Shown here: positions 1 through 64,000 of the stretch, in pieces
Position numbering within the stretch: the stretch's first letter is position 1
Layout of the letters: every line of letters starts with the position of its first letter
DNA from: Tepidiforma bonchosmolovskayae
Lineage (GTDB): Bacteria > Chloroflexota > Dehalococcoidia > Tepidiformales > Tepidiformaceae
NCBI RefSeq assembly: GCF_008838325.1
Contig: NZ_CP042829.1
Coordinates: 1,054,001-1,118,000 of the forward strand
Reading direction: 5' to 3'
DNA: 64,000 bases
Made by a program: the position numbers and the translations under genes
Notes under the pieces: model-generated
Seen by the model: only the letters and a program-made list of their open reading frames with translations
Told to the model about the DNA's origin: nothing
Databases searched by the model: none

Positions 1-385
1 CGACATCGGCGAGCATGGCGTCGCGCGCGGGGGTGCGGATGCCCTTGCCGAAGCGGTCGACGGCGCGGCCGGCGAGGGCGACCCCCCAGGCGGGGGCAAG
101 CGCGAGGATGAGCTTGCCGACAGCGGCGAGGGCGTAGCCGGCAACGACGAACGGCTTGCGGGCGCCGGCGGCGTCGCTCCAGCGGCCGGCGAGGGGGCGC
201 GTCGCGTAGGCGGTGGCCTCGGCGACGCCCTCGACCAGGCCGACGGCAGCGACAGGCGCGCCGAGCGTGGCGGTCAGGAAGATCGGGATGAGCGGGTAGA
301 CGAGTTCGGAGGAGAGGTCGGCGAAGAAGGAGGTGAGGCCGAGGAGCCAGGCCGGCCGGGGAATGTGGCGGAAGCGCGGGAGCAC
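1..385 (-). CDS. MFS transporter, N-terminal part (3' end lies outside the window)
   Basis: The minus-strand frame is open from a GTG at 385 to the left edge of the window, so only about the first 128 residues are present. The translation has the opening of a major facilitator transporter: a first membrane helix (AWLLGLTSFFADLSSELVYP), a second segment rich in small residues, and the loop GRWSDAAGARKP that matches the conserved MFS cytoplasmic loop 2-3 motif. It probably exports or imports a small solute across the inner membrane; the substrate cannot be read. A GTG at 436 in the same frame is an alternative start. It lies downstream of the small gene ending at 463 and may be cotranscribed with it. 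Confidence 0.8.
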   Translation of the reverse strand, partial: MLPRFRHIPRPAWLLGLTSFFADLSSELVYPLIPIFLTATLGAPVAAVGLVEGVAEATAYATRPLAGRWSDAAGARKPFVVAGYALAAVGKLILALAPAWGVALAGRAVDRFGKGIRTPARDAMLADV

Positions 386-462
386 CGGGGAATCGTGCCC
401 CGGGCGCGGCGGGAGAACAAGCGCCGACGCTGGCACAAAAAGGGGGCGAAGGTGTGCCGGAG

Positions 463-768
463 TCAGGGCCCCTGGCGTTCGCGGAGGGCAGCCGGGGGCG
501 TGCCTTCCCCGTCGATCCGGAGCGTGGTGGTCCGGTGGCCGGCGCCGCCGCGGATCGCGGCTTCGCGGACGATGGCGGTGCGGGTGGAACGGCCGACGGT
601 CAGCTCGACCCGGTCGCCGGGGAGGATGGCGGCGACGCCGTGGATAACGAGTTCACCGGTCCACGGCGCGGGGCCGCCGTTCCGGGAAAGCGAGGCGGCA
701 ACGCGCGTTTCGAAGCCCTCGCCAAAGGCCAGGCGGGCATCACCCTGCCAGTGTGCGGTATCGCTCAT
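463..768 (-). CDS. small hypothetical protein (101 aa)
   Basis: A 101-residue soluble protein that I do not recognise. The sequence has alternating hydrophobic and charged stretches compatible with a small beta-rich fold (WTGELVIHGVAAILPGDRVE, then TVGRSTRTAIVREAAI). It has no signal peptide or membrane segment. The start ATG lies 8 bases from a perfect 16-bp palindrome at 777-792, which would be well placed as an operator. The downstream MFS gene begins within 80 bases on the same strand, so the two may form an operon. Several other frames are open here because of the GC content; I chose this one for the palindrome and the unforced composition of the protein. Confidence 0.5.
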   Translation of the reverse strand: MSDTAHWQGDARLAFGEGFETRVAASLSRNGGPAPWTGELVIHGVAAILPGDRVELTVGRSTRTAIVREAAIRGGAGHRTTTLRIDGEGTPPAALRERQGP

Positions 769-776
769 GGCGCAAG

Positions 777-792
777 CTTAGCACGTGCTAAG
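777..792. promoter_or_regulatory. 16-bp perfect palindrome, candidate operator
   Basis: CTTAGCACGTGCTAAG is a perfect palindrome immediately upstream of the ATG at 768 and within the divergent region before the gene at 920. Its size and symmetry fit a dimeric repressor site. The block that follows (795-814) contains AACGTGAG and a GTAA-TACG-TTAC inverted repeat. No regulator gene adjoins it, so the cognate protein is unknown. Confidence 0.5.
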
Positions 793-919
793 TCAACGTG
801 AGGTAATACGTTACACATCGTGACAGTGTGCATTCCGAAAGCTGGACGGGCATCCAGAGGCTTCCCCGGTAGGGTGCGGTCGGGTGTAATCGGACCAGAC
901 CTGACGCGGGAGCGCGCCT

Positions 920-1459
920 GTGGACACCTTTCTGCACATGACCTTCCTGTGGCTCCACATTCTCGGCATCGCCCTGTGGGTGGGGCCGCAGGTGTTCCTC
1001 GCGGTGGTTTGGGGGCCGGCCTCGCGGCAGATTGCGGACCTCCCGACGCGGGTGGCCGCGATGCGGACGATTACGCGGCGGTTCGGCTACCTCGGCGGGC
1101 TCGGGCTGGCGCTGGTCATCGTCGCGGGGACGTACCTGGTGTTCACGTGGCGGGACTACTACGCGATTCCGTCGGATGCGGAGTTCACGAGCCTGCGGTT
1201 CGGGGTCTGGTTCATCATCAAGATGAACGTGCTGCTGGTGATGCTGGCGGTGGTGGCGCTGCACACGTTCTGGGCGGGTCCGAAGCAGCTGCGGCTGTAC
1301 GAGGCGAAGGCGCGGGGCGAGGCGGTGGATGAGGGTGCGCTCCGCCGGGCGCGGATGGTGTCGATGGTGCTGAGCGTGCTGGGGCTGCTGCTGACCCTGG
1401 CGATCATGGTGATTGGCGTGATGATCGGGACGAGCGGCTGGAGTTTGCAGGAGGTGTAG
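920..1459 (+). CDS. four-helix integral membrane protein (CopD/DUF4149-like)
   Basis: A 179-residue membrane protein with about four hydrophobic segments: residues near 5-28 (TFLWLHILGIALWVGPQVFL), 55-75 (LGGLGLALVIVAGTYLVF), 95-115 and 150-172. The pattern of one early His next to a Gly-Trp turn (HILGIALWVG) resembles the CopD/DUF2269/DUF4149 group of small cytochrome-b561-like membrane proteins, some of which are linked to copper or haem. The start is GTG, preceded by GGGAG at 908-912. It converges with the MFS gene ending at 1467. The family assignment is by general resemblance only. Confidence 0.7.
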   Translation: MDTFLHMTFLWLHILGIALWVGPQVFLAVVWGPASRQIADLPTRVAAMRTITRRFGYLGGLGLALVIVAGTYLVFTWRDYYAIPSDAEFTSLRFGVWFIIKMNVLLVMLAVVALHTFWAGPKQLRLYEAKARGEAVDEGALRRARMVSMVLSVLGLLLTLAIMVIGVMIGTSGWSLQEV

Positions 1460-1466
1460 GGGCGGC

Positions 1467-2834
1467 TCAGCCCGCGGCGTCAACGGCGGGTGCGCCGGCG
1501 GCGGGCGTTTCGGCGTCGTCCTCGGCTTCGAGCGCGCGGAAGGCATCCCGGCCGATACGAATGTAGTAGGCGGCAGCGAGGATGGTCCCGGCAGCGCAGA
1601 GGGAGGCCATGGCGGTGAGGGCGACGCGAACGCCGAGGTGCTCCGCGAGGAAGCCGGTGATGTAGCCGCCGATCGGCGTGGAACCGGCGAAGAGGAGGAA
1701 GAAGATGCTCATCACGCGGCCGCGGAGCTCATCGGGGACGATGACCTGGAGCGAGGTGTTGATGGTGGTCGAAAACGCGACACCGACGATGCCGAGGAAA
1801 AAGAGGAGGGCGACGGTTACGGCATAGAGGGGCGAGAAGGCGACGGCTGCGAGCAGGCCGGAGAAGGCGGCGGAGGCGAGGAGGAGCCATGCAGGCCGCA
1901 GGCGGCCGGTCGCGGCCATGATGAGCGCTGCGGTGAGGCTGCCGGCCCCCATGGCGGAGGTGAGCATGCCGAACTTCTGCGGCCCGACGTGGAGCACGAA
2001 TTCGGCGACGAGCGGCACGATGACGGTGAAGTTGTATCCGAAGGTGCCGATGACGCCGAGGAGGATGAAGAAGAAGGCGACGGCCGGGGTCCGCGCGGAG
2101 TAGGCGAGCCCGTCGCGCACCTGCCGGAGAACGTTGCCCCGGGCGGGCGACTTCGGGACGGCGCGGAATTCGGACGGGCGCATCAGCGCGTACGCGGCGA
2201 GGACAGCGAGGAAGCTTGCGGCGTTCGCAGCGAAGGCCCAGGAGAGGCCGATCGCTGCGATCGTGACGCCGGCGACGGCCGGGCCGGCGATGCGGGCAAG
2301 GTTGAAGATGCTCGAATTGAGGGCCACGGCATTGACGAGGCGCTCGCGGCCGACGAGTTCGACAACGAAGGACTGGCGCACCGGGCCATCGAAGGCGTTG
2401 ACGGTGCCGAGCCAGAGCGCGAGGGCGTAAACGTGCCAGAGCTGGACGCGGCCGGTGGCGACGAGGAGGGCGAGGACAGCGGCCTGGGTCATCGCAAGCG
2501 ACTGGGTGATGACGAGGGCGCGGCGCTTGGGGAGGCGGTCGGCGAAGGCGCCGCCGAAGAGGGTAAAGACGGTGATGGGGAGGAACTGGAGGGTGGTGAC
2601 GGTGCCGAGGGCGAGCGGCGAGCCGGTAAGCTTGAGGACGAGCCAGGCCTGGGCAGTGGTCTGCATCCAGGTGCCGACGAGCGAGATGAGCTGGCCGATG
2701 AAGTAGACGCGGTAGTTGTAGACGGCGAGGGAAGCGAACTGGCGGGCGGCGATGGCGCGGAGGGAGCGGGGCTGGGGAAGTGCGGGGGCTTCGGCGCGGG
2801 GCCGGGGCCGGGGGGCGGTCCGGGATCGCTGCAT
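1467..2834 (-). CDS. MFS transporter (enterobactin-exporter EntS/MFS_3 type)
   Basis: A 455-residue protein with 12 likely membrane helices and an N-terminal cytoplasmic stretch rich in Arg and Pro. The first helix region (YNYRVYFIGQLISLVGTWMQ), the loop GGAFADRLPKRRALV and the C-terminal half restart (GRVMSIFFLLFAGSTPIGGY) are typical of the MFS_3 group that includes EntS and many drug or siderophore exporters. Length is normal for the group. An acidic C-terminal tail rich in Ala and Asp follows the last helix. An inverted repeat lies just upstream at 2849-2864, so the gene may be controlled by a local repressor. Confidence 0.85.
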   Translation of the reverse strand: MQRSRTAPRPRPRAEAPALPQPRSLRAIAARQFASLAVYNYRVYFIGQLISLVGTWMQTTAQAWLVLKLTGSPLALGTVTTLQFLPITVFTLFGGAFADRLPKRRALVITQSLAMTQAAVLALLVATGRVQLWHVYALALWLGTVNAFDGPVRQSFVVELVGRERLVNAVALNSSIFNLARIAGPAVAGVTIAAIGLSWAFAANAASFLAVLAAYALMRPSEFRAVPKSPARGNVLRQVRDGLAYSARTPAVAFFFILLGVIGTFGYNFTVIVPLVAEFVLHVGPQKFGMLTSAMGAGSLTAALIMAATGRLRPAWLLLASAAFSGLLAAVAFSPLYAVTVALLFFLGIVGVAFSTTINTSLQVIVPDELRGRVMSIFFLLFAGSTPIGGYITGFLAEHLGVRVALTAMASLCAAGTILAAAYYIRIGRDAFRALEAEDDAETPAAGAPAVDAAG

Positions 2835-2848
2835 GGAAAGAGCATACC

Positions 2849-2864
2849 CTCACGTGAACGTGAG
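2849..2864. promoter_or_regulatory. inverted repeat between divergent genes, candidate operator
   Basis: CTCACGTGAACGTGAG has 6-bp arms (CTCACG/CGTGAG) around TGAA. It lies 14 bases upstream of the MFS start at 2834. It shares AACGTGAG with the region at 795-802, which suggests that the same regulator could bind both divergent promoters. Confidence 0.4.
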
Positions 2865-2954
2865 TGTTAGGTGACGGCTGCGGCCCGCCTTTACCGGGCG
2901 AGCGCGCGGGGGGGTTGTTGGGCGCGCGGGGCGGGTTCCGGCGATAATCGCGGC

Positions 2955-3602
2955 GTGCGTCAGCCGGCTTCGCCGATGCCGTCCGGTTCGGAACCGCCCC
3001 TGCCGGGGGCGGCGCCGCGGCGCCGGGTGGTGATCGACCTCGGCTGCGGGCGGCGGAAGAAGCCGGGCGCCATCGGGCTCGATATCGCGCGGGTGCCGGG
3101 CGTCGATGTCATCGCCGATGTGACGCGTCCGCTGCCCCTGAAGGACAGCTCGGTCGACGAGGTGTACGCCTCGCACCTTATTGAGCACGTGGACGACCTG
3201 CTGGCGTTTATGGGGGAGGTGTGGCGGGTGTGCAGGCCGGGTGCGCTGGTGTACTTCCGCTTTCCGCACGGTTCGACGCCGTTTCTGACGTGGAAGGACC
3301 CGACGCACCGGCGGGGGGTGTACCTGGCGATGTTCGAGTACTTCGACCCGACGACGCTGGACGGGCAGGTGTGGGGGTACTACCACCCGGCGAAGTTCAA
3401 GATTGAGCGTCGGCGGCTGCACTTCAATTTGAATTTCGACACGGTGCGCCCGGGGCGGGTGCGTGCGGTGCTGGGGTGGGTGTTCGACCGGCTGGCGAAC
3501 CGGGATGAGCGGTGGCTGTACGTGTGCGAGCGGTGGTGGGGGAACTGGGTTGGGATGGAGGAGGCGGAGATCTGGCTGCGGGTGCTGAAGGCGGGAGGGT
3601 GA
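2955..3602 (+). CDS. class I SAM-dependent methyltransferase
   Basis: A 215-residue protein with the Rossmann methyltransferase motif I (VVIDLGCGRRKKPGAIGLD) near residues 26-44 and an acidic motif II strand (VDVIADVTRPLPLKDSS), followed by a motif with SHLIEHVDDLLAFMGEVWRV. This arrangement is typical of Methyltransf_11-type enzymes that methylate small molecules or sugars and lipids. The substrate is not evident. The frame is open further upstream to 2871, but the GTG at 2955 is the best start because the residues before it are low-complexity translated intergenic DNA. The next gene starts 53 bases downstream. Confidence 0.8.
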   Translation: MRQPASPMPSGSEPPLPGAAPRRRVVIDLGCGRRKKPGAIGLDIARVPGVDVIADVTRPLPLKDSSVDEVYASHLIEHVDDLLAFMGEVWRVCRPGALVYFRFPHGSTPFLTWKDPTHRRGVYLAMFEYFDPTTLDGQVWGYYHPAKFKIERRRLHFNLNFDTVRPGRVRAVLGWVFDRLANRDERWLYVCERWWGNWVGMEEAEIWLRVLKAGG

Positions 3603-3655
3603 GGGGCCGCCTGGGGTGTGGCGGGGCCGGCGGCGGGGTTGTTAGGCTCACCACC

Positions 3656-4354
3656 ATGAAGAGGCCGAGGAAGCACTGGTCGCTGCGGGAGACCGGGCGG
3701 CCGTTACCGCCTCGGGATGCCATCGAGGACTTTCAAACGCGCATCCTCGCGTGGGCCCAGGAGCACGGGCGGGATTTTCCTTGGCGGCATGTCACCGACC
3801 CGTACCGGGTGGCGATCACCGAACTGCTGCTGCAGCAGACATCGGCTACCGCAGTGGCGAAATGCTGGCACGATTTCTTCGAGCATTTCCCGACGCCTTC
3901 GGCGCTCGCATCGGCTTCCGATGATGAGATTGCCTCGGCCATCGGACATCTCGGCCTGCACCAGCAACGCACGCGCCGCATTCGCGCGCTCGCACGTTGG
4001 ATGGCCGAGCACGGTAACAGCTTGCCGACAACCCGGGAGGAACTGGAGGCGGTCCCCGGGGTCGGCCAGTATGTCGCAAGCGCCGTCCTCGCCGTGTGCG
4101 CGGGACAGCCCGAACCGCTTCTTGACGTGAACATGACGCGCGTCATCGAGCGCTACTTCGGCGAGCGCACCCTCGCAGATATCCGAGACGACCCATGGCT
4201 CCAGGAGACGGCTCGAGCCGCGGCACCAGGTGCACGCCTTGGCTGGGCTGTGCTAGACTTCGCGGCATCTATTTGCCGAGCGCGGGCGCCGCGGTGCAGC
4301 CAGTGCCCGATTGTCATGAGTTGTTCGTCAACCAGCCTGCCTTATGAAAGTTAG
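3656..4354 (+). CDS. HhH-GPD DNA glycosylase, MIG/thymine-DNA-glycosylase-like, linked to a restriction-modification system
   Basis: A 232-residue member of the endonuclease III/MutY superfamily. The N-terminal DFPWRHVTDPYRVAITELLL (40-59) is characteristic of MutY and MIG enzymes. The helix-hairpin-helix is at about 130-142 (VPGVGQY), the catalytic Asp is D157 (LLDVN), and the [4Fe-4S] ligands are C207, C214, C217 and C223 with exact C-x6-C-x2-C-x5-C spacing. Tyr139 occupies the position that is Lys in endonuclease III and Ser in MutY; Tyr is what I recall for the T/G mismatch glycosylase Mig.MthI. The gene overlaps the next one, a putative restriction endonuclease, by 11 bases. I infer that it repairs T/G mismatches left by deamination of 5-methylcytosine. 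A plain MutY role is the alternative. Confidence 0.8.
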   Translation: MKRPRKHWSLRETGRPLPPRDAIEDFQTRILAWAQEHGRDFPWRHVTDPYRVAITELLLQQTSATAVAKCWHDFFEHFPTPSALASASDDEIASAIGHLGLHQQRTRRIRALARWMAEHGNSLPTTREELEAVPGVGQYVASAVLAVCAGQPEPLLDVNMTRVIERYFGERTLADIRDDPWLQETARAAAPGARLGWAVLDFAASICRARAPRCSQCPIVMSCSSTSLPYES

Positions 4355-5216
4355 CGTTCTCCAAGCAATTAATCTATTTTCTGCTCGTTTGATTTTGAAC
4401 AATGATAAGTTTCTGGTGCCGTTCAACAAGGCCTACCTACCACAAATAATGGCTCACAGTTCCGATCGCGACTTTCCTGTCTCGTTAGGCCAACATATGC
4501 GGGAAATCTTTCGTTCTTATGATGCAGGCGATAGAAGTCAAAGTTCTGTCTCGAAAGCAGGTATTGCTTGGGAACTACTGTGCGCGCTTTATCTAACGGC
4601 ATGTTTTAAAGGAACAGATGCAGCAGCTGTCCACAGAAGCCACGCTCGGCTACTACTCCCTTCCTCGGTACGTGAGGCTCTTAGAGTTACGATCTCTGGC
4701 AAGAAATTGGTTCCAGATAATGACATCATTGTTCTCGTTTGGAGAGGAGAACAGGTTCCAGAGATTAAAGTCGACAATTGGAAGAGGGTTCCGAAGAAGC
4801 GGATTGATGGAGCCTTAAACGATCCTTCAAAAATTCAGCTGTTTGCCATCTCCTGCAAGACTACTTTTAATGATCAAATAAATGCTGCTCTATTCTGGGA
4901 CATGATTTATCGAAGATACAAGCAAGATCACGCAAGGATTGCCGTAGGTGGCCGTGCGCAACTCTCTCAATTCTACGATGGACAGCTGAGAACAGCATTA
5001 TTTACCGTCCCTTCACAAAACAAAGTTGATTTTAACGCGACGAGTGCACCTGTCGTGAAAGGACAAATTATGAGCGGAGGAGTCTACTGGGGAAGACCGA
5101 CTGTAGATTTCATTGAGTCAATAGACAGATTTTTCCCGACCTGGGGAATACCAACGATAAGTAGCAAGTGGTCAGAAGAGAGTCAGGAAGCTACTATGCA
5201 TCCTTGGCCTTTCTAA
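4344..5216 (+). CDS. putative type II restriction endonuclease (AT-rich, probably acquired)
   Basis: A 290-residue soluble protein of clearly lower GC content than all neighbours, with many A/T-ending codons. I assign it as the restriction enzyme from context: it lies between a mismatch glycosylase that overlaps its start and a convergent cytosine-5 methyltransferase whose 3' end overlaps its own by 23 bases. Possible PD-(D/E)xK elements are PDND at 124-127 followed by FAISCK at 167-172, giving a D...SxK arrangement on two strands, with an early acidic residue E77. I do not recognise a named family or recognition sequence. The start ATG overlaps the glycosylase stop, so translational coupling is likely. 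Confidence 0.65.
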   Translation: MKVSVLQAINLFSARLILNNDKFLVPFNKAYLPQIMAHSSDRDFPVSLGQHMREIFRSYDAGDRSQSSVSKAGIAWELLCALYLTACFKGTDAAAVHRSHARLLLPSSVREALRVTISGKKLVPDNDIIVLVWRGEQVPEIKVDNWKRVPKKRIDGALNDPSKIQLFAISCKTTFNDQINAALFWDMIYRRYKQDHARIAVGGRAQLSQFYDGQLRTALFTVPSQNKVDFNATSAPVVKGQIMSGGVYWGRPTVDFIESIDRFFPTWGIPTISSKWSEESQEATMHPWPF

Positions 5217-6756
5217 TTTGCGATGCAAGGGTTTGGCCCACAGCTTTGGCCAGCAAGGGCGGCACGGCGTTCCCCACTTGGGTGTACTGCGGCACTTCAA
5301 ATTTGCGCCGCTCGGAGCCGGTCGTCTCTTTCGAGCGGAACTCAAAGTTGTCGGGGAACGACTGGAGGCGCGCGAGTTCCCGTACGGTAAACGTTCGCGG
5401 GTAGCGTGGGTGGACGAAGTCGTCGGGCAGGCTCATCACCGTCGGTGAGGGCTCGTCCCAGCGCATCGGGCGCTGCGAGTGCTTCTTGGTAGCAGCCGCG
5501 ACGACGAGCGCAACAAGCTCCTGCTTGTTTTCCGCGAGCACCGTGCCGTCTGGGGCAATGGCGGGAACGGGCGCGGCCCTGAGGAAGTGCTCGACGACTT
5601 CAACGCGGCTGTTTCCGTCGAGGCCCGGGTCGGCGGCGACATTGAGGAGGCCAGGCCGTATCCCGACCGCGTCGAAGTACTGGTACAGCCGGAACCGCAG
5701 CTCGATGGGAGGCGAGTGCTTACGTTGCGTTGCGTTCAGCGGGCGGGATGGAGGAGCAGCCTCCGGGAGGGCCGGGGGAAGCCACTCCGGCGAACAGCGC
5801 ATCGTCCAGGCGTATCGCCCTGGCGAGCACATATAGGACAGGTCGCCGCAATCGGCCGCGTACTGGAGTTCGCCGTCAACGTCCACAAGGTCCCAGAGAG
5901 CGTGTCGTACGGTCAGCGGCCGATTGACGGAGGGCACGGGACAAAGCGGCGAGGGCGGCAGCTGCCCGGAGACATAGAAGGGGAGCGAACCGGATAACCC
6001 CGCGGCCCTAGCGACATCGGTCCGCAAACCAACGAGGAACATCCGTGGCCGATGCTGCGGGACGCCGAAGTGCATCGCGTTCAACCGCATGGGCTGCACG
6101 ACGTACCTGGGACCGGTAGAAGCCAGCGCCTCCGCGAGTTCCCGGAAGGGCGCCTTGGCGCCGTTCTTGACGAAGTCTTGGCCGATACCGACGACGTTTT
6201 CAATCAGGACCGCCTTAGGTTCTATGGCCTCGACAACATCGAGAAACTGCCACGGAAGCTGGTTCCGGGCATCATGCGGGTCGCGACGGCCAGCCATCGA
6301 AAATCCCTGGCACGGCGGCCCACCGGCGACGAGGTCGACATCGCGCCTGCGGAGCTCCTCCAGCAACGTCGGCTCCCGGAGCAGCGCAGCGACTTCGTCG
6401 ACGATTAGACCCGCTTCGAACTGGGAGCGAAGCGGCTGCTCGCAGTAAGCTTTCCATTGCCTGGCGCCGGCGTCGCCCACGGGGAGACGCTGGATGAAGT
6501 TGTGGTAGTACGTCTCTGCGGCCATGGGGGACTTCTCAACGGCCAGGATGCCCCGGAACCCGGCCTTCTCGAGACCGAGGGAGAGCCCCCCGCATCCAGC
6601 AAACAGGTCGACGTAGGTGAGGTTTGGGTCCGTGTTCACATTATGCAAGCGCTTATGTACGTGAGCATTAAGCCCGAGCGTAATGTCGTCGCTCACCCCC
6701 GGCGAGTCAAGAGTTTGCCTCGCCCACAATCGCGCCTGCATCCCGTTAGCACTCAC
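5194..6756 (-). CDS. DNA (cytosine-5-)-methyltransferase
   Basis: A 520-residue C5 methyltransferase, longer than typical bacterial enzymes because of an insert between motifs I and IV. Motif I is DLFAGCGG (50-57), motif IV GGPPCQGFS carries the catalytic Cys149, motif VI is IENV (185-188), motif VIII is QHRPRMFLVG, and the C-terminal motif X is QVGNAVPP. It transfers a methyl group to cytosine C5 and should protect host DNA from the neighbouring endonuclease. It converges on and overlaps that gene. The first 40 residues are weakly conserved in character; a GTG at 6696 with a G-rich stretch before it is an alternative start. The variable target-recognition region lies between motifs VIII and IX. 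Confidence 0.92.
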   Translation of the reverse strand: MSANGMQARLWARQTLDSPGVSDDITLGLNAHVHKRLHNVNTDPNLTYVDLFAGCGGLSLGLEKAGFRGILAVEKSPMAAETYYHNFIQRLPVGDAGARQWKAYCEQPLRSQFEAGLIVDEVAALLREPTLLEELRRRDVDLVAGGPPCQGFSMAGRRDPHDARNQLPWQFLDVVEAIEPKAVLIENVVGIGQDFVKNGAKAPFRELAEALASTGPRYVVQPMRLNAMHFGVPQHRPRMFLVGLRTDVARAAGLSGSLPFYVSGQLPPSPLCPVPSVNRPLTVRHALWDLVDVDGELQYAADCGDLSYMCSPGRYAWTMRCSPEWLPPALPEAAPPSRPLNATQRKHSPPIELRFRLYQYFDAVGIRPGLLNVAADPGLDGNSRVEVVEHFLRAAPVPAIAPDGTVLAENKQELVALVVAAATKKHSQRPMRWDEPSPTVMSLPDDFVHPRYPRTFTVRELARLQSFPDNFEFRSKETTGSERRKFEVPQYTQVGNAVPPLLAKAVGQTLASQIRKAKDA

Positions 6757-6780
6757 TTCAGCACCTTGCTCAGCCTATCT

Positions 6781-6798
6781 GTTTGTCGGAGTTTGTCG
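6781..6798. repeat. tandem direct repeat GTTTGTCG x2, candidate operator
   Basis: GTTTGTCG occurs at 6781-6788 and 6791-6798, separated by GA. A 10-bp repeat period places both copies on the same DNA face. The site is between the methyltransferase start and the small HTH gene. It would be a suitable control site for balancing modification and restriction expression. Confidence 0.45.
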
Positions 6799-6799
6799 C

Positions 6800-6828
6800 A
6801 CTTTGGCGCATAGCGACGCAGATGTCAA
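6800..6828 (-). promoter_or_regulatory. candidate sigma-70-type promoter of the methyltransferase
   Basis: On the minus strand TTGACA (6828-6823) is followed after 17 bases by CAAAGT (6805-6800). The predicted start falls inside the direct repeat at 6781-6798, so a protein bound there would block transcription. The -10 box is only a partial match. Confidence 0.35.
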
Positions 6829-7024
6829 CGTCCCCCGTGACCTCACGCCCATAGCGGAGGCTGCAGCCATGTTCGGCGTCTCCCGCCGCACACTGGAGCG
6901 CCTCGTCCAGCAGGGCCAGCTCCGCCGATTTCGCCGCCCCGGCGACCGGCGAACGTTCGTGTCGCTCGACGAGGTCAACCGCGGCCTGGGCTTCCGCGAA
7001 GTTCCCTCGAAATACGAGCCGTAG
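6803..7024 (+). CDS. small helix-turn-helix (excisionase/MerR-type) DNA-binding protein
   Basis: About 74 residues with one clear domain: LTPIAEAAAMFGVSRRTLER is a helix-turn-helix, followed by a short wing (RRFRRPGDRRTFVS), as in HTH_17/excisionase-like and MerR N-terminal domains. No second domain is present. The frame is open back to an ATG at 6683, but residues encoded upstream of the TTG at 6803 look non-native and overlap the methyltransferase 5' end; GGAG at 6788-6791 could serve the TTG. Its position beside the methyltransferase promoter and the direct repeat suggests a controller-like role for the island, although typical C proteins have a different HTH type. It could also be an unrelated housekeeping regulator. 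Confidence 0.65.
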   Translation: MAHSDADVNVPRDLTPIAEAAAMFGVSRRTLERLVQQGQLRRFRRPGDRRTFVSLDEVNRGLGFREVPSKYEP

Positions 7025-7086
7025 CCCTGGACATTTCGCGGAATCGGCCGTAGGCTCCGCACCAGTAACCTATGGAGGGAATTGCC

Positions 7087-7299
7087 ATGGCCGTCGATAT
7101 CTGGGACCTGGAGGCGGGCGATGTGGTGGTGCTCATCAGCGGAAACAAGGCTGAGGTGGTTGCGCCGACCGAGGACGGCAGCTGGTTCCTGGCGCGCTAC
7201 CTCGAAGTGACCGACCCGGACGACGCATGGCTCGTCGGAACGTTTGACGCGGTCCACGCTGACGAGGTCGAGGCGGTCCTCCTCCCGGTTTCGCACTGA
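7087..7299 (+). CDS. small hypothetical protein (70 aa)
   Basis: A 70-residue acidic protein that begins MAVDIWDLEAGDVVVLIS and continues with alternating hydrophobic strands, suggesting a small SH3-like or OB-like beta barrel. The ATG at 7087 is preceded by GGAGGG (7074-7079) at good spacing, which decides against the in-frame ATG at 7072. There is no signal peptide. I do not recognise the family. It sits between the restriction-modification island and the acyl-CoA dehydrogenase and could belong to either region. Confidence 0.65.
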   Translation: MAVDIWDLEAGDVVVLISGNKAEVVAPTEDGSWFLARYLEVTDPDDAWLVGTFDAVHADEVEAVLLPVSH

Positions 7300-7376
7300 A
7301 GGAACGGGAGCACCCGCGGGCCGGGGCGGAAGGCGGTATAGTTCGGGCCCCACGAAGGTTTGGAGGCCCCTGCACG

Positions 7377-8552
7377 ATGCGGTTCCGCTACGACCCTGAA
7401 ACCGAGGCGTTCCGCGAGGAGGTTCGCCAGTTCATCCGTGAGCACCTGCCGCCGGAGGAGGAGCGGCTCCGCCGGGGCTTCGAGGGCGGGTTCCGCTCTC
7501 CCGAGGAGGAGAAGGCCTACGTGATGGGCTTCCAGCGGAAGCTCGCCGAGCGGGGCTGGCTGGCGATGGCCTGGCCGAAGGAGTACGGCGGCGGCGGCGC
7601 TTCGCACATGAAGCAGCTCGTCTACAACGAGGAGATGGCCTACGCGCAGGCGCCGGTCGGCAACATGGGTATCGCCTGGGTGGGCCCGAGCCTGATGCTC
7701 TACGGGACGGAGGAGCAGAAGCGCACGTTCATCCCCCGGATTGCGCAGGCGCAGGACTGGTGGTGCACGCTCTACAGCGAGCCGGGCGCGGGTTCGGACC
7801 TGGCGGCGCTGCAGACGCGGGCGGTCCGCGACGGCGACGATTATGTCATTAACGGCCAGAAGATTTGGACCTCAGGCGGGCACCTGGCCGACTGGGGGTG
7901 GCTGGCGGCGCGGACAGACCCGGATGCGCCGAAGCACAAGGGGATCACGATGTTCATGGTGAACATGAAGAGCCCGGGGATTACGGTGCGCCCGCTCATC
8001 AACATGGCGAACCGGCACGGCTTCAACGAAGTGTTCTTCGAGGATGTGCGGGTGCCGGCGACGCAGGTGGTGGGGGAGGTGAACCGGGGCTGGTACCACA
8101 TGGCGGTGGCGCTTGATTTCGAACGCTCCGGCATCCAGGCGTATGCGGGCGGGCGGCGCTCGGTGGAGCGGCTGGTGGCGCTGGCGAAGGAGCGCCCGGA
8201 GCTGGTGCGGCGGCGCCCGGGCATCCGGCACGAGCTCGCTGACCGGGCGGTGGAGGTGAACGTGGGAACGTTCCTGGCGTACCGGGTGGCGACGATGCAG
8301 GCGCGGGGGCTGGTGCCGAACACGGAGGCGTCGGCCTCGAAGCTGTTCGGGAGCGAGCTCACGCAGCGGATTGCGCTGACGGGGATGCACCTGCTGGGGA
8401 TGGCGGGTCAGCTCCGCGACGGGAGCCCGCACATGGTGATCGACCAGGCGACGGGCTACCTGCAGGCGGTGAGCGCGACGATTGCGGCAGGGACGAGCGA
8501 GATCCAGCGCGGGATTATCGCGACGCGCGGGCTCGGTCTGCCGCGCGGGTAG
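7377..8552 (+). CDS. acyl-CoA dehydrogenase
   Basis: A 391-residue flavoprotein of the acyl-CoA dehydrogenase family. The FAD-binding middle domain motif WWCTLYSEPGAGSDLAALQT (about 124-143) and VINGQKIWTSGG are conserved, and the C-terminal domain ends with AAGTSEIQRGIIATRGLGLP, the usual FAD-contacting segment. Length is normal. It oxidises an acyl-CoA to the 2,3-enoyl-CoA, passing electrons to ETF; the chain type cannot be read, but the sequence style resembles FadE-type enzymes used for branched or steroid-like acyl chains. A TATAGT -10 box lies at 7337-7342. A HAD phosphatase gene follows after 4 bases. Confidence 0.9.
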   Translation: MRFRYDPETEAFREEVRQFIREHLPPEEERLRRGFEGGFRSPEEEKAYVMGFQRKLAERGWLAMAWPKEYGGGGASHMKQLVYNEEMAYAQAPVGNMGIAWVGPSLMLYGTEEQKRTFIPRIAQAQDWWCTLYSEPGAGSDLAALQTRAVRDGDDYVINGQKIWTSGGHLADWGWLAARTDPDAPKHKGITMFMVNMKSPGITVRPLINMANRHGFNEVFFEDVRVPATQVVGEVNRGWYHMAVALDFERSGIQAYAGGRRSVERLVALAKERPELVRRRPGIRHELADRAVEVNVGTFLAYRVATMQARGLVPNTEASASKLFGSELTQRIALTGMHLLGMAGQLRDGSPHMVIDQATGYLQAVSATIAAGTSEIQRGIIATRGLGLPRG

Positions 8553-8556
8553 GGGC

Positions 8557-9351
8557 ATGCGGTATCGGCTGCTGGCTATCGACCTCGACGGCACGCTGCT
8601 GAACGGGGCGGGCGGGCTGACGCCGCGGACGGCGGAGGCGCTGCTCCGGGCGGCGGCGGCGGGACTGGTGGTGGCGCCGGCGACGGCACGCTGGTACCAA
8701 GCGGCGGTCCGGCCGTTTGCGGCGGCGGGGCTGGAGGTGGCCGCGATCGCCTCGGCGGGGGCCGATGTGCGCGCGCCGGGCGGGCGGACGGTCGCGCAGG
8801 CGCCGCTGCCGGAGGAGTTCGCGCGGTTCATCGCGGAGCTGTGCGACCGGGCGGGATGGCCGGCGACGGTGGCGCTGCCGGATTTCGCCTACCGGCGGGC
8901 GAACGAGCTGCCGCCATGGGCGGCGAACGCGCCGGAGTGGCTGCGGCCGGTGACCTCGCTGCGGGAGGCCGACCTGCGCGGGGCCCTGGCGGTGCTGGCT
9001 GAGCCGGGGGCCGAGGACCCGCACCTCGCAGAGCTGCGGGCGTGGCGCGACCGGGTGGAGCTGTTCGATGCGCTGGCGTTCACGGGCGACGGGATGGTGA
9101 GCGTGACGGCGAAGGGCGTCGATAAGGGGGCCGGGCTGCGGGCGCTCTGCGCGGCGCTGGGGATCGACCCGGCGGAGGCCGTCGCCATCGGCGATTCGGA
9201 GGTGGATGTGCCGATGTTCGAAGCGGCGGGGCTGGCGGTTGCGGTCGCGACGGGCACGCCGGCTGCGCTGTCAGCCGCGCGGGAGGTGATCGCCGGGCCT
9301 GAGGAGGAAGGGGTCGCGCAGTTTATCGAGGAGCTGCTGCGGCGCGGGTGA
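8557..9351 (+). CDS. HAD-superfamily hydrolase, Cof type
   Basis: A 264-residue HAD phosphatase. Motif I is LLAIDLDGTLL (nucleophile Asp near residue 8), the conserved Lys is in VTAKGVDKGAGLRALC, and motif IV is AIGDSEVDVPMFEAAG, the usual GDxxND/GDsxvD type. A C2B cap lies between motifs I and III, as in Cof/YidA proteins that dephosphorylate sugar phosphates or cofactor intermediates. The ATG at 8557 directly precedes the conserved strand, so it is preferred over the upstream in-frame ATG at 8482 that overlaps the preceding gene. Confidence 0.88.
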   Translation: MRYRLLAIDLDGTLLNGAGGLTPRTAEALLRAAAAGLVVAPATARWYQAAVRPFAAAGLEVAAIASAGADVRAPGGRTVAQAPLPEEFARFIAELCDRAGWPATVALPDFAYRRANELPPWAANAPEWLRPVTSLREADLRGALAVLAEPGAEDPHLAELRAWRDRVELFDALAFTGDGMVSVTAKGVDKGAGLRALCAALGIDPAEAVAIGDSEVDVPMFEAAGLAVAVATGTPAALSAAREVIAGPEEEGVAQFIEELLRRG

Positions 9352-9360
9352 GGCGGGGCG

Positions 9361-10335
9361 CTACCGGACGCGCAGGGTGCGCGGCGCGCTCCATGCGGTG
9401 GGTTCGGCGCCGATGCGGGTGCGGACGCGCCAGGTGTAGTCGCCGGGGCCGGGCGGGGTGAAGCGCTGGGCCTGGGCCGAGGAGACGCGCCGGTGGACCA
9501 CCTCGCCGGTGGGACCGACGACTTCGAGTTCGTAGCCGGTGACGCCGGGGCAGGCGGACCAGCTGAGGAGGATCTCGTCCCCGGCGACGGACGGGGCGCC
9601 GTCGGCGGGCTGCCAGGGGGCGGCCTGGCAGCGGTAGGTGAACTCGGTCGGCAGGGTGCAGGTGAGGTCGGCGTGCGGCATGGCACCGGCCGCGGGGACG
9701 AACCAGGAGGCGAAGCCGGCGCTCGCGGCGGCGATGCGGCGGGCTGCGCCGGCCCGGTCGACCACCCAGAGCGCCTTGTGCGCGCCTTCGGCGAGGAGGA
9801 CGGCGGCGCCATCGGGCGACCAGGTGACCATGGCGAGGGGGCCGCGCCCGGCGCCGGGGGCGAGGAGGACGCGCCGTTCGGACCCGTCGGCGGAGGTCCA
9901 GGCGGCCGACCCGTCGACGATATCGATGCGCTCGCCGAGGACGGAATAGAACTGGGGTGCGCCGACCTGGTAGATGCGGGGCGATTCGGCGACGGGGTCG
10001 AGGGCGAACTCAGCGCCGGTGGAGATGCGCAGGCCGCGCCAGCCGAGGCGGGCAAGCTCGGGGGTGACGTAGGCGATGGTGTCGGCGTCGAGCCAGGTGA
10101 GGGCGGTGACACGGCCCCGGGTCGCGGGGCAATGGGTCCCGCGGGCGTCGTCGCGGAGGCGGACCCAGGCGATGCAGCCATCGGCGTCGAGATAGGCGAT
10201 GGCGCCGGAGTCGCCAGCGTCGCCCCCGAAATCAGCGCCGGGCGGGCGCGCGGGGGCAGGGCCGTTCGCGCAGGCGAGGAGGAGGGGCAATATGAGCCCG
10301 GGGAGCAGCAACAGGAACGCCCGCCGCGTCAGCAT
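9361..10335 (-). CDS. secreted lipoprotein with beta-propeller-like and FN3-like regions
   Basis: A 324-residue protein with a lipoprotein signal peptide: MLTRRAFLLLLPGLILPLLL followed by the lipobox Cys in LLAC (residue 22). The middle part has repeated strands with YLDADGCIAWVRL and TWSPDGAAVLLAEG, as in WD40-like (PD40/TolB-type) propeller blades, though there are too few for a full propeller. The last 80 residues (LLSWSACPGVTGYELEVVG ... YTWRVRTR) look like a fibronectin type III domain. It is likely anchored on the outside of the membrane; ligand and role are unknown. It converges with the HAD gene, leaving 9 bases. Confidence 0.75.
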   Translation of the reverse strand: MLTRRAFLLLLPGLILPLLLACANGPAPARPPGADFGGDAGDSGAIAYLDADGCIAWVRLRDDARGTHCPATRGRVTALTWLDADTIAYVTPELARLGWRGLRISTGAEFALDPVAESPRIYQVGAPQFYSVLGERIDIVDGSAAWTSADGSERRVLLAPGAGRGPLAMVTWSPDGAAVLLAEGAHKALWVVDRAGAARRIAAASAGFASWFVPAAGAMPHADLTCTLPTEFTYRCQAAPWQPADGAPSVAGDEILLSWSACPGVTGYELEVVGPTGEVVHRRVSSAQAQRFTPPGPGDYTWRVRTRIGAEPTAWSAPRTLRVR

Positions 10336-10363
10336 CGCTTCGAGCGTGGCACGGCGGGCGGGG

Positions 10364-10412
10364 GCTGCCAGCGGCCGACCGGCCGGGCGTCGGGGGACCG
10401 GCCGGCGGCAGC
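10364..10412. terminator. hairpin downstream of the CZB gene
   Basis: GCTGCC (10364-10369) pairs with GGCAGC (10407-10412), and inner CCGGCC/GGCCGG blocks extend the stem. It lies between the end of the gene at 10418 and the start of the lipoprotein gene at 10335, both on the minus strand. There is no clear T-run. Confidence 0.35.
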
Positions 10413-10417
10413 AGGGG

Positions 10418-10780
10418 TCAGGCGGCCTGGAGCTTCTTCAGGGCGTTGACGAGTGCGGTCGAGACCTTGCTGTAGGGGGAGCCCATCGCCATCGCCGCCT
10501 CGGCTTCGGCGCGCTTCCCGAGGAGAGCGAGGGAGAGGACTTTCGCGGCCTCCTGGTGGAACTCGGCGTGGAGCCTGCGGACCTCTTCGACGCCGGGGTG
10601 GCCGGGCATCTGGACCTTCGCCTCGCTGTAAATCCACTTGCCGAGGTCGCAGGCGTTATCGGTCTTGACGACTTCCGGGCGGAAGTCGCTCTTGCCGGTG
10701 GCGCAGGCGTCGCGCAGGCGCTGCTTCCACTGGCCGTGGGCGGCGATGGCCTTGGTGATGACATCGGTGCTGACGGGCAT
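10418..10780 (-). CDS. CZB (chemoreceptor zinc-binding) domain protein
   Basis: A 120-residue stand-alone CZB domain. The Zn ligands fit the family: H15 in AAHGQWK, C44 in DNACDLGKWIY, and H71 and H75 in RLHAEFH. CZB domains are usually attached to chemoreceptors or diguanylate cyclases and sense zinc or oxidants such as HOCl through the Cys; here no partner domain is fused. The ATG is preceded by AAAGGAGG at ideal spacing. It is divergent from the YeeE/YedE gene at 10916, so the two may share a regulatory region. Its signalling partner is unknown. Confidence 0.85.
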   Translation of the reverse strand: MPVSTDVITKAIAAHGQWKQRLRDACATGKSDFRPEVVKTDNACDLGKWIYSEAKVQMPGHPGVEEVRRLHAEFHQEAAKVLSLALLGKRAEAEAAMAMGSPYSKVSTALVNALKKLQAA

Positions 10781-10915
10781 TCGGTTCCTCCTTTGCGGTT
10801 GCCTGGCGGGTGGTTCCTCCGATTATTTCGGGCGAAACGATGCGGAACTTGAGGCCCGGTTTGGAAGCGCGACGGGGGCTATGCTGAAGTCTCACTGACG
10901 CATGGAGGACGTGGA

Positions 10916-11419
10916 ATGCCGCTGATACTGCATGACCTGGAGCCGCTGCACTGGGCGGTTGCCGGGGCGGGGATTGCGCTGGTGACGCTGGCGCTGCTGT
11001 CGGTGACGAGCCACCGGCTGGGGGTGTCGACGGGGTTCGAGAATGTGTGCGCGCTGGTGGTGAAGGCGCCGTACTTCGGGCGGGACGCCATCCGGGGGTC
11101 GAACGGGTGGCGGCTGCCGCTGCTGGGCGGGCTGGTGCTCGGCGGATTCCTTTCCGCCGTGCTGGGCGGTGGCTGGGAGCCGACGTGGGCGCTCGGGATG
11201 TTTGATACCGAAATCGGCTGGGGCCCGGCCGGGAAGCTCGCCTGGATGTTCGTCGGCGGGCTGCTGATCGGCTTCGGGACGCGGCTGGCCGGCGGGTGCA
11301 CGAGCGGGCACGGGATTTTCGGGCTTTCGAACCTGGAGCTGCCGAGCCTGGTGTCGACGGTGAGCTTCATGGCGGCCGGGGCCGTCACGACGAACCTCAT
11401 CTACCGCGTGCTGGTGTAA
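10916..11419 (+). CDS. YeeE/YedE family sulfur-compound transporter, first half
   Basis: A 167-residue membrane protein with about four or five helices. The motif GGCTSGHGIFGLS (about 128-140) is the signature of the YeeE/YedE (DUF395, TsuA) family that carries thiosulfate or other reduced sulfur compounds; its Cys is part of the transport path in studied members. This is the PmpA-like half of a split transporter, with the second half following 12 bases later. GGAGG at 10904-10908 sets the start. A -10-like TATGCT lies at 10880-10885. The divergent CZB gene may be functionally linked through redox sensing, but that is only inference. Confidence 0.85.
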   Translation: MPLILHDLEPLHWAVAGAGIALVTLALLSVTSHRLGVSTGFENVCALVVKAPYFGRDAIRGSNGWRLPLLGGLVLGGFLSAVLGGGWEPTWALGMFDTEIGWGPAGKLAWMFVGGLLIGFGTRLAGGCTSGHGIFGLSNLELPSLVSTVSFMAAGAVTTNLIYRVLV

Positions 11420-11431
11420 CGGGGGACGGAG

Positions 11432-11878
11432 ATGGCAGTGTTCTACCTGGTCCTGGGGACGGTGTTCGGCTTCATCCTGAGCCGCTCGGGGGCGGCGGAT
11501 TACAACTACATCCAGGGGATGTTCCTGTTCGAGGAGTTCCAGCTCTACGGGATCATCGGCACGGCGGTGGCGCTGACGGCGCCGGGCATCTGGCTGCTGA
11601 AGCGGTACGGGAAGACGCTGACGGGGCGGCCGCTGGTCATCGAGCGGAAGGCGGGGCACCGGGGGAACGTGTACGGAGGCATCCTGTTCGGCGTGGGGTG
11701 GTCGATCACGGGGATGTGCCCGGGGCCGGTGCTGGTGAACGTCGGCGAGGGGAAGCTGTATGCGCTGGCGGCACTGGCGGGGGTGCTGGTGGGCGCGGCC
11801 ATTTTCGGGTGCTCGTACCGGGTGCTGGCACGGCCGTTCCGCCTGCCGCCGCTGGCAGTGGGGACGGGCGAGGGCTGA
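11432..11878 (+). CDS. YeeE/YedE family sulfur-compound transporter, second half
   Basis: A 148-residue membrane protein that complements the preceding one. It has about four helices and the motif GVGWSITGMCPGPVLVNVGEG, matching the second conserved G-x-CPGP element of YeeE/YedE proteins. In full-length family members both Cys-containing motifs are in one chain; here they are in two adjacent genes, as in the PmpA/PmpB pairs. The two proteins probably assemble into one pore. The terminator-like hairpin at 11943-11968 follows. Confidence 0.85.
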   Translation: MAVFYLVLGTVFGFILSRSGAADYNYIQGMFLFEEFQLYGIIGTAVALTAPGIWLLKRYGKTLTGRPLVIERKAGHRGNVYGGILFGVGWSITGMCPGPVLVNVGEGKLYALAALAGVLVGAAIFGCSYRVLARPFRLPPLAVGTGEG

Positions 11879-11942
11879 GGGGACGAGAAACTGTTCAGCC
11901 CGGTGATCGGATGAAAGGTTGTTGCCACCCTGGCGGGTAAGG

Positions 11943-11968
11943 TGAAAGGTTCGGGCCGCAACCTTTCA
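11943..11968. terminator. terminator-like hairpin between convergent genes
   Basis: TGAAAGGTT and AACCTTTCA form a perfect 9-bp stem around CGGGCCGC. It sits between the end of the transporter pair (11878) and the end of the esterase gene (11997), so it can serve both strands. The T-run in the stem arm (CTTTC) is short. Confidence 0.6.
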
Positions 11969-11996
11969 GGGTGTGACGCGGCGGGCAGCCAGCGGA

Positions 11997-12938
11997 TCAG
12001 GCGGCGAACTGGCGGGCGAGCCATTCCTCCATGTCGCGGCGGGCGAGCCGGGCGAGGCGGGTGCCGGGGGTGAGGCCGTCGAAGCCGTGCGGGGCGCCGG
12101 CGTAGAGGCGGAGGTCGGCCGGGACCCCGGCGTGGGTAAGCCGCATGGCGTAATCGACGTCTTCGTCGAGGAAGCCGTCGAGGCTGCCGACCATGAGGTA
12201 CGCCGGGGGAAGGCCGCGGAGGTCGGCGGCGCGGGCGGCGGCCGCGTACGGCGGGACATCGCCGCCGAAGAGCGGACCGAGGTAGGCGCGCCAGCCGGCT
12301 TCGTTCGAGCGGGGCGTCCAGACGGGGACCTCCCAGCGGCTGGAGGGGGTGGTCATGCGGTCATCGAGCATGGGGTAGATGAGGAGCTGGAAGGCGATGG
12401 GGAATTCGGCGCGGTCGCGGACGAGGAGGGCGAGAGCGGAGGCGAGCCCGCCGCCGGCGGAGGCGCCGCCGATGCCGAGCCGGGCGCGGTCGATGCCGAG
12501 GTCGGCGGCGTGTTCATACACCCAGCGGAGGCCGGCGTAGCAGTCTTCGAGCGGCCCGGGGTACGGCGTTTCGGGGGCGAGGCGGTATTCGACGGAGATG
12601 CCGACGCAGGAGAGGGCCGGGCACCAGCGGTCGAAGCGGAGGTCGTCCATGGCGCGGGAGCCGAGGACGTAGCCGCCGCCGTGCATGTGGTAGAGCGCCG
12701 GGAGCAGGCCGGCGGCGCCCTTCGGGCGGTGGACGCGGATGACCACGTCGGGGGCGCCGGGCGGGCCGGGCACGGTGAGATCACGCCGTTCGACGGCGTC
12801 GGAGAGCTGGACCTGGGCGAGCATGGCTTCGCGCTGGGCGCGGAGCGCCGGGAGCTGTTCCGGCGTGAAGCCATCGAACGACGGCATGCCGGCGAGGGCT
12901 TCGGCGATTTCGGGGTCGAGGAGGGCGCTGGCATCCAT
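11997..12938 (-). CDS. alpha/beta hydrolase, HSL-type esterase
   Basis: A 313-residue esterase or lipase of the hormone-sensitive lipase family. The oxyanion-hole motif HGGGYVLGS is near residue 88, the nucleophile Ser is in GGASAGGGLA (GxSxG), the catalytic Asp is likely in DGFLDEDVDYA, and the catalytic His is in GAPHGFDG. The start ATG at 12938 precedes MDASALLDPEIAEAL, a usual N-terminal cap of the family; the frame is open upstream but that part overlaps the divergent gene. The enzyme hydrolyses short to medium acyl esters in the cytoplasm. Confidence 0.9.
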   Translation of the reverse strand: MDASALLDPEIAEALAGMPSFDGFTPEQLPALRAQREAMLAQVQLSDAVERRDLTVPGPPGAPDVVIRVHRPKGAAGLLPALYHMHGGGYVLGSRAMDDLRFDRWCPALSCVGISVEYRLAPETPYPGPLEDCYAGLRWVYEHAADLGIDRARLGIGGASAGGGLASALALLVRDRAEFPIAFQLLIYPMLDDRMTTPSSRWEVPVWTPRSNEAGWRAYLGPLFGGDVPPYAAAARAADLRGLPPAYLMVGSLDGFLDEDVDYAMRLTHAGVPADLRLYAGAPHGFDGLTPGTRLARLARRDMEEWLARQFAA

Positions 12939-13036
12939 GGGCGGGCTCCGGGGCTGGCTGGCCGGGATGGTAGCGCGCCGACAGCGAACCGCAAGGGCAG
13001 GGTAGGATGGTCGGCACCGCCACGGGGAGGTTTGCG

Positions 13037-13990
13037 ATGCAGATTGGACTGATGGTCGAAGGCCAGAACGGGCTGACGTGGGAGCGGTGGCTGCACATTC
13101 TGCGGCTGGCCGAACGGCTTGGGTTCCCGACACTGTTCCGGTCGGACCACTACTTCATCGGGCCGCAGCAGGATTCGCTGGAGGCGTACCTTTCGTTCGC
13201 GGTGGCTGCGCGGGAGACCTCGCGCATCCGGTTCGGGCCGCTGGTTTCGCCAGTGACGTTCCGGACGCCGGTGGATGTGGCGCGGATGGCGGCGCAGATC
13301 GACCTGCTGAGCGGCGGCCGGTTTGTGATGGGGCTGGGCGCGGGGTGGAACGAGGCGGAGCACCGGGCGTACGGCATCCCGTTCCCGCCGATCGGGGAGC
13401 GGTTCGCGCGGCTGGAGGAGGCGATCCGGCTGATGAAGACGCTCTGGAGCGAGGGGCCGGCGGATTTCGACGGGCGGTTCTACCGGCTGGAGGGCGCGAA
13501 CCTGCTGCCGAAGCCTTCGCCGGGCCGGCCGCCCATCCTCATCGGCGGGAGCGGCGAGAAGAAGACGCTCCGCCTGGTGGCGATGTATGCGGACGAATGG
13601 AACGCGGTGAATCTCTCGCCGGAGGCGTACGCGCAGAAGGCGGCGGTGCTGGAGCGCCACTGCGAGGCAGTCGGACGGGACCCCGCGACGATCCGGCGGT
13701 CGATGATGACCTTCGCGGTCATCGGGCCGGATGAGCGCACACTGGACCGCGCGACGGAGCGGATGATGCGGATGTGGGGCGCACCGGCCGGAACGACGCC
13801 GGCGCAGTACCGGGAGGGACTGCGGGCGCGGGGGATGATCGTCGGCGGCAGGGAGGCGATTCTCGAGGCGCTCGGGCGGTACGCGGAGCACGGGCTGCAG
13901 GAGGTGCAGTTCCAGCACTTCCTGTTCGACGACGATACGGTGCCGGAGTTCCTCGCTGCGGAGGTTGCGCCGGCCGCGGCAGGGCTGTAA
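13037..13990 (+). CDS. LLM class F420-dependent oxidoreductase
   Basis: A 317-residue TIM-barrel protein of the luciferase-like monooxygenase family. The start MQIGLMVEGQNGLTWERWL, the middle ARMAAQIDLLSGGRFVMGLG and GAGWNEAEHRAYGIPFPP are diagnostic of the F420-dependent subgroup. GGGAGG lies just before the ATG at 13037. It probably reduces or oxidises an unknown substrate with F420 or FMN. It is divergent from the esterase gene, with fewer than 100 bases between the starts. Confidence 0.88.
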   Translation: MQIGLMVEGQNGLTWERWLHILRLAERLGFPTLFRSDHYFIGPQQDSLEAYLSFAVAARETSRIRFGPLVSPVTFRTPVDVARMAAQIDLLSGGRFVMGLGAGWNEAEHRAYGIPFPPIGERFARLEEAIRLMKTLWSEGPADFDGRFYRLEGANLLPKPSPGRPPILIGGSGEKKTLRLVAMYADEWNAVNLSPEAYAQKAAVLERHCEAVGRDPATIRRSMMTFAVIGPDERTLDRATERMMRMWGAPAGTTPAQYREGLRARGMIVGGREAILEALGRYAEHGLQEVQFQHFLFDDDTVPEFLAAEVAPAAAGL

Positions 13991-14171
13991 CCGGAGCGTC
14001 ACGGACCGTCACCGGGCGGATGCGGAGGGGCCGTTTTTCGGGGCGTTGGCAGGCGGTTTACGGGCCGTTTGCAATTCGGCGGGCCTGTTCCGGGGGTTCC
14101 ACTGGCGTGTTACCGAACCGGTTTTGGGGGGCCTGTTGGGGCCGCGGCGGGGTGCCGTCTTTGCGAATACG

Positions 14172-14555
14172 ATGCGCCACCTGCAGCCGGTCCTGCGGTC
14201 CGATGAGCTGCCCGCCGAGGGCGAGCGGGTGACGCTCGTTGCGGGCGAGCGGCGCCGGGTGCTGTACGTCGAAGGCGACGCCTCGCTCGAGGTGATCCTG
14301 GCGGCGCTGGAGGCCTGGGGGCTGCGAGTGCGGGCGGAGCGGGAGCGGCAGCAGGCGGCCCCGGGCGGCGCGGGCGCGCCGGCCCCGGGGACGGACCAGG
14401 CGGAGGGGGTGCCGGCGTGGGTGACGCGGCGGCCGGCGCTGCCGAAGGTGAGCCGGCTGGAGAACGTACTGTCGCCGCTGTGGTTCCCGGCGCGGCGACC
14501 GGTGAGCGGGACGGAGCCGGTGACGGCGTTCAGCTGGTTCGGGCGGGCGGCGTAG
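14172..14555 (+). CDS. hypothetical protein (127 aa)
   Basis: A soluble protein I do not recognise. The N-terminal half (TLVAGERRRVLYVEGDASLE) predicts strands and a helix, and the C-terminal third is a Pro/Gly-rich linker followed by LENVLSPLWFPARRPVSG. The ATG at 14172 is the first start that leaves a native-looking N-terminus; the frame is open up to 13965 through less protein-like DNA. The stretch 13991-14171 therefore has no assigned gene and may hold its promoter. It stands alone before a purine-rich repeat. Confidence 0.45.
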   Translation: MRHLQPVLRSDELPAEGERVTLVAGERRRVLYVEGDASLEVILAALEAWGLRVRAERERQQAAPGGAGAPAPGTDQAEGVPAWVTRRPALPKVSRLENVLSPLWFPARRPVSGTEPVTAFSWFGRAA

Positions 14556-14617
14556 CGGGGAGCAGGGAGCGGGGAGCAGGGAACGGGGAGCGGGGAGCAG
14601 GGAGCGGGGAGCGGGAT
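14556..14617. repeat. purine-rich direct repeat (GGGAGCA/GGGAGCG units)
   Basis: About eight imperfect 7-8 base units GGGAGCR follow the stop codon at 14555 on the plus strand. The strand bias (nearly all purine) and the G-runs could support triplex or G-quadruplex structures. The repeat lies in the intergenic region before the ABC exporter genes. Confidence 0.7.
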
Positions 14618-14735
14618 TGGTGAATGGCGGTTAACTATTGAGCGGAGCGGGCGTTTGGATAAGTATCGACAATGAAGGCGGCGGCGCCTGGCGGGCCGCT
14701 GCGTGGTCGCTCCGGCGCTCACCCCGGGAGGCAGC

Positions 14736-16484
14736 GTGACCGAGGAAGCTTTAGATCTGCGCGCGGGCAGGGACCTCATCCTGCGGCACCTGCGCGCGCG
14801 CTGGCCGATGCTGGCCGTGGCCTTCGGCGCGGGCCTGAGCTGGGGCCTGCTGCGGCTGGTAGAGCCATACCTCGTTGGGCTGGCGATCGACCATGCCATC
14901 GTGGAGCGGGACCTCGGCAGGCTGACGCGGTATGTGCTCGCGTTCATCGGCGTGGCGGCGGTGCTGGCGGCCTGCGCGGGCACCCGGCGGTACTGGGCGA
15001 TGCGGACCAGCTACCGGATCGAGACCGACCTCCGGCTCGAGCTGTACGACCGGGTGAACCGGCTCTCGTTCGACTACCACGACCGGACGGCGACCGGGCA
15101 GCTGATGTCGCGGGGGAGCGCGGACCTGCGGGAGATCCAGGCGTTCCTGGTCAACATCCCGATCAACTCGGCCTACCTGCTGATGGCGGTCGGGGCGTTC
15201 GTCCTGCTGGTGATGACGAGCTTCACGCTGGCGGTGCTGGCGATGGCGGTCTTCCCGGTGGTGACGTGGCTGAGCGTCCGGTTCTTCAACCGGCTGGAAC
15301 CGGGGACGGAGCGCGTGCAGCAGGACCTCGCGGACGTGGCGAGCGTGACGGAGGAGACGATCGCCGGGGCGCGGCTGGTCCGGGCGTTCGGGCGCGAGGA
15401 GCACGAAATCGGGCGGATGGCCGAGGCCGCGGGGCGGGTCCGGAAGGACGCAATGGGGGTGGTCCGGCTGCGGACGGTGTACGGGCCGCTGTTCTTCCTG
15501 CTGCCGGGTCTGGGGCAGCTGGTGGTGCTGGCGTACGGCGGCTGGCTGGTGACCGACGGGAAGATGACGCTGGGCGCGCTGGTGGCGGCGCTCCAGTACC
15601 TGGGGATGCTGGCGTGGCCGGTGCAGAGCCTCGGCGAAATGATCGCGTCGGGGCAGCGGGCGATCGTCTCGGCGGCGCGGGTCTGGAACGTGCTGAAAGA
15701 GGAGCCGACGGTGAAGGAGCGGCCGCACGCGCGGCCGCTGCCGCCCGGCAACGGCCGGATCGTGTTCGACCGGGTGACCTTCGGGTACCGGGCCGGGCTG
15801 CCGGTGCTGCGGGAGTTCTCGCTCGAGGTGCCGGCCGGGCGGTCGGTGGCGCTGGTCGGTGCGACGGGAAGCGGGAAATCGACGGTGGCGCGGCTGTTGC
15901 CGCGGTTCTACGACGTGGACGACGGGCAGATCCTGCTCGACGGGGCGGACATCCGGACGCTGCGGCTGCGGGAGCTGCGCCGGAGCATCGGCATCGTCTT
16001 CGAAGACACGTTCCTGTTCAGCGATACGGTGCGGAACAACATCGCCTACGGGCGGCTGGATGCGACGGATGAGCAGATCGTGCGGGCGGCGAAGCTGGCG
16101 CACGCGCACGAGTTCATCGAACAGCTGGAGCACGGCTACGACACCGTGGTCGGCGAGCAGGGGTTCTCGCTTTCAGGCGGCCAGCGGCAGCGGATTGCGA
16201 TCGCGCGGGCGATCCTGATGGAGCCGCGAGTGCTGATCCTCGACGACGCGACCTCGAGCGTGGACGCGCGGATGGAGGAGGAGATCCGGACGGCGCTGCG
16301 GGAGGTAATGGCCGGGCGGACGACGCTCATCATCTCCCACCGGCTTTCGACGATTGCGCTGGCGGACCAGGTGGTGCTGGTGGACAGCGGGCGGGTGGCC
16401 GCGACGGGCACGCACGAGGAACTGCTGCGGAGCTGCCCGCGGTACCGGGAGGTGCTGGGGCAGGTGGAGGCGATGGCATCGTGA
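14736..16484 (+). CDS. ABC exporter half-transporter with degenerate catalytic site
   Basis: A 582-residue type IV ABC exporter subunit: six membrane helices (about 20-310) then a nucleotide-binding domain with Walker A GATGSGKST, signature LSGGQRQR and Walker B VLILDDATSSVD. Walker B ends in Asp-Asp instead of Asp-Glu, so its own catalytic base is missing, as in the BmrC/TM287-type partner of heterodimeric exporters. The GTG at 14736 is preceded by GGGAGG; an in-frame GTG at 14703 is a weaker start. It overlaps the next gene by 4 bases (GTGA). The pair likely exports drugs or lipids. Confidence 0.92.
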   Translation: MTEEALDLRAGRDLILRHLRARWPMLAVAFGAGLSWGLLRLVEPYLVGLAIDHAIVERDLGRLTRYVLAFIGVAAVLAACAGTRRYWAMRTSYRIETDLRLELYDRVNRLSFDYHDRTATGQLMSRGSADLREIQAFLVNIPINSAYLLMAVGAFVLLVMTSFTLAVLAMAVFPVVTWLSVRFFNRLEPGTERVQQDLADVASVTEETIAGARLVRAFGREEHEIGRMAEAAGRVRKDAMGVVRLRTVYGPLFFLLPGLGQLVVLAYGGWLVTDGKMTLGALVAALQYLGMLAWPVQSLGEMIASGQRAIVSAARVWNVLKEEPTVKERPHARPLPPGNGRIVFDRVTFGYRAGLPVLREFSLEVPAGRSVALVGATGSGKSTVARLLPRFYDVDDGQILLDGADIRTLRLRELRRSIGIVFEDTFLFSDTVRNNIAYGRLDATDEQIVRAAKLAHAHEFIEQLEHGYDTVVGEQGFSLSGGQRQRIAIARAILMEPRVLILDDATSSVDARMEEEIRTALREVMAGRTTLIISHRLSTIALADQVVLVDSGRVAATGTHEELLRSCPRYREVLGQVEAMAS

Positions 16485-18253
16485 GCGAGGAGACGCGGGC
16501 GGCACCGAAGGTGAACGGCCTGGCGGGCGCGCTGCGGATGCTGGCGCCGCGGTGGCCGATGCTGCTCCTCGCGACCGCCACGATCGTGACCTTCACGGCG
16601 GCCAGCCTGGCGCGGCCGCTGGCGATCCAGCACGCGCTCGACGAGGGGGTGGCAAAGGGCGACCGGGCAGCGCTGCTGCAGGCCTGCCTCGCCTTCGGCG
16701 GGCTGCTGCTGCTCGTCTACGTCTTCCAGGGACTGAGCACCTGGATTGTGAACCGGGTGGGGCAGGATTTCCTCTACGACCTGCGGATGCGGCTGTTCGA
16801 GCACTACCAGCGGATGTCGCTGGCGTTCTTCGGGCGGGAGAACGCGGGACGGCTGGTCGCGCGGATGACGAGCGACGTGACGACGGTGAACGACGTCCTG
16901 AACAACGGGTTCCTGGTGGTGGTGCAGTCGCTGCTGACGCTGGCCGGGGCGACGGTCATCCTGCTGACGTTGAGCGTGCGCCTGTCGCTGGCGGTGGCGC
17001 TCATCCTGCCGCCGCTGATCGTGGCGACGGCGATCTTCCGGGTGTATTCGAACAGGGCGTACAACCGGGTGCGGGAGCGGATTGCGGATGTGATGGTGCA
17101 CATGCAGGAGACGTTCTCGGGGCTTCGGGTGGTGCAGGCGTTCGCCCGGGAGCAGAAGAACCGCGAGCGGTTCGGGGAGATCAACGAGCGGAACTTCGAG
17201 GCGAACGTCTACACCGTGAAGCTCTCGTCCCTGTACTTCCCATTCGTGGAATGGCTGCGGGGCGCAGCGATCGGCCTGATCCTGTACTTCGGCGGGCGGC
17301 AGGTGGCGGGCGACGCCGTGACGGTGGGCACGGTGGCGGCGTTTGTGTTCTACCTCGAATTCATCTTCCAGCCGATCCAAAACCTTTCGCAGGTGTTCGA
17401 CATGGTGCAGAGCGCGAACGCCGCGCTCGGGAAGATCTTCGGGGTGCTGGCGGTGGAGCCGGATGTGCCGGAACCGGAGCGGCCGGCGAGGGTGCAGCCG
17501 CCGCTCGAGGGGCGGATTGAGCTGGAGAGCGTGACCTTCGGGTATGACCCGGAGCGGCCGGTGCTGCGGGAGATCGACCTGGTCATCGAACCGGGGCAGC
17601 ACGTGGTGCTGGTGGGACCGACGGGCGCGGGGAAGTCGACGCTGGCCAAGCTGATCACGCGGATGTACGACCCGACGGCGGGGACGGTGCGAATCGGCGG
17701 GCACGACCTGCGGACGCTGCGGCTGGCCGACCTGCGCCGGACGGTGACGATGGTGCCGCAGGAGGGGTTCCTGTTCACGGGGACGATCCGGGAGAACATC
17801 CTGTTCGGGAAGCCGGGCGCCAGCGATGCGGAGGTGCGGGCCGCCTGCGAGCGGCTGGGGATCGACGGGTTCATCCGCTCGCTGCCGAACGGGTACGAGA
17901 CGATGGTGAGCTTCCGGGGGTCACGGCTGAGCGCGGGGGAGAAGCAGCTGGTCTCGATTGCGCGGGCGTTCCTCGCGGACCCGCCGGTGCTCGTGCTCGA
18001 CGAGGCGACATCGAGCCTCGACCCGCATACCGAGGAGCAGGTGGAGCAGGCGCTGCGGACGCTGCTGGAGGGGCGGACGAGCGTGGTCATCGCGCACCGG
18101 CTGAGCACGGCCGAGCACGCCGACCGGGTGCTGGTGGTGGACGGAGGCAGGATTGTGGAGGACGGGCGGCACGACGAGCTGGTGCGGCGGGGCGGCTACT
18201 ACGCGGCGCTCTACCGGCAGTGGGTGGCCGGGCGGGCGGCGAAGACGGCCTGA
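16481..18253 (+). CDS. ABC exporter half-transporter, catalytic partner
   Basis: A 590-residue partner of the preceding subunit, with the same domain order. The nucleotide-binding domain has Walker A GPTGAGKST, Walker B VLVLDEATSSLD with the catalytic Glu, and an altered signature (LSAGEKQ instead of LSGGQ). A Glu-containing Walker B here together with an altered signature is the exact complement of the first subunit, so one ATP site of the heterodimer should be active and one degenerate, as in TM287/288 and BmrCD. The GTG start lies within the stop of the upstream gene. Confidence 0.92.
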   Translation: MSEETRAAPKVNGLAGALRMLAPRWPMLLLATATIVTFTAASLARPLAIQHALDEGVAKGDRAALLQACLAFGGLLLLVYVFQGLSTWIVNRVGQDFLYDLRMRLFEHYQRMSLAFFGRENAGRLVARMTSDVTTVNDVLNNGFLVVVQSLLTLAGATVILLTLSVRLSLAVALILPPLIVATAIFRVYSNRAYNRVRERIADVMVHMQETFSGLRVVQAFAREQKNRERFGEINERNFEANVYTVKLSSLYFPFVEWLRGAAIGLILYFGGRQVAGDAVTVGTVAAFVFYLEFIFQPIQNLSQVFDMVQSANAALGKIFGVLAVEPDVPEPERPARVQPPLEGRIELESVTFGYDPERPVLREIDLVIEPGQHVVLVGPTGAGKSTLAKLITRMYDPTAGTVRIGGHDLRTLRLADLRRTVTMVPQEGFLFTGTIRENILFGKPGASDAEVRAACERLGIDGFIRSLPNGYETMVSFRGSRLSAGEKQLVSIARAFLADPPVLVLDEATSSLDPHTEEQVEQALRTLLEGRTSVVIAHRLSTAEHADRVLVVDGGRIVEDGRHDELVRRGGYYAALYRQWVAGRAAKTA

Positions 18254-18275
18254 CGCGGCGAGGCGGGCGGCCGGG

Positions 18276-19985
18276 CTAGCGGTCGGGGTCGGTGTCGCCG
18301 GGCTGGAGGGCATCGCGGGCGCCGAGGTCGCGGCCCAGCAGGCGGAGTTCGCGGGAGAAGCGGGTGGTCTTCTCGGCGATGCCGGCCATGTACGTGCGGG
18401 CGGGGGTGACCTTCACCCAGAGGCGGCGCCGGGGGACGTAAAAGGTGATGCCGAGGCCGACCATGGCCATGGCGACGGCGACCCAGATGAAGGTATCGCC
18501 GGGGTCGCGGCGGACGCTGACGCCGGAGGCTTCGACGCGGCCCTGGAAGAGGTAGGTGTAGCCGGCGGCAGTGGTGACGGCCTGGCCCTGCTGGAGGATC
18601 ACGTTCCGGTCGTCGATGCCGGAGACCATGAGGTACGGCTTCCCGTCGCCGCCGAGGGGCATCTGGACGACGGCGCCGGCGTCGGTGGTGGCGCCGGGCA
18701 TGTCGAGGACGGTGGTTGCGGGGATCGTCGCGGCGCCTTCGAACCGGATGCGGAAGTCGCCGGCCAGGGCCTCTTCGCCGGGGCGGAGGACGACCGGGTC
18801 GAAGTCGGGGCTGGTCACGGTGAGGACCATGCGGCCGTCGACGAACTGCCAGGCGACGGCGTAGCTGATTAGCTGCCCGGCGCCGGGCTCGGACGGGAAG
18901 ACGAGGAGCGAGAGGGCGGTATCGTCGCGGCGGTCGTTCGGGTCGGCGCCTTCGTCGGTCGCCATCTGGGGGAGCTGCTGGGCGAAGAGCACCTGGCCGG
19001 CGGCGTTCGTGACGGTGAGGACCGGGATGGCGGCGGTGCGCCCTTCGAAATCGAGGATGTCGTCGTAGAGGACCTGGCCGCTGGGAGCCGTGATCCGGAT
19101 GCGGGCGATATCGTCGAACCAGGCGGCCTGGTGGACTTTGTAGCCGAAGGCGCTGCACGGGTGGTTGACGGTGGTTTTGCAGCGGACCGTTTCGTCGCCG
19201 CGGCGGACCTCGATGATCGAGTGGTAGTCGATGATGTTGCCGTCGGCGTCGAGGCCGCGGTTGGCGTCAATCATTTTGATGAAGAGCTGGTTCGGGCCGG
19301 CCTCGGCGAAGACAGGCGCGGCGGGGGTGGATTCGGCGATGACCATGGTGCGGTCGAAGCCGGCGAAGACGGTGAGCAGACCGCCGAGGAGGAGCACGAG
19401 GAGGGCGAGGTGGGAGAGGAAGGTGCCATACTGGCTCCAGGGGTAGCGGTCGGCGAAGAGGTAGACGGCGCCCGGCTCTTCGCGAACGCGCTGGACGGTG
19501 TAGCGGCGCTGGCGGAGGAGCCGTTCGACGGCGTCGGCGCCGCCGGGGTGGGAGAAGGCGGCACGGTGATGGGCCCGTTCGAAGTAGGCGTCGGGGACGC
19601 GCTTCGGCGGATTGCGGACGGCGCGGATGGTGGGACGGAGGCGGGAGACGGTGCAGACCGTGACCGCGACGATGATGAGGAACCAGAGGCCGTTGAACCA
19701 GGCGGTGTGGAAGACTTCGAAGAAGCCGAGGCGTTCGAAGAGGCCGGTGAGCGGGCCGTAGTCGGCGCGGCGGAGTTCGAGCCAGGCGGAGCGGGCGGCA
19801 GGGTTGGCGCGCATCGGCCCGGGCATCTGGGGAAGGATGGTGCCGATGAGGCCGGCAATTCCGGCGAGGCCGACGAGAAGGAGGGCGAACTTGACGTTGG
19901 TGAGGAGCTGCCAGGCCCAGCGCAGGGGGTCGAGACCGGACGGCTGGAGGGTGGACGCGGAGGTGGTGCGGGGTGCGGCGCTCAC
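18276..19985 (-). CDS. resB: cytochrome c biogenesis protein ResB
   Basis: A 569-residue ResB/Ccs1 family protein of the system II cytochrome c maturation pathway. It has two early helices (NVKFALLLVGLAGIAGLIG, and LWFLIIVAVTVCTVSRL near 110), a third helix after the cytoplasmic loop (LSHLALLVLLLGGLLTVFAG), a long periplasmic domain and a last helix (TFIWVAVAMAMVGLGITFY). ResB works with ResC/CcsA to present haem and reduced apocytochrome c outside the membrane. The ResC partner is not in this window. Its start overlaps the stop of the ResA-like gene by 4 bases (ATGA), so they form an operon. Confidence 0.9.
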   Translation of the reverse strand: MSAAPRTTSASTLQPSGLDPLRWAWQLLTNVKFALLLVGLAGIAGLIGTILPQMPGPMRANPAARSAWLELRRADYGPLTGLFERLGFFEVFHTAWFNGLWFLIIVAVTVCTVSRLRPTIRAVRNPPKRVPDAYFERAHHRAAFSHPGGADAVERLLRQRRYTVQRVREEPGAVYLFADRYPWSQYGTFLSHLALLVLLLGGLLTVFAGFDRTMVIAESTPAAPVFAEAGPNQLFIKMIDANRGLDADGNIIDYHSIIEVRRGDETVRCKTTVNHPCSAFGYKVHQAAWFDDIARIRITAPSGQVLYDDILDFEGRTAAIPVLTVTNAAGQVLFAQQLPQMATDEGADPNDRRDDTALSLLVFPSEPGAGQLISYAVAWQFVDGRMVLTVTSPDFDPVVLRPGEEALAGDFRIRFEGAATIPATTVLDMPGATTDAGAVVQMPLGGDGKPYLMVSGIDDRNVILQQGQAVTTAAGYTYLFQGRVEASGVSVRRDPGDTFIWVAVAMAMVGLGITFYVPRRRLWVKVTPARTYMAGIAEKTTRFSRELRLLGRDLGARDALQPGDTDPDR

Positions 19986-20626
19986 GGGAGGGCAGCCTCC
20001 AGCTCGCGCAGCTGGTCGAAGGTGATGCGACCGATGTAGACGCGCTGGATGACGCCGTCGGGGCCGATGAGGTAGGTGCGGGGAAGGCCGCCGACGCCGG
20101 TGGCATAGGCCTGGGAGACGGCGCCGGAGGTATCGAGGAGGATGGGGTAGGTGACCCCGAACTGGGCGGTGAACTGCCGGGCGGTGACGGCGTCTTCCTG
20201 CTGGTTGACGCCGACCACGACGATGTTGCGGTCGAGGTTGCGGGAGTAGAAGTCCTGGAGGTCAGGGGTTTCGGCGCGGCAGGGGCCGCACCAGGAGGCC
20301 CAGAAGTTGAGGAGGACGTACCGGCCGCGGAACTCGTCGAGGGCGCGGGGCTGGCCATCGAGGGCGGCGAGGCGGAAGTTGGGGGCGGCGCGGCCTTCGC
20401 GGGCGGCGGGGGGCTGGCCGGTGGGGTTGCGGTCCTCGGGGAGGGCGATGACGCCGAGGCCGCCCGCGGTGTGGGCGGTGCCTGCGGAGGGGTCGTCGCG
20501 GAATTCGAACCACCAGAGCCCGAGGCCAACGACCGCGATGACGAGCGCGGCGAGGCCGAGGGTGGAGGCGGGGCCGGAGTATTCGCGGCGCCGCTGGGGC
20601 CGTTCATCGGGGAGGGGTTCGGACAT
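19982..20626 (-). CDS. resA: membrane-anchored thiol-disulfide oxidoreductase (ResA/TlpA-like)
   Basis: A 214-residue protein with one N-terminal helix (LGLAALVIAVVGLGLWWF) and an extracytoplasmic thioredoxin fold. The active site is FWASWCGPCRAE, and the cis-Pro region is VGGLPRTYLIGPDG, as in ResA, which reduces the CxxCH haem-binding cysteines of apocytochrome c. The ATG at 20626 (MSEPLPDE) is preferred to the one at 20650. It is translationally coupled to resB, which supports the assignment over a generic TlpA. Confidence 0.88.
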   Translation of the reverse strand: MSEPLPDERPQRRREYSGPASTLGLAALVIAVVGLGLWWFEFRDDPSAGTAHTAGGLGVIALPEDRNPTGQPPAAREGRAAPNFRLAALDGQPRALDEFRGRYVLLNFWASWCGPCRAETPDLQDFYSRNLDRNIVVVGVNQQEDAVTARQFTAQFGVTYPILLDTSGAVSQAYATGVGGLPRTYLIGPDGVIQRVYIGRITFDQLRELEAALP

Positions 20627-20680
20627 GGCGGTGCAGGTTGAGGGTAGCACCGCGGAGGGTTGTGGGGGGTAAGGGGCGGG

Positions 20681-21535
20681 CTAGCGGTCGGCATCAGTCC
20701 AAATAAGGAGGTTCATGGACTCCATGCCTGCGGGTGCACTGAAGAACAGCATTTCGAACGTCCCCTGCTGACCGGGCGCGAGGGTGCTCGGGGTCGCGAA
20801 GTCGAAGTCGACGCGCACCACGAGTCCGGCCGAGTTGACGTAGGCGCCGTAGACCTCGACGAACTTGTACGTGACGGGGGAGTTGTTGCGGACCGTGCCG
20901 ACGACGTGGAGGACCCCGATGCTGTCCCGGTAGACGTTGGTGACGGTGGCGTTGAGGCCGGTGATGGGCGGCCGGGAAGCGATGTCGTAATCGGAGATGA
21001 GGGCCTCGACGCTGACGATGCCGGGCGGCGGGTTCAGAAGCAGCACGGAGAACGGGGAGCTTCCGCCGGCCGGGATGATTGTGACGTCAGCGAAGCTCCA
21101 GTCGGTGGCCAGGAGCTGGCCAGAGGCGCCGTAGAAGCGGGCCGAGACTTCGACGAACTCGACCGGCGTTGACAGCCCATTGATGACCAGGCCAACGACC
21201 CAGATGTTCCCCAACGAGTCGACATACCAGCTGACGCCCTGGAGGCGCACCCCTGAAGGCTGGGGCGTCGGAGTGGGCGTAGGCGGCCGCGGAGTGGGCG
21301 TGGCGGCCGGTGCGGTTGGGGTCGGCGTGGACGGGCGGGGCGTCGGCGTCGCGGTCGGCGGGAGCGGCGTCGGGGTGGGAGGCGGCGGGGCGGCGCCTTC
21401 GTCGCGGGCCACCATGGGGACGACTGCGCGGGGCGCGAAGGTCTGGCTTTCGGCCCCGGGGCTATCGAGGGCGGACGCCGCGACAAGCGCGGCGAAGGCC
21501 AGGAGGGCGACGAGAAGGAGCGCGGGTCGCGGCAC
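20681..21535 (-). CDS. secreted protein with Pro/Thr linker and FxLYD-like domains
   Basis: A 284-residue exported protein. The signal peptide (RPALLLVALLAFAALVAASA) follows a GTG at 21535 that has AGGAG ahead of it; an ATG at 21568 is an alternative. Residues about 48-90 form a TPTPTP-rich linker. Two similar beta domains follow (WYVDSLGNIWVVGLVINGLS and YRDSIGVLHVVGTVRNNS), each pairing with a VEFVEVSARFYGASGQ / YKFVEVYGAYVNSAGL segment, the pattern of FxLYD or DUF3426-like domains. Internal duplication is therefore evident. Likely surface displayed; the ligand is unknown. Confidence 0.8.
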   Translation of the reverse strand: MPRPALLLVALLAFAALVAASALDSPGAESQTFAPRAVVPMVARDEGAAPPPPTPTPLPPTATPTPRPSTPTPTAPAATPTPRPPTPTPTPQPSGVRLQGVSWYVDSLGNIWVVGLVINGLSTPVEFVEVSARFYGASGQLLATDWSFADVTIIPAGGSSPFSVLLLNPPPGIVSVEALISDYDIASRPPITGLNATVTNVYRDSIGVLHVVGTVRNNSPVTYKFVEVYGAYVNSAGLVVRVDFDFATPSTLAPGQQGTFEMLFFSAPAGMESMNLLIWTDADR

Positions 21536-21680
21536 GGTCCGCTCCTGCAGGCAAAGATGACGCGGCATATTAGCATATGGATGCGACAGCTCCTGACGCC
21601 TTTTGCTTCCACGACACAATTGCTTGCGCGGGCGGCGGCCTGCGGGCAGAATGCGAACATCTGTGCGAGGAGGGCACGCG

Positions 21681-23990
21681 ATGGCGAAGCCGCCGCCCAG
21701 CTACCCCGTCCCGGCCGTCCGGCCGGTCCCGCCTGCGGTCGTCGCGGAGCGGCTGGTGGGCGACCTCGTGCAGAAGGGGTCCGAGACGTGGGTCCGCCGG
21801 CTGGCGGAGGAGCCGGCCCGGTTCGCAGACTGGCCGGAAGGGCTCGATCCGCGGCTGACCGCGGCCCTGGCGGGGCGGGGCATCGCCCGGCCGTACGCCC
21901 ACCAGGCGCGGGCCATCGCGGCAGCGCTCGATGGGCGGAACACGGTGGTGGTGACCCCCACCGCGAGCGGGAAAACCCTCTGCTACAACGTGCCGGTGCT
22001 CGACCGGGTGCTGAAGGACCGCTCGGCGCGGGCGCTCTACCTGTTCCCGACGAAGGCGCTGGCGCAGGACCAGCTGGACGAGCTGCATGGGCTGATCGGC
22101 GCGGTCGGGGCAGCGATCGGGACGTTCACGTACGACGGCGACACGCCGGCAGATGCGCGGCGGGCGGTGCGGCAGGCCGGCCATATCGTGCTGACGAACC
22201 CGGACATGCTGCACACGGCGATCCTGCCGCACCACACGAAGTGGGTGCAGCTGTTCGAAAGCCTCGAATTCGTGGTGATCGACGAGCTGCACACCTACCG
22301 CGGGGTCTTCGGGAGCCACGTGGCGAACGTCATCCGGCGGCTGCGGCGCATCTGCCAGTTCTACGGGAGCGACCCGACGTTCATCCTCTGCTCGGCGACG
22401 ATTGCGAACCCGGGCGAGCTGGCGGAGCGGCTGATCGGCGACGCGGTGGAGGTTATCGACGAGAACGGAGCGCCGCGGGGCGAGCGCATCGTGGTGGTGC
22501 ACAACCCGCCGGTGGTGAACCGGGAGCTGGGCATCCGGCAGTCGTCGCTCAAGGCAGCGCGGGATATCGCGGCGCAGCTCATCCGCTCGGGGGTGCAGAC
22601 GATCGTGTTCGCGCCGAGCCGGGTGCGGGTCGAACTCCTGCTGACCTACCTCCGGGAGGCGCTGCGCGAGAAGCCGGGCGACCCCGAACGGGTCGCTGGT
22701 TACCGGGGCGGCTACCTGCCGAACGAGCGGCGCGCCATCGAGCGGGGGCTGCGGGAGGGGACCGTGCGCGGGGTGGTGGCAACGAATGCGCTCGAACTGG
22801 GCATCGATATCGGCGGGATGGGGGCAACCGTGGTGACCGGCTACCCGGGGTCGCTGGCGAGCCTGTGGCAGCAGTTCGGGCGGGCCGGGCGCGCGCGGGA
22901 GAGTTCGCTGGCGGTGCTGGTGGCCTCGTCGAACCCGCTGGACCAGTACGTGGCGCACCACCCGGAGTTCCTCTTCGAGCGCGGGGTGGAGGCGGCAGCG
23001 ATCGATCCGGACAACCCGTACATCCTCGCGAGCCACCTGAAGTGCGCGGCCTTCGAGCTGCCGTTCGCGAACGGGGAGCAGTTCGGGGCGCACGGCGAGG
23101 TGATGCTCGACATCCTCGCTGAGGAGGGTGTGCTGCAGCAGGCGAACGGGCGGTACTACTGGATGTCGGAGGCGTACCCGGCGGAGGAGGTTTCGCTGCG
23201 GACGGCGAGCACGGACAACTTCGTCATCATCGAACAGGGGCCGAAGCCGCGGGTCATCGGCGAGTGCGACCGGCCGAGCGCGCCGCTGCTCATCCACGAG
23301 GATGCGATCTACATCCACCGGGGCCAGCAGTACCAGGTGGAGCACCTGGACTGGGACGACAAGAAGGCGTACGTGCGGGCGGTGGCGGTGGACTACTACA
23401 CGGACGCGCAGCTGGCGGTGGAGCTGAAAGTGATTGCGCGGGAGCGAGAGGCAGCTGCCGCCGCGGGGGCCTGGGAGCTCGGCGAGGTGGCGGTGACGTT
23501 CCTTGCGACGATTTTCAAGAAGGTGAAGCTGCACACGCACGAGAACGTCGGCTGGGGGCAGATCGCCATCCCCGAGGAGAACATGCACACCGCGTCGGCG
23601 TGGCTGACCTTCGACGAGCGGGCGACGGCGGGCCTGGGGCGGGACGAGCTGGCGCTCGGGCTCGAAGGGGTCGCGCATGTGCTGCGGAACCTGGCGCCCG
23701 TGTTCTGCCTGTGCGATGCGCGGGACCTGGGGGCGGATGCGCAGGTGCGGTCGCCCTCGACGGGCAAGCCGACGGTGTACCTGTACGACATGGTCCCGGG
23801 CGGCATTGGGCTGGCGGAGCGGGTGTTCGAGGCGCGGGACCGGATCGTCGCCGCGTGCCTGGAGGCGGTGCGGGGGTGCGGGTGCGAGAACGGCTGCCCC
23901 TCGTGCGTGGGACCGCAGGCGGAACGGAACAGCCCGGCGAAACGCTCGGCAGCGGTGCTGCTGGAGCGCCTCGCCGGGCACAGCGGGTAG
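21681..23990 (+). CDS. DEAD/DEAH-box helicase with DUF1998 domain (MrfA/YprA-like)
   Basis: A 769-residue SF2 helicase. Motif I is TPTASGKT (about 93-100), motif II is IDELHTYRG (DELH), motif III is CSATIANP, and motif VI is QQFGRAGRARE. The C-terminal DUF1998 region has four Cys in CGCENGCPSC near residue 740, the Zn-binding module of the MrfA family, which repairs mitomycin-type crosslinks independently of UvrA in Bacillus. The ATG at 21681 has GAGG ahead of it; an in-frame ATG at 21603 is less likely. It is divergent from the secreted protein gene and stands alone. Confidence 0.92.
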   Translation: MAKPPPSYPVPAVRPVPPAVVAERLVGDLVQKGSETWVRRLAEEPARFADWPEGLDPRLTAALAGRGIARPYAHQARAIAAALDGRNTVVVTPTASGKTLCYNVPVLDRVLKDRSARALYLFPTKALAQDQLDELHGLIGAVGAAIGTFTYDGDTPADARRAVRQAGHIVLTNPDMLHTAILPHHTKWVQLFESLEFVVIDELHTYRGVFGSHVANVIRRLRRICQFYGSDPTFILCSATIANPGELAERLIGDAVEVIDENGAPRGERIVVVHNPPVVNRELGIRQSSLKAARDIAAQLIRSGVQTIVFAPSRVRVELLLTYLREALREKPGDPERVAGYRGGYLPNERRAIERGLREGTVRGVVATNALELGIDIGGMGATVVTGYPGSLASLWQQFGRAGRARESSLAVLVASSNPLDQYVAHHPEFLFERGVEAAAIDPDNPYILASHLKCAAFELPFANGEQFGAHGEVMLDILAEEGVLQQANGRYYWMSEAYPAEEVSLRTASTDNFVIIEQGPKPRVIGECDRPSAPLLIHEDAIYIHRGQQYQVEHLDWDDKKAYVRAVAVDYYTDAQLAVELKVIAREREAAAAAGAWELGEVAVTFLATIFKKVKLHTHENVGWGQIAIPEENMHTASAWLTFDERATAGLGRDELALGLEGVAHVLRNLAPVFCLCDARDLGADAQVRSPSTGKPTVYLYDMVPGGIGLAERVFEARDRIVAACLEAVRGCGCENGCPSCVGPQAERNSPAKRSAAVLLERLAGHSG

Positions 23991-24002
23991 GCGCCGCCGG
24001 GG

Positions 24003-24521
24003 TCAGGCGGTGACGATGTCCTTCTCCATCGGGCCGAGAAGGCCGAGGAGCTCGTTCTTCTCCCGCTCCGGGACTTTGAACTGGTCGAGGGCCTTCACGA
24101 GGTCTTCGACGAGGGCGTCGAAGTGGGCCTTCGTAATCATCATGCCGGCGTGGGCGGTCTTCATGTCGCGGCCGGTGTACTTTTCGGGGCCGCCGGTGGC
24201 CTGGCCGATCTGGTTGACGAGGTGCATCTTGAGGGTGGGGATGTCGGTGTTGGCGAAGAATTTGTTGATGCGGGTATCGGCGGCGACGTTGGCGACGAAG
24301 GCATCGACGACGGCGGTGATGGCCGGTTTTCCGCCGAGGCGGTCGTAGAGCTTGGCCTGGCCGGGCGCAGTGGGGACCGGCGTGGGCATGGATTTCTTGT
24401 CGTCGTCGCTGCAGCCGACGACGAGGAAGGCGCCGCCGAAGACGGCGACGGCCCCCGCGCTGCGGAGGAAGGCGCGGCGGTTCTGGGCACCGCGAGCGAT
24501 GATGGAACGGGATTCGGACAT
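24003..24521 (-). CDS. exported lipoprotein with truncated-haemoglobin domain
   Basis: A 172-residue protein. The N-terminus has a twin-arginine-like signal (NRRAFLRSAGAVAVFGGAFL, R15-R16) ending in a lipobox (VVGC, Cys37), then an acidic and Pro/Thr spacer. From about residue 55 a group I truncated haemoglobin domain follows: LYDRLGGKPAITAVVDAFV, a region with KFFANTDIPTLKMHLVNQI, and TAHAGMMITKAHFDALVED whose first His is the likely proximal haem ligand. Most truncated haemoglobins are cytosolic; this one should be folded before Tat export and anchored outside the membrane, where it could bind oxygen or detoxify NO. Confidence 0.88.
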   Translation of the reverse strand: MSESRSIIARGAQNRRAFLRSAGAVAVFGGAFLVVGCSDDDKKSMPTPVPTAPGQAKLYDRLGGKPAITAVVDAFVANVAADTRINKFFANTDIPTLKMHLVNQIGQATGGPEKYTGRDMKTAHAGMMITKAHFDALVEDLVKALDQFKVPEREKNELLGLLGPMEKDIVTA

Positions 24522-24601
24522 CAGGATCGACTCCTTGCTGCGAAAGCTGACCGGTACTACGCAGGGGAGGCGCGGGGTGATGAACCGGGCTGCGCGGGCC
24601 T

Positions 24602-25141
24602 TTACCGGGCGTTTCCGCCGGGCGGCGGGACGAAGGGGCCGTGCGCGGCTTCGAGCCGTTCGTACGCACCCGGGAGGAAGTGGCGCGGGCCGCAGCCCGG
24701 CCGCCAGGCGGGGAAGGCGCCCCAGTCAATCGGCGGCGGCGCGGCACCGGTGACGGCCTGGAGGCGCCCGAAGAGGCCCTCCCAGTCGGCCCGGGCGAAG
24801 CCGACGAAGCGGAGCTGCTCCTCGCCGGCGGGGCCGGCGAGGATAACCGTGGGCACGGCGTCGATGCCGTAGCGCCAGGCGGTTTCGAGGGCGGCGTCAT
24901 CGAGCACAGGGCAGGCGAAGCCCGCGGCTTCGAGAGCGGCGCGGTCGGCAGGCGCGTCCTGGGCGACGACCCAGAGGTCGAGGTCGGCGCCATACGCGCC
25001 GCAGACGGCGGCGAGGACGGGGAGGGAGAGCTGGCAGGTTGGGCACTCGTGCCACCAGAAGATGAGCAGCGCGTGGCGGCCGGACGGGAAGGCGCGCGGC
25101 TGCCCGACCTGGTCGGGGAGGGTGAAGGGCGGGAGCAGCAC
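24602..25141 (-). CDS. thioredoxin-fold (TlpA/AhpC-TSA-like) protein with CPTC motif
   Basis: A 179-residue protein without a signal peptide. The motif FWWHECPTCQLSLPVLAAV carries a CPTC redox pair, and VPTVILAGPAG contains the cis-Pro. This resembles the redoxin/TlpA group, but the cytosolic location and the C-terminal extension (RPGCGPRHFLPGAYERL) are unusual. The GTG start follows GGGAGG. It lies 17 bases after purH on the same strand and may be cotranscribed, or read through, from the purH promoter. A link with purine synthesis is not evident. Confidence 0.75.
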   Translation of the reverse strand: MLLPPFTLPDQVGQPRAFPSGRHALLIFWWHECPTCQLSLPVLAAVCGAYGADLDLWVVAQDAPADRAALEAAGFACPVLDDAALETAWRYGIDAVPTVILAGPAGEEQLRFVGFARADWEGLFGRLQAVTGAAPPPIDWGAFPAWRPGCGPRHFLPGAYERLEAAHGPFVPPPGGNAR

Positions 25142-25158
25142 GGAGACCTCCCTGCCGG

Positions 25159-26733
25159 CTAGTGGCGGAAGTGGCGGACGCCGGTGAAGACCATCGCGAC
25201 GCCGTACTGGTTGCAGCAGTCGATGCCGTCCTGGTCGCGGAGGGCGCCGCCGGGGTGGGCGATGGCAGCGATGCCGGCCTGGCAGGCTTTCTCGATGCTG
25301 TCGTTCCAGGCGAAGGGGAAGAAGGCATCGCTGGCGAGGACCGCGCCGCGGACCTCCTCCCCAGCCTTCTCCATGGCGATTTCGACGCTCTTGACGCGGT
25401 TCGGCTGGCCGCTGCCCATGCCGAGGAGACGGCCGTCCTTTGCGACGACGATGGCGTTGCTCTTCACGTGCTTGACGACGCGCCAGGCGAAGCGGAGGTC
25501 TTCGAGCTGCTGCGGGGTCGGCTGCCGCTGGGTGACGACGCGGAATTCGACCTCGTCGGCGGGGAGGTCGTCGGGGTCCTGGACGAGCCAGCCGCCGCCG
25601 ACCTGGCGGAGGGCGAGGCCGCCGCGGGCGCGGGGCTGCGCTTCGAGGATGCGGAGGTCCTTCGACTTGCCTTTGAGGGTGGCGAGGCCCTCCGGGGTGT
25701 ACCCGGGGGCGATGACGATTTCGTAGAACATGCGGGTTTCGCCGTCGTTGGGGCTGCGGAACTCGCGGATTTCGCGGGCGAGGGCCTCATCGACGACGCG
25801 GTTGAAGGCGACGATGCCGCCGAAGGCGCTGGTGGCGTCGGCGCGGACGGCGAGACGGTAGGCCTCGAGGAGGTCGTCGCGGGTGGCGACGCCGCAGGGG
25901 TTCGTGTGCTTGACGATGACGCAGGTGGGGCCGGGGAACTCGTTGACGCAGTTCCAGGCGGCGTCGGCATCGAGGTAGTTGTTGTAGGACATCTCCTTGC
26001 CGTGGTGCTGGACGGCGGTGGCGATGCCGCCGCGACCGTGCCCGGCGAGGGAGCGGTCGAGGTAGAAGGCGGCGCGCTGGTGGGGGTTTTCGCCGTAGCG
26101 GAGGGCCTGGGCGCGCTCGAGGGGGACGGTGAGGCTCGGCGGGAAGTCGCCCGGGTGCTGCTGCTGCCAGAGCCATTCGGCGACGGCGCTGTCGTAGGCG
26201 GCGACGTGGGCGAAGGCCTTCCAGGCGAGTTCGCGGCGGAGGGCGGCATCGGCGGTGCCGGTGCGGAGCGCGTCGAGCACGCGGCCGTAGTCGGCGGGGT
26301 CGACGACCGGGAGGACGGCCTCGTGATTCTTGGCGGCGGCACGGAGGAGGGTCGGGCCGCCGATGTCGATGTTTTCGATGGCGTCGGCGAAAGCAACGCC
26401 TCCGGGGCGGGTGACGGTGGCGTAGAAGGGGTAGAGGTTGCAGGCGACGAGGTCGATGGGGCCGATGCCGTGGGCTTCGAGGGCGGCCATGTGGGCAGGG
26501 AGGTCGCGGCGGGCGAGGATGCCGGCGTGGATGGCGGGGTGAAGGGTCTTTACGCGGCCGTCGAGCATCTCGGGGAAGCCGGTGAGCTCTTCGACCTTCC
26601 GGACGGGGAGGCCGGCGGCCTGGAGTGCGGCGAAGGTGCCGCCGGTGGAGACGAGCTCCCAGCCGAGGTCGGCGAGGCCGCGGGCGAAGGCTTCGATGCC
26701 GGTTTTGTCGTAGACGCCGAGGAGTGCGCGCAT
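25159..26733 (-). CDS. purH: bifunctional AICAR transformylase/IMP cyclohydrolase
   Basis: A 524-residue enzyme for the last two steps of IMP synthesis. The N-terminal cyclohydrolase domain starts MRALLGVYDKTGIEAFARGL and contains STGGTFAALQAAG and GRVKTLHPAIHAGIL. The transformylase domain has LRYGENPHQRAAFY, VKHTNPCGVAT, the later KHVKSNAIV and FFPFAWNDSIEKA motifs, and ends near GVRHFRH. Length is normal. The ATG at 26733 is at the conserved start; the frame is open upstream only by chance. A ZTP riboswitch precedes it, so expression should rise when the substrate ZMP/ZTP accumulates. Confidence 0.95.
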   Translation of the reverse strand: MRALLGVYDKTGIEAFARGLADLGWELVSTGGTFAALQAAGLPVRKVEELTGFPEMLDGRVKTLHPAIHAGILARRDLPAHMAALEAHGIGPIDLVACNLYPFYATVTRPGGVAFADAIENIDIGGPTLLRAAAKNHEAVLPVVDPADYGRVLDALRTGTADAALRRELAWKAFAHVAAYDSAVAEWLWQQQHPGDFPPSLTVPLERAQALRYGENPHQRAAFYLDRSLAGHGRGGIATAVQHHGKEMSYNNYLDADAAWNCVNEFPGPTCVIVKHTNPCGVATRDDLLEAYRLAVRADATSAFGGIVAFNRVVDEALAREIREFRSPNDGETRMFYEIVIAPGYTPEGLATLKGKSKDLRILEAQPRARGGLALRQVGGGWLVQDPDDLPADEVEFRVVTQRQPTPQQLEDLRFAWRVVKHVKSNAIVVAKDGRLLGMGSGQPNRVKSVEIAMEKAGEEVRGAVLASDAFFPFAWNDSIEKACQAGIAAIAHPGGALRDQDGIDCCNQYGVAMVFTGVRHFRH

Positions 26734-26785
26734 GGGGATGCTCCCGGGAGAGGTGGTGTGGCGCCGGGTACAGCGGCCCGGGCCG

Positions 26786-26856
26786 GCCCAGGCGAGCGGC
26801 CATGCGCGAGGCCGGGCTCCCCCGCGGTGCTCCGCGTGACGCCAGTCGCCCGGCAG
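26786..26856 (-). ncRNA. ZTP (pfl) riboswitch upstream of purH
   Basis: On the minus strand CGACTGGCG (26848-26840), a hairpin CGCGG-AGCA-CCGCG, GGGGAGC, and finally CGCCTGGGC (26794-26786) occur in the order and spacing of the ZTP riboswitch aptamer, which senses the purine intermediate ZMP/ZTP. It ends about 50 bases before the purH ATG, the classical target of this class. The last conserved block can instead pair with downstream bases in a 7-bp hairpin (26793-26787 with 26782-26776), which is a plausible expression platform. A TACACT -10-like box lies at 26867-26862. Confidence 0.87.
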
Positions 26857-26916
26857 CTCTGAGTGTAGCAGCGGGCGGGGGTTCGCCGCAGGGAGCCGCG
26901 GGGGTAGGCTTGGGGC

Positions 26917-27402
26917 ATGCTGCGCAGGGTGCTGGTCGCCGCGGAACGGGCCGCCCGGAAGGGGATGTGGGAGGGCGAGCGGCTGCGCTGGCGGCTGTTC
27001 CACCCGGTGACGGTGGGCGCGCGGGTGATTCTCATGCGGGAGGGGCAGGTGCTGCTGGTGCGGCACGGCTACCGGCCGGGGTGGTTCCTGCCCGGCGGCG
27101 GCGTCGACAAGGGGGAGACGCTGGAGGAGGCGGCCCGCCGGGAAGCGAAGGAGGAGGCGGGCGCGACGCTGGACGAGGTGCGGCTGCTGGGGGTGTACGC
27201 GGACTTCCCGGGCGGGAAGGATGACTACATCGCCGTGTTCGGGAGCGAGCGGTTCGCGTGGGAGCCGCCCCGCCCGGGCGGCGAGATCGTGGAGGTGCGG
27301 TGGTTCGAGGCGGCGGCGCTGCCGGCCGACATCGATCCCGGGTGTGCGCGGCGGGTGGCGGAGTGGTGCGCCGGCGGCGGGCCGTTCGCCGGGCGGTGGT
27401 GA
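26917..27402 (+). CDS. NUDIX hydrolase
   Basis: A 161-residue NUDIX pyrophosphohydrolase. The NUDIX box runs from about residue 60 to 83 and starts GGGVDKGETLEEAARREAKE, matching Gx5Ex7REUxEExGU. The preceding strand VRHGYRPGWFLPGGG is also typical. It probably hydrolyses a nucleoside diphosphate derivative. It is divergent from purH and converges with the Acg-type gene after 3 bases. Confidence 0.9.
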   Translation: MLRRVLVAAERAARKGMWEGERLRWRLFHPVTVGARVILMREGQVLLVRHGYRPGWFLPGGGVDKGETLEEAARREAKEEAGATLDEVRLLGVYADFPGGKDDYIAVFGSERFAWEPPRPGGEIVEVRWFEAAALPADIDPGCARRVAEWCAGGGPFAGRW

Positions 27403-27405
27403 AAG

Positions 27406-28362
27406 TCAGGCGGGGACGAATTCGGCGAACTCGGCGACGGGGCGGCGCCGGCGCGGGTCGGGCGGGTCGACGGGGCGGCCGAGGCGGAGGCAGACCTGGG
27501 GCATCCGGCCGGGGGTGAAGGCGGCCGCCAGGCGCTCGCGGAGGTCCGGGAGCTGAAGGGGGCCCTGGAGGTAGCCGGCGTGGATGTCCTGGAGGGCGGC
27601 GCGGAGGAGCACCCGCTCGAGGGCCTGGCCGACGCGGAGCCAGTCGAGCGGTTCGTCGCCGGGAGTGGCGAGGAGGACGACGGCGGGCGCGTGGAGGACG
27701 AAGACTTCGTCGCGGCCGGCGGAGGTGCCGCCGAAATCGAAATGGCCGAGGAGGAAGCGAAGGGCGCGGCCGCCGAGGCGGGAGGCGGGGAGGCCGTCGG
27801 CGGTGCGGCCGGGGTGGATCCAGCGGGCCTGTTCGCGGCGCCAGGCGGGGTCGTGGTGGAGGCGGCGGTCGGCGTCGGCGATCAGTTCGGCGAGGGCTTC
27901 GCGGGCGGCGCGGCCGTCGACGGGGAGCAGCCCGGCGCCTTCGGCGGCGGCCTCGGCGGCGAGGGCATCGAGCAGGCCGCCGGGGAGCGGGGTGTGCTCG
28001 AGGGCGCGGCGGGTGCTCCGGCGGCGTTCGATGGCGGGGGCCAGGGCGGCGAGGCCGGCATCGGGCGGGCCCTCGGTGAGGCGCACCCGGGCGAGGAGGC
28101 CGGGACTGGCAGGGTCGGGCAGCAGCTCGACAGCCTCGTCGCAGCCGGAGGCGGCCCCGGCGGCGCGGAGGTTGAGGAGCGCGCAGCCGCAGGCGATGGT
28201 GCGCTCGCGGCCGGCAGGGTCGGCGACGGGCAGGCCGCGGGCGGGGTCGGACCAGAGCTCGATGTGCGACGGGGTGACGCGGAAGCGCCACGGCTGGGTA
28301 TTGAGCGGCGAGGGGGCGAGGGCGGCGAGCCGCAGCCAGGCATCGACCTGGACGAATGTCAT
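27406..28362 (-). CDS. Acg-family FMN-binding protein (nitroreductase-like)
   Basis: A 318-residue protein of the Acg/Rv3131 family, a double-domain nitroreductase relative. The N-terminal LAALAPSPLNTQPWRFRV (about 12-29) is the FMN phosphate-binding SPxNxQPW motif, and ERRRSTRRALEHTPLP marks the start of the second repeat. The C-terminal PQVCLRLGRP is typical of nitroreductase folds. Some Acg members bind FMN without enzymatic activity and may store the cofactor, so an FMN-dependent reductase role is not certain. Confidence 0.8.
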   Translation of the reverse strand: MTFVQVDAWLRLAALAPSPLNTQPWRFRVTPSHIELWSDPARGLPVADPAGRERTIACGCALLNLRAAGAASGCDEAVELLPDPASPGLLARVRLTEGPPDAGLAALAPAIERRRSTRRALEHTPLPGGLLDALAAEAAAEGAGLLPVDGRAAREALAELIADADRRLHHDPAWRREQARWIHPGRTADGLPASRLGGRALRFLLGHFDFGGTSAGRDEVFVLHAPAVVLLATPGDEPLDWLRVGQALERVLLRAALQDIHAGYLQGPLQLPDLRERLAAAFTPGRMPQVCLRLGRPVDPPDPRRRRPVAEFAEFVPA

Positions 28363-28392
28363 GCCGGGGAGTGTAGCGCGGCGGCGGGCGGT

Positions 28393-29268
28393 TCAGTCGC
28401 GGGCGATGGCGGGGACGAGGGCGCGGCGCGGCAGGGGCGGCGGGGGCCGGCGGCCGTAGAGGGCGATGAGCGCGGCGAGGTCGTCGGGCTGGGGTTCGGT
28501 GAAGATGAGGGCGAGTTCGCCGGCGCACATGGCCGCGCCGGGGCAGCGGTCGCTGTGGCCGAGGCCGAGGGCGTGGCCGAACTCGTGGAGGGCGAGCGCC
28601 TGGAGGATGTCGCCCGTGTAGGGATAGCGGGGGTCGAGGACGATGTCGAATTCGATGAGTTCGAAGTAGGGGGTACCTTCGACGAGGGGGGCGGAGCGCA
28701 TCCAGCAGGTGTAGCCGAGGTAGTTGCCGGGGATGGCGTCCCAGCCGAGGACGTTGAGGCCGTCGGCGGTGTAGGTGATGGCGGCCGGGTCGCCGCGGCA
28801 GCCGGGGCCATCGGCGGTTTCGCCGCGGTAGTCGAAGCGGACGGGGGTGCCGCCGGCGCCGCTCCAGGTTTCGGCGGCGCGGCGGATCCGTTCGAGGGCG
28901 TCGCCGGGCGGCAGCGATGGGGTTGCGCCAGCGGGGGCGTAGTACCAGGGCACGACGGGGTCGCGCCAGCGGACGCCATCGAGCACATAGGCGGCAGAGA
29001 CGAACCGGGGCGGGATGGGGACGGCGCCCGGGTTGGCGGCGCGGATGGCAGAGGCGAGCGCGGCGGCATCGGCAGGGGCGCCGGCAGGGGCGACGGCGGC
29101 CACCTCGAGGATGAGGGGGCCGCCCGGCCCGGGGACGAGGAAGGCGAAGCGGGCTTGCGCCAGGACGGCGGGCGGCGCCGCAGCGCCGCCGTGCCGGGCG
29201 GCGCCGGGGAGGAGGACCGCGGCGGCGAAGAGAGCGGCGGCGAGGAGGGGGCGGCGCGCGGGGGCCAT
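28393..29268 (-). CDS. secreted matrixin-like zinc metalloprotease
   Basis: A 291-residue exported protein. A signal peptide (MAPARRPLLAAALFAAAVLL) precedes a pro-region. The metzincin Zn site HEFGHALGLGH lies at about 228-238, a canonical HExxHxxGxxH, and the following AMCAG turn can supply the Met. The order of ITYTADGLNVLGWD and FDIVLD upstream resembles the matrixin (M10) catalytic strand. The ATG at 29268 gives the clean signal peptide. It probably degrades or processes extracellular proteins. Confidence 0.85.
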   Translation of the reverse strand: MAPARRPLLAAALFAAAVLLPGAARHGGAAAPPAVLAQARFAFLVPGPGGPLILEVAAVAPAGAPADAAALASAIRAANPGAVPIPPRFVSAAYVLDGVRWRDPVVPWYYAPAGATPSLPPGDALERIRRAAETWSGAGGTPVRFDYRGETADGPGCRGDPAAITYTADGLNVLGWDAIPGNYLGYTCWMRSAPLVEGTPYFELIEFDIVLDPRYPYTGDILQALALHEFGHALGLGHSDRCPGAAMCAGELALIFTEPQPDDLAALIALYGRRPPPPLPRRALVPAIARD

Positions 29269-29342
29269 GGGGGAAGGAGTATGGCACAGCGGCGGCAGCG
29301 GGCGGGGCTCCGAAATTTCCACCGACCGGGCCAGGACGGGGG

Positions 29343-29371
29343 TTGACAGTCGAGGATAACTGAACGATTAT
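29343..29371 (+). promoter_or_regulatory. sigma-70-type promoter of the small coiled-coil/TetR genes
   Basis: TTGACA (29343-29348), a spacer of exactly 17 bases, then GATTAT (29366-29371). The -35 box is consensus and the -10 box has four of six matches. The operator at 29359-29380 covers the -10 region. Confidence 0.75.
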
Positions 29372-29380
29372 TCATTCAGT
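29359..29380. promoter_or_regulatory. TetR-type operator overlapping the promoter
   Basis: A 22-bp palindrome with perfect 6-bp outer arms ACTGAA/TTCAGT and 18 of 22 symmetric positions. Its TGAAyGA...TCrTTCA core is characteristic of many TetR/AcrR operators. It overlaps the -10 box and lies upstream of a TetR gene, so autoregulation is likely. Confidence 0.8.
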
Positions 29381-29413
29381 GAACGGAGATTCACGCAGAT
29401 GGAGGGCACGGAG

Positions 29414-29584
29414 ATGCTGTACGAACTGATGGTGGCCCGGCAGCGCGAGATCGAGGCGATGGAGCGGGAGATCGCGCAGCGGCAGACGCTGGAGCGGCTG
29501 CTGCAGGTGGAGCGGCTGGAGCGTGCGCTGAAGCGCGTGCGCGCTAAACTGCAGGCGTTCCCGGACCTGGCAACGGCGAACTGA
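29414..29584 (+). CDS. small coiled-coil protein (56 aa)
   Basis: A 56-residue protein that is almost entirely one charged amphipathic helix (AMEREIAQRQTLERLLQVER), with heptads suggesting a coiled coil. It starts at the ATG at 29414 with GGAGGG at 29401-29406; an ATG at 29399 is in frame. It is the first gene after the promoter and operator and precedes the TetR gene by 26 bases, so the two are probably cotranscribed. The function is unknown; it could modulate the regulator. Confidence 0.6.
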   Translation: MLYELMVARQREIEAMEREIAQRQTLERLLQVERLERALKRVRAKLQAFPDLATAN

Positions 29585-29610
29585 CGCCAGGGCGCGGGAG
29601 CGGGGGCAGC

Positions 29611-30237
29611 ATGGCGAAGGTATCGCAGGCACACCTCGACGCGCGGCGGCGGAGCATCCTCGACGCCGCCGCGAAGGTATTTGCAGAGAAGGGCGTCGCG
29701 GCGGCGACGATGGCGGAGATTGCGCACGAGGCGGGGATTTCGCCGGGCGCGATCTACCGGTACTTCCCGAGCAAGGAGGACCTTGCCCGGGGCTGCATGG
29801 AGGGTTCGGCCGAGGCCGTGAAGGCGGCCTGGCAGCACCCCGAGCAGGTGGAGACGGATTTCCGGACGCTCTCCCGGGCGACGTTTGCGGAGCTGGAGAG
29901 GTCCGGCGCCGATGCGGACACGCGGCTGCTGCTGGAGCGGGCGCTCGTGGCGGTGCGCGATGCCGATGCGGCGCTGGTCGAGGAGTTCGGGGCGGAGCTG
30001 CAGCGGATTGTCCGGGGCGTGGCGTTCCTCCTCCGGCGTGACTTCGGCGCGCGGCTGGAGGGGCTGGATGTGGAGGCGCTGGCGCAGGCGCTCTATTCCT
30101 TCTACTGGGGTGCGCGGTTTGTGCGGCTGATGGCCCCGGATGCGGTGGCGCCGACGCGGCAGCTGGAGGCGCTCCAGGCACTGATGGAAGCTGCGTTCAG
30201 CGTTGCGGACCGGGAATCTGCCGGCACGGAGCGGTGA
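29611..30237 (+). CDS. TetR/AcrR family transcriptional regulator
   Basis: A 208-residue regulator. The N-terminal DNA-binding domain has the usual pattern: RRRSILDAAAKVFAEKGVAA, then TMAEIAHEAGISPGAIYRYF, the recognition helix region, then PSKEDLARG. The rest is a helical ligand-binding and dimerisation domain of ordinary length. The palindrome at 29359-29380 is its likely operator. The regulated target beyond its own operon is not clear; the neighbouring thiolase is convergent. Confidence 0.92.
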   Translation: MAKVSQAHLDARRRSILDAAAKVFAEKGVAAATMAEIAHEAGISPGAIYRYFPSKEDLARGCMEGSAEAVKAAWQHPEQVETDFRTLSRATFAELERSGADADTRLLLERALVAVRDADAALVEEFGAELQRIVRGVAFLLRRDFGARLEGLDVEALAQALYSFYWGARFVRLMAPDAVAPTRQLEALQALMEAAFSVADRESAGTER

Positions 30238-30265
30238 GGGCCGGGCGCCCCGCCCCGGCGGCGCG

Positions 30266-31441
30266 TCAGACCCGTTCGAGAAGGATTGCGTCGCCCTGGC
30301 CCGTACCGGAGCAGATGGCGGCGGCGGCGTAGCGGGCGCCGGACTCCTGGAGCTGGTAGGCGGCGGTGAGCACGAGGCGGGCGCCGCTCGCGCCGATCGG
30401 GTGGCCCATGGCGACGGAGCCGCCCCAGCGGTTCACGCGGTCGGGGTCCCAGCCGAGCTCCTGCCCGCAGATGAGGGGGACACAGGCGAAGGCCTCGTTG
30501 ACCTCGATGATGTCGAAGTCGTCGATGGCGAGGCGGGTCTTTTCGGCGAGGCGGCGGAGCGCGAGGGCAGAGGCGACAGGGTATTCGGCGGGGCGCGTGG
30601 CGGATTCGGCCCAGCCGGCGATGCGGGCGAGCGGGGTGAGCCCGTGGCGGCGCCCGGCCGCTTCGGAACCGATCAGCAGGACGGCGGCGCCGTCGTTCGT
30701 GCCGGGTGCGTTGCCGGCGGTGATGGCGCGCGTGCCGTAGACGGTCGGGATGCGGGCGAGGCGCTCGACGGTGGAGTTCGGGCGGGGGCTTTCGTCGCGG
30801 GCGAGGGCGATGTGGTTGGGGTCGCGGCGGTTGGGCACGGGGGTAATTTCGCGGTCGAAGTGGCCGGCCTCGAAGGCGGCGCCCCAGCGGCGCTGGCTGC
30901 GGACCGACCATGCATCCATCTCTTCGCGGGAGATTTCGCGGCGGGCCGCCATGTCGTCGGCCTGGTTGGCCATGTGGACGTCATCGAAGGCGCACCAGAG
31001 GCCGTCGTAGACCATGCCGTCGACGAGGGTGCGGTTGCCCATGCGGGCGCCCCAGCGGGTATCGACGTCGTAGTAGGGGACATTGGACATGGATTCCATG
31101 CCGCCGGCGAGCACGAGGTCGGCGTCGCCAAGCTGGATGAGGGAGGCGCCGAGGGTGACGGCGCGCATGCCGCTGCCGCAGACCTTGTTGACGAGGGTGC
31201 TGGGGGTGGTGACGGGCAGGCCGGCATGGATGAGGGCCTGCCGGGAGGGGAGCTGGCCGGCCCCGGCCTGGAGGACCTGGCCGAGGATGACGTTGTCGAT
31301 GGCGGCCGGGTCGAGGCGGTTGCGCTGGACGAGGGTGCGGATGAGGAGAGCGGCGAGTTCGCTCGCCGGGTATTCTTTCAGGGCGCCGCCGAACTTGCCC
31401 CACGGGGTGCGGGTCGCATCGTAGATGAAGGCGGCAGGCAT
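30266..31441 (-). CDS. acetyl-CoA C-acyltransferase (thiolase)
   Basis: A 391-residue type II thiolase of normal length. The nucleophilic Cys is in LVNKVCGSGMRAV (near residue 88), the GHP motif is GGSVAMGHPIGASGARLV, and the second Cys is in AAAICSGTGQGDAIL. It either cleaves 3-ketoacyl-CoA in beta-oxidation or condenses two acetyl-CoA; the sequence does not decide. The beginning (ATRTPWGKFGGALKE) is typical of FadA/AtoB proteins. With the acyl-CoA dehydrogenase at 7.4 kb it suggests fatty acid degradation capacity. Confidence 0.93.
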   Translation of the reverse strand: MPAAFIYDATRTPWGKFGGALKEYPASELAALLIRTLVQRNRLDPAAIDNVILGQVLQAGAGQLPSRQALIHAGLPVTTPSTLVNKVCGSGMRAVTLGASLIQLGDADLVLAGGMESMSNVPYYDVDTRWGARMGNRTLVDGMVYDGLWCAFDDVHMANQADDMAARREISREEMDAWSVRSQRRWGAAFEAGHFDREITPVPNRRDPNHIALARDESPRPNSTVERLARIPTVYGTRAITAGNAPGTNDGAAVLLIGSEAAGRRHGLTPLARIAGWAESATRPAEYPVASALALRRLAEKTRLAIDDFDIIEVNEAFACVPLICGQELGWDPDRVNRWGGSVAMGHPIGASGARLVLTAAYQLQESGARYAAAAICSGTGQGDAILLERV

Positions 31442-31490
31442 GGCGGCTCCAGCGTAGCCCGCGGCGGGGCGAAGGTACAGGCGCGGGAGG

Positions 31491-31934
31491 TCAGGCGGGC
31501 GCGGCGGCGCAAGCGCTGCAGAGGCCGTTGACGCTGAGGGAGACGGAGCGCGCCTGGAAGCCGCCGGTGCCGGCGGCGCGGGCGATCAGGGCTTCGAGGT
31601 CGGGGTCGCCGACGAGGACATCGGCGATGCTGCCGCAGGCGGTGCAGACGAGGTTGACGTGGGGGCGGGCGACGGGCCCGTAGCGGGACCCGTCGGGGGT
31701 TTCGAGCTTTTCAATGAGGCCGGCGTTGCCGAGGGCGGCGAGGTTGTTGTAGACGGTTGCGCGGCTGAGGGTAGGGAGTTCGCGGGAGAGTTCGCGGTAG
31801 AGGTCCTCGGCGGAGAGGTGGCGGTCGTGCGAATCGAGGACGGCCGCAAGGAGCGCCACCCGCTGGGTGGTGGCGGCGAGTCCGCGGCTGGCGAGGAGCT
31901 CGAGCAGTTCGCTGGCGGGGCGGGACGACTTCAT
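31491..31934 (-). CDS. Fur-family transcriptional regulator (PerR/Fur-like)
   Basis: A 147-residue member of the Fur family. The winged helix contains TTQRVALLAAVLDSHDRHLS and LPTLSRATVYNNLAAL. The dimerisation domain has two CxxC pairs (LVCTACGS near residue 105 and LCSACAA at the C-terminus), the structural Zn site. An HVN stretch supplies regulatory-site His. Whether it senses iron, peroxide or zinc is not decided by the sequence. No obvious Fur box is seen directly upstream. Confidence 0.88.
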   Translation of the reverse strand: MKSSRPASELLELLASRGLAATTQRVALLAAVLDSHDRHLSAEDLYRELSRELPTLSRATVYNNLAALGNAGLIEKLETPDGSRYGPVARPHVNLVCTACGSIADVLVGDPDLEALIARAAGTGGFQARSVSLSVNGLCSACAAAPA

Positions 31935-32156
31935 CCAGCATCCAGTTTCGCGCCGGGGGAGAGTCGATTCAACTTTTGGGCAGGGCGCAGACTGGAGCAG
32001 CTCCGGATTGCGGCGCGGTCGCCGACTGGAACGGGTCTCCGGGGCGGCGGGCGCTGCGGCATGGCCGGAAGGGGCGGGCGGCGCCTATACTTTCCACTGG
32101 CCGGCGGCTCGACTCCCCCCGGGAGCGGCGCGAGCAGGCCAAGGAGGTACTCCGCC

Positions 32157-32267
32157 ATGAAGAAGGTGCTCGGGATTTTCGCGCTGCTCGGGGCGCTGGT
32201 CGGTGCGGTCATGTTCTGGCGCCGCCGGCAGAGCGACGACGAATTCCTCGACGAGGAGCTCGACTAG
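32157..32267 (+). CDS. 36-aa single-span membrane protein
   Basis: A short gene encoding MKKVLGIFALLGALVGAVMF, a positively charged tip and one membrane helix, then WRRRQSDDEFLDEELD. AAGGAGG precedes the ATG at good spacing, and a TATACT -10 box is at 32086-32091. Its stop codon TAG is immediately followed by CTG, the apparent start of the ketosynthase-like gene, so it may act as the translational lead of that gene. The family resembles short DLW-39-like or membrane-anchor peptides but I do not assign one. Confidence 0.7.
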   Translation: MKKVLGIFALLGALVGAVMFWRRRQSDDEFLDEELD

Positions 32268-33419
32268 CTGACCGACGGGGCCAGCCTCGAAGGGATACGC
32301 CCGGTCATCACCGGGTTCGGCGTCACCGCGGCCGCGGCGGCGGGCGGCGACGCGTGGGAGCGGCTGCTGCGGGCTGAGCCTGCGGCAGGGCAGTATGCGC
32401 CCGGGGGCGAGGGCGCGCCGCTGACGGGCATCGGGATGGCGGACGAGTTCCGGCCCCACCCGGGCATCCCGCGGAACGTGGTGCATTTCCTCGACCAGGG
32501 GTCGCTGCTGGCCCTGGATGCGGCGCTGCGCGCGCTCGACGCGGCCGGACTGGGGAGCGGCGCCGGCGACGCCCGGCGCTTCGCGGTCGCGGATGGGCTG
32601 CCGTACCGGGCGCCGGGCCAGGGCGCGATGTTCGTGCCCTACGGCCACCTGGTGGCGCGCACGCTAGGGATCCGGGGGCCGGTGGTCACGGTCGCGGGCG
32701 CGGAGGCGAGCGGGATGGCGGCGATCGTGCAGGCGGCGCGGATCATCGCGCGGGGCGACGCCGACGTGGTCATCGCCGGGGCGGCCCAGGCGCTCCAGCG
32801 GCCGCTGCTCGAGCATCTCCAGGCGCTGAGCGGGGAGCGCGCCCTGCCGTTCGACCGCGGCCACGCAGGGATGGTGGCCGCCGAGGGCGCCGCATACGTC
32901 ATCATCGAGGCGGAGGCGCACGCCCGGCAGCGCGGGGCGGCGGTGCTGGCGCGGGTGGCTGCGGCAGCCGAGACGTTCGACCCGCTCGCGGAGCCGACGG
33001 CGGTAGCCGACGCAAACGAAGCGGGACGGCTCATGCAGGCGATTCTCGGGGCGGCCGGCTACCTGCAGAACCAGGTCGACCTGCTGGTCTCGTGCGCGGA
33101 CGGGCGGCCGGCGCTGGACGTGGCGGACGGCTTCGGGGCGCTGCGGACCTTCGGGCGGCACGCCTACTACGCGGACGTGACGGCGACCGCCGGCTCGCTG
33201 GGACAGCTCCTGGCGGCGGGCGGGCCGGCCGCGGTGGCGATGGCGGCCGAGGCGATGCGGCGGGGGCAGGTCTGGCCGATTGCGGGGCTGGAGACGCCGG
33301 TCGAGGGGCTGGAGCTCGCGTTCGTGCGCGAGGTGAAGGCGGCGAAGCTCGACTGCGTGCTGGTCACCTCGCTCGGGACCGGCGGCGTCGGCGCGGGCGT
33401 GCTGCTGACGGCGCCGTGA
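32268..33419 (+). CDS. ketosynthase-like protein lacking catalytic residues (possible CTG start)
   Basis: A 383-residue beta-ketoacyl synthase fold. The frame has no ATG, GTG or TTG before the ATG at 32436, yet the 56 codons before that ATG encode a normal ketosynthase N-terminus (RPVITGFGVTAAAAAGGDAW). The CTG at 32268 directly after the preceding TAG has GAGGAG at 32253-32258, so a CTG start coupled to the upstream gene is likely. Where FabF has ATACTSG, this protein has AGAEASG (Glu146 replaces the nucleophilic Cys); both active-site His are also replaced (VSCADG, and AGSLGQLL for the GHLLGA motif). It may be a chain-length-factor-like or non-catalytic partner. Confidence 0.72.
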   Translation: MTDGASLEGIRPVITGFGVTAAAAAGGDAWERLLRAEPAAGQYAPGGEGAPLTGIGMADEFRPHPGIPRNVVHFLDQGSLLALDAALRALDAAGLGSGAGDARRFAVADGLPYRAPGQGAMFVPYGHLVARTLGIRGPVVTVAGAEASGMAAIVQAARIIARGDADVVIAGAAQALQRPLLEHLQALSGERALPFDRGHAGMVAAEGAAYVIIEAEAHARQRGAAVLARVAAAAETFDPLAEPTAVADANEAGRLMQAILGAAGYLQNQVDLLVSCADGRPALDVADGFGALRTFGRHAYYADVTATAGSLGQLLAAGGPAAVAMAAEAMRRGQVWPIAGLETPVEGLELAFVREVKAAKLDCVLVTSLGTGGVGAGVLLTAP

Positions 33420-33485
33420 CCGGATATCGATCAGCAGGCTCAACCGAACGTTTCGGGTAATCGCGGAGCGGGATACCATGGGTTC

Positions 33486-34109
33486 GTGGCGCTCGAACTT
33501 ACCTTCCTCGGCCGGACGTGCTTTCGCCTGAAGGGGCGGGACGGCACGGTGCTGATGGACCCGGTGCCTGCAGATTCGGGCTTTGCGTCGGGCAGGCAGG
33601 AGGCGGCGATTGTCACGCTGAGCTGCGCCGGCGACCCGCGCTACGGCGACCCCTCGGTGGTGACGGGCGAGCCGAAGGTGCTGGACGCGCCGGGCGAGTA
33701 CGAGATTGGCGGCGTGCTGGTGACCGGCACGGCGATGCGCCGTTCGGACGGCAGCCGGACGGTGAGCTTCGTGGTCGAGATTGACGGCATCCGGGTTGGG
33801 CACCTCGGATTGCCGACCGGGACGAATCTCGCCGAGCTGAAGGACGTGGATATCCTGCTGCTGCCGGTGGGCGGCGACGGGTCGCTTTCGGCGGTGGCGG
33901 CGGCCGACGTAATGACGCGGGTCGAGCCGAAGATTGCCATCCCGATGCACTACAAAGTGGGGCCCGAGCGGCTGGAGCTGGAGCCGCTGGAGAAGTTCCT
34001 CAAGGAGACGGGCGCGAAGCCGGAGGCGGTGGCAAAGCTGCAGGTCACGCGCAGCCAGTTGCCTGCCGACCTGACGGTGGTGGTGCTGGAACCGCGACTG
34101 ACGGGCTGA
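33486..34109 (+). CDS. MBL-fold (UlaG-like) metal-dependent hydrolase-like protein
   Basis: A 207-residue protein of the beta-lactamase fold group often annotated as Zn-dependent hydrolases. The start MALELTFLGRTCFRLKGRDG and the block VLDAPGEYEIGGVLVTG fit this family. The strict HxHxDH motif is absent at its usual place, but IPMHYKVGPE near the C-terminus retains the last His segment, so activity may be altered. The start is a GTG. It follows the ketosynthase-like gene by 66 bases. Confidence 0.75.
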   Translation: MALELTFLGRTCFRLKGRDGTVLMDPVPADSGFASGRQEAAIVTLSCAGDPRYGDPSVVTGEPKVLDAPGEYEIGGVLVTGTAMRRSDGSRTVSFVVEIDGIRVGHLGLPTGTNLAELKDVDILLLPVGGDGSLSAVAAADVMTRVEPKIAIPMHYKVGPERLELEPLEKFLKETGAKPEAVAKLQVTRSQLPADLTVVVLEPRLTG

Positions 34110-34124
34110 CGGGACGGCCCGGCG

Positions 34125-34736
34125 TCAGACCGGCTGCTGGATGACGCGGAGCGGGAAGCTGGCGACGGTCTCGTAGCTGGCACCAGCCTCGGAGAGGCGG
34201 CTGCGCATGAGGGAGACCTGGGCGGTGCGCCAGCTGACCTGGGGAACCTCGGTTTTGCCGACGGCCACTTCGATTTCGGCGCGCTGGCGGGTGGAGACCT
34301 CGTCGCGGACGCGGCCGAGGGTGAGGTGCGGCCGGAACGGCCGGCGCTCGGGTTCGAAGCCGACGACGCCGAGCGCGGCATTGACCGAGCGGACGAGCGC
34401 TTCGAGGCGGAGGACATCGCCGGCGACGCCGATCCACATCAGGCGGAGCCCCTCGCGGCCGCCGAAGGTGCCGATAGTCGAGAACTCGAGTTCGAATGGG
34501 GAGTGACCGACGACGGCCTCCTGGATGGCGAGCTTGATGTGGGGGAGCTTCCGGGTGGGGACTTCGCCGAGGAACTTGAGGGTGATGTGGACGCCCTCGG
34601 GCCGGACCCAGCGGACGGCGTTGCCGGAGCGGGCGCGGAGGTCTTCGATCACGGAGCGGATGGCGTCTTTGACGTCGTCCGGGACTTCACAGGCGACAAA
34701 GAGCCGGACGGACTCCTGGGGCGGTGTTTCGCTCAT
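34125..34736 (-). CDS. thpR: RNA 2',3'-cyclic phosphodiesterase
   Basis: A 203-residue 2H phosphoesterase of the ThpR/LigT family. The two HxTL motifs are HITLKFLGE (H50) and HLTLGRV (H137), at the normal separation. The N-terminal RLFVACEVPDDVKDAIR is also typical. It opens 2',3'-cyclic phosphates on RNA. Its 5' end overlaps the stop codon of the amidohydrolase gene upstream by 4 bases, so they form an operon. Confidence 0.92.
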   Translation of the reverse strand: MSETPPQESVRLFVACEVPDDVKDAIRSVIEDLRARSGNAVRWVRPEGVHITLKFLGEVPTRKLPHIKLAIQEAVVGHSPFELEFSTIGTFGGREGLRLMWIGVAGDVLRLEALVRSVNAALGVVGFEPERRPFRPHLTLGRVRDEVSTRQRAEIEVAVGKTEVPQVSWRTAQVSLMRSRLSEAGASYETVASFPLRVIQQPV

Positions 34737-35584
34737 GGTTGCGGCAATCCAAAGAAGAGAGATGCGGCATTCCCGCCGCAGACCCCGGCAACGGCATCGG
34801 GCGGGAGTTCCGCGATGATGCGTTCGAGCTGACGCCGCGGGGCGAGCAACGGGAAATCGGAGCCGAAGAGCACGCGCCCCGGGCCGGCAAGGGCGACGAC
34901 GCGCGCGACGGTACCTTCATCATACAGCAATGATGCGGCGGCGGTATCGAAATAGATATTTCCGATAGCCTGCCGAACTTCGGGCATCTGCAGGTAGAAC
35001 GGGAGGCCGCCGCCGAGGTGGGCGGCGACCATGCGGGCGCCGGGGACGCGGGCGGCGAGTTCGCACAGTTCGGCGGGGGAGATGCCGCCGCGTTTGCCCG
35101 GGTAGGCGTGGCCGACCGGTTCGGAGACGTGCCAGAGGAGAACGGCGCCGGTTTCGGCGGCGAGGTGCGCGAGGCGGACGGCGTCGGGGCCGAGGGGGTC
35201 CCAGCCCTGGTTGTGGGGCCGGAGTTCGCCGAAGCCGCGGGCGCCGGCTTCGAGCCAGCGGGCGGCGGCAGCCTCCCAGCCGGGGAGGGCGAGGTTGAGG
35301 CAGGGGAGCGGGGCGAGGACGCCGGGGGCCTCGGCGGCGGCGGCCAGGAGGTAGTCGGCCTGCTCGGCCAGGCAGCGGGCATCGCGGAAGGCGAACCCGG
35401 CGGCGACGGCGCGTTCGATGCCGGCGCGGGCCATTGCGCGGCGGAGGGCCGGGGCATCGGCGAGTTTCGCGCGGGGGTCGCGGTACATCTCCGCGAAGGT
35501 GGGGTCGGCGTCGGCGAGGGCCTCGCGGCGGGCGGCCTGCGCGGGCGGGAAGAGGTGGGTATGGGCATCGATGCGGGGCGCCAC
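34733..35584 (-). CDS. amidohydrolase-family protein (TIM-barrel metal-dependent hydrolase)
   Basis: A 283-residue amidohydrolase 2-type protein. It starts with a GTG and RIDAHTHLFPP, where HTH is the first metal-binding motif. Later motifs are LLWHVSEPVGHAY, MVAAHLGGGLPFYL (metal His) and RVLFGSDFPLLAP, whose Asp is catalytic. The group includes decarboxylases and lactone or aromatic-acid hydrolases, so the reaction cannot be named. The open frame extends upstream to 35725 but that part is low complexity. Confidence 0.85.
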   Translation of the reverse strand: MAPRIDAHTHLFPPAQAARREALADADPTFAEMYRDPRAKLADAPALRRAMARAGIERAVAAGFAFRDARCLAEQADYLLAAAAEAPGVLAPLPCLNLALPGWEAAAARWLEAGARGFGELRPHNQGWDPLGPDAVRLAHLAAETGAVLLWHVSEPVGHAYPGKRGGISPAELCELAARVPGARMVAAHLGGGLPFYLQMPEVRQAIGNIYFDTAAASLLYDEGTVARVVALAGPGRVLFGSDFPLLAPRRQLERIIAELPPDAVAGVCGGNAASLFFGLPQP

Positions 35585-35660
35585 GGCGGCATGGTAGCAG
35601 GGCGCCGGCCGGTCCGGCCCCGGGCTGGAGGCGAAGTATTCGACGTTTTCGAACGATCGA

Positions 35661-35689
35661 TTGACAGCAGGCGGACGGGGTCGCAGGAT
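35661..35689 (+). promoter_or_regulatory. candidate promoter of the orphan peptide-binding protein gene
   Basis: TTGACA (35661-35666) is followed after 17 bases by CAGGAT (35684-35689). The predicted transcript would have a leader of about 75 bases before the TTG start at 35772. Confidence 0.45.
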
Positions 35690-35771
35690 TCCCGCATCAT
35701 CCGGCGCATGGCCTATACCACGCATCGACGACGTGAATGGCTAAACATGCGCGTCTGCACGGGGGTTTGCA

Positions 35772-37550
35772 TTGTCGGAGTACTGGGATCGGTTCTGGAA
35801 GGAGCGCCGCTCGCGGCGGCGGTTCCTCGGCGCGGCGACGGGCGTTGCCGCGGGGGCTGCCGGGCTGGCACTGGTCGGCTGCGGCGACGATGACGACAAG
35901 GGCGCGAGCCCGACAGCGGCCGGCGCCACAGCGACGGCTGCACCGCAGGCCACGCCCACGCCGAGCGACCCGTACGCCTCGGCGAAGCGCGGGGGCATCC
36001 AGAATTTGCAGGCGACGGGCGACCCGCCGTCGATCGACCCGTACGGGAACGCGTCGTTCCTGACGAAGGGCGTTGCCGCGTACGTCTACAGCCGGCTGTT
36101 CAAGTACAACGCCGGCCTGGGCGTGAAGCAGGCCGACCTGCGGCCCACCGGCGATGCCGCGGTGAGCGCGGAGGCGAGCCCCGACGGGCTGACCTGGACG
36201 ATCAAGCTGCGGCCGGACATGAAGTTCCACAACGTGGCGCCGGTGAACGGCCGGGCGATCGGGACAGACGATATCAAGTACTCGTGGGGCCGGATGACGG
36301 CGGAGACCTCGGCGAACCGCTCGCAGGTCGCGTTCGTCGACCGGCTGGAGTACCCGGACGCCTCGACGGTGGTGTTCAAGCTGAAGGAGCCGAATGCCGC
36401 CTTCCTCGACGTGCTGGCCGACGCCAACCTTTTCTGGATCATGCCCAAGGAGGCGGACGGCGGCTTCGACCCGGCCAAGACGATGATCGGCTCCGGGCCG
36501 TGGATTCTCGAGTCGTATACGCCGGCGGTCGGGTTCAAATTCAAGAAGAACCCCGAGTGGTACATGAAGGGGTTCCCGCTGACGGACGGGGTTTCGCTGC
36601 AGATCATCCCCGAGTACGCGAACCGGCTGGCGCAGTTCCAGGCGGGCAACTCGGATGCGGCGGGCCTGAACGCGGAAGACCTGATCAACGTGAAGAACGC
36701 CCTGCCGAAGGCGCAGCTCTACGGCGAAGTGAGCCAGCTGCTGTCGTTCTTCTACATGGATTCGAAGCCGGACTCGCCGTGGAACAAGGACCCGCGCGTC
36801 CGCCTGGCGATTTCGATGTGCACCGACCGGGCGGCCCTGCTCGACCTCGCCTACAACGTCAAGAAGCTGAAGGAGGCCGGCCTCGACGTCTCCGAGCGGT
36901 GGAACAACCTCATCCCCGCCGGCCTCGTCCGCTTCTGGCTCGACCCGCTCTCCGCGCAGCAGGGTGAGACCTCGAAGTACTTCAAGTACGACCCGGCCGA
37001 GGCGAAGAAGCTCCTCGCTGCCGCCGGCTACCCGGACGGCTTCAGCACCGTCTACCAGTACACCGCCAACCGCTACGGGTCGGCGTTCAATACGGTGGCT
37101 GAGGCGAACATCCAGTACCTGAACGCCATCGGCATCAAGACCACGACCGACGTCCAGGACTACTCGTCGAAGTACATCACCCAGACGTTCGCGGGGAACT
37201 TCACGGGCATCGCCTTCGGCTACGAAACGCCCTTCCCGGAGGCCGGCAGCTACCCGATCCGGTTCTTCACCGACAACCCGCTCAACCACTCGAAGGTGAA
37301 GGACCCGGAGCTCGAGGACCTCGCCCGCAAGCAGCAGCGGGAGCTCGACCCGGCCAAGCGCAAGGAGCTTTTCTTCGAGATCCAGCGCAAGAACGCGGCC
37401 AAGATGTGGTACATCCCCCAGAACCAGGGCGCCGGCACCGCCTGGACGGGCTACCGGGAGTGGGTGAAGAACGTGGAGATTCAAACGGTGCCGGGTTCGT
37501 ACGGCGGCGCCACCGAGGTGCTGCCCTTCCGTTGGCTCGATAAGGCCTGA
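35772..37550 (+). CDS. peptide ABC transporter substrate-binding lipoprotein (orphan)
   Basis: A 592-residue SBP_bac_5 family protein. It begins at TTG with a twin-arginine lipoprotein signal (RRRFLGAATGVAAGAAGLAL) ending in the lipobox VGC and an acidic CGDDDD run. The remaining protein has the usual domain features such as TWTIKLRPDMKFHNVAPVNG and the C-terminal FEIQRKNAAKMWYIPQNQG. The start is supported by the paralogue at 59636-61414, which has the same length and begins MSASYWDRYWKERR at an ATG. No permease genes accompany this copy, so it may share those at 57.7-59.5 kb. Substrate class: oligopeptides or similar. Confidence 0.93.
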   Translation: MSEYWDRFWKERRSRRRFLGAATGVAAGAAGLALVGCGDDDDKGASPTAAGATATAAPQATPTPSDPYASAKRGGIQNLQATGDPPSIDPYGNASFLTKGVAAYVYSRLFKYNAGLGVKQADLRPTGDAAVSAEASPDGLTWTIKLRPDMKFHNVAPVNGRAIGTDDIKYSWGRMTAETSANRSQVAFVDRLEYPDASTVVFKLKEPNAAFLDVLADANLFWIMPKEADGGFDPAKTMIGSGPWILESYTPAVGFKFKKNPEWYMKGFPLTDGVSLQIIPEYANRLAQFQAGNSDAAGLNAEDLINVKNALPKAQLYGEVSQLLSFFYMDSKPDSPWNKDPRVRLAISMCTDRAALLDLAYNVKKLKEAGLDVSERWNNLIPAGLVRFWLDPLSAQQGETSKYFKYDPAEAKKLLAAAGYPDGFSTVYQYTANRYGSAFNTVAEANIQYLNAIGIKTTTDVQDYSSKYITQTFAGNFTGIAFGYETPFPEAGSYPIRFFTDNPLNHSKVKDPELEDLARKQQRELDPAKRKELFFEIQRKNAAKMWYIPQNQGAGTAWTGYREWVKNVEIQTVPGSYGGATEVLPFRWLDKA

Positions 37551-37582
37551 CCTTCAGACCTTATTGAGAACCCCCCTGCTGG

Positions 37583-37620
37583 GGCCCCCGTTCCGCTATC
37601 GAGGGAGCGGAGCGGGGGCC
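37583..37620 (+). terminator. strong hairpin terminator after the peptide-binding gene
   Basis: GGCCCCCGTTCCGCT and AGCGGAGCGGGGGCC form a 15-bp stem with a single G-T wobble and an 8-base loop. It is 32 bases after the stop codon. No T-run follows. Confidence 0.6.
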
Positions 37621-37786
37621 TCGCACATTTCCTACGACGGAGAGGGGCAGGGCGGACGCATCGCGGCTGCCGCGGCGGAAGACGGGGAAGCCCCCGGCGA
37701 CCCGCCGGAGCGGTGGGCGGCGGAGGCGGGGAGACACCCGGTGTTCGCGATCGTTGACGGGTGAGCGCCCGGCGGCAGCAGCAAAC

Positions 37787-37811
37787 GGGGGAGCGCGGTG
37801 TGCGCTCCCCC
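37787..37811. terminator. hairpin before the convergent SHOCT gene
   Basis: GGGGGAGCGC (37787-37796) and GCGCTCCCCC (37802-37811) make a perfect 10-bp stem with a 5-base loop. It lies 25 bases from the end of the minus-strand gene that ends at 37837, so it most likely terminates that gene. The stretch between the two hairpins (37621-37786) holds nothing I can assign. Confidence 0.6.
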
Positions 37812-37836
37812 GCCGTGGTCGGCCCCGGGATGGAGG

Positions 37837-38565
37837 TCAGGGTGCCTCGAAGTAGAGGTCGTTCTTCAGGAAGATGTTCGGGTCGGCGCGGAGCCACTTG
37901 ATGCCGGCGCCCTCGGGGACCTGGAAGTAGATCCAGCCCTGCTTCTTGCCGCCGGGGGTGAGGTCGCTGTAGATGGGGTCGAGGTCGGGCAGGTCGACCA
38001 CGGGTCCGATGACGTCCTGCTCGTGCTCGTTGTCGTTCGTATCGCGGAGCTTCCAGTCGAAGGAGCCTACCTCCTTCGTGCCGATGTTTTCGTGGATGAC
38101 TTCGATGCCGATCCAGCGCATGCCGGCCTTCGGCCTGGAGAACTGGTTGGTTGAGACGACCGGGTCCTTGATCTGCACGATGGTGACGCGCGACCGCTTC
38201 TCAGGGTTGCCGTCGGGGGCGATTTCGCCGGAGGAGCCGGGCGCGAGGGGCACCCGGACGTCGCCCTTGCTGGTGCCGGCGGCCGGTGTACCGGAGGAGG
38301 CGGAGGTGCCGCCCGTGTCGCTGCTGTCGGAGCCGCCGCCGGCCGCCGCCGCGATGATGACGATCACGATGAGGATGCCGAGGAGCGCGCCGCAGCCGAT
38401 GCCGACCTTCTTGAAGAAGCTGCCGCCGGACTTTTCGGCCGGGAGCTGGACCTGGCCGGAGATGATGGCCTGGCGGCGGGCGGCGTACTCTTCATCGGTG
38501 ATGCGGCCGCGCGCCTTGAGCTGGTCGAGTTCCTGGAGCAGTTTCTCGGTGGGTGACTTGGCCAT
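37837..38565 (-). CDS. membrane protein with SHOCT and DUF4352-like domains
   Basis: A 242-residue protein. Residues 5-36 form a SHOCT domain (LDQLKARGRITDEEYAARR). A membrane helix follows (GCGALLGILIVIVIIAAAA), then a Ser/Gly/Thr linker, and the external domain (TIVQIKDPVVSTNQFSRPKA, GMRWIGIEVIHENIGTKEV) resembles DUF4352, an immunoglobulin-like fold seen in membrane-anchored bacterial proteins such as telokin-like domains. Function unknown; topology places the DUF4352 part outside. Confidence 0.85.
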   Translation of the reverse strand: MAKSPTEKLLQELDQLKARGRITDEEYAARRQAIISGQVQLPAEKSGGSFFKKVGIGCGALLGILIVIVIIAAAAGGGSDSSDTGGTSASSGTPAAGTSKGDVRVPLAPGSSGEIAPDGNPEKRSRVTIVQIKDPVVSTNQFSRPKAGMRWIGIEVIHENIGTKEVGSFDWKLRDTNDNEHEQDVIGPVVDLPDLDPIYSDLTPGGKKQGWIYFQVPEGAGIKWLRADPNIFLKNDLYFEAP

Positions 38566-38660
38566 TCGCGATACCCCGCTGTGAGATGGCGGGGATTGTC
38601 GGACGGCCGGGCGTCACCTCCTGACGCGCTGTCGCGCCGATTTCGCGAACGGCCCGGGGT

Positions 38661-39512
38661 CTACTGCGGTGCCACGGCGAAGGGGACAGCGGCAACGACC
38701 CAGTAGCGCGTGCCCGGCTGGAGGGCGGCGAGGGTGTTGAGCCCGGGATGGAGGTGCGGGCTCCAGCGGAGCCAGCGGCCGGCCGCCGGGTCGTAGGCGT
38801 AGACGCCGCGGACGGCGCTCCCCGCAGGCCCAAACACGGCGGCGACGGACGCCGGCTGACCCTGCCAGGTGAAGGATGCGACGCCGGCGCCGAAGGCCAG
38901 GGCCGAGGGCGCTCCCGGCTGCGCGGGCGCCGGGGGCGGAGGCGGCGGGGGCGTCGGCGGCGGGGGCGTCGGGGTGGGCGCTGCTGCCGCGCTGCCCGGC
39001 GTACCGTAGCCGAAGGCCAGGACCCAGTAGACGCCGTAGGTGCTGCCCGGAGCCGTGTGGCGAGCGACGCCGACCAGGGTGAACGCGCCGTCGAGCATGA
39101 TGGCGTTGTGGCCGGGGGAGCTCTTCCAGGCCTGGAGGACGGCCGCTGGAGCGGCGAGCGGCACGCCGGCGGCGAGGTTTTCGCCGCCGGGACGGGCGAC
39201 GCCGCAATCGGGCATCCGCTGCCAGGGCGAGCGGCCGAGCGAGTCGGTGTGGTCGAAGCCGGAGCGGCCGGCGAGGTCGATGGCCATCCAGGTCGCGGCG
39301 CGCACGAGCGCGGCGTCGGCGGCAACCGGCTGAAGCCCCTGGCTCGCCCGGTAATCGTTCAGGAGCTGAATGAACGCCTGCTCGTCGGCGTCGAGCGAGG
39401 TGTCGGGGACGTCGCAGTTCGCGACGGCGCGCGACGCGTGCGGGGGGCTCGCGAGCAGGAGCGCCGCAGCGAGGGCAAGGGCAGCGAGCGGGGCACGGCA
39501 GCGAACGGGCAT
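38661..39512 (-). CDS. secreted CAP/SCP (CRISP, PR-1-like) domain protein
   Basis: A 283-residue exported protein. The signal peptide covers residues 1-30 (ALALAAALLLASPP). The CAP domain (about 42-172) has the landmarks FIQLLNDYRASQGLQPVA, FDHTDSLGRS with a conserved His, GENLAAGV with a conserved Glu, and SPGHNAIMLDGAFTLVGVA. A proline-rich linker (PTPTPPPPTPPPPPPPAPAQ) then leads to a beta-rich C-terminal domain. CAP proteins may bind lipids or act on cell-wall material; the exact activity is unknown. Confidence 0.88.
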   Translation of the reverse strand: MPVRCRAPLAALALAAALLLASPPHASRAVANCDVPDTSLDADEQAFIQLLNDYRASQGLQPVAADAALVRAATWMAIDLAGRSGFDHTDSLGRSPWQRMPDCGVARPGGENLAAGVPLAAPAAVLQAWKSSPGHNAIMLDGAFTLVGVARHTAPGSTYGVYWVLAFGYGTPGSAAAAPTPTPPPPTPPPPPPPAPAQPGAPSALAFGAGVASFTWQGQPASVAAVFGPAGSAVRGVYAYDPAAGRWLRWSPHLHPGLNTLAALQPGTRYWVVAAVPFAVAPQ

Positions 39513-39836
39513 GGAGAACCTCCGGCCTGTGTCGTTCAGTACATCGGTCGGCGAGGGCAGGATGGGTCAGGGGGTTACCGAGAGATGCAGTTGGGCGAGG
39601 TCCGGCGCTGTGGGCGGTTTCGCCGGGTGTGTACTCCTCCGCAGGGGCGCCACCGGACCTACCGTAGCGGCAGCGGAGGGGAAGAAACGACCGGGATTTC
39701 CCCGATTCTGCGTAAACCGTCGGCAAATTTCGCGGGGGCTGGCGGTCCGAGCGCGCATGCCACCCGGGATAGAGATAAGCAGCTATACTTGGCGCAATCC
39801 GGGGCCGTCCGTGGCCCCTTGAGCGAGGAGCCTCAC
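39513..39836. other. 324-base intergenic region with a structured element
   Basis: This stretch lies between the divergent CAP and SPFH genes and holds no gene I can support. It contains a perfect 8-bp outer stem AGGTCCGG (39598-39605) and CCGGACCT (39653-39660) enclosing an inner hairpin GGCG-GTTT-CGCC, so it may form a small multi-branched RNA or a regulatory site. A TATACT box at 39784-39789 is a candidate -10 for the SPFH gene. I considered a c-di-GMP riboswitch and rejected it. Confidence 0.5.
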
Positions 39837-40778
39837 ATGGCAGGTCTCATCATCCTCGGCGTTGCAGCCGTCATCGTGCTCGTGCTGCTGTTCGGTTCGC
39901 TGTTCACGGTGGAGCAGCAGACGGCGGCGATTGTGGAGCGGTTCGGGAAGTTCCGGCGGGTCGCCGGGCCGGGGCTCAACGTGAAAATCCCGCTCATCGA
40001 GCGGGTCGCGGGCCGGGTGAACCTGCGGGTGCAGCAGCTGGATGTGGCGGTCGAGACGAAAACGCTGGACAACGTGTTCGTCCACACGGTGGTGGCGGTG
40101 CAGTACCGGGTGATCCCGGACCGGGTCTACGACGCGTTCTACCGGCTCGACCAGCCGACCGTGCAGATCACGGCGTACGTGTTCGATACGGTCCGGGCGC
40201 GGGTGCCGAAGATGGAGCTGGACGCCGTCTTCGAACGGAAGGACGAGATTGCGATGGCGGTGAAGAACGAGCTCTCGGGCGAGATGAGCGACTTCGGCTT
40301 CCAGATCGTGCAGGCGCTGGTGACCGACATCGACCCGGACAAGAAGGTGAAGGAGTCGATGAACGAGATCAACGCGGCGAAGCGGATGCGGGAGGCGGCG
40401 CTGGAGCGGGGCGAGGCCGACAAGATCCTGAAGGTGAAGGCGGCCGAGGCGGAAGCGGAGAGCAAGGCGCTCCAGGGGCAGGGCATCGCGAACCAGCGGC
40501 GGGCGATCATCGACGGGCTGCGGGACTCGGTCGACCAGTTCCAGCAGAGCATCGCCGGGGTCACGCCGGAGGCGATCATGCAGCTGGTGCTGATGACGCA
40601 GCATTACGACACGGTGAAGGAGATCGGGGCGGCCTCGCGGGCGAACACGATCTTCGTGCCGTATTCGCCGGCGGGCATGTCGGACTTCTACGCGCAGATC
40701 CGGGATGCGCTCATCTCGGCGAACGCGGCAACGACACAGGCGGACGTGGACCAGGCGGACCGGGCGGGGCAGCCGTAG
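39837..40778 (+). CDS. SPFH/band 7 domain protein (stomatin/HflK-like)
   Basis: A 313-residue protein with one N-terminal membrane helix (LIILGVAAVIVLVLLFGSLF) followed by an SPFH domain: TVEQQTAAIVERFGKFRRVA, NVKIPLIERVAGRVNLRVQQ, and an alpha-helical coiled stretch ADKILKVKAAEAEAESKALQ. The family forms membrane-associated oligomers, often with a membrane protease or NfeD partner, which is not present here. GAGGAG near 39822 precedes the ATG. Confidence 0.92.
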   Translation: MAGLIILGVAAVIVLVLLFGSLFTVEQQTAAIVERFGKFRRVAGPGLNVKIPLIERVAGRVNLRVQQLDVAVETKTLDNVFVHTVVAVQYRVIPDRVYDAFYRLDQPTVQITAYVFDTVRARVPKMELDAVFERKDEIAMAVKNELSGEMSDFGFQIVQALVTDIDPDKKVKESMNEINAAKRMREAALERGEADKILKVKAAEAEAESKALQGQGIANQRRAIIDGLRDSVDQFQQSIAGVTPEAIMQLVLMTQHYDTVKEIGAASRANTIFVPYSPAGMSDFYAQIRDALISANAATTQADVDQADRAGQP

Positions 40779-40790
40779 CGCGGGCGCCGG

Positions 40791-41426
40791 TCAGGCGGGG
40801 AGGGCGGTGTCTTCGCTGCGCCAGAGGTAGAGGCAGGCGACGGTGGCGTGCGGGCGCCAGGGCTCGCCGATGCTGCGGACCTGCTCCGGCTTCGGCATGG
40901 CCGGGAGGCCGTAGCGGCGCATGATGGCGCGGTTGATGCCGAGGTCGTTGACGGGGAGCACATCGGGCCGCTGGAGCTGGAAGATGAGGAACATCTCGGC
41001 GGTCCAGCGGCCGATGCCGCGGACGCGGACGAGGTGGGCGACGACCTCCTCGTCGGGCCAGTGCTCGAGGCCGCGCTCATCGAGGTCGCCCGCGACGAAG
41101 TGGGCGGCGAGGCTGTGGAGGGACGCGATCTTCTGGCGGGAGAGGCCGGCGGCACGGAGCGTTTCCGGGGGCGTGGCGAGGACAGCGGCGGGCTCCGGGA
41201 AGGCGCCATCGGGGCCGTAGAGCGCGCGGAAGCGCTCGAAGATGGTGCCGGCGGCGCGGCCGGAGAGCTGCTGGTAGACGATGCTGCGGCAGAGCGCTTC
41301 GAAGTGGCCCGGCCGGGGCGGGCGGAGTTCGAGCGGGCCGACGGCGCGGACGAGGCCGGCCATGACGGGGTCGGCAGCGGCGAGGTGGGCGGCCGCGGCG
41401 GCGAGGTCGATGGGCACGGAGGACAT
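40791..41426 (-). CDS. DNA-3-methyladenine glycosylase II (AlkA-like)
   Basis: A 211-residue HhH-GPD glycosylase. The helix-hairpin-helix motif is VRVRGIGRWTAEMFLIF (about 133-149) and the catalytic Asp is D161 in LPVNDLGI. IVYQQLSGRAAGTIF is typical of AlkA/Mag1 proteins. It lacks the Fe-S cluster and the N-terminal AlkA domain, so it corresponds to the short Mag1-type. It removes alkylated bases such as 3-methyladenine. It converges with the SPFH gene after 12 bases. Confidence 0.9.
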   Translation of the reverse strand: MSSVPIDLAAAAAHLAAADPVMAGLVRAVGPLELRPPRPGHFEALCRSIVYQQLSGRAAGTIFERFRALYGPDGAFPEPAAVLATPPETLRAAGLSRQKIASLHSLAAHFVAGDLDERGLEHWPDEEVVAHLVRVRGIGRWTAEMFLIFQLQRPDVLPVNDLGINRAIMRRYGLPAMPKPEQVRSIGEPWRPHATVACLYLWRSEDTALPA

Positions 41427-41503
41427 GGTACGGCATGCAGCGGCCTGACCGGCCGGGCCCGGCGAAGGTGATCGGTTCGCGGACGGCAGGGAGAATGGGG
41501 CGC

Positions 41504-42253
41504 ATGGAACGGTTCTCCCTTTCGGGCAAGACAGCGCTGGTCACGGGCGGCTCGCGCGGCATCGGCTACGGGATTGCGAAGGCGTTCATCGAGGCGGGGG
41601 CGCGGGTGATCATCGCGGCGCGGAGCGAAGGGCCGCTGCAGGAGGCGGCGGCATCGCTTGGGGCGAACTGCATCGGGCTCCGGTGCGACGTGGGGGAACC
41701 GGCGGAGGTGGCGGCGCTGGTGGAGCGGGCGTGGCAGCTCGGGCCGCTGGATATCCTCGTGAACAACGCGGGCATCAGCCCCTACTACAAGCGCGCGGAG
41801 CAGGTGACGCCGGAGGAGTTCGACGCCGTGGTGCGGGTGAACCTGCGGGGCGCCTATTTCGCGAGCGTGGAGGCGGCGCAGCGGATGTTCGCCGCCGGCC
41901 GGGGCGGGAGCATCATCAACGTGACCTCGGTGGCGGGGATCGTGCCGCTCGAGCGGCAGGGCGTGTACGCAGCGACGAAGGCGGGGCTGCACCAGCTCAC
42001 GAAGGTGATGGCGCTCGAATGGGCGGACCGGGGCGTGCGGGTGAACGCGATCGCGCCGGGCTGGGTGGAGACGGACCTCGTGGATGAGCTGTTCGCGAGC
42101 CGCCACGGGGAGCGGCTGCGGGCCGACATCCCGATGGGGCGGCTGGCCACGCCCGACGACGTGGCGGGGGCGGCGGTCTGGCTGGCAAGCGACGCGGCGA
42201 GCTACGTGACCGGCAGCATCGTCGTCATCGACGGCGGGCGGCAGCTGCGGTGA
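41504..42253 (+). CDS. SDR-family oxidoreductase
   Basis: A 249-residue classical short-chain dehydrogenase. TGGSRGIGYGIA is the cofactor motif near residue 14, NNAG follows (LVNNAGISPYYKR), the Ser is in NVTSVAGIV, and Tyr-x3-Lys is in VYAATKAG. The C-terminal DAASYVTGSIVVIDGG is typical. The ATG at 41504 is used because the open part upstream is not protein-like. It overlaps the next gene by 4 bases (GTGA). The substrate is unknown. Confidence 0.9.
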   Translation: MERFSLSGKTALVTGGSRGIGYGIAKAFIEAGARVIIAARSEGPLQEAAASLGANCIGLRCDVGEPAEVAALVERAWQLGPLDILVNNAGISPYYKRAEQVTPEEFDAVVRVNLRGAYFASVEAAQRMFAAGRGGSIINVTSVAGIVPLERQGVYAATKAGLHQLTKVMALEWADRGVRVNAIAPGWVETDLVDELFASRHGERLRADIPMGRLATPDDVAGAAVWLASDAASYVTGSIVVIDGGRQLR

Positions 42254-43059
42254 GCGCCGACCCGCTGGACCGCGAGCTGCTGGCGCTGGCGGAGGCGGCG
42301 GCGCGGGAGGCGGGCGCGCTCATCGCGCGGTACGCGGCCGAGGGATTCGCGGTCGGGACCAAGACGACCGTGACGGACATGGTGACGGAGGCGGACCGGG
42401 CGGCCGAACGGCTGATCGCGGAGCGGCTGCTGGGCGCGCGGCCCGGCGACGGCTTCGTCGGAGAGGAGGGCGGGCGCGAGGCAGGCAGCTCGGGCGTGCG
42501 GTGGGTGGTTGACCCGCTCGACGGGACGACGAACTTCATCTACGGGATCCCGGCCTATGCCGTCTCCATTGCGGCGGAGCGGGACGGGGCAGTTGTGGCA
42601 GGGGTCGTGCACGACGTGGCCCACGGGCTGACCTATGCGGCCGTCCGGGGCGGCGGCGCGACCTGCAACGGGCAGCCGATCCGGGTCCGGGAGCAGGCGC
42701 GGCTGGCGACGGCGCTGGTGGGGACCGGCTTCGCCTACGACCCGGCCCGGCGGGCGGAGCAGGCGGCGGTGCTGGCGCGGGTGCTGCCGGCGGTCCGGGA
42801 CATCCGGCGGATGGGGTCGGCGGCGCTCGACCTTGCGCACGTGGCGTGCGGGATGCTGGACGGCTATTACGAATACCGGCTGAACCCGTGGGATATCGCG
42901 GCGGGCGGACTGATCGTCGAGGAGGCCGGGGGGCTGGTCGGGGGGTTCGGGGGGCGGAGCTTCGCGGAGGGATACGTGGTGGCGGCCGGGCCGACGGTAT
43001 TCGCGGAGCTCAGCGCGCTGGTGGAGGCGGCCTACCGGGCGGCCGTCCCAGGGGCGTAA
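42250..43059 (+). CDS. inositol monophosphatase family protein
   Basis: A 269-residue Mg-dependent phosphatase. The metal sites are in GEEGG (residue about 75), WVVDPLDGTTNFIYGIP and the C-terminal WDIAAGGLIVEEAGG. Such enzymes act on myo-inositol-1-phosphate or related sugar phosphates, and some bacterial members act on histidinol phosphate or fructose-1,6-bisphosphate. Its GTG start lies inside the stop of the SDR gene, which implies coupled translation. Confidence 0.9.
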   Translation: MSADPLDRELLALAEAAAREAGALIARYAAEGFAVGTKTTVTDMVTEADRAAERLIAERLLGARPGDGFVGEEGGREAGSSGVRWVVDPLDGTTNFIYGIPAYAVSIAAERDGAVVAGVVHDVAHGLTYAAVRGGGATCNGQPIRVREQARLATALVGTGFAYDPARRAEQAAVLARVLPAVRDIRRMGSAALDLAHVACGMLDGYYEYRLNPWDIAAGGLIVEEAGGLVGGFGGRSFAEGYVVAAGPTVFAELSALVEAAYRAAVPGA

Positions 43060-43100
43060 ATCCGGTCCCCCGGGGCGCCTCGAACGCGTGCAGATTCATC

Positions 43101-44207
43101 TCAGGGAACCGGCTCCACGACCCGGATGCGGTGATTCAAATAGTCTGAGACGTAGAGGCGGGAGCCGTAAAGCGCCAGCCCGACGGGCAAGTCGAACCGC
43201 GCCCGGTCGGCCGGCCCCTCGACGTAGCCGCGCTCGCCGGTCCCCGCAACCACCCGCACCGCGCCGCCAGGCGTCAGCGCCACGACCCGGTAGTTGTCGG
43301 TATCAGCAACATAGACGGTCCCGTCTTCGGCGACCGCGACGCTGGCAGGATGCTTCAGCCCCCGGATGGGAAGCGTCGTCACCTCCCCGTCCCGCGTCAC
43401 CCGGCGGATGGCGCTGTTGGCCTGGTCGGCCACGTAGAGCGCGCCGTCCGGCCCAAGCACGATGTCCGCGAGCGGCGAGAACCGGGCTTCCGCCCCCTTG
43501 CCGTCCCGGAGCCCGATCTCGCCGCTCCCCGCCAGCGTCCGCACGACGCCTTCGGGGCTGATGACCCGGATCCGCGTGTTATCGGTATCGGCGACATAGA
43601 TCGTCCCGTCCTCGGCCACGGCAACCCCTTTCGGCAGGGAGAAGCGGGCCTCGCCGGCCGGCCCGTCGGCGAAACCGCCGTCCTGGCCCATCCCCGTCGG
43701 ACCCGACCCCGCCACCGTCTCCACCCGCCCGTCCGGCGTCACCCGCCGGATCGTGTGGTTCACCGAGTCCGCAACGTAGATGCTCCCGTCCGGCCCGACC
43801 GCAATGCCGTTCGGCCCGTTGAACTGCGCCTCCCGCGCCGGCCCGTCGCGCAGCCCGGGCCCGTTGCCCCCCGCAACCGTGGTGATGTTCCCCTGCGGGT
43901 CGATCTTCTTGATCGCATGGTTTTTGTGGTCGGCCACGTAGAGGTTCCCGTCCCGGTCAACCGCAAGCCCCGTCGGCAGATTGAGCGGGGCCGCCCACCC
44001 CGGCTGGACCGGCTCCCGGACGCCGGGCGGCCCTTCCCCGGCGAGCGTCCACACCACCGGCGCCACCGGCGCTGCCTCCTGCGGGCGCTCCTCGCCCCGC
44101 TGGGCCAGCGGCCCGCTCGTGGTCAGGACCACAGCGCCGGCGCCCGCCGCCACCCCGACGCCCGCAACGGCGAGGAGGACTTTGGCAAGCAGGGACCCGC
44201 TCCACAT
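43101..44207 (-). CDS. membrane-anchored NHL-repeat beta-propeller protein
   Basis: A 368-residue protein with an N-terminal membrane helix (LAKVLLAVAGVGVAAGAGAV) and about six NHL repeats. Each repeat follows the pattern LPTGLAVDRDGNLYVADHKN-x-IKKID, with variants such as NGIAVGPDGSIYVADSVNHT and LPKGVAVAEDGTIYVADTDN. The propeller would face the outside of the cell. NHL domains are usually ligand-binding scaffolds, and no catalytic residue can be assigned. Codon choice here has more C-ending codons than in many neighbouring genes. Confidence 0.9.
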   Translation of the reverse strand: MWSGSLLAKVLLAVAGVGVAAGAGAVVLTTSGPLAQRGEERPQEAAPVAPVVWTLAGEGPPGVREPVQPGWAAPLNLPTGLAVDRDGNLYVADHKNHAIKKIDPQGNITTVAGGNGPGLRDGPAREAQFNGPNGIAVGPDGSIYVADSVNHTIRRVTPDGRVETVAGSGPTGMGQDGGFADGPAGEARFSLPKGVAVAEDGTIYVADTDNTRIRVISPEGVVRTLAGSGEIGLRDGKGAEARFSPLADIVLGPDGALYVADQANSAIRRVTRDGEVTTLPIRGLKHPASVAVAEDGTVYVADTDNYRVVALTPGGAVRVVAGTGERGYVEGPADRARFDLPVGLALYGSRLYVSDYLNHRIRVVEPVP

Positions 44208-44379
44208 GGCACCTACCTCCGCCTCCCGGGGAGCTTGTGCCGGGAACCTCGCCCGGCCGCGCGCCCGCCGGGCGGACGCTCTCCGGAGAGGGTTCTGCCG
44301 GGATGGTAGGGTGCGGCCGGGCGGCTGGCAATGACAGCCGTTGACCGGGGCTTTTCCTCCGCGTCATGCCGGCAGCACC

Positions 44380-44412
44380 AGGAAGGGCGCCCGAAAGCTG
44401 GGCGCCCTTCCT
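44380..44412 (-). terminator. strong hairpin downstream of dnaK
   Basis: AGGAAGGGCGCCC (44380-44392) and GGGCGCCCTTCCT (44400-44412) form a perfect 13-bp stem with a 7-base loop. It lies 43 bases past the dnaK stop at 44455 on the minus strand, so it should end the heat-shock operon. It lacks a U-run. Confidence 0.7.
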
Positions 44413-44454
44413 CATGATTGGTGCCGGGGGTGCGGCGTCCGGCCGCGGCCCGGG

Positions 44455-46341
44455 TCAGACCTCGCGGAACTCGCCTTCGACGGTGCCCTCCTCGGCGGGA
44501 CCGGAGCCGGACGGGCCGGACGAGGCGCTGCCGGCGCCGGCGGCGCCGTAGACGGCTTCGCCGATCTTCTGGAGGGAGGCGGAGAGGGCGTCCATGGCGG
44601 AGCGCATGCGGGCGACGTCATTGGACTCCATGGCTTCGCGGACGGCCTTCACCTTCTCCTCGACCTCCGTCTTCAGGTGGGACGGGATCTTGTCGGCGTT
44701 GTCGCGGAGGGTCTTTTCGGCCTGGTAGGCCATGGTGTCGGCGGTGTTCTTCACCTCGATGGCTTCGCGCTTGCGCCGGTCTTCTTCGGCGTAGAGCTCA
44801 GCCTCGCGCTGCATCCGCTCGATCTCCTCCTTGGTGAGACCGGAGGAGGGCTGGATGGTGATCTTCTGCTCGCGGCCGGTGCCCTTATCGCGGGCGGAGA
44901 CGGAGACGATGCCGTTGGCGTCGATATCGAAGGTGACTTCGATCTGGGGCACGCCGCGGGGCGCGGGCAGGATGCCATCGAGGATGAAGCGGCCGAGCGA
45001 TTTGTTGTCGGCGGCCATGGGCCGTTCGCCCTGGAGGACGTGGATTTCGACGCTCGGCTGGTTGTCGGCCGCAGTGGAGAAGATCTGGCTCTTGGAGGTC
45101 GGGATGGTGGTGTTGCGCGGGATGATCGGGGTCATCACGCCGCCGAGGGTTTCGATGCCGAGGGTGAGCGGGGTGACGTCGAGGAGGAGGACGTCCTTCA
45201 CTTCGCCCTTGAGGACACCGGCCTGGACGGCGGCGCCGACGGCGACGACCTCATCGGGGTTGACGCCCTTGTGGGGCTCTTTGCCGAAGAAGTCGGCGAC
45301 GAGCTTCTGGATGGCGGGCATGCGGGTCTGGCCGCCGACGAGGACGACTTCGTCGATATCGGATGCCTTCTTGCCGGCGTCGGCGAGGGCCTTTTTGACC
45401 GGCTCGAGGGTGCTCTGGAGCAGGTCGTGGACGAGCTGCTCGAGCTTCGAGCGGGTGAGGGTGATGTTGAGGTGCTTCGGCCCGCTGGCGTCGGCGGTGA
45501 TGAAGGGGAGGTTGATCTCCGTCTGCTGGGCGGAGGAGAGTTCGATCTTCGCCTTCTCGGCCTCGGCCTTGAGGCGCTGGAGGGCCTGGCGGTCCTGGCG
45601 GAGGTCGATGCCCTCCTGCTTCTTAAACTCGTCGATCAGCCAGTCAATGATGCGCTGGTCGAAGTCGTCGCCGCCGAGGTGGGTATCGCCGTTGGTGGAG
45701 AGGACCTGGAAGGTGCCGTCGCCGATCTCGAGGATGGAGATATCGAAGGTGCCGCCGCCGAGGTCGTAGACGGCGATCAGCTCGTCCTTCTTTTTATCGA
45801 GGCCGTAGGCGAGCGAGGCGGCGGTGGGCTCGTTGATGATGCGCAGGACTTCGAGGCCGGCGATCTTCCCGGCGTCCTTGGTGGCCTGGCGCTGCGCATC
45901 GTTGAAGTAGGCCGGGACGGTGATGACGGCCTCGGTGACCGGTTCGCCGAGGTAGGCTTCGGCATCGGCCTTCAGCTTCTGGAGGATCATGGCGCTGATC
46001 TCGGGCGGGCTGTAGGTGCGGCCGCCGAGGACGACCTGGCAGTCGCCGTTGGGGGCTGCGGTCACCTTGTAGGGGACGAGCTTGATATCGCGCTGGACTT
46101 CGGGGTCGTTGAACTTGCGCCCCATGAAGCGCTTGATGGAGAAGATGGTGTTCTCCGGGTTGGTGATGGCCTGGCGCTTGGCAACCTGGCCGACGAGCCG
46201 TTCGCCGGTCTTGGTGATGGCGACGACGGAGGGGGTGGTGCGGGCGCCTTCCGCGTTGGGGATAACGACGGGCTCGCCGCCTTCCATGACGGCCATGCAG
46301 CTGTTGGTGGTGCCGAGGTCGATGCCGAGAACTTTACCCAT
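44455..46341 (-). CDS. dnaK: molecular chaperone DnaK (Hsp70)
   Basis: A 628-residue Hsp70. The ATPase domain starts [20 protein letters not shown] and contains [35 protein letters not shown] and [15 protein letters not shown]. The substrate-binding domain has [19 protein letters not shown], and the C-terminal tail is acidic and rich in Gly/Ser. It folds nascent and stressed proteins together with GrpE, encoded 27 bases upstream, and a DnaJ that is not in this window. Controlled through the CIRCE element upstream of hrcA. Confidence 0.97.
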
Positions 46342-46368
46342 AGTGTGTGCTCCTGGTTTGGGGTGGTA

Positions 46369-46980
46369 TCAGGTGCCGGACTGGCCGGCTTCGGGAGTGG
46401 TGCCGTCGCCAACGATGACCATGGCGGGGCGGAGGACTTTGCCGCCGAGGTTGTAGCCCTTCTGGACGACGTGGAGGACGCGGCCTTCGGGGCCGGCCTG
46501 GCGGGCGATGGCTTCGTGGCAGGCCGGGTCGAACTGGGCGCCTTCGGCGGGGATTTCGCTGACGCCCATGGACTCGAGGAGCCGCCAGAACTTCTGGTGG
46601 ATGTTGATGATGCCCTGGACCCAGTTGAGGCCTGCGAGGTGCGAGTCGACGGAGGCGACGGCACGGTCGAGGTCATCGAACACGGGAAGCAGGTTGATGA
46701 CGAGGGCAGCGTTGGCGAGCCGGTGGGACTCGCTCCGCTCCTGTTCGACGCGGCGCTTGTAGTTGGCGAAGTCGGCGGCGGTGCGCTGCCAGTTGCGGTA
46801 GTAGGACTCGGCCTTTTCGCGCTCGGCCTCGAGCTGGCTGACCGGGTCGCCGGCTGCGCCTGCGGCCGGGTCTGCGGGGCGTTCGGCGCCGCCGTCGCCG
46901 GCGAGGGCCCCGGGGTCGGCGGTGCGCTCATCGGGGTTGCTGGTGGTTTCGACGGTGCGGTCGTCACCGGGTTCGCTCAT
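46369..46980 (-). CDS. grpE: nucleotide exchange factor GrpE
   Basis: A 203-residue GrpE. The first 55 residues are acidic and low complexity; the core coiled-coil and head show SYYRNWQRTAADFANYKRRV, LLPVFDDLDRAVASVDSHL, GAQFDPACHEAIAR and VHVVQKGYNLGGKVLRPAMV. It exchanges ADP on DnaK and may act as a thermosensor. It lies between hrcA and dnaK in one operon. Confidence 0.95.
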   Translation of the reverse strand: MSEPGDDRTVETTSNPDERTADPGALAGDGGAERPADPAAGAAGDPVSQLEAEREKAESYYRNWQRTAADFANYKRRVEQERSESHRLANAALVINLLPVFDDLDRAVASVDSHLAGLNWVQGIINIHQKFWRLLESMGVSEIPAEGAQFDPACHEAIARQAGPEGRVLHVVQKGYNLGGKVLRPAMVIVGDGTTPEAGQSGT

Positions 46981-47001
46981 GGTGCCTCCTGGTCGGCGGG
47001 G

Positions 47002-48036
47002 TCATTCGCCCCCGCCATAGAATTCGCGGATCAGTTCGGTGAGGATGTCGCTCACGTAGCGGACGTGGGCGACGGCATCGCTGTAGTGCATGCGGGTGGG
47101 GCCGAGCAGGCCGACGATGCCGGCGGCGCCGCCCGGGGGCCCGTAGCGGGCGAGGACGAAGGACATCTCCTGGTAGGGGCCCTCGCGGTTTTCATCGCCG
47201 ATGACGATGGCGACGCTGGCGTCATCGACCGCTTCGGCGGGGATGGCGTCGCGGAGGCGGCGCTCATCGACGGCCTCGAGGGCATCGAGGAGGCGGTCAG
47301 CCTTTTCGAATTCGGGCTGGCGGAGGAGTTCGCGGACGCCTTCGACGACGGGCTCCTCGACGCGGGCGGCCTGCTCGCGGAGGAGGAGGTCGGTGAGGGC
47401 GGCGATGACGGCGGATTCGACGGCGCCGAGCGGCTCGGCGGTCTCCGTGCGCGGGAGCTCGGCGACGGTCCTGCCGCCGAGTTCGGCGTTGAGCCGGAGC
47501 GCCAGGCGGGAGAGGTACTCCTGCGAGGCGGCGACCGGGAAATCGAGGATGCGCTGGTGGACGCCGCCGTCGGAGGTGACGACGACGAGGAGTGCGCGGG
47601 TTTCGGTCAGCTCGACGAGCTGGAGCTGCTTGAGGCGGACCTCGGCGACGCGGGGCTGGGTGACGAGCGCCATGTTGTGCAGGCTGTTGGCGAGGACGGA
47701 GGCGGCGAGGCCGACCCACTCCTCGAGGTCACGCGAGGCCTGGTGGAACTGGTGGAGGATGGTGAACTGCTCCTGGGGGGTGAGGGAGCGTTCGGGCATG
47801 AGGGCGGAGACGTAGTAGCGGTAGCCGCGGTGGGAGGGGATGCGGCCCGCGGAGGTGTGGGGGTGGGTGATCATGCCCTCGTCTTCGAGCGCGGCCATCT
47901 CGTTGCGGACGGTGGCGGGGGAGAGGGGCAGGCGGTGGCGCTCGACGAGGGCCTGCGAACCGACAGGCTGCGCCGAGCCGACGAAGTCGTCGACGATGAG
48001 TGCGAGGATGCGGGCCCGGCGCTCTGACAATGGCAT
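47002..48036 (-). CDS. hrcA: heat-inducible transcription repressor HrcA
   Basis: A 344-residue HrcA. The N-terminal winged helix has RARILALIVDDFVGSAQPVG, LSPATVRNEMAALEDEGMI and HTSAGRIPSHRGYRYYV, and the C-terminal region ends with the typical RYVSDILTELIREFY. HrcA binds CIRCE and needs GroEL for folding; the target site is just upstream. GAGGGG on the minus strand precedes the ATG at 48036, which is preferred over a TTG two codons earlier. First gene of the hrcA-grpE-dnaK operon. Confidence 0.96.
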   Translation of the reverse strand: MPLSERRARILALIVDDFVGSAQPVGSQALVERHRLPLSPATVRNEMAALEDEGMITHPHTSAGRIPSHRGYRYYVSALMPERSLTPQEQFTILHQFHQASRDLEEWVGLAASVLANSLHNMALVTQPRVAEVRLKQLQLVELTETRALLVVVTSDGGVHQRILDFPVAASQEYLSRLALRLNAELGGRTVAELPRTETAEPLGAVESAVIAALTDLLLREQAARVEEPVVEGVRELLRQPEFEKADRLLDALEAVDERRLRDAIPAEAVDDASVAIVIGDENREGPYQEMSFVLARYGPPGGAAGIVGLLGPTRMHYSDAVAHVRYVSDILTELIREFYGGGE

Positions 48037-48057
48037 TATCAACCCCTCGCTGCCATG

Positions 48058-48084
48058 TTAGCACTCTTTCCATCCGAGTGCTAA
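48058..48084. promoter_or_regulatory. CIRCE element
   Basis: TTAGCACTC (48058-48066), 9 bases, GAGTGCTAA (48076-48084): an exact match to the CIRCE consensus TTAGCACTC-N9-GAGTGCTAA, with one extra symmetric pair on each side. It is the HrcA operator and lies 22 bases upstream of the hrcA ATG. Confidence 0.97.
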
Positions 48085-48165
48085 CCGTCGTGGGGATAGT
48101 GTACCACGGGCCGAAACGCGGGTGGAGCGGCCGGGCAGACCGGGGCCGGGGGCCCGAACGGGGGA

Positions 48166-48390
48166 TTATCGGCGGCGGTGGCGGGTCTTCTCGTCGAAGC
48201 GCTGCCAGCCCTCGTCGAGGGCCTCGCGGGCGGCCTGGCGGCCGGCTTCGAGCATGTCGCGGGCGGTATCGCCGATGCCGAGGACGATGGCGCGGGCCCA
48301 GGCGACGATGGGGTGTTCCTCGCGCTCCGGGGGCTCGGGGGCGAGCGGCTCGGGCTCGGGGGTGCGGCCGGCGGGCTCGTCGGGCGTCAT
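48166..48390 (-). CDS. small hypothetical protein (74 aa)
   Basis: A 74-residue soluble protein. It begins MTPDEPAGRTPEPEPLAPEP, a proline/glutamate-rich stretch, then forms a probable amphipathic helix (HPIVAWARAIVLGIGDTARD) and a charged tail ending in HRRR. The ATG overlaps the stop of the upstream gene by 4 bases, so the two are cotranscribed. I do not recognise it; the helical part could associate with the membrane partner encoded upstream. Confidence 0.6.
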   Translation of the reverse strand: MTPDEPAGRTPEPEPLAPEPPEREEHPIVAWARAIVLGIGDTARDMLEAGRQAAREALDEGWQRFDEKTRHRRR

Positions 48391-48854
48391 CTCTTTTTTC
48401 CGTGGCGGCGGCCGCGGATGCGGTCGGGCAGGCCGGTTATGGCGGAGAGGCCGGCGCGGACGCCTTTCGCGACGGCGTAGACGCGGATGATGGGGCTGGC
48501 GACCGTTTCGCCGGCGAACTCGGTGGTGCCGCGGATGTTGTCGAGCGACTGGCGGAGGGAATCGAGCGCCGGGGCGGCGTTTTCGCGCACGACCTTGCGG
48601 ACGACGAAGACCAGCGCGATGAGCGCGGCCATGAAGATGACGGCGAGGATGCCGGCCAGCACCCAGAAGAGGCCGAGGAGGACGATGACGATGTCGCGCC
48701 ACTCGCTCCAGGAGTCGGGGGCGGCCCAGGCGTCGGGGACGGCGCGGTCGGGGATGATGTCGGCGCCGAAGTAGCCGTCGGCGATGGCGCCGACGACGAG
48801 GTAGACGAGGAAGAGGAGGATGGCCGCAGAGACAACGGTGGCGATGAAACGCAT
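48387..48854 (-). CDS. membrane protein (155 aa) with two helices
   Basis: A 155-residue protein with two membrane segments (VVSAAILLFLVYLVVGAIA and VIFMAALIALVFVVRKVVR, with another hydrophobic stretch DIVIVLLGLFWVLAGI just before the latter) and a charged C-terminal tail that could form a helix (APALDSLRQSLDNIRGTTEF). I do not recognise the family; the layout resembles small DUF948-like membrane proteins. Cotranscribed with the 74-aa gene. Confidence 0.7.
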   Translation of the reverse strand: MRFIATVVSAAILLFLVYLVVGAIADGYFGADIIPDRAVPDAWAAPDSWSEWRDIVIVLLGLFWVLAGILAVIFMAALIALVFVVRKVVRENAAPALDSLRQSLDNIRGTTEFAGETVASPIIRVYAVAKGVRAGLSAITGLPDRIRGRRHGKKR

Positions 48855-49143
48855 GCGGGGCACCTCCAAGCGTTGGGGCGATGATAGGTGCGTTCCGCCG
48901 GGTGAGCAAAGCGCTTCCGTTTGCGTATTCGCTGCGTGACAATTCGGGAAATTCACGGCGGCTTCTGTGGAACAGCCGCTCCCTATCAGGGGAATCCCGA
49001 ATGCCGCACGGGTGCAGGGGCGCGCAGAATGGGCGCGAAAGGCAGCGCGTCGTTGCGCACGTGGGGGACTGGTGTACCGGGAGCGCGCATCAACCGCCAT
49101 GCCAGGGCCGGGGAGGCCGGGCGGACGACCGGAGGACGTGCCC

Positions 49144-49527
49144 ATGGCGGCAACCATCCTGGTAGTCGATGACGATGATCCGGTGCGGGTGATGCTTGCC
49201 CGGCTGCTCCGGACGCACGGCTTTACGGTGCTGCAGGCGGCGCACGCGGCGGAGGCGCGCGCGATCCTCGAGCGGGAGCAGGTCGACCTGGTGGTCTCGG
49301 ACATCGTGATGCCCGGGGAATCGGGGATTGAGCTGCGGCGGGCGGTCCTGGAGCAGCGGCCGGAGCTGCCGTTCATCCTGATCAGCGGCTACAGCGCCGA
49401 GGGGCCGGCCGAGTTCGCGGCGCGGGCACCCCGGACGATCTTTGTGCAGAAGCCGTTTGCGGCGGACCAGTTCCTGCGGCTGGTGGAGGCGACGCTGGGG
49501 ACGGGGCATCAGCGCTCCGGCGGCTGA
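49144..49527 (+). CDS. single-domain response regulator (receiver)
   Basis: A 127-residue CheY-like receiver. It opens TILVVDDDDPVRVMLARLL with the acidic Mg pocket, the phospho-accepting Asp is in LVVSDIVMPGESG, and the conserved Lys is in IFVQKPFAAD. There is no output domain, so it must act by protein interaction. GGAGG at 49131-49135 precedes the ATG. No histidine kinase is adjacent. The 289 bases upstream (48855-49143) hold no gene I can support. Confidence 0.92.
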   Translation: MAATILVVDDDDPVRVMLARLLRTHGFTVLQAAHAAEARAILEREQVDLVVSDIVMPGESGIELRRAVLEQRPELPFILISGYSAEGPAEFAARAPRTIFVQKPFAADQFLRLVEATLGTGHQRSGG

Positions 49528-49624
49528 CGGGACCGATCGGCCCGGGGAATATGCCCGAACGGATATCGCGGCGATACCCGGCGGATCGGCATGCTCCATG
49601 GGAGACCACATGGAGGTACGAGCG

Positions 49625-50056
49625 ATGACAGGCCTGGTCCGCTGGAATCCGTTCGAGGAGTTCGGGAGCCTGGTGCCGCGGGAGTGGCTCGCGCGGTTCG
49701 GGTTCCCGGCAGAGACGGCCTGGAGCCCGCGCTGCGACGTGACGGAGCGGGATGATGCGATCGTGGTGCACGCCGAGCTCCCGGGCGTCGATGCGAAGGA
49801 CATGGAGGTGACGGTCGAGAACGGCGTGCTGACGCTGCGCGGCGAGAAGCGCTCGGAGCGGAAGGAAGAGGAGAAGGGCCGGACGTACAGCGAGCGGTTC
49901 TTCGGCTCGTTCGAGCGGCGGCTGGCGATCCCGGAGAGCGTGGACGCCGACCGGATCGAGGCGAAGCTGAAGGACGGGGTGCTGGAGGTGACGCTGCCGA
50001 AGCGGGCGCCGGAGCCGAAGGAGCCCGGGCGGAAGATCGAAATCAAGGCCGGCTGA
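49625..50056 (+). CDS. small heat shock protein Hsp20
   Basis: A 143-residue alpha-crystallin-type chaperone. The core has WSPRCDVTERDDAIVVHAEL, PGVDAKDMEVTVENGVLTLR, GEKRSE and ERRLAIPESVDADRIEAKLK with the terminal GVLEVTLPK. The IxI-type motif (KIEIKAG) is at the C-terminus. GGAGG precedes the ATG. It prevents aggregation of unfolded proteins, consistent with the nearby heat-shock operon, but no CIRCE is visible here. Confidence 0.94.
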   Translation: MTGLVRWNPFEEFGSLVPREWLARFGFPAETAWSPRCDVTERDDAIVVHAELPGVDAKDMEVTVENGVLTLRGEKRSERKEEEKGRTYSERFFGSFERRLAIPESVDADRIEAKLKDGVLEVTLPKRAPEPKEPGRKIEIKAG

Positions 50057-50247
50057 GCCGGCGGGGGCGCGCCGGGGCGCGGGAGGCCCCGGGGAGGGCG
50101 CGGGCGATGGTCGCGTTGACGGAGCAGAGCAGGGAGAGCGGGTGGTTCGTTGAGCTGGCGACGGGGCGGGTGGTGCGCCGCCCGCTCCCGGGGGCGCATA
50201 CTGGGAGCGCGGGGCTCCCGTCCCGCGCAGAAGAGGAGGCACCGATC

Positions 50248-50520
50248 ATGGCCGAGAACGACCTCGACCCGCGCGAAGACCTGAAGGGTGCGAAGGAGTT
50301 CATCCAGCACCTGCACCCGCTGAAGGCGATCAAGGAGGCGCTGATGGAGGGCGCCGAGCTGCTCGACCCGGCCGAAGCGGACCCACGGGCCATCGTGCCC
50401 GAGCCGGATACCGTCTCGGAGGTGGCCGAGGGCGGCCCTGGCGGGAAGCCGCCGAAGCCGCGGGAGGCGCACCCGATGCCGGACGCGAAGGAGCTGGAGA
50501 AGGAGCACCGGGGGTATTGA
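50248..50520 (+). CDS. small acidic hypothetical protein (90 aa)
   Basis: A 90-residue hydrophilic protein. It starts MAENDLDPREDLKGAKEFIQ and is rich in Glu, Asp, Pro and Lys, with no membrane segment. Residues 12-38 could form a helix. GAGGAGG precedes the ATG at 50248; an in-frame ATG at 50107 is less likely. Its charge resembles small stress proteins or intrinsically disordered partners. It stands after Hsp20 and before the structured RNA. Function unknown. Confidence 0.6.
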   Translation: MAENDLDPREDLKGAKEFIQHLHPLKAIKEALMEGAELLDPAEADPRAIVPEPDTVSEVAEGGPGGKPPKPREAHPMPDAKELEKEHRGY

Positions 50521-50562
50521 GGGGGACCGCAGCATTTTCACGCTGAACCCGCAATTGACCCC

Positions 50563-50590
50563 TTGACAACCGCTCCGCCCGATGTAGTTT
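50563..50590 (+). promoter_or_regulatory. promoter of the structured RNA unit
   Basis: TTGACA (50563-50568) is followed after 16 bases by TAGTTT (50585-50590), then an A/T-rich stretch. It is one of the clearest promoters in the window and has no annotated gene within 80 bases downstream. Confidence 0.6.
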
Positions 50591-50673
50591 TTTAATTGAG
50601 ATTGCGATAGGCGCCCGGTGCCGAAGAGGCCCGGTCCCCGCCGACTCGCAGAGACTCGAAAGGAGGGACGGAT

Positions 50674-50736
50674 ATGCGGAACAAGCTGCACGCCCTCTAC
50701 GGAGTCTTCATCGTGCAGAGGCCCGGCCTGCAGTAG
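50674..50736 (+). CDS. 20-residue peptide ORF inside the structured RNA
   Basis: ATG at 50674 with AAAGGAGGGACGG just ahead, one of the strongest ribosome-binding sites in the region. It encodes MRNKLHALYGVFIVQRPGLQ and stops with TAG. It may be a small protein or a leader peptide that controls folding of the downstream structure and the terminator before the gene at 51019. Confidence 0.4.
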   Translation: MRNKLHALYGVFIVQRPGLQ

Positions 50737-50937
50737 GCAGGCCGAACGCCAGCCGCCGCGGGCCCGTATCCACGGTGTTGCCCCAGGTGCCCGGGAGCAG
50801 ATGAAGTCCAGTGCGATGCTGGCGCCCCGGTTCGCTCCGTGAAGGAGCGGCAACGGATACGGAAGTCCCGGTGAACGGCGGCAACCTCCAGCCGGTGCAG
50901 CGCCCGGCGGCCGGCTGAGGAGGCGAACGGATACCGG

Positions 50938-50963
50938 ACAGGCCCCGCATCTGCGGGGCCTGT
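50938..50963 (+). terminator. intrinsic terminator of the structured RNA unit
   Basis: ACAGGCCCCGC and GCGGGGCCTGT form a perfect 11-bp stem with loop ATCT, followed by TAGCGTTTCT. It lies 55 bases before the next gene start at 51019, so it separates the RNA unit from that gene unless read through. Confidence 0.75.
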
Positions 50964-51018
50964 TAGCGTTTCTGCCCGGGCAGGCGCATTCGGCGGAGAC
51001 GCAGTAGGCTTGGTCGCC

Positions 51019-51474
51019 ATGCGACGGGTGGCCTTCCTGGCGGCGGTGCTGGCGCTGGCGGCAGCGGCGGTATTGCCCGGGGCGCGGGCGTACGAGGTGC
51101 AGACCGTCGAGGTCTCGGAGGGCGGATTCAACCCGACGGTGTGCCAGATGAACCGGGAGTACCTGCGGTTCAAGAACGTGGGGAGCACCCCGCGGCGGGT
51201 GGTCTGGCGGCCGCCGACCCCGGGCGGGGAGCCGCTCTTCGACAGCGGCTGGCTGGCGCCGGGCGAGGTTTCGAACGCGGTGTACATGGGCTTCCCCGGG
51301 ACGTTTTGGTTCGAGGACTTTGAGAACGCGGGCAATTTCGTCATCGTGAAGACGCCGGTGTACTCGGCGACCTGGCCGGTGGAGTGCTCGCCGGACCCGG
51401 CGAAGCGGCCGCCGGCGCCGCCGTGCACCGGTGCGGCGCACTGCCTGCGGGTCCCGGGCGTGGCGATGGACTGA
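51019..51474 (+). CDS. secreted cupredoxin-like small protein, first of a tandem pair
   Basis: A 151-residue exported protein. The signal peptide is RRVAFLAAVLALAAAAVLPG. The mature part begins YEVQTVEVSEGGFNPTVCQM, then NREYLRFKNVGSTPRRVVW, and continues with beta strands, as in cupredoxin/EfeO-type beta-sandwich domains that begin with a similar I-x-V-x-x-x-G-F-x-P-x-x. Two C-terminal cysteines (VECSPDPAKRPPAPPCTGAA and GAAHC) follow. The next gene is a paralogue. The Met and His ligands of type-1 copper proteins are not evident, so it may bind something else. Confidence 0.75.
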   Translation: MRRVAFLAAVLALAAAAVLPGARAYEVQTVEVSEGGFNPTVCQMNREYLRFKNVGSTPRRVVWRPPTPGGEPLFDSGWLAPGEVSNAVYMGFPGTFWFEDFENAGNFVIVKTPVYSATWPVECSPDPAKRPPAPPCTGAAHCLRVPGVAMD

Positions 51475-51581
51475 CCCGGGAGCGAATGCCGGGGGGCCTT
51501 GACCGGGCGGTGACACGATCGCAGGGGCTGCGGTACGCTCGGGGAGCCCCGTGGCGGGGTGCGGGGGACCGTGGAGGTTCG

Positions 51582-52118
51582 ATGAGCGAACACCGCTTCC
51601 GGCCGCTGATCGCGGCCATTGCGCTCGCCATGGCGCTCGCGGGCGGGCTGAGCGTGGCCTTCTTCGGCGCGGCGACGGAATCGGCGTCGGCGTACGACCG
51701 GTACACCATCGAGGTGAGCCGCGAGGGGTTCAACCCGACCACCTGCCGAATCAACCGGGGCGACGAGATCCAGTTCCTGAACGTGGACGCGGTGCCGCTG
51801 CGGGTCTACAAGCCCGGACACGGCGGGCTGCCGGCCGACCCGGATTTCGTGCTCCAGCCCGGCGAACGGTCAACGGTGTTCAGCTACACGGCGGGCACAA
51901 CGGACCGGTACTACACCGACAGCGGGCAGTCGGTGGAGGTGCTGACGCCGCCGCGTTCGAACACCTGGCAGACGTCGTGCGCGAAGGAGGCCCCGACGCC
52001 GACGCCGACCCCGACCCCGACCCCGACGCCGCCGGGCGGCGGTGCGCCGCCGAAGCCGGCGCGCTGCTGGGGGAACGGGTGCGCAGTGATGCCGAACCTG
52101 GCATCCGATGGGGAGTAG
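51582..52118 (+). CDS. secreted cupredoxin-like protein, second of a tandem pair
   Basis: A 178-residue exported protein whose core repeats the preceding one: IEVSREGFNPTTCRINRGDE, QFLNVDAVPLRVYKP, then beta strands and TWQTSC. It has a signal peptide (LIAAIALAMALAGGLSVAFF), and the C-terminus carries a PTPTPTPTPTPTP stretch and a final Cys pair (ARCWGNGCAVMP). GGAGG precedes the ATG. The shared GFNPTxCxxN motif marks a small family of unknown function. Confidence 0.75.
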   Translation: MSEHRFRPLIAAIALAMALAGGLSVAFFGAATESASAYDRYTIEVSREGFNPTTCRINRGDEIQFLNVDAVPLRVYKPGHGGLPADPDFVLQPGERSTVFSYTAGTTDRYYTDSGQSVEVLTPPRSNTWQTSCAKEAPTPTPTPTPTPTPPGGGAPPKPARCWGNGCAVMPNLASDGE

Positions 52119-52153
52119 CGGCAGCGGGCGGCTGCGGCGCACCGGGAACGAAG

Positions 52154-52183
52154 CGGCCCGGGAGCTGCGGTGCTCCCGGGCCG
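52154..52183. terminator. terminator between convergent genes
   Basis: CGGCCCGGGAGC (52154-52165) pairs perfectly over 12 bp with GCTCCCGGGCCG (52172-52183), loop TGCGGT. It lies between the end of the secreted-protein gene (52118) and the end of the PCu(A)C gene (52246), so it can serve both. Confidence 0.75.
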
Positions 52184-52245
52184 GACCGTTACTGGCGGAG
52201 GCGATGCGCGGCCGGTGAGGGACGGCTAACGCCCCTGCGAACCCC

Positions 52246-52860
52246 TCAGTACCCTGAGCCGGCGGTGGGGGAAGTCATCCCACCCGATGCCGTGGGAGAG
52301 CCCATGCCGGACGAGGAGTCGTGCGCGTTGTGGTTCATGTCGGGGCCTGAACCGGCGGCCTTCTTCACGGGCGCGGTGATCTTGATTTCGCCGGCCTTCT
52401 CGAACTTCAGGGTGAGTTCGACTTTCTCGCCTTCCTTCGGCTGCTGCTTCAGGTCCATGAGCATGATGTGGTAGCCGCCGGGCTTCAGTTCGACCGCGCC
52501 GCTGGCGGGGACGGGGAAGCCGCCCGGCTTCTCCTGCATCTTGCTGCTGCTGCCTTCGGTAATGGCCTCGTGGAGCTGGGCCATGCCCGCGATGGGAGAG
52601 GAGACGCTCACGAGGGTATCGGCGGCGCCCTTGCTCTTGATGGTCATGTAGGCAGCGGTGACGTTGTTCGTGGTGGTGCGGACCCAGGGGTCGACGATGG
52701 TGAGGTCGCCGAGCTTGAACTCCTGGTGGTCGTGGCCGTCGTCGGCCTGCTGTTTGCCGGTGTCGTCGTCATCGCCGCCGCAGGCGACAGCGGCGAGCGC
52801 CGCAAGGAGGGCGACGATGGCCATGAGTGCGAAGAGAACGCGGGTGCGTGGGGACGTCAT
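52246..52860 (-). CDS. copper chaperone PCu(A)C lipoprotein
   Basis: A 204-residue lipoprotein. The signal ends in AAVAC (Cys26) and an acidic GGDDDD stretch. The PCu(A)C domain has the family motif H-M-x10-M-x21-H-x-M in modified spacing: MAQLHEAITEGSSSKMQ followed by GGYHIMLMDLKQQ. A His/Met-rich C-terminal tail (DMNHNAHDSSSGMGSPTA) may bind additional copper. It delivers Cu(I) to the CuA site of cytochrome c oxidase together with Sco1, encoded upstream with a 4-base overlap (ATGA). Confidence 0.88.
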   Translation of the reverse strand: MTSPRTRVLFALMAIVALLAALAAVACGGDDDDTGKQQADDGHDHQEFKLGDLTIVDPWVRTTTNNVTAAYMTIKSKGAADTLVSVSSPIAGMAQLHEAITEGSSSKMQEKPGGFPVPASGAVELKPGGYHIMLMDLKQQPKEGEKVELTLKFEKAGEIKITAPVKKAAGSGPDMNHNAHDSSSGMGSPTASGGMTSPTAGSGY

Positions 52861-53504
52861 TCTTTGCGGAATCCTTTCTTCACGAGGAGCGGGAGGTCGT
52901 TGAGCCATTCCTTCTGCCCCATGCCGGAGGGGTAGACGGTGTAGGCGTAGTTGTCTTTGGTGAAGGCCATGACGTAGGCGGCGTGGTTGACGGCGTAGTT
53001 GCCGCCGCCAAGGTCGGTGCGGGTGGCGGGCTGAAGGCCAAGGGCGACCTGGAACTGGTCCATGAGGTCGCGGGTGCCGGTCAGCCCGATGAAGTCGGGG
53101 TCGAAGGTATCGAGGTACTGCTTGAGCCGCTCGGGCGTATCCCGCTCCGGATCTGCCGTCGCGAAGACGACCTTGATCTGCTTGCGGATGTCGGGGTCGA
53201 GCTTTTTGAGCGCCTCGCTGATTTCGTAGAGGTGCGTGGGGCAGATATCGGGGCAGTGGGTGTAGCCCACGTAGAGCAGCGTGACGTACCCTTCGGTCTC
53301 CTTGCGGAGGTCGAAGGGCTTTCCGTTCTCATCCATGAGGACGGCGTCGGGCTTTTCGATGGGCGGCGTGACGATCGCCCCCATGTACTGCGCGCCGCCG
53401 GGCGAGGTGTCGTCGCCGTCATCGCCGGAGCAGGCGACGGCTGCGGGGACGAGCGCAACGGCGGCGAGAGCGAGGGCGAGCGTGTGCCAGGAGAAGCGGG
53501 GCAT
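52857..53504 (-). CDS. SCO1/SenC family copper chaperone
   Basis: A 215-residue lipoprotein. The signal peptide ends in the lipobox AVAC (Cys25). The thioredoxin-like fold has the CuA-transfer motif CPDIC (Cys84, Cys88 in YTHCPDICPTHLYE) and the third copper ligand His174 (NYAVNHAAYVM). It assists assembly of the CuA centre of cytochrome c oxidase. It is preceded by a lipoprotein gene and followed by PCu(A)C in one operon. Confidence 0.92.
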   Translation of the reverse strand: MPRFSWHTLALALAAVALVPAAVACSGDDGDDTSPGGAQYMGAIVTPPIEKPDAVLMDENGKPFDLRKETEGYVTLLYVGYTHCPDICPTHLYEISEALKKLDPDIRKQIKVVFATADPERDTPERLKQYLDTFDPDFIGLTGTRDLMDQFQVALGLQPATRTDLGGGNYAVNHAAYVMAFTKDNYAYTVYPSGMGQKEWLNDLPLLVKKGFRKE

Positions 53505-53605
53505 GGGGTGCTCCCTTTGGGATATCGTGCACCTTCGAGTGTAGATCGGCATCCCGGATGCGGCTGCGGCCGAACGGCCGTGCCGGGCGGGCTACCGGCC
53601 GCCGT

Positions 53606-54070
53606 TCAGTGCGCGTGCGCCGGCCCCTTAACGCCAGCTTTCTCGTAGAGCCAGCCCCAGGCGGCATCGGAGAACTCGTGCTGGGCGTCGTGGGCCTTTT
53701 TCGCGGCGGCGCCGGCCTTCGCGAGGTCGGGGCTGTCGCCTTCGAGGGCGGCGGCCAGTTCGCCGAGAATGCCGGCGAGCGCGTCGGCCTTCGGCTTCAG
53801 CTCGGCGGGCCAGGCGGTGGTCTTGACGACGGCCTGGCCTTTCAGGGCCGTCGCGCGGGCCGTTGCGGGGACGGTGCGGTCCTTGTTGATGGCGTCATCG
53901 ATGGCGTGGTAACCGGCGCCATCGAGGAAGGTGACGGCGGCGAGCACGGCGGCGGTATCGCCGGCGTGTGCGTCGTCACTGTCGTCGCCGCCGCAGGCAG
54001 CGGCGAGCGGGAGGATGAGGAGCGCGGCAAGGCCCGGGAGGAGCAGCCGCGCGGCTGAGGTTCGAAGCAT
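53606..54070 (-). CDS. small lipoprotein of the copper operon
   Basis: A 154-residue protein with a lipoprotein signal (PGLAALLILPLAAAC, Cys26) and an acidic GGDDSDD run. The mature part looks all-helical (FLDGAGYHAIDDAINKDRTV, WPAELKPKADALAGILGELA) and ends in PAHAH. I do not recognise the domain. The His residues at both ends (DAHAGD and AHAH) could bind metal, which fits the neighbours. It lies between the His-rich membrane protein gene and the Sco1 gene. Confidence 0.75.
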   Translation of the reverse strand: MLRTSAARLLLPGLAALLILPLAAACGGDDSDDAHAGDTAAVLAAVTFLDGAGYHAIDDAINKDRTVPATARATALKGQAVVKTTAWPAELKPKADALAGILGELAAALEGDSPDLAKAGAAAKKAHDAQHEFSDAAWGWLYEKAGVKGPAHAH

Positions 54071-54114
54071 GCAGGTTCCCTCGCGAATCTGGGGCGCGGA
54101 GGGCGCGCCGGGTT

Positions 54115-54510
54115 TCAGGCGATGGCGGGCGCGAGGGCAGTGCGGCGGGGCGGGCCGGGCTCCGGGGCCGGGGTGTGCTGGAGGGCGAGCCGCGTGATCG
54201 GGGCCCGGACCGGCAGGAGCGGCCCGCCGGGCAGGGCAAGGGCGACCGCCGCGGCGAGGAGGCTGACGGCGAGTGCGAACGACCCGGGGCCGCTCGAGCA
54301 TTCGGCGGCGTCGGCGTGGCAGTGCTGGTGGTGGTCGCCGGCGGCGGTTTCGCCGCTGGCGAAGGGCAGCACCAGCACGTCGGCGGTGCCGGGAATGGGG
54401 AGGGCGATGGCCGGCCAGTGGCCGAAGTAGGTGAGGGTCGGCAGCAGCGCGACGAGCAGCACGGCTGCGAGGTGCGGATGGGCGCTGGCCTTCCCCTGCG
54501 GGTTGTGCAC
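54115..54510 (-). CDS. His/Cys-rich membrane protein of the copper operon
   Basis: A 131-residue protein with two membrane segments (LAAVLLVALLPTLTYFGHWP and SFALAVSLLAAAVALALPG). The loop between them contains DHHQHCHADAAEC, a dense His/Cys cluster that should bind copper or another soft metal. This makes it a candidate metal-binding or transport component for the operon that also codes for a lipoprotein, Sco1 and PCu(A)C. I know no family with this exact layout. The start is the ATG at 54510. Confidence 0.7.
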   Translation of the reverse strand: MHNPQGKASAHPHLAAVLLVALLPTLTYFGHWPAIALPIPGTADVLVLPFASGETAAGDHHQHCHADAAECSSGPGSFALAVSLLAAAVALALPGGPLLPVRAPITRLALQHTPAPEPGPPRRTALAPAIA

Positions 54511-54632
54511 GATGCCAGAATGGCAAATGCCGGGACAGCGTGCCAGCCTGTGGCGGCGGGTTCCCCGCAGGGCGTGCGGTGTCGTAGACTCCCGGTCACC
54601 CTGTCATAGGGAGTTCAACGGAGGGGCACCCG

Positions 54633-55496
54633 ATGAAGAATCTGCAGGACCGCGTCGCCGTGGTGACCGGGGCGTCGCGGGGGATCGGCACCTACATTGC
54701 GAAGGAGCTGGCGAAGGAGGGCTGCCACGTGGTGCTGGCGGCGCGGACGGCGCCGGCGCTGGAGGGGCTGGCGGAGGAGATCCGGGCAATGGGCCGGCGG
54801 GCGCTGGCGGTGGCCTGCGATGTGGCGGACGGCGACAGCCGGCGGTCGCTGGTCTCGGCGGCGACGGCGGAGTTCGGGCGGATCGACATCCTGGTGAACA
54901 ATGCCGGCATCGAGGTGACCGCTCACTTCGAGGACCAGGACGACGAGGAGCTGGACCGGATCATCCGGGTGAACCTGATTGCGCCGATGCAGCTGACGCG
55001 GCTGGTGCTGCCGGGGATGCTGGAGCGGAAGCGGGGGCACATCGTGAACATCGCCTCGCTGGCGGGGAAGGTGCCGGTGCCGTACTCGTCGCCGTATGCG
55101 GCATCGAAGGCGGGGCTGATTGCGTTCACGGAGGGGCTGCGGGCCGAGCTGCAGGGCACCGGGGTTTCGGCGAGCGCAATCTGCCCGGGGTTCGTGGCTG
55201 ACGCCGGGATGTACGCTGACTGGGAGCGGCAGACCGGGACGAAGGCCTCGTTCCTCGCAGGCACGGTGAAGCCGGAGCGGGTTGCGCGCGATGTGGTGAA
55301 GGCGATCCGGAAGAACCGGCCGGAGATGCTGCAGTTCTGGGTGCCGGCGCGGCCGACGGCGGTGCTGGCGGAGCTGGCGCCGGGGACGTTCGAGAAGATT
55401 TACCCGATTTTCGGGGTGAAGAAGACGTACCAGAAGATTGCCGACCGGCGCCGGGAGGAGAAGCGGAAGGCGCAGCAGGGCGCAGCGGCCGGCTGA
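54633..55496 (+). CDS. SDR-family oxidoreductase
   Basis: A 287-residue classical SDR. The cofactor motif is VVTGASRGIGTYIA, the NNAG motif is LVNNAGIEVTAHF, the Ser is in NIASLAGKV and Tyr-x3-Lys in SPYAASKAG. The C-terminal KKTYQKIADRRREEKRKAQQ forms a charged helix that is longer than usual. GGAGGGG precedes the ATG. The substrate is unknown. Confidence 0.88.
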   Translation: MKNLQDRVAVVTGASRGIGTYIAKELAKEGCHVVLAARTAPALEGLAEEIRAMGRRALAVACDVADGDSRRSLVSAATAEFGRIDILVNNAGIEVTAHFEDQDDEELDRIIRVNLIAPMQLTRLVLPGMLERKRGHIVNIASLAGKVPVPYSSPYAASKAGLIAFTEGLRAELQGTGVSASAICPGFVADAGMYADWERQTGTKASFLAGTVKPERVARDVVKAIRKNRPEMLQFWVPARPTAVLAELAPGTFEKIYPIFGVKKTYQKIADRRREEKRKAQQGAAAG

Positions 55497-55508
55497 GGCG
55501 CGCAGACG

Positions 55509-56249
55509 TCAGCCGGCCTGGCGGGCGACGGCTTCGGCCGCGGCCCGCGCCGCCTCGGGGTCGCCGAGGTAGCGGGAGCTCACCGGCCGGAAATGCTCGT
55601 CGAGTTCGTAGACGAGCGGGATGCCGGTGGGGATGTTGAGTTCGGCGATCGCGTCGTCGCTGATGCCGTCGAGGTGCTTGACGAGGGCGCGGAGGCTGTT
55701 GCCATGGGCGCCGACGAGGACGCAGCGGCCGGCGCGGAGGTCGGGCACGATGGCGTCGTACCAGTAGGGGAGCATGCGCGCGACGACGTCCTTGAGGCAC
55801 TCGGTCGCGGGGAGGAGGTCGGGCGGGAGGGCGGCGTAGCGGCGGTCGAAGCGGGGGTGGCGCTCATCGTCGGGGTCGAGCGGGGGCGGGGGGACATCGT
55901 AGCTGCGGCGCCAGGCGAAGACCTGCTCGGGGCCGTACCGCTCGCTGGTCTCCTTCTTGTTGAGGCCCTGGAGTGCGCCGTAGTGGCGCTCGTTCAGGCG
56001 CCAGTGGCGGCGGACAGGGATCCAGTGCTGGTCCATGACATCGAGCGCGATGTTGACGGTCTGGATGGCGCGGCGGAGGAGGGATGTATGGGCGACATCG
56101 AAGGAGAGGCCTGCGTCGCGCATCAGTTCGCCGGCGCGGACAGCCTCGGCGCGGCCGGTTTCGGAGAGGGCGACATCGTGCCAGCCGGTGAAGCGGTTCT
56201 CGAGGTTCCAGGTGGATTCGCCGTGGCGGAGGAGGACGAGGGTGTACAT
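55509..56249 (-). CDS. gpmA: 2,3-bisphosphoglycerate-dependent phosphoglycerate mutase
   Basis: A 246-residue enzyme. The catalytic His is in [20 protein letters not shown], the conserved central part is [20 protein letters not shown], and the second catalytic His is in [19 protein letters not shown]. It interconverts 3- and 2-phosphoglycerate in glycolysis. The ATG at 56249 fits the family start ([12 protein letters not shown]). It is downstream of purA on the same strand, 17 bases apart. Confidence 0.95.
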
Positions 56250-56266
56250 GGCGCGTTCAGCCCGGG

Positions 56267-57571
56267 CTAGAAGATGGGGTTGACGATGATGGCCTGTTCG
56301 CGGGCGGGGCCCACGGAGATCAGGTCGACGGGGCACTCGAGGAGGTCTTCGACCCGGCGGATGAAGGCCTGGGCCTGGGGCGGCAGGTCATCGAAGGAGC
56401 GGACGTGGGTGGTGGGCGTCTGCCAGCCGGGGAGCTCTTCGTAGACGGGGCGGACCCGTTCGAGCTCGGATTCGCGGGCGGGGAAGGTGTCGATGATGCG
56501 GCCGTCGAGTTCGTAGGCGGTGCAGATTTTGATGGAGGGGAGGGAATCGAGGACGTCGAGGCGGGTGAGGGCAACGGCGGAGAGGCCGTTGAAGCGGACG
56601 CTGTAGCGGGCGGCGACGGCATCGAGCCAGCCGATGCGGCGCGGGCGGCCGGTGGTGGTGCCGTATTCGCCGCGGCCGAACTCTTTGCCGTGGTCGCGGA
56701 GCTGGTCGGCGATGCTGTCGAACAGCTCGGTGGGGAAGGGGCCGTTGCCGACGCGGGTGCAGTAGCTCTTGAAGACGCCGACGACGCGGCTGATGTCGGT
56801 GGGGCCGATGCCGACGCCGAGGGCGGCGCCGGAGCTGGAGCTGGAGGGGACGGAGGAGGTGACGTAGGGGTAGGTGCCGTGGTCGAGGTCGAGGAGGGAG
56901 CCCTGGGCGCCTTCGAGGAGGACGTATTCGCCGCGGCGGTGGGCTTCGAGGACGATCTCCTGGACATCGCCGACGTAGGGGCGGAGTCGCTGCCCGTACT
57001 CGATGTACCGTTCGAGGCAGTCACGGAAATCGAGCGGCTCGGCGCCGTAGACGCCGGTGATGACGCGGTTCTGGTAGGCGAGGGCGGCCTCGATGCGGGG
57101 GACGAGGTCGTCGCGGCGGAGGAGGTCGCAGATGCGGATGCCGCGGCGGGCGACCTTATCGGCGAAGCAGGGGCCGACGCCCTTGCCGGTGGTGCCGATG
57201 GCGTGGGCGCCGCGGGCCTGCTCATCGAGCTGGTCGAGGAGGCGGTGCCACGGCATGATGACGTGGGCGCGGTCGGAGACGACGAGGCGGGAGGTATCGA
57301 TGTTCTTCTGCTCGAGGCCTTCGATTTCGCCGAGGAGGACCTCAGGGTCGACGGCGACGCCGTTGCCGATGACGCAGGTTTTTTCGGGGTAGAAGATACC
57401 GGCCGGGACGAGGTGGAGTTTGAACTCGCCGAGTTCGTTGACGATGGTATGGCCGGCATTATTGCCCGCAGAGTAGCGGGCGACGACACGGGCTTTGCGG
57501 GCGAGCAGGTCGACGATGCGGCCCTTGCCTTCGTCGCCCCACTGGCCGCCGACGACGACGACGATGGGCAT
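56267..57571 (-). CDS. purA: adenylosuccinate synthase
   Basis: A 434-residue enzyme that starts [20 protein letters not shown], the GTP-binding loop. Further conserved parts are [47 protein letters not shown] and [20 protein letters not shown]. It converts IMP to adenylosuccinate and so uses the product of PurH at 25 kb. A TACAAT -10-like box is at 57620-57615 on the minus strand. The hairpin-rich 57572-57610 precedes the start. Confidence 0.97.
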
Positions 57572-57654
57572 CAGACAGACTCCGGGCCCCCGTTTTCCGG
57601 AGGCCCGTTGGAGAATTGTACCGGGGAATGGCCGGCGGGGCGAGTGCGGATAGG

Positions 57655-58569
57655 TCAGCGGGCGCCGCGGAGGCGCGGGTCGAGGACGTCGCGGAGGGCA
57701 TCGCCGAACATGTTGAAGGCGTAGACGGTGAGGAAGATGACGAGGCCCGGGAAGAGGGCGAGGTGGGGGTACTGGGTCAGGCGTTCGCGAGCTTCGTTGA
57801 GCATGCGTCCCCAGGAGGCGGTGGGCGGCTGGACGCCGTAGCCGAGGAAGGCGAGGGAGGATTCGACGAGGACCGCGCCGCCGACCTGGATGGAGGCGCC
57901 GACGATCAGCACCGGGAACACGTTGGGTGCGACGTGGCGGAAGATGATGCGGAAGTCGGAGGCGCCGATGACGCGGGCAGCCTCAACGTACTGGTTCTGC
58001 TTGGCGGCGATGGCGGCGCCGCGGATGACGCGTGACTGGCTGAGCGCGACGAGCATGCCGACGGCGAGGACGATGCGGAGGTTGACGGGAATCTGCTGGA
58101 TGGAGGTGACGAAGAGGATGATGAAGATGAGGCCGGGGAGGGCGATGCCGATATCGACGAGCCGCTGGAGGAGGATATCGAATTTGCCGCCGAAGTAGCC
58201 GGAGACGACGCCCAGGACGAGGGCCACGGAGGAGGAGATGGCGACGACGCCGAAGCCGATGAGGATGGAGTTGCGGGCGCCGTAGACGATGCGGGTGTAG
58301 AGGTCGCGGCCCTGCTGGTCGGTGCCGAACCAGTGGCTGGCGGAGGGGCCCTGGAAGCGGTCGGGGAGGTAGCCGATGTTCGGGTCCTTGCCGAAGGTGA
58401 AGGCCTGGGGAAAGGCGGCCATGAGGATGAGGAGGATGACGATGGCAGCGCCGAAGGTGCCGAGGGGCTTGGTGCGGATGAAGCGGACGACGGCCCGGCG
58501 GATGCGGGCTCCGCGGGTGATTTCGGCGCGGATGGCGTACGTTTCGAGGACGTGGGCGTCGGTGGCCAT
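57655..58569 (-). CDS. dipeptide-type ABC transporter permease (DppC/OppC-like)
   Basis: A 304-residue permease of the BPD_transp_1 family. It has an N-terminal helix (FGAAIVILLILMAAF), the region HWFGTDQQGRDLYTRIVYGA typical of DppC, and the coupling region EAARVIGASDFRIIFRHVAP (EAA motif). The first ATG at 58569 gives the usual cytoplasmic N-terminus; the frame is open further but overlaps dppB. It transports peptides or similar solutes with the substrate-binding protein encoded upstream. ATPase genes are not in the window. Confidence 0.93.
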   Translation of the reverse strand: MATDAHVLETYAIRAEITRGARIRRAVVRFIRTKPLGTFGAAIVILLILMAAFPQAFTFGKDPNIGYLPDRFQGPSASHWFGTDQQGRDLYTRIVYGARNSILIGFGVVAISSSVALVLGVVSGYFGGKFDILLQRLVDIGIALPGLIFIILFVTSIQQIPVNLRIVLAVGMLVALSQSRVIRGAAIAAKQNQYVEAARVIGASDFRIIFRHVAPNVFPVLIVGASIQVGGAVLVESSLAFLGYGVQPPTASWGRMLNEARERLTQYPHLALFPGLVIFLTVYAFNMFGDALRDVLDPRLRGAR

Positions 58570-58571
58570 GG

Positions 58572-59525
58572 CTACGAGTACCGGATCCTTGGGTCGATGA
58601 CGGAGTAGAGGACGTCCACGGTCAGGTTGGCGAAGACGACGACGAGGGCGACGACGATATTGACGGCCTGGATGACCGGGTAGTCCTTCTGGTCGATGGA
58701 GGAGACGTAGTAGCGGCCCATGCCGGGGATGGAGTAGACCGTTTCGATGATGACGGTGCCGCCGACGAGCACGGGCAGCTGGAGACCGACCACCGTCACG
58801 ACGGGGATGAGGGCGTTGCGCATGGCGTGGCGAATGATGATGACGCGTTCGCGGAGGCCCTTGGCCCAGGCGGTGCGGATGTAGTCCTGGCGGAGGACTT
58901 CGAGCATGGAGGAGCGGGTGAAGCGCATCACGGAGCCGCTCAGGCCGCCGCCCAGGATGAGGGCGGGCATGAACATCAGCTTGAGGTTGCCGACCGGGTC
59001 TTCGGAGAAGGGGATGTACTTCGCGGGGGGAACGCCCCACTGGAAGTAGCGGGCGGCGAGGGAGATGAGGAGGATGGCGATCCAGAAGTTGGGCGCGGCG
59101 AGGAGGCCGATGGCGAAGCTGCGGCCGAGGTAGTCGGCCCAGGTGTCCTGGCGGATGGCGGAGATGACGCCGACCGGGATGGCGATGAGGAGGGAGAAGC
59201 AGATGGCCATGGCGCCGAGCTGGAAGGTGACCGGCAGGCGGTTGCGGAGCTCGGACGTGACCTCGCGGTTGGAGATGAGGGAGCTGCCGAGGTCGAACCG
59301 GACGATATCGCCGAGCCAGCGGATGTACTGGGCGACGATGTTGCCCTGGAGGCCAAACTCCTTGCGGATCGCCTCTTTGGTGGCCTGGTCGCCGGCGCCG
59401 AATTCGCCGAGGACGAGGTCGACGACATCGCCAGGGACGGCCCGGACGATGACGAAGACGACGAACGTGACGCCGATGAGGGTGGGGACCATCAGGAGGA
59501 GGCGGCGGAGGATGTAGCGTTGCAT
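58572..59525 (-). CDS. dipeptide-type ABC transporter permease (DppB/OppB-like)
   Basis: A 317-residue permease. It begins MQRYILRRLLLMVPTLIGVT and has the family periplasmic segment AIRKEFGLQGNIVAQYIRWL, a strong EAA-like motif (YIRTAWAKGLRERVIIIRHA), and a final membrane part. The ATG at 59525 is supported by this start. It is 3 bases from the DppC gene. It lies downstream of the binding-protein gene across a strong hairpin at 59553-59582. Confidence 0.93.
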   Translation of the reverse strand: MQRYILRRLLLMVPTLIGVTFVVFVIVRAVPGDVVDLVLGEFGAGDQATKEAIRKEFGLQGNIVAQYIRWLGDIVRFDLGSSLISNREVTSELRNRLPVTFQLGAMAICFSLLIAIPVGVISAIRQDTWADYLGRSFAIGLLAAPNFWIAILLISLAARYFQWGVPPAKYIPFSEDPVGNLKLMFMPALILGGGLSGSVMRFTRSSMLEVLRQDYIRTAWAKGLRERVIIIRHAMRNALIPVVTVVGLQLPVLVGGTVIIETVYSIPGMGRYYVSSIDQKDYPVIQAVNIVVALVVVFANLTVDVLYSVIDPRIRYS

Positions 59526-59552
59526 GCGGCGCGAACCCGGCGAGCGTTGGGC

Positions 59553-59582
59553 GGGGTGGGCCGGCGGGAGCCGGCCCACCCC
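59553..59582 (-). terminator. strong intercistronic hairpin between the binding-protein and permease genes
   Basis: GGGGTGGGCCGGC (59553-59565) and GCCGGCCCACCCC (59570-59582) form a perfect 13-bp stem with loop GGGA. In the minus-strand operon it comes after the binding-protein stop (59636) and before the dppB ATG (59525). Such hairpins often stabilise the upstream message or partly terminate, so that more binding protein than permease is made. Confidence 0.7.
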
Positions 59583-59635
59583 GGGTGGCGTAGTGTAGGC
59601 GAATTCCGTTCTGTTGTGTTGAAGGCGCCTCCGGC

Positions 59636-61414
59636 TTAGGCCTTATCGAGCCAGATGAAGGGGACCTCTTCGGTGCCGGCGGAGTAGGCGCCGGGGACGG
59701 TCTGGATATCGATGTTCTTGACCCATTCGCGGTAGCCGGTCCAGCCGGTGCCGGCGCCCTGGTTCTGGGGGATGTACCACATCTTGGCCGCGTTCTTGCG
59801 CTGGATCTCGAAGAAAAGCTCCTTGCGCTTGGCCGGGTCGAGCTCCCGCTGCTGCTTCTTGGCGAGGTCCTCGAGCTCCGGGTCCTTCACCTTCGAGTGG
59901 TTGATCGGGTTGTCGGTGAAGAACCGGATCGGGTAGCTGCCGGCCTCCGGGAAGGGCGTCTCATACCCGAAGGCGATGCCTGTGAAGTTCCCCGTGAATG
60001 TCTGGGTGATGTACTTCGACGAGTAGTCCTGGACGTCGGTCGTCGTCTTGATGCCGATGGCGTTCAGGTACTGGATGTTGGCTTCGGCCACGGCGTTGAA
60101 GGCAGAGCCGTAGCGGTTGGCGGTGTACTGGTAGACGGTGCTGAAGCCGTCCGGGTAGCCGGCGGCAGCGAGGAGCTTCTTCGCCTCGGCCGGGTCGTAC
60201 TTGAAGTACTTCGAGGTTTCGCCCTGTTCTGGGGAGAGCGGGTCGAGCCAGAAGCGGACGAGGCCGGCGGGGATGAGGTTGTTCCACCGCTCGGAGACGG
60301 CGAGGCCGGCGGCCTTCAGCTTCTTCACGTTGTAGGCGAGGTCGAGCAGGGCAGCCCGGTCGGTCGCCATGGAGATGGCGAGGCGGACGCGCGGGTCCTT
60401 GTTCCACGGCGAGTCGGGGTTGGGGTCCATAAAGAAGAAGGAGAGGAGCTGGGAGACTTCGCCGTAGAGCTGGACGTTGGGGAGGGCACTCTTGACGTTG
60501 ACGAGGTCTTCGGCGTTGAGGCCCTCGACGTCGGTGTTGCCGGCCTGGAACTGGGCGAGGCGGTTGGCGTACTCGGGGATGATCGAGATTTCGACCCGGT
60601 CCATGAGGGGGAAGCCGCTCATGTACCACTCGGGGTTCTTCTTGAGCTTGAAGCCGACGGAGGGGGTGTAGGACTCGAGCATCCAGGGGCCGGAGCCGAT
60701 GGAGGTCTTGGAGGGGTCGAAGCCTCCCTCGGCCTCCTTCGGCATGATCCAGAGGAGGTTGGCGTCGGCGAGGACGTCGAGGAAGGCGGCGTTCGGCTCT
60801 TTGAGCTTGAAGACGACCGTCTGCTTATCGGGGTACTGGACGCTGTCGACGAAGGCGAGCTGGCTGCGGTTGGTGTTGGTTTCGGCGGTCGCACGGCCCC
60901 AGGAGTACTTGACATCGTCGGTGTCGACGGTGCGGCCGTTGACCGGGGCGACGTTATGGAACTTGACGTTGGGCTTGAGCTTAACGGTCCAGGTCAGGCC
61001 ATCGGGGCTTGCCTCTGCGCTCTGGGCGATGTCGGGCACGGGGCGCAGGTCGGCCTGGCGGACGCCGGGGCCGGCGTTGTACTTGAAGAGGCGGCTGTAG
61101 ATGTAGGCCGCGTAGCCCTTGGTGAGGAAGGAGAGGTTGCCGTAGGGGTCGATGCTGGGCGGGTCGCCGGTGAATGTGATGCGGTAGGTGCCGCCGCGCT
61201 TCGCGTTGGCGAAGGGGTCGGCCGGGGTTGGCGTTGCCTGGGCGCCGGGCGTCGGGGTGGCGAGGCCGGAGAGGCCGCCGCCGTCATCGTCGTCATCGCC
61301 GCAGCCGACGAGTGCCAGACCGGCCGCGCCGGCGGTGAGGGCGGTGGCCCCGCCGAGGAAGCGGCGCCGGGTGCGGCGCTCCTTCCAGTAGCGGTCCCAG
61401 TAGGATGCAGACAT
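59636..61414 (-). CDS. peptide ABC transporter substrate-binding lipoprotein
   Basis: A 592-residue SBP_bac_5 protein and close paralogue of the orphan at 35772-37550. It begins MSASYWDRYWKERRTRRRFL with a twin-arginine lipoprotein signal and the lipobox VGCGDDDD. The shared C-terminal half (for example VQDYSSKYITQTFTGNFTG and LFFEIQRKNAAKMWYIPQN) is nearly identical in protein and DNA. It heads the operon with DppB- and DppC-like permeases. The ATG at 61414 fits the signal; the frame is open to 61675 but that part is not protein-like. Confidence 0.95.
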   Translation of the reverse strand: MSASYWDRYWKERRTRRRFLGGATALTAGAAGLALVGCGDDDDDGGGLSGLATPTPGAQATPTPADPFANAKRGGTYRITFTGDPPSIDPYGNLSFLTKGYAAYIYSRLFKYNAGPGVRQADLRPVPDIAQSAEASPDGLTWTVKLKPNVKFHNVAPVNGRTVDTDDVKYSWGRATAETNTNRSQLAFVDSVQYPDKQTVVFKLKEPNAAFLDVLADANLLWIMPKEAEGGFDPSKTSIGSGPWMLESYTPSVGFKLKKNPEWYMSGFPLMDRVEISIIPEYANRLAQFQAGNTDVEGLNAEDLVNVKSALPNVQLYGEVSQLLSFFFMDPNPDSPWNKDPRVRLAISMATDRAALLDLAYNVKKLKAAGLAVSERWNNLIPAGLVRFWLDPLSPEQGETSKYFKYDPAEAKKLLAAAGYPDGFSTVYQYTANRYGSAFNAVAEANIQYLNAIGIKTTTDVQDYSSKYITQTFTGNFTGIAFGYETPFPEAGSYPIRFFTDNPINHSKVKDPELEDLAKKQQRELDPAKRKELFFEIQRKNAAKMWYIPQNQGAGTGWTGYREWVKNIDIQTVPGAYSAGTEEVPFIWLDKA

Positions 61415-61513
61415 TGAGAATCCCCCTGCGAAAGGTTGGTACGTGGACGGTACGTCCGGCGCGGCGGATAGGATGCGCCTATCTCCCCGATACGTACCCA
61501 TAAGGTCACGCGA

Positions 61514-61543
61514 TATGTACGTGCGGCGGGACTGGAGTGTCAA
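61514..61543 (-). promoter_or_regulatory. promoter of the peptide ABC operon
   Basis: On the minus strand TTGACA (61543-61538) is followed after 18 bases by TACATA (61519-61514). Downstream, four TACGT-containing motifs (around 61440-61526), one of them in the near-palindrome GGACGGTACGTCC, suggest operator sites. Confidence 0.5.
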
Positions 61544-61707
61544 TGGATGACCGGGCCGATTCGCTCGAAACCGAATCGGATTCGCCAGATTGTCATTGAG
61601 GCGTTCGGAAAGGTTGACCGGCCAGTCGAACCGGCCGGTGACTGACGGGGAGCCGGCCCGGGATGCTCCCTTCACTGCCGGGCGGAGCTGCCGACACTCA
61701 TTGCGTG

Positions 61708-62577
61708 ATGGGTAAGGATGCTGCTGCGCTGCTCTCCCGTATCGACGACCTCCCGCCGCTGCCTGCAGTCGCTGCCCGGGTCATGGGCATGGCCGAGGAC
61801 GAGCGCACCAGTGCGATGGACCTGGCGCAGGTGCTGGCGACCGACCAGGCGCTGACGGCAAAGCTGATCCGCATTTCGAACTCGGCGTTCTACGGGTTCG
61901 CCCGGCGGATTTCGACCGTCCGGGAGGCAGTAGTCATCCTCGGGTTCAAGCAGGTGCGCCAGGTTGCGCTCGGCGCGAGCCTGATGAACACCTTCCGGCG
62001 GATGCCGAACGAAACGTTCGACCTCGACCTGTTCTGGGGGCACAGCGTGGCGGTCGCGGTCGCAGCCGAGGCGCTGGCGAAGAGGACGTTCACGGTGAAG
62101 CCGGAGGACGCGTTTACGGCCGGCATCCTGCACGATATCGGCCGCCTCGTGATCCGGCAGGTGCTGCCGGCGGAGTTCGAGCTGGCGGTGCAGATCGCGA
62201 AGCGGGGCGAGGCGCCGCTCCACGTGGCGGAGCTGATGACGACCGGCTACGCCCACGATGAGGTCGGGCGGGCGCTGGGCGAGCTGTGGAAGTTCCCGGG
62301 GCACCTGGTCGAGGCGGTGGAGTGCCATCACAACGAGACGCTGACGCCGGAGAACGACGGGCTGGCGGGCGTGGTGGCGCAAGCGAACCGGCTGGTGCTG
62401 CACTACGGGCTGTTCTGCGGGTACGACCTGGAGGGCGGCGAGGCGCCGCCGGTGCCGCCGGACCTCGCGGCGGTGGAGGACGCCTGCGGCGGGATCGAGC
62501 GGGTGCTCAACCGGGCGTTCTCGTTCATCGAGGCGGCCTCGGGGACGCCCGACACCTGGTACGCGCGGGCGAGCTGA
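61708..62577 (+). CDS. HDOD domain signalling protein
   Basis: A 289-residue HDOD protein. The N-terminal LLSRIDDLPPLPAVAARVMG and the helical repeats LAQVLATDQALTAKLIRISN, STVREAVVILGFKQVRQVAL are characteristic. The motif LHDIGRLVI lies in the central part, but the domain is a non-catalytic relative of HD phosphohydrolases. Such proteins regulate behaviour through protein contacts, often with c-di-GMP systems. An ATG at 61663 or the GTG at 61705 are alternative starts. Confidence 0.85.
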   Translation: MGKDAAALLSRIDDLPPLPAVAARVMGMAEDERTSAMDLAQVLATDQALTAKLIRISNSAFYGFARRISTVREAVVILGFKQVRQVALGASLMNTFRRMPNETFDLDLFWGHSVAVAVAAEALAKRTFTVKPEDAFTAGILHDIGRLVIRQVLPAEFELAVQIAKRGEAPLHVAELMTTGYAHDEVGRALGELWKFPGHLVEAVECHHNETLTPENDGLAGVVAQANRLVLHYGLFCGYDLEGGEAPPVPPDLAAVEDACGGIERVLNRAFSFIEAASGTPDTWYARAS

Positions 62578-62610
62578 CACGCGGCTGCGGGAGGGCGCTA
62601 GGATGCGCCC

Positions 62611-64000
62611 ATGGAGTATCCCGGGCCGGCGGGAGCGCGGAATCCGTGGCTGCCGTGGTTCGTCGCGAGCGTGGCCGCGTTCGGCCTGAGCCTGGGCGCG
62701 CTCGCCTTCGTGCTGGTCGAAGCGGTGACCGATGGGAGCGGGGGCACGGCGACGGCGCAGCCGCAGCCCGCACCGACGCCCGAACCGCCGCTCCGCTACC
62801 GGGGCGCACTCCCGGCCGCGGCGGCGGGGCTGGGGCTGGCGCCGGCGGGCCCGGGGGAGCCGGCCGACCTGGCGTTCGAACCGGCCGCACCGGGCGAGGG
62901 CGTGCCGGTGCGGCTGTTCATCCCGGCAGCGGCGCCCGGCGCAGGGGTCGATGCGCTGACAGGGGAGCAGCTGGCTGCGGCGCTCCGGGGCGAGGCCGCG
63001 AGCTGGGCGGCCTTCGGCGGGTTCGACCGGCCGATCGAGCCGGCGTTCGCGGGGACGCCGGCCGAGGCGCAGGGGATCCTCGCCGGGCTCGAAGCGGGGC
63101 CGTTCGACCTGTCGCGCTTCCGGTTCTTCGCGACGGCGGAGGAGCTGCGGGCAGCGCTGGCGTTCGATTCGGGCATGCTGGCGATCGTCCCGTTCGAGGG
63201 GCTGCGGCCGCCGATGGTGGCGCTGGCCATCGATGGGATGGACCCGGCGCGCGGTTACGGCGAACCGGCCCGCTGGCCGCTTGCGGAGCGGGTGGCCGTC
63301 CGCGCGCTGACGCCGGCCGGCCAGTCTGCGCGGGCGCGGGCGGAGGCGGCGATCGCCGTGCAGCTGCCGCCGATCACGAGGGTGGTGGCGACGGGGGACA
63401 TCCTGATGTCGCGCTGCACCCTGGCGGCAATCCGGGCCACGGGGGACTGGACGAGCCCGCTCCGTTCGCCGGTGGGCGACTTCCTCGCAGCGGCCGATAT
63501 CGCGGCGGGTTCGCTCGACGGGTCAATCCAGGATTTCGCGGAGCCGTACGGCTGCATCCCGACGACGAACCTGACCTCGCCGCCGGAGGTGATTGCGGCG
63601 CTCACGCACGCCGGGTTCGACGTGCTGACGGTGGCGACGAACCACGTGTTCGACTGCGCCGACGGCGGCTGCGGGTCGCGTGCGATGCTGCGGACCATCG
63701 AGCTGCTGCGGGCGGCGGGCATCGCGACGGTGGGGGGCGGGGCGAACCTTGCGGAGGCGCTGGAACCGGCCATCATCGAGCGGAACGGCGTGCGGTTCGG
63801 ATTCCTCGGGTTCGACGATATTGCGGCCGAGGATATCGGCGCGACAGAGACGGAGCCCGGGACGGCGCCGCTCGATGATTCGTACGCGGACGAGCGGAGC
63901 ACACCGCCGCGGGAGCCGGCGTTCTACAAGCCTGCGGAGATGCTCTCGCTCAGCCGGTTCGAGGGGGCGATCCGCGACCTGAAGGCAAGGGCGGATGTCG
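62611..64000 (+). CDS. CapA-family (PgsA-like) membrane protein, 3' end outside the window
   Basis: The frame is open from the ATG at 62611 to the window edge, giving 463 residues. After an N-terminal membrane helix (ASVAAFGLSLGALAFVLVEA) and a Pro/Thr/Gln linker there is a domain of about 180 residues resembling a phosphate- or solute-binding lobe. The CapA metallophosphoesterase-like domain starts near RVVATGDILMSRCTLAA, with SLDGSIQD, and continues with LTVATNHVFDCADGG (the NH-x-x-D metal site). Family members act in poly-gamma-glutamate capsule synthesis or as undefined phosphatases. Confidence 0.85.
   Translation, partial: MEYPGPAGARNPWLPWFVASVAAFGLSLGALAFVLVEAVTDGSGGTATAQPQPAPTPEPPLRYRGALPAAAAGLGLAPAGPGEPADLAFEPAAPGEGVPVRLFIPAAAPGAGVDALTGEQLAAALRGEAASWAAFGGFDRPIEPAFAGTPAEAQGILAGLEAGPFDLSRFRFFATAEELRAALAFDSGMLAIVPFEGLRPPMVALAIDGMDPARGYGEPARWPLAERVAVRALTPAGQSARARAEAAIAVQLPPITRVVATGDILMSRCTLAAIRATGDWTSPLRSPVGDFLAAADIAAGSLDGSIQDFAEPYGCIPTTNLTSPPEVIAALTHAGFDVLTVATNHVFDCADGGCGSRAMLRTIELLRAAGIATVGGGANLAEALEPAIIERNGVRFGFLGFDDIAAEDIGATETEPGTAPLDDSYADERSTPPREPAFYKPAEMLSLSRFEGAIRDLKARADV

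Follow-up and report, generated by a model that had tools for sequence, protein, structure and literature searches.

A candidate type II restriction-modification cassette with a Mig-type mismatch glycosylase in a bacterial genome

5-Methylcytosine is mutagenic, and to our knowledge most of what is known about how restriction-modification (R-M) systems handle this cost concerns Vsr and a single archaeal glycosylase. A preliminary description of a bacterial locus proposed that a glycosylase gene, an endonuclease gene overlapping it by 11 bases and a convergent C5 cytosine methyltransferase gene form one unit, which raises the question of whether the glycosylase could be the repair companion of the methyltransferase. 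The locus lies in the window, a stretch of 64,000 nt at positions 1,054,001-1,118,000 of the single 2.75-Mb contig of the host's Chloroflexota genome (G000), and comprises the following features.

3656..4354, + strand: predicted Mig-type HhH-GPD [4Fe-4S] mismatch glycosylase, 232 aa, ATG start, TAG stop
4344..5216, + strand: putative type II restriction endonuclease with a CCGG-family-like fold, 290 aa, ATG start
5194..6756, - strand: C5 cytosine DNA methyltransferase, 520 aa from a GTG start
6683..7024, + strand: HTH_17/excisionase-like ORF (Pfam HTH_17, 7e-8 over residues 57-99)
3610..7312, no strand: island without a counterpart in the congener G404 (blastn against L096/L104)

The cassette, its island and its endonuclease

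The three-gene unit was confirmed, as all three ORFs are present and unbroken and the Pfam matches to HhH-GPD (PF00730, 3.7e-16) and DNA_methylase (PF00145, 7.3e-54) exclude chance. The methyltransferase also matches TIGR00675 (1.1e-44) and retains intact GGPPCQ, ENV and TQVGNAVPP motifs; its true start may lie downstream of the GTG, and its target sequence could not be deduced from the recognition domain. The 11-nt overlap probably couples the translation of the glycosylase and the endonuclease, and the methyltransferase converges on the endonuclease with their ends overlapping by 23 nt. The HTH_17/excisionase-like ORF, which is a further member of the island, is probably real only after position ~6820.

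The cassette sits within a 3.7-kb island (about 3610-7312) that is missing from G404, where the sequences flanking the island (91% nucleotide identity over 2920-3609 and 96% over 7313-8011; blastn) are contiguous around another insert. The flanking genes, with 88% and 98% protein identity between G404 and the window, are ~870 bp apart in G404, and the insert between the homologues of window 2871-3602 and 7377-8552 (L096) reads as an HNH-type endonuclease ORF. Given these differing inserts, the insertion site resembles a defence locus whose content is exchanged. No convincing repeats were found in a search of the island borders. The GC content is 44.6% in the endonuclease gene, ~64% in its two partner genes and 70% in the surrounding region. 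GC3 differs in the same manner (0.41 in the endonuclease, 0.73-0.77 in the glycosylase and methyltransferase, and 0.87-0.92 in the flanks), so that the cassette looks imported and may be a mosaic.

The call of the second gene as a putative endonuclease drew no family match above the cutoff in Pfam (best RE_BsaWI, E = 0.043, sub-threshold), yet fold and active-site evidence speaks in its favour. The candidate active site, D127-x44-K172-x13-D186, is invariant in a family of five (the window, L008, L022, L023 and L024). Its spacing fits the permuted PD...K...D/E site of the CCGG family, including the Asp variant found in BsaWI and AgeI (PMC6344858). An AF2 model of moderate confidence (pLDDT 58, pTM 0.65) gave PfoI as the top VIA-align match (Z 9.5, rmsd 4.6, 201 residues aligned), followed by PfoI apo, AgeI, Cfr10I, AgeI apo, BsaWI, Bse634I and SgrAI, so that the first eight rows are all CCGG-family. 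VIA-align alone was informative here, as Foldseek on the same model returned no match with E below 0.001. The window endonuclease thus resembles the CCGG-family enzymes (PfoI, AgeI, BsaWI, Cfr10I, Bse634I, SgrAI, Kpn2I and NgoMIV) in predicted fold and active site, but it has no significant sequence similarity to them, and a comparison with PDB sequences found no relative. It also lacks an arginine between K172 and D186, where the R-(D/E)R motif is replaced by an invariant N176-D177. Members of the CCGG family vary at this recognition motif, for example AgeI and PfoI (PMC6344858); because the motif is not evident after Lys172, a CCGG core of the target is not established.

The endonuclease family is sparsely represented. 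The 400 Chloroflexota genomes surveyed held only two members, and neither tblastn in plasmids and phages nor the first viral scan with the endonuclease alone gave a match. The relatives that were found adjoin C5 methyltransferases, and L008 keeps a methyltransferase and a glycosylase together with a member of this family. The conserved pairing, together with the modelled nuclease-like fold and the active site, points to a putative endonuclease partner of the methyltransferase, which as a candidate cognate enzyme would share its specificity.

Family and pocket residues of the glycosylase

The glycosylase has a complete set of cluster cysteines (C207, C214, C217 and C223), the catalytic residues Asp157 and Glu56, and a pocket composed of Phe41, Ala64, Tyr139 and Trp197. 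Its nearest solved sequence is Mig.MthI (1kea, 4e-35), with MutY slightly behind (4e-32), and the AF2 model (pLDDT 91) placed the two in a near tie, with 1kea as the top fold match (Z 25.1) and MutY at 24.2. A PADLOC match to PDLC03398, 'type II nicking endonuclease', was set aside as an identification, since this model matches Mig.MthI over its full length with 533 bits but matched MutY as well and is not discriminating. Residues discriminate between Mig and MutY better than match scores. The specificity switch between them involves A50 and L187 in Mig.MthI versus V45 and Q182 in E. coli MutY, and the F27/L22 pair (Mig/MutY) has also been proposed for the thymine pocket (PMC2714593).

In our residue table, MutY-type proteins have Leu (Met in one case) where the window glycosylase has Phe41, Val or Ile where it has Ala64, and in most cases Gln where it has Trp197. 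Ala64 occupies the A50 position as in Mig, where MutY has Val. Trp197, at the L187 position, is neither the Gln of MutY nor the Leu of Mig.MthI; the methyltransferase-linked L008, L025, L026 and L031 have Trp here as well. The Ala64 signature is not absolute, given that methyltransferase-linked L119 has Val64 and L120 has Gly. The methyltransferase-linked glycosylase at L119:5006-5689 reads F-E-V-Y-D-Y. The preliminary description had relied on Tyr139 as the hallmark of Mig, and this argument fails: the residue occurs in both Mig-type and MutY-type proteins in the table, and the equivalent of Tyr126 is found in Bst MutY too (PMC2714593). The Mig-type conclusion nevertheless stands, because Phe41, Ala64 and Trp197 differ from MutY, and it is further supported by the closest structure and by phylogeny. 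In a 59-row tree, support of 99/99 separates 32 MutY-type rows from the rest, with Mig.MthI on the side of the window glycosylase, and the grouping with MutY orthologues named beforehand as the result that would count against the proposal was not observed. Near the root, the tree gives no firm order of the Mig-type rows. The window glycosylase falls in a 99/89 clade with L008, L025, L042 and L068, all of which bear the Mig signature; three of these four partners lie near R-M genes, and one shares an operon-like gene run with a C5 methyltransferase.

Two readings of the protein itself compete with a Mig-type enzyme. The first is a truncated or duplicated MutY for A:8-oxoG repair that came to lie beside the R-M pair by chance. 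The best NCBIfam model is indeed mutY (4.6e-43, far below its cutoff), Gln60-Gln61 are MutY-like where Mig.MthI has Arg-Arg, and Tyr139 fits MutY as well as Mig. MutY also shares the fold, the iron-sulfur cluster and the Glu/Asp pair with the window glycosylase, and many bacteria have Tyr at the HhH position of MutY. We nonetheless consider this reading unlikely. All three diagnostic pocket positions differ from the Leu/Val/Gln of MutY, so that Ala64 and Trp197 stand in place of Val45 and Gln182; the protein ends at 232 aa and lacks the C-terminal 8-oxoG-recognition domain; and the phylogeny is separate. The genome, moreover, holds a separate MutY-like protein (L001, pocket Leu/Val/Leu), and linkage to C5 methyltransferases, described below, recurs in distant phyla but in none of the MutY-type genes examined. 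L001 has Leu at the position of E. coli Q182, unlike most MutY proteins. The second reading is that the enzyme removes 5-methylcytosine itself in the manner of ROS1/Demeter, thereby regulating or erasing the modification. The HhH-GPD [4Fe-4S] superfamily is common to both, and ROS1 is a distant fold match (Z 16.0), but Tyr at the position of the EndoIII Lys suggests a monofunctional enzyme, Mig is the closest family, and a cell that erased its own methylation next to an active endonuclease would not survive; we regard this as extremely improbable.

Linkage to C5 methyltransferases

We next consider the genomic link between Mig-type glycosylases and methyltransferases, whose absence in relatives would have spoken against a repair link; it holds across phyla, on plasmids, on viral contigs and in Chloroflexota. 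In the survey of 400 Chloroflexota genomes, the best 30 glycosylase matches were taken, 13 of which carry the Mig signature. With the window and G280, a genome of the same phylum, left out, a C5 methyltransferase was found within 1.5 kb at 7/11 new Mig-signature loci versus 0/17 MutY-type loci (Fisher p = 2.8e-4; p = 5e-4 when collapsed by genus). At L042, the methyltransferase is 9 kb away in the same operon-like run. A second Chloroflexota batch showed the link at 4/5 testable non-MutY-type loci versus 0/3 MutY-type loci. With wider flanks, the second batch, and the window and G280 counted in, the Chloroflexota totals are 14/18 testable Mig-type loci beside a C5 methyltransferase versus 0/20 for MutY-type. 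Such a neighbour is lacking at the Mig-signature loci L080, L082 and L083, at L124 and on a Gloeothece plasmid (L030). The first three belong to one Chloroflexota genus, in which radC adjoins the glycosylase gene.

Beyond Chloroflexota, relatives of the glycosylase adjoin C5 methyltransferases on an Alisedimentitalea plasmid, with an MvaI/BcnI-family endonuclease, on a Thermus plasmid, where the two genes overlap, and on three haloarchaeal plasmids, as in the case of Mig.MthI; a Caldicellulosiruptor plasmid combines a glycosylase relative and a C5 methyltransferase with a PLD-domain endonuclease. In the Alisedimentitalea locus (L025:4001-4109), a stop lies near the N-terminus of the glycosylase frame, and the annotated 174-aa product is without the catalytic Glu region. 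A first viral scan with a two-row glycosylase alignment gave no match. In viral contigs L069 and L071, the genes for a methyltransferase, a glycosylase and an EcoRII-C endonuclease follow one another and overlap or abut, and in viral contig L068 an MvaI-family endonuclease gene overlaps the glycosylase. Of the linked loci as a whole, some are DISARM-like (L084 with DrmE_C; L086 with a ResIII helicase and an MZB protein) or include a GHKL ATPase (L089). DISARM-like genes adjoin Mig-type glycosylases in L084, L086 and L087, which suggests that these enzymes serve as repair companions in DISARM too.

These glycosylases are usually annotated as 'hypothetical' or 'mutY', and the residue signature separates them from true mutY genes. 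The arrangement had been called rarely described. It is thinly documented, but it is not rare, recurring widely in bacteria, archaea and phages, including the Thermus, Caldicellulosiruptor, Alisedimentitalea and haloarchaeal plasmids, the viral contigs and many Chloroflexota. A search of mainly open-access literature turned up no report of a mismatch glycosylase linked to a bacterial R-M system.

Exchange with Vsr and the proposed role

The best reason to think that the glycosylase performs the task of Vsr is that the two replace each other among relatives. Viral contig L024 carries the window's endonuclease family (split by a frameshift) and a C5 methyltransferase with a Vsr gene (6.4e-31) in place of the glycosylase, and a C5 methyltransferase is likewise accompanied by Vsr in the congener G400 and in G350 of the same family. 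Three Chloroflexota genomes (G094, G230 and G100) hold both enzymes, the Mig-type gene next to one C5 methyltransferase and Vsr next to another. The host genome has a single C5 methyltransferase, and a search for Vsr in it found none. The stretch examined in L022 contains the endonuclease and the methyltransferase with neither Vsr nor a glycosylase. The gene neighbourhoods suggest that a C5 methyltransferase can be partnered interchangeably by a Mig-type glycosylase or by Vsr, which replace each other between close relatives, and that C5 systems, DISARM-like ones among them, tend to be accompanied by a dedicated T:G enzyme of one type or the other.

The structure of the genes, the family and pocket residues of the glycosylase, its recurrent linkage and its replacement by Vsr in relatives are seen directly. 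Judged from these sequence features, the locus is very probably a mobile type II R-M cassette that includes its own T:G mismatch glycosylase and thus forms a counterpart of MthTI/Mig in bacteria. The methyltransferase would methylate cytosine at C5 within a short target, and the endonuclease, with its CCGG-family-like fold, would cut the same target if unmethylated. Deamination of 5-methylcytosine would leave T opposite G. The glycosylase, presumably a monofunctional Mig-type enzyme (Asp157, Glu56 and no Lys at the EndoIII position), would flip out and excise the mispaired T (or U), after which C could be restored by the AP endonuclease, polymerase and ligase of the host. Methylation sites would thereby be preserved and the mutational cost of methylation limited, with base excision in place of Vsr nicking. 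The Dcm/Vsr type is alike in this proposed job and in genomic position, but Vsr is an unrelated protein that nicks DNA 5' of T and performs no base excision.

Alternatively, the glycosylase could be a defence effector that excises U, 5-hydroxymethyl-U or unusual T derivatives from invading DNA alongside cutting. Defence islands of the R-M, DISARM-like and GHKL-ATPase kinds contain homologues, and base-excision restriction exists in principle, as in R.PabI (PMC10273834). The fold of R.PabI is unrelated, however; Mig.MthI, the nearest relative of solved structure, repairs T:G and U:G; and Vsr, which is a repair enzyme, fills the corresponding place in systems with this endonuclease family and in other C5 systems from the host's genus and family. 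We therefore hold this alternative to be quite unlikely. A dual role as both caretaker and defence enzyme, in which the endonuclease would cut unmethylated DNA while the glycosylase excises mispaired or modified pyrimidines of invaders, appears very unlikely.

The precedent for the repair cassette is Mig.MthI beside MthTI on plasmid pFV1 of Methanothermobacter thermautotrophicus (L033), where a short HhH-GPD glycosylase likewise lies near the C5 methyltransferase of a type II R-M system. Mig.MthI shares the Phe/Ala/Tyr pocket, the catalytic Glu and Asp and RVI.RYFG with the window glycosylase; the two proteins have only 35% identity and differ at L187 (Leu versus Trp) and at 46-47 (Arg-Arg versus Gln-Gln). 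The MthTI host is archaeal and its endonuclease is of the NgoPII family, whereas the window has a bacterial host, a CCGG-family-like endonuclease and an 11-nt overlap between this gene and the glycosylase that MthTI lacks. To this precedent the present system adds a bacterial host, another endonuclease family and the Trp variant, and the survey adds evidence for Vsr/Mig exchangeability. Candidate bacterial Mig enzymes, the Trp variant included, are now at hand for probing the MutY/Mig specificity switch. In G100, the matches to Vsr and to a C5 methyltransferase fall within one 574-aa ORF (L116:4355-6079), which is possibly a Vsr-methyltransferase fusion.

Follow-up and report, generated by a model that had tools for sequence, protein, structure and literature searches.

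The question raised by this locus is whether some 370 nucleotides lying between promoter and terminator signals in Tepidiforma bonchosmolovskayae make a structured RNA, a small peptide or both, and whether the product serves a neighbouring gene. The genus belongs to the Tepidiformaceae of the Chloroflexota (NCBI taxonomy) and the genome is a single contig of 2.75 Mb; the window is the whole stretch of 64,000 nucleotides of this contig that was analysed. The features on which the argument rests are as follows.

50563..50568 (+): -35 element TTGACA; full hexamer in 21 of 24 single-ORF homologues, TTGAC in all 24
50585..50590 (+): likely -10 element TAGTTT after a 16-nt spacer, by eye
50660..50666 (+): Shine-Dalgarno (SD) site AAGGAGG; SD-like in 24 of 24 homologues
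50674..50736 (+): short ORF encoding MRNKLHALYGVFIVQRPGLQ, one of a family of conserved peptides
50701..50704 (+): SD-like GGAG within the short ORF, 8 nt ahead of the GTG of codon 14; conservation of codon 10 GGA
50725..50743 (+): P1 hairpin GGCCTGC-AGTAG-GCAGGCC with the stop codon in its loop; covariation
50753..50882 (+): long-range rod enclosing P2 and P3 at its apex; independent folds and arm swaps
50791..50830 (+): P2 arm with inner hairpin CCAGTGCGATGCTGG; alignment A4 and covariance model R1
50833..50849 (+): P3 hairpin CGCTCC-GTGAA-GGAGCG; pairing in 100% of cells, double changes seen in two pairs
50889..50917 (+): P7 hairpin CAGCCGG/CCGGCTG with CGCCCGG between the arms; CGCCCGG lies 3' of P3 in 14 of 24 homologues
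50938..50963 (+): GC-rich terminator hairpin ACAGGCCCCGC-ATCT-GCGGGGCCTGT; same type in 20 of 24 homologues

An initial sequence-only reading had proposed that about 370 bases form a discrete structured RNA between a promoter and a terminator of their own. This part stands, since both signals are conserved in relatives, although the consensus scans were negative: the promoter scan returned none at threshold, the -35 element falling below it, and the sole terminator that the terminator scan found lies elsewhere, not at the RNA locus. At the -10 position the relatives carry TANTGT or TARGTT (by eye), and a terminator hairpin of the form CAGGCCCC..GGGGCCTG(T/G)T closes 20 of the 24 single-ORF homologues.

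The short ORF is the most conserved part of the gene. When 61 genomes were searched at the DNA level, the RNA gene was matched over most of its length in four of five genomes of the same genus and partly in other genera, the similarity shrinking to the short ORF in distant ones. The ORF of the window encodes 20 residues; family peptides have 14-21 residues and follow the pattern (R)SKLHAxYGV(W/F/L)IVQ, other members read being MRSKLHAVYGVLIVQRSGLH, MRSKLHAFYGVWIVQS, MRSKLHAVFGVFIVQR and MMKVKLHNLYGVLIVQREGSR. Over codons 2-15, in 17 sequences of which several come from the same genus (136 pairs), pS was 0.418 and pN 0.138 in the coding frame, against pS of 0.18 and 0.14 versus pN of 0.19 and 0.20 in the two other frames. 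Because substitutions are mainly synonymous, and in the coding frame only, the ORF bears a coding signature and is under purifying selection. The start codon is kept in 24 of 24 homologues. Six family members had no match in Pfam or NCBIfam, and four peptide strings had none in the literature searched.

The RNA-peptide gene is found across one heat-loving Chloroflexota family and almost nowhere else. The peptide pattern matched 25 of the 38 family genomes, and a reversed control pattern gave no match. A mismatch-tolerant pattern added G005, G015 and four genomes of genus g13, and a g13-specific pattern three more, so that family members of the peptide occur in 34 of 38 genomes; of the added loci, the ORFs of L195, L199 and L200-L203 were read, the three last g13 matches being counted by pattern alone. 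No peptide pattern matched G010, G013, G017 or G036 among these 38. In the class as a whole the pattern occurred in 31 of 393 genomes, six of them outside the family, of which only G276 and G269 seem to be genuine relatives; the matches L085-L087 and G120 were judged to be chance. A draw of 400 genomes from the phylum gave its three family members, own genome included, plus G131, also judged a chance match. The exact pattern recovered 32 stretches from the GTDB contig collection; those with an ORF that fits the family carry the labels Dehalococcoidia, Chloroflexi/Chloroflexota, Tepidiforma, Thermoflexaceae, Anaerolinea or simply 'bacterium', and the matches outside the Chloroflexota were judged to be chance. 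Tepidiforma flava and a Tepidiforma MAG are among the named records with the pattern. A mobile or viral element was considered and rejected: a pattern scan of viral contigs and a distant search of plasmids and phages both gave no match.

How much RNA structure surrounds this peptide? All helices named in the sequence-only reading are present: CCGTATCC (50764-50771) with GGATACGG (50855-50862), the stem that closes the rod, GTTGCC (50777-50782) with GGCAAC (50849-50854), also part of the rod, GCTCC-GTGAA-GGAGC (50834-50848), and CAGCCGG (50889-50895) with CCGGCTG (50911-50917). Its view that there is more structure than chance would give was upheld by folding and by comparison. The MFE structure of 50596-50970 (375 nt) contains the long-range stem at z -4.69, and 0 of 100 dinucleotide shuffles folded as well. 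For the inner part, mean z over the 24 homologues was -1.46; because plain folding energy is only modestly low here, the case for RNA structure rests on covariation, not on stability. The reading had looked to compensatory change in relatives, and this was found in both P1 and P2/P3. In P1 (24 aligned sequences, 23 distinct), 96.9% of cells are paired with 19 double-change cells, a covariation score reached by 0 of 500 shuffles, and sliding the partner lowers pairing to 24-44%; P1 is unexceptional on pairs with a double change (149/500 shuffles) and on pair types (234/500). In P2/P3 (alignment A4, 17 sequences), 95.5% of cells are paired and 6 of 16 pairs show double changes around a strongly conserved UCGC..GCGGC core; the covariation score is 0.210 vs 0.129, with 0 of 500 shuffles as high, and falls when the partner is slid. 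A4 replaced alignments A1 and A3, which had register shifts, and three of its sequences were trimmed by one base for register.

A covariance model of P2/P3, R1, from which G024, G026b, G019, G009, G011, G023 and G018 were excluded, gave 26 matches at E 0.1 or better among the 393 class genomes. Those at E 2e-7 or better comprise 17 loci, all of them training loci; the model also found untrained G026 and G018 at the expected place with E 0.02-0.04, and its remaining matches are weak and probably chance. It missed G009, G011, G014, G019 and G024, and gave for G023 only a weak match on another contig. For the rod, a whole-length MAFFT alignment (A5) was too poor for pair counts and independent MFE folds were used instead: at least 16 long-range pairs form in 22 of 24 sequences, whereas G007 has 10 and G006 has none. 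With a shuffled 3' arm, as many rod pairs arose in at most 5 of 100 trials for only 12 of the 24 sequences. When arms were swapped among 15 sequences, at most two per genus, cognate arms paired better, with 0 of 20000 permutations reaching as low a mean duplex energy. The covariation of P1 and P2/P3 shows selection on RNA structure, not a function. The alternative fold that had been suggested through a second GGATACCGG at 50929-50937 did not hold up, the arm being kept in G004 only and not in G001-G003 or other genera.

That the RNA fits no known class was confirmed. Rfam release 15, with tmRNA, RNase P, SRP, HEARO and 6S included, gave no gathering-level match in the window for this RNA, nor at gathering for ten loci with homologues. 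A tmRNA was rejected: ARAGORN finds no tRNA or tmRNA at the locus, the ORF has an SD site and an ATG where a tmRNA tag frame has no start codon, and the over-cut-off match of the tmRNA model sits elsewhere in the own genome, as does that of the RNase P RNA model (281.9 bits), which was rejected likewise. Positions 50859-50882 resemble at 92% a 24-base stretch of many genomes, which we take to be 23S rRNA; the similarity was judged to be chance, not being conserved in close relatives. The 6S RNA model had no match at E 1 or better in the whole own genome and matched 6 of 14 control genomes, and 6S RNA may be absent or diverged in this lineage.

The surroundings bear on whether the RNA serves a neighbour. 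Upstream, 49625-50520 holds an Hsp20 gene (Pfam) and a small unassigned ORF, and downstream lie secreted-looking ORFs at 51010 and 51582, without Pfam match. A meaningful link to these stress and secreted-protein genes had been supposed, and is not supported, the neighbours being different in other genera. The next downstream gene is convergent in nine genera (L041, L042/L128, L043, L134, L135, L123, L124, L126 and L199) and on the same strand in g1, g8, g13, G026 and G006, as judged with a GC-position gene caller whose calls are approximate in such GC-rich DNA; the call is ambiguous in G023 (genus of G011). Named by eye from their sequences, the downstream products are unrelated between genera and include an alpha/beta-hydrolase, thiolase, GNAT, MenA/UbiA, an LLM monooxygenase, UbiE, threonine synthase and RpiB, among others. 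By sequence comparison, then, the RNA gene is inherited across one bacterial family while the adjoining genes change. Since the neighbourhood differs from genus to genus, with a convergent gene next in nine, the locus is a stand-alone gene, not an attenuator.

Against this background several explanations can be weighed. It is rather unlikely that the locus is a small-protein gene only, the peptide being its product and the 3' structure doing no more than stabilising and ending the mRNA. The peptide is indeed more conserved than the RNA, and in the g13 form most of the rod is lost whereas P1 and the terminator hairpin are retained; however, the covariation of P1 and P2/P3 across genera and the UCGC..GCGGC core exceed generic mRNA protection, and the constraint at the nucleotide level on codon 10, described below, also speaks against a purely coding role. 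A leader peptide with an attenuator controlling the downstream gene would account for the succession of short ORF, stop-codon hairpin and terminator hairpin, and a same-strand cupredoxin-like gene follows in two genera, rpiB in g13 and a 4-hydroxyphenylacetate-hydroxylase-like gene after some tandem-ORF copies (all by eye). We nevertheless consider it quite improbable, given that an unrelated gene follows from one genus to the next, convergent in nine of them, and that the tandem-ORF copy of the own genome has been kept although the hydroxylase-like gene seen elsewhere is missing there. Transcription attenuation in particular was rejected for the lack, in those nine genera, of a same-strand gene downstream to be regulated.

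The shortness of the conserved peptide, its basic start and hydrophobic end, and the additional tandem peptide of ten genomes might suggest the mRNA of a type I toxin, a peptide signal or the precursor of a modified peptide. Neither a hydrophobic span as long as in membrane toxins nor an antisense partner was seen, however, and no shared modification or export gene was noticed alongside; with no Pfam or NCBIfam match either, and absence from the viral contigs, plasmids and phages searched, this explanation is very improbable. A purely non-coding RNA would explain the covarying structure, and the sequence-only reading had treated the 20-codon frame as incidental. Yet that frame proved to be the most conserved part, under purifying selection, and with frame-specific synonymous change and both start codon and SD-like site in 24 of 24 homologues, an incidental frame is barely conceivable.

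We favour a peptide-coding RNA whose 3' structure would also have a function of its own, that is, a dual-function RNA, at a probability of roughly 60%. Its geometry invites a more specific proposal. Codon 10 is GGA in 23 of 24 homologues and GGG once, and GGA makes up 205 of 3186 Gly codons (6.4%) in neighbouring ORFs. Substitutions of this glycine to Gln, Glu or Arg keep purine-rich DNA (CAGGT, GAGGT, CGAGT), and codon 10 is constrained at the nucleotide level. Codon 14 is GTG in 24 of 24; this is less telling than GGA at codon 10, because GTG accounts for about 40% of nearby Val codons and G015 has GTT there. The SD-like site lies 8 nt before the GTG and the first P1 pair 12 nt after it; alignment A2 is gap-free here, the hairpin of G018 being in a different register. 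SD-assisted pausing and frameshift cassettes such as dnaX have an SD-like site behind and a hairpin ahead of the ribosome. With codon 14 in the P site, the arrangement here would likewise place the SD-like site behind and P1 ahead. Programmed frameshifting itself was rejected: the SD-like site and hairpin fit, but no slippery heptamer was seen (by eye). Two pairings were also discarded, a hairpin between codons 5-6 and 14-15 (CUGCAC/GUGCAG), which is mismatched in half of the sequences, and pairing of the ORF end with GGCAC 3' of P1, which is not kept in genus g1 (by eye).

The dual-function RNA gene would act in trans, through its peptide, its RNA or both. A ribosome would pause while GUG-CAG (codons 14-15) fills its P and A sites, because the SD-like GGAG precedes GUG by 8 nt, P1 starts 12 nt after the first base of GUG, and the conserved nascent residues GV(W/F/L)IVQ would stand at the peptidyl-transferase end of the tunnel. 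Pause or termination would then decide whether P1 and the 3' rod fold, and the activity of the RNA would be gated by translation status. We regard the pause at GUG-CAG, with its control of P1 and rod folding, as possible but doubtful. The wider claim of a new trans-acting RNA class with the translating ribosome as a working part is unlikely; there a ribosome held by the internal SD-like site, by the nascent chain and by the hairpin at the stop codon would decide the fold of the 3' rod, and the free RNA would sense the state of translation rather than lead a neighbouring gene. If translation does gate the RNA, leader-peptide logic would be extended from cis to trans; whatever the mechanism, an unannotated gene combining a tiny conserved peptide with a covarying RNA structure is kept by almost the whole family. 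Since named Tepidiforma species exist, its expression and translation are directly testable.

Two variant forms accompany the single-ORF gene. A tandem-ORF relative occurs in ten genomes, that of the window included (C1:2,497,855): its first peptide is HA(x)(F/Y)GVWIVQ or similar, followed by a second ORF with its own SD site, encoding for example MKVKLHALYRVWFGPIVGSR or VKHRIHAWLRRWHRPM, and then by P1. In g1 and g8 it follows an htpX-like gene (by eye), and the own-genome copy (C1:2497855-2497971, L193) likewise lies beside an htpX-like gene. Single-ORF and tandem-ORF forms stand about 10 kb apart in one genome (L120, G026:C6:195000-214500). The short form of g13 consists of ORF, P1, a short stem region and a terminator hairpin. 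The 3' parts of these two forms are different, so the RNA is evolving faster than the peptide does.

As a family the gene appears new, because it has no Rfam, Pfam or NCBIfam match and the four peptide strings have no match in the literature searched; as a kind it resembles dual-function RNAs. SgrS/SgrT, RNAIII/delta-haemolysin, SR1/SR1P and VcdRP, whose peptide VcdP has 29 residues, are small RNAs of this kind. Like them, the gene would give one short transcript, here predicted from sequence, that combines a small ORF with a structured part and is bounded by a promoter and a terminator of its own; unlike them, it has a shorter peptide and an ORF that ends on a hairpin. We know of no sequence relation between them. 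With the arrest leader peptides TnaC, ErmCL and SecM it shares a short ORF, conserved residues near the 3' end and a hairpin by the stop codon. The V-(F/W/L)-I-V stretch may resemble IFVI of ErmCL, and one second peptide of the tandem form contains what we take to be the KWFN of TnaC. Unlike these leaders, the RNA gene is not upstream of a fixed target gene, and its arrest is predicted from geometry. OLE, GOLLD, ROOL and HEARO are similar in having several hundred nucleotides, long-range helices, junctions and a narrow distribution, but the present gene differs from them in its conserved ORF and its lack of an Rfam gathering match. A search of PMC10284905 for transcriptome terms gave none.

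Some further observations concern the neighbourhood. The adjacent ORFs 51010-51474 and 51582-52118 share a motif like EVSxxGFNPxxCxxNR, and the former is kept 3' of the RNA in genera g1 and g8. On the minus strand of the window, the DnaK, GrpE and HrcA genes (Pfam) form one block at 44455-48042, and a ZMP/ZTP riboswitch lies at 26779-26859 (48.4 bits vs a gathering score of 39). A SAM riboswitch (L135, 5895-6006, minus strand) is found close to one homologue of the RNA gene.
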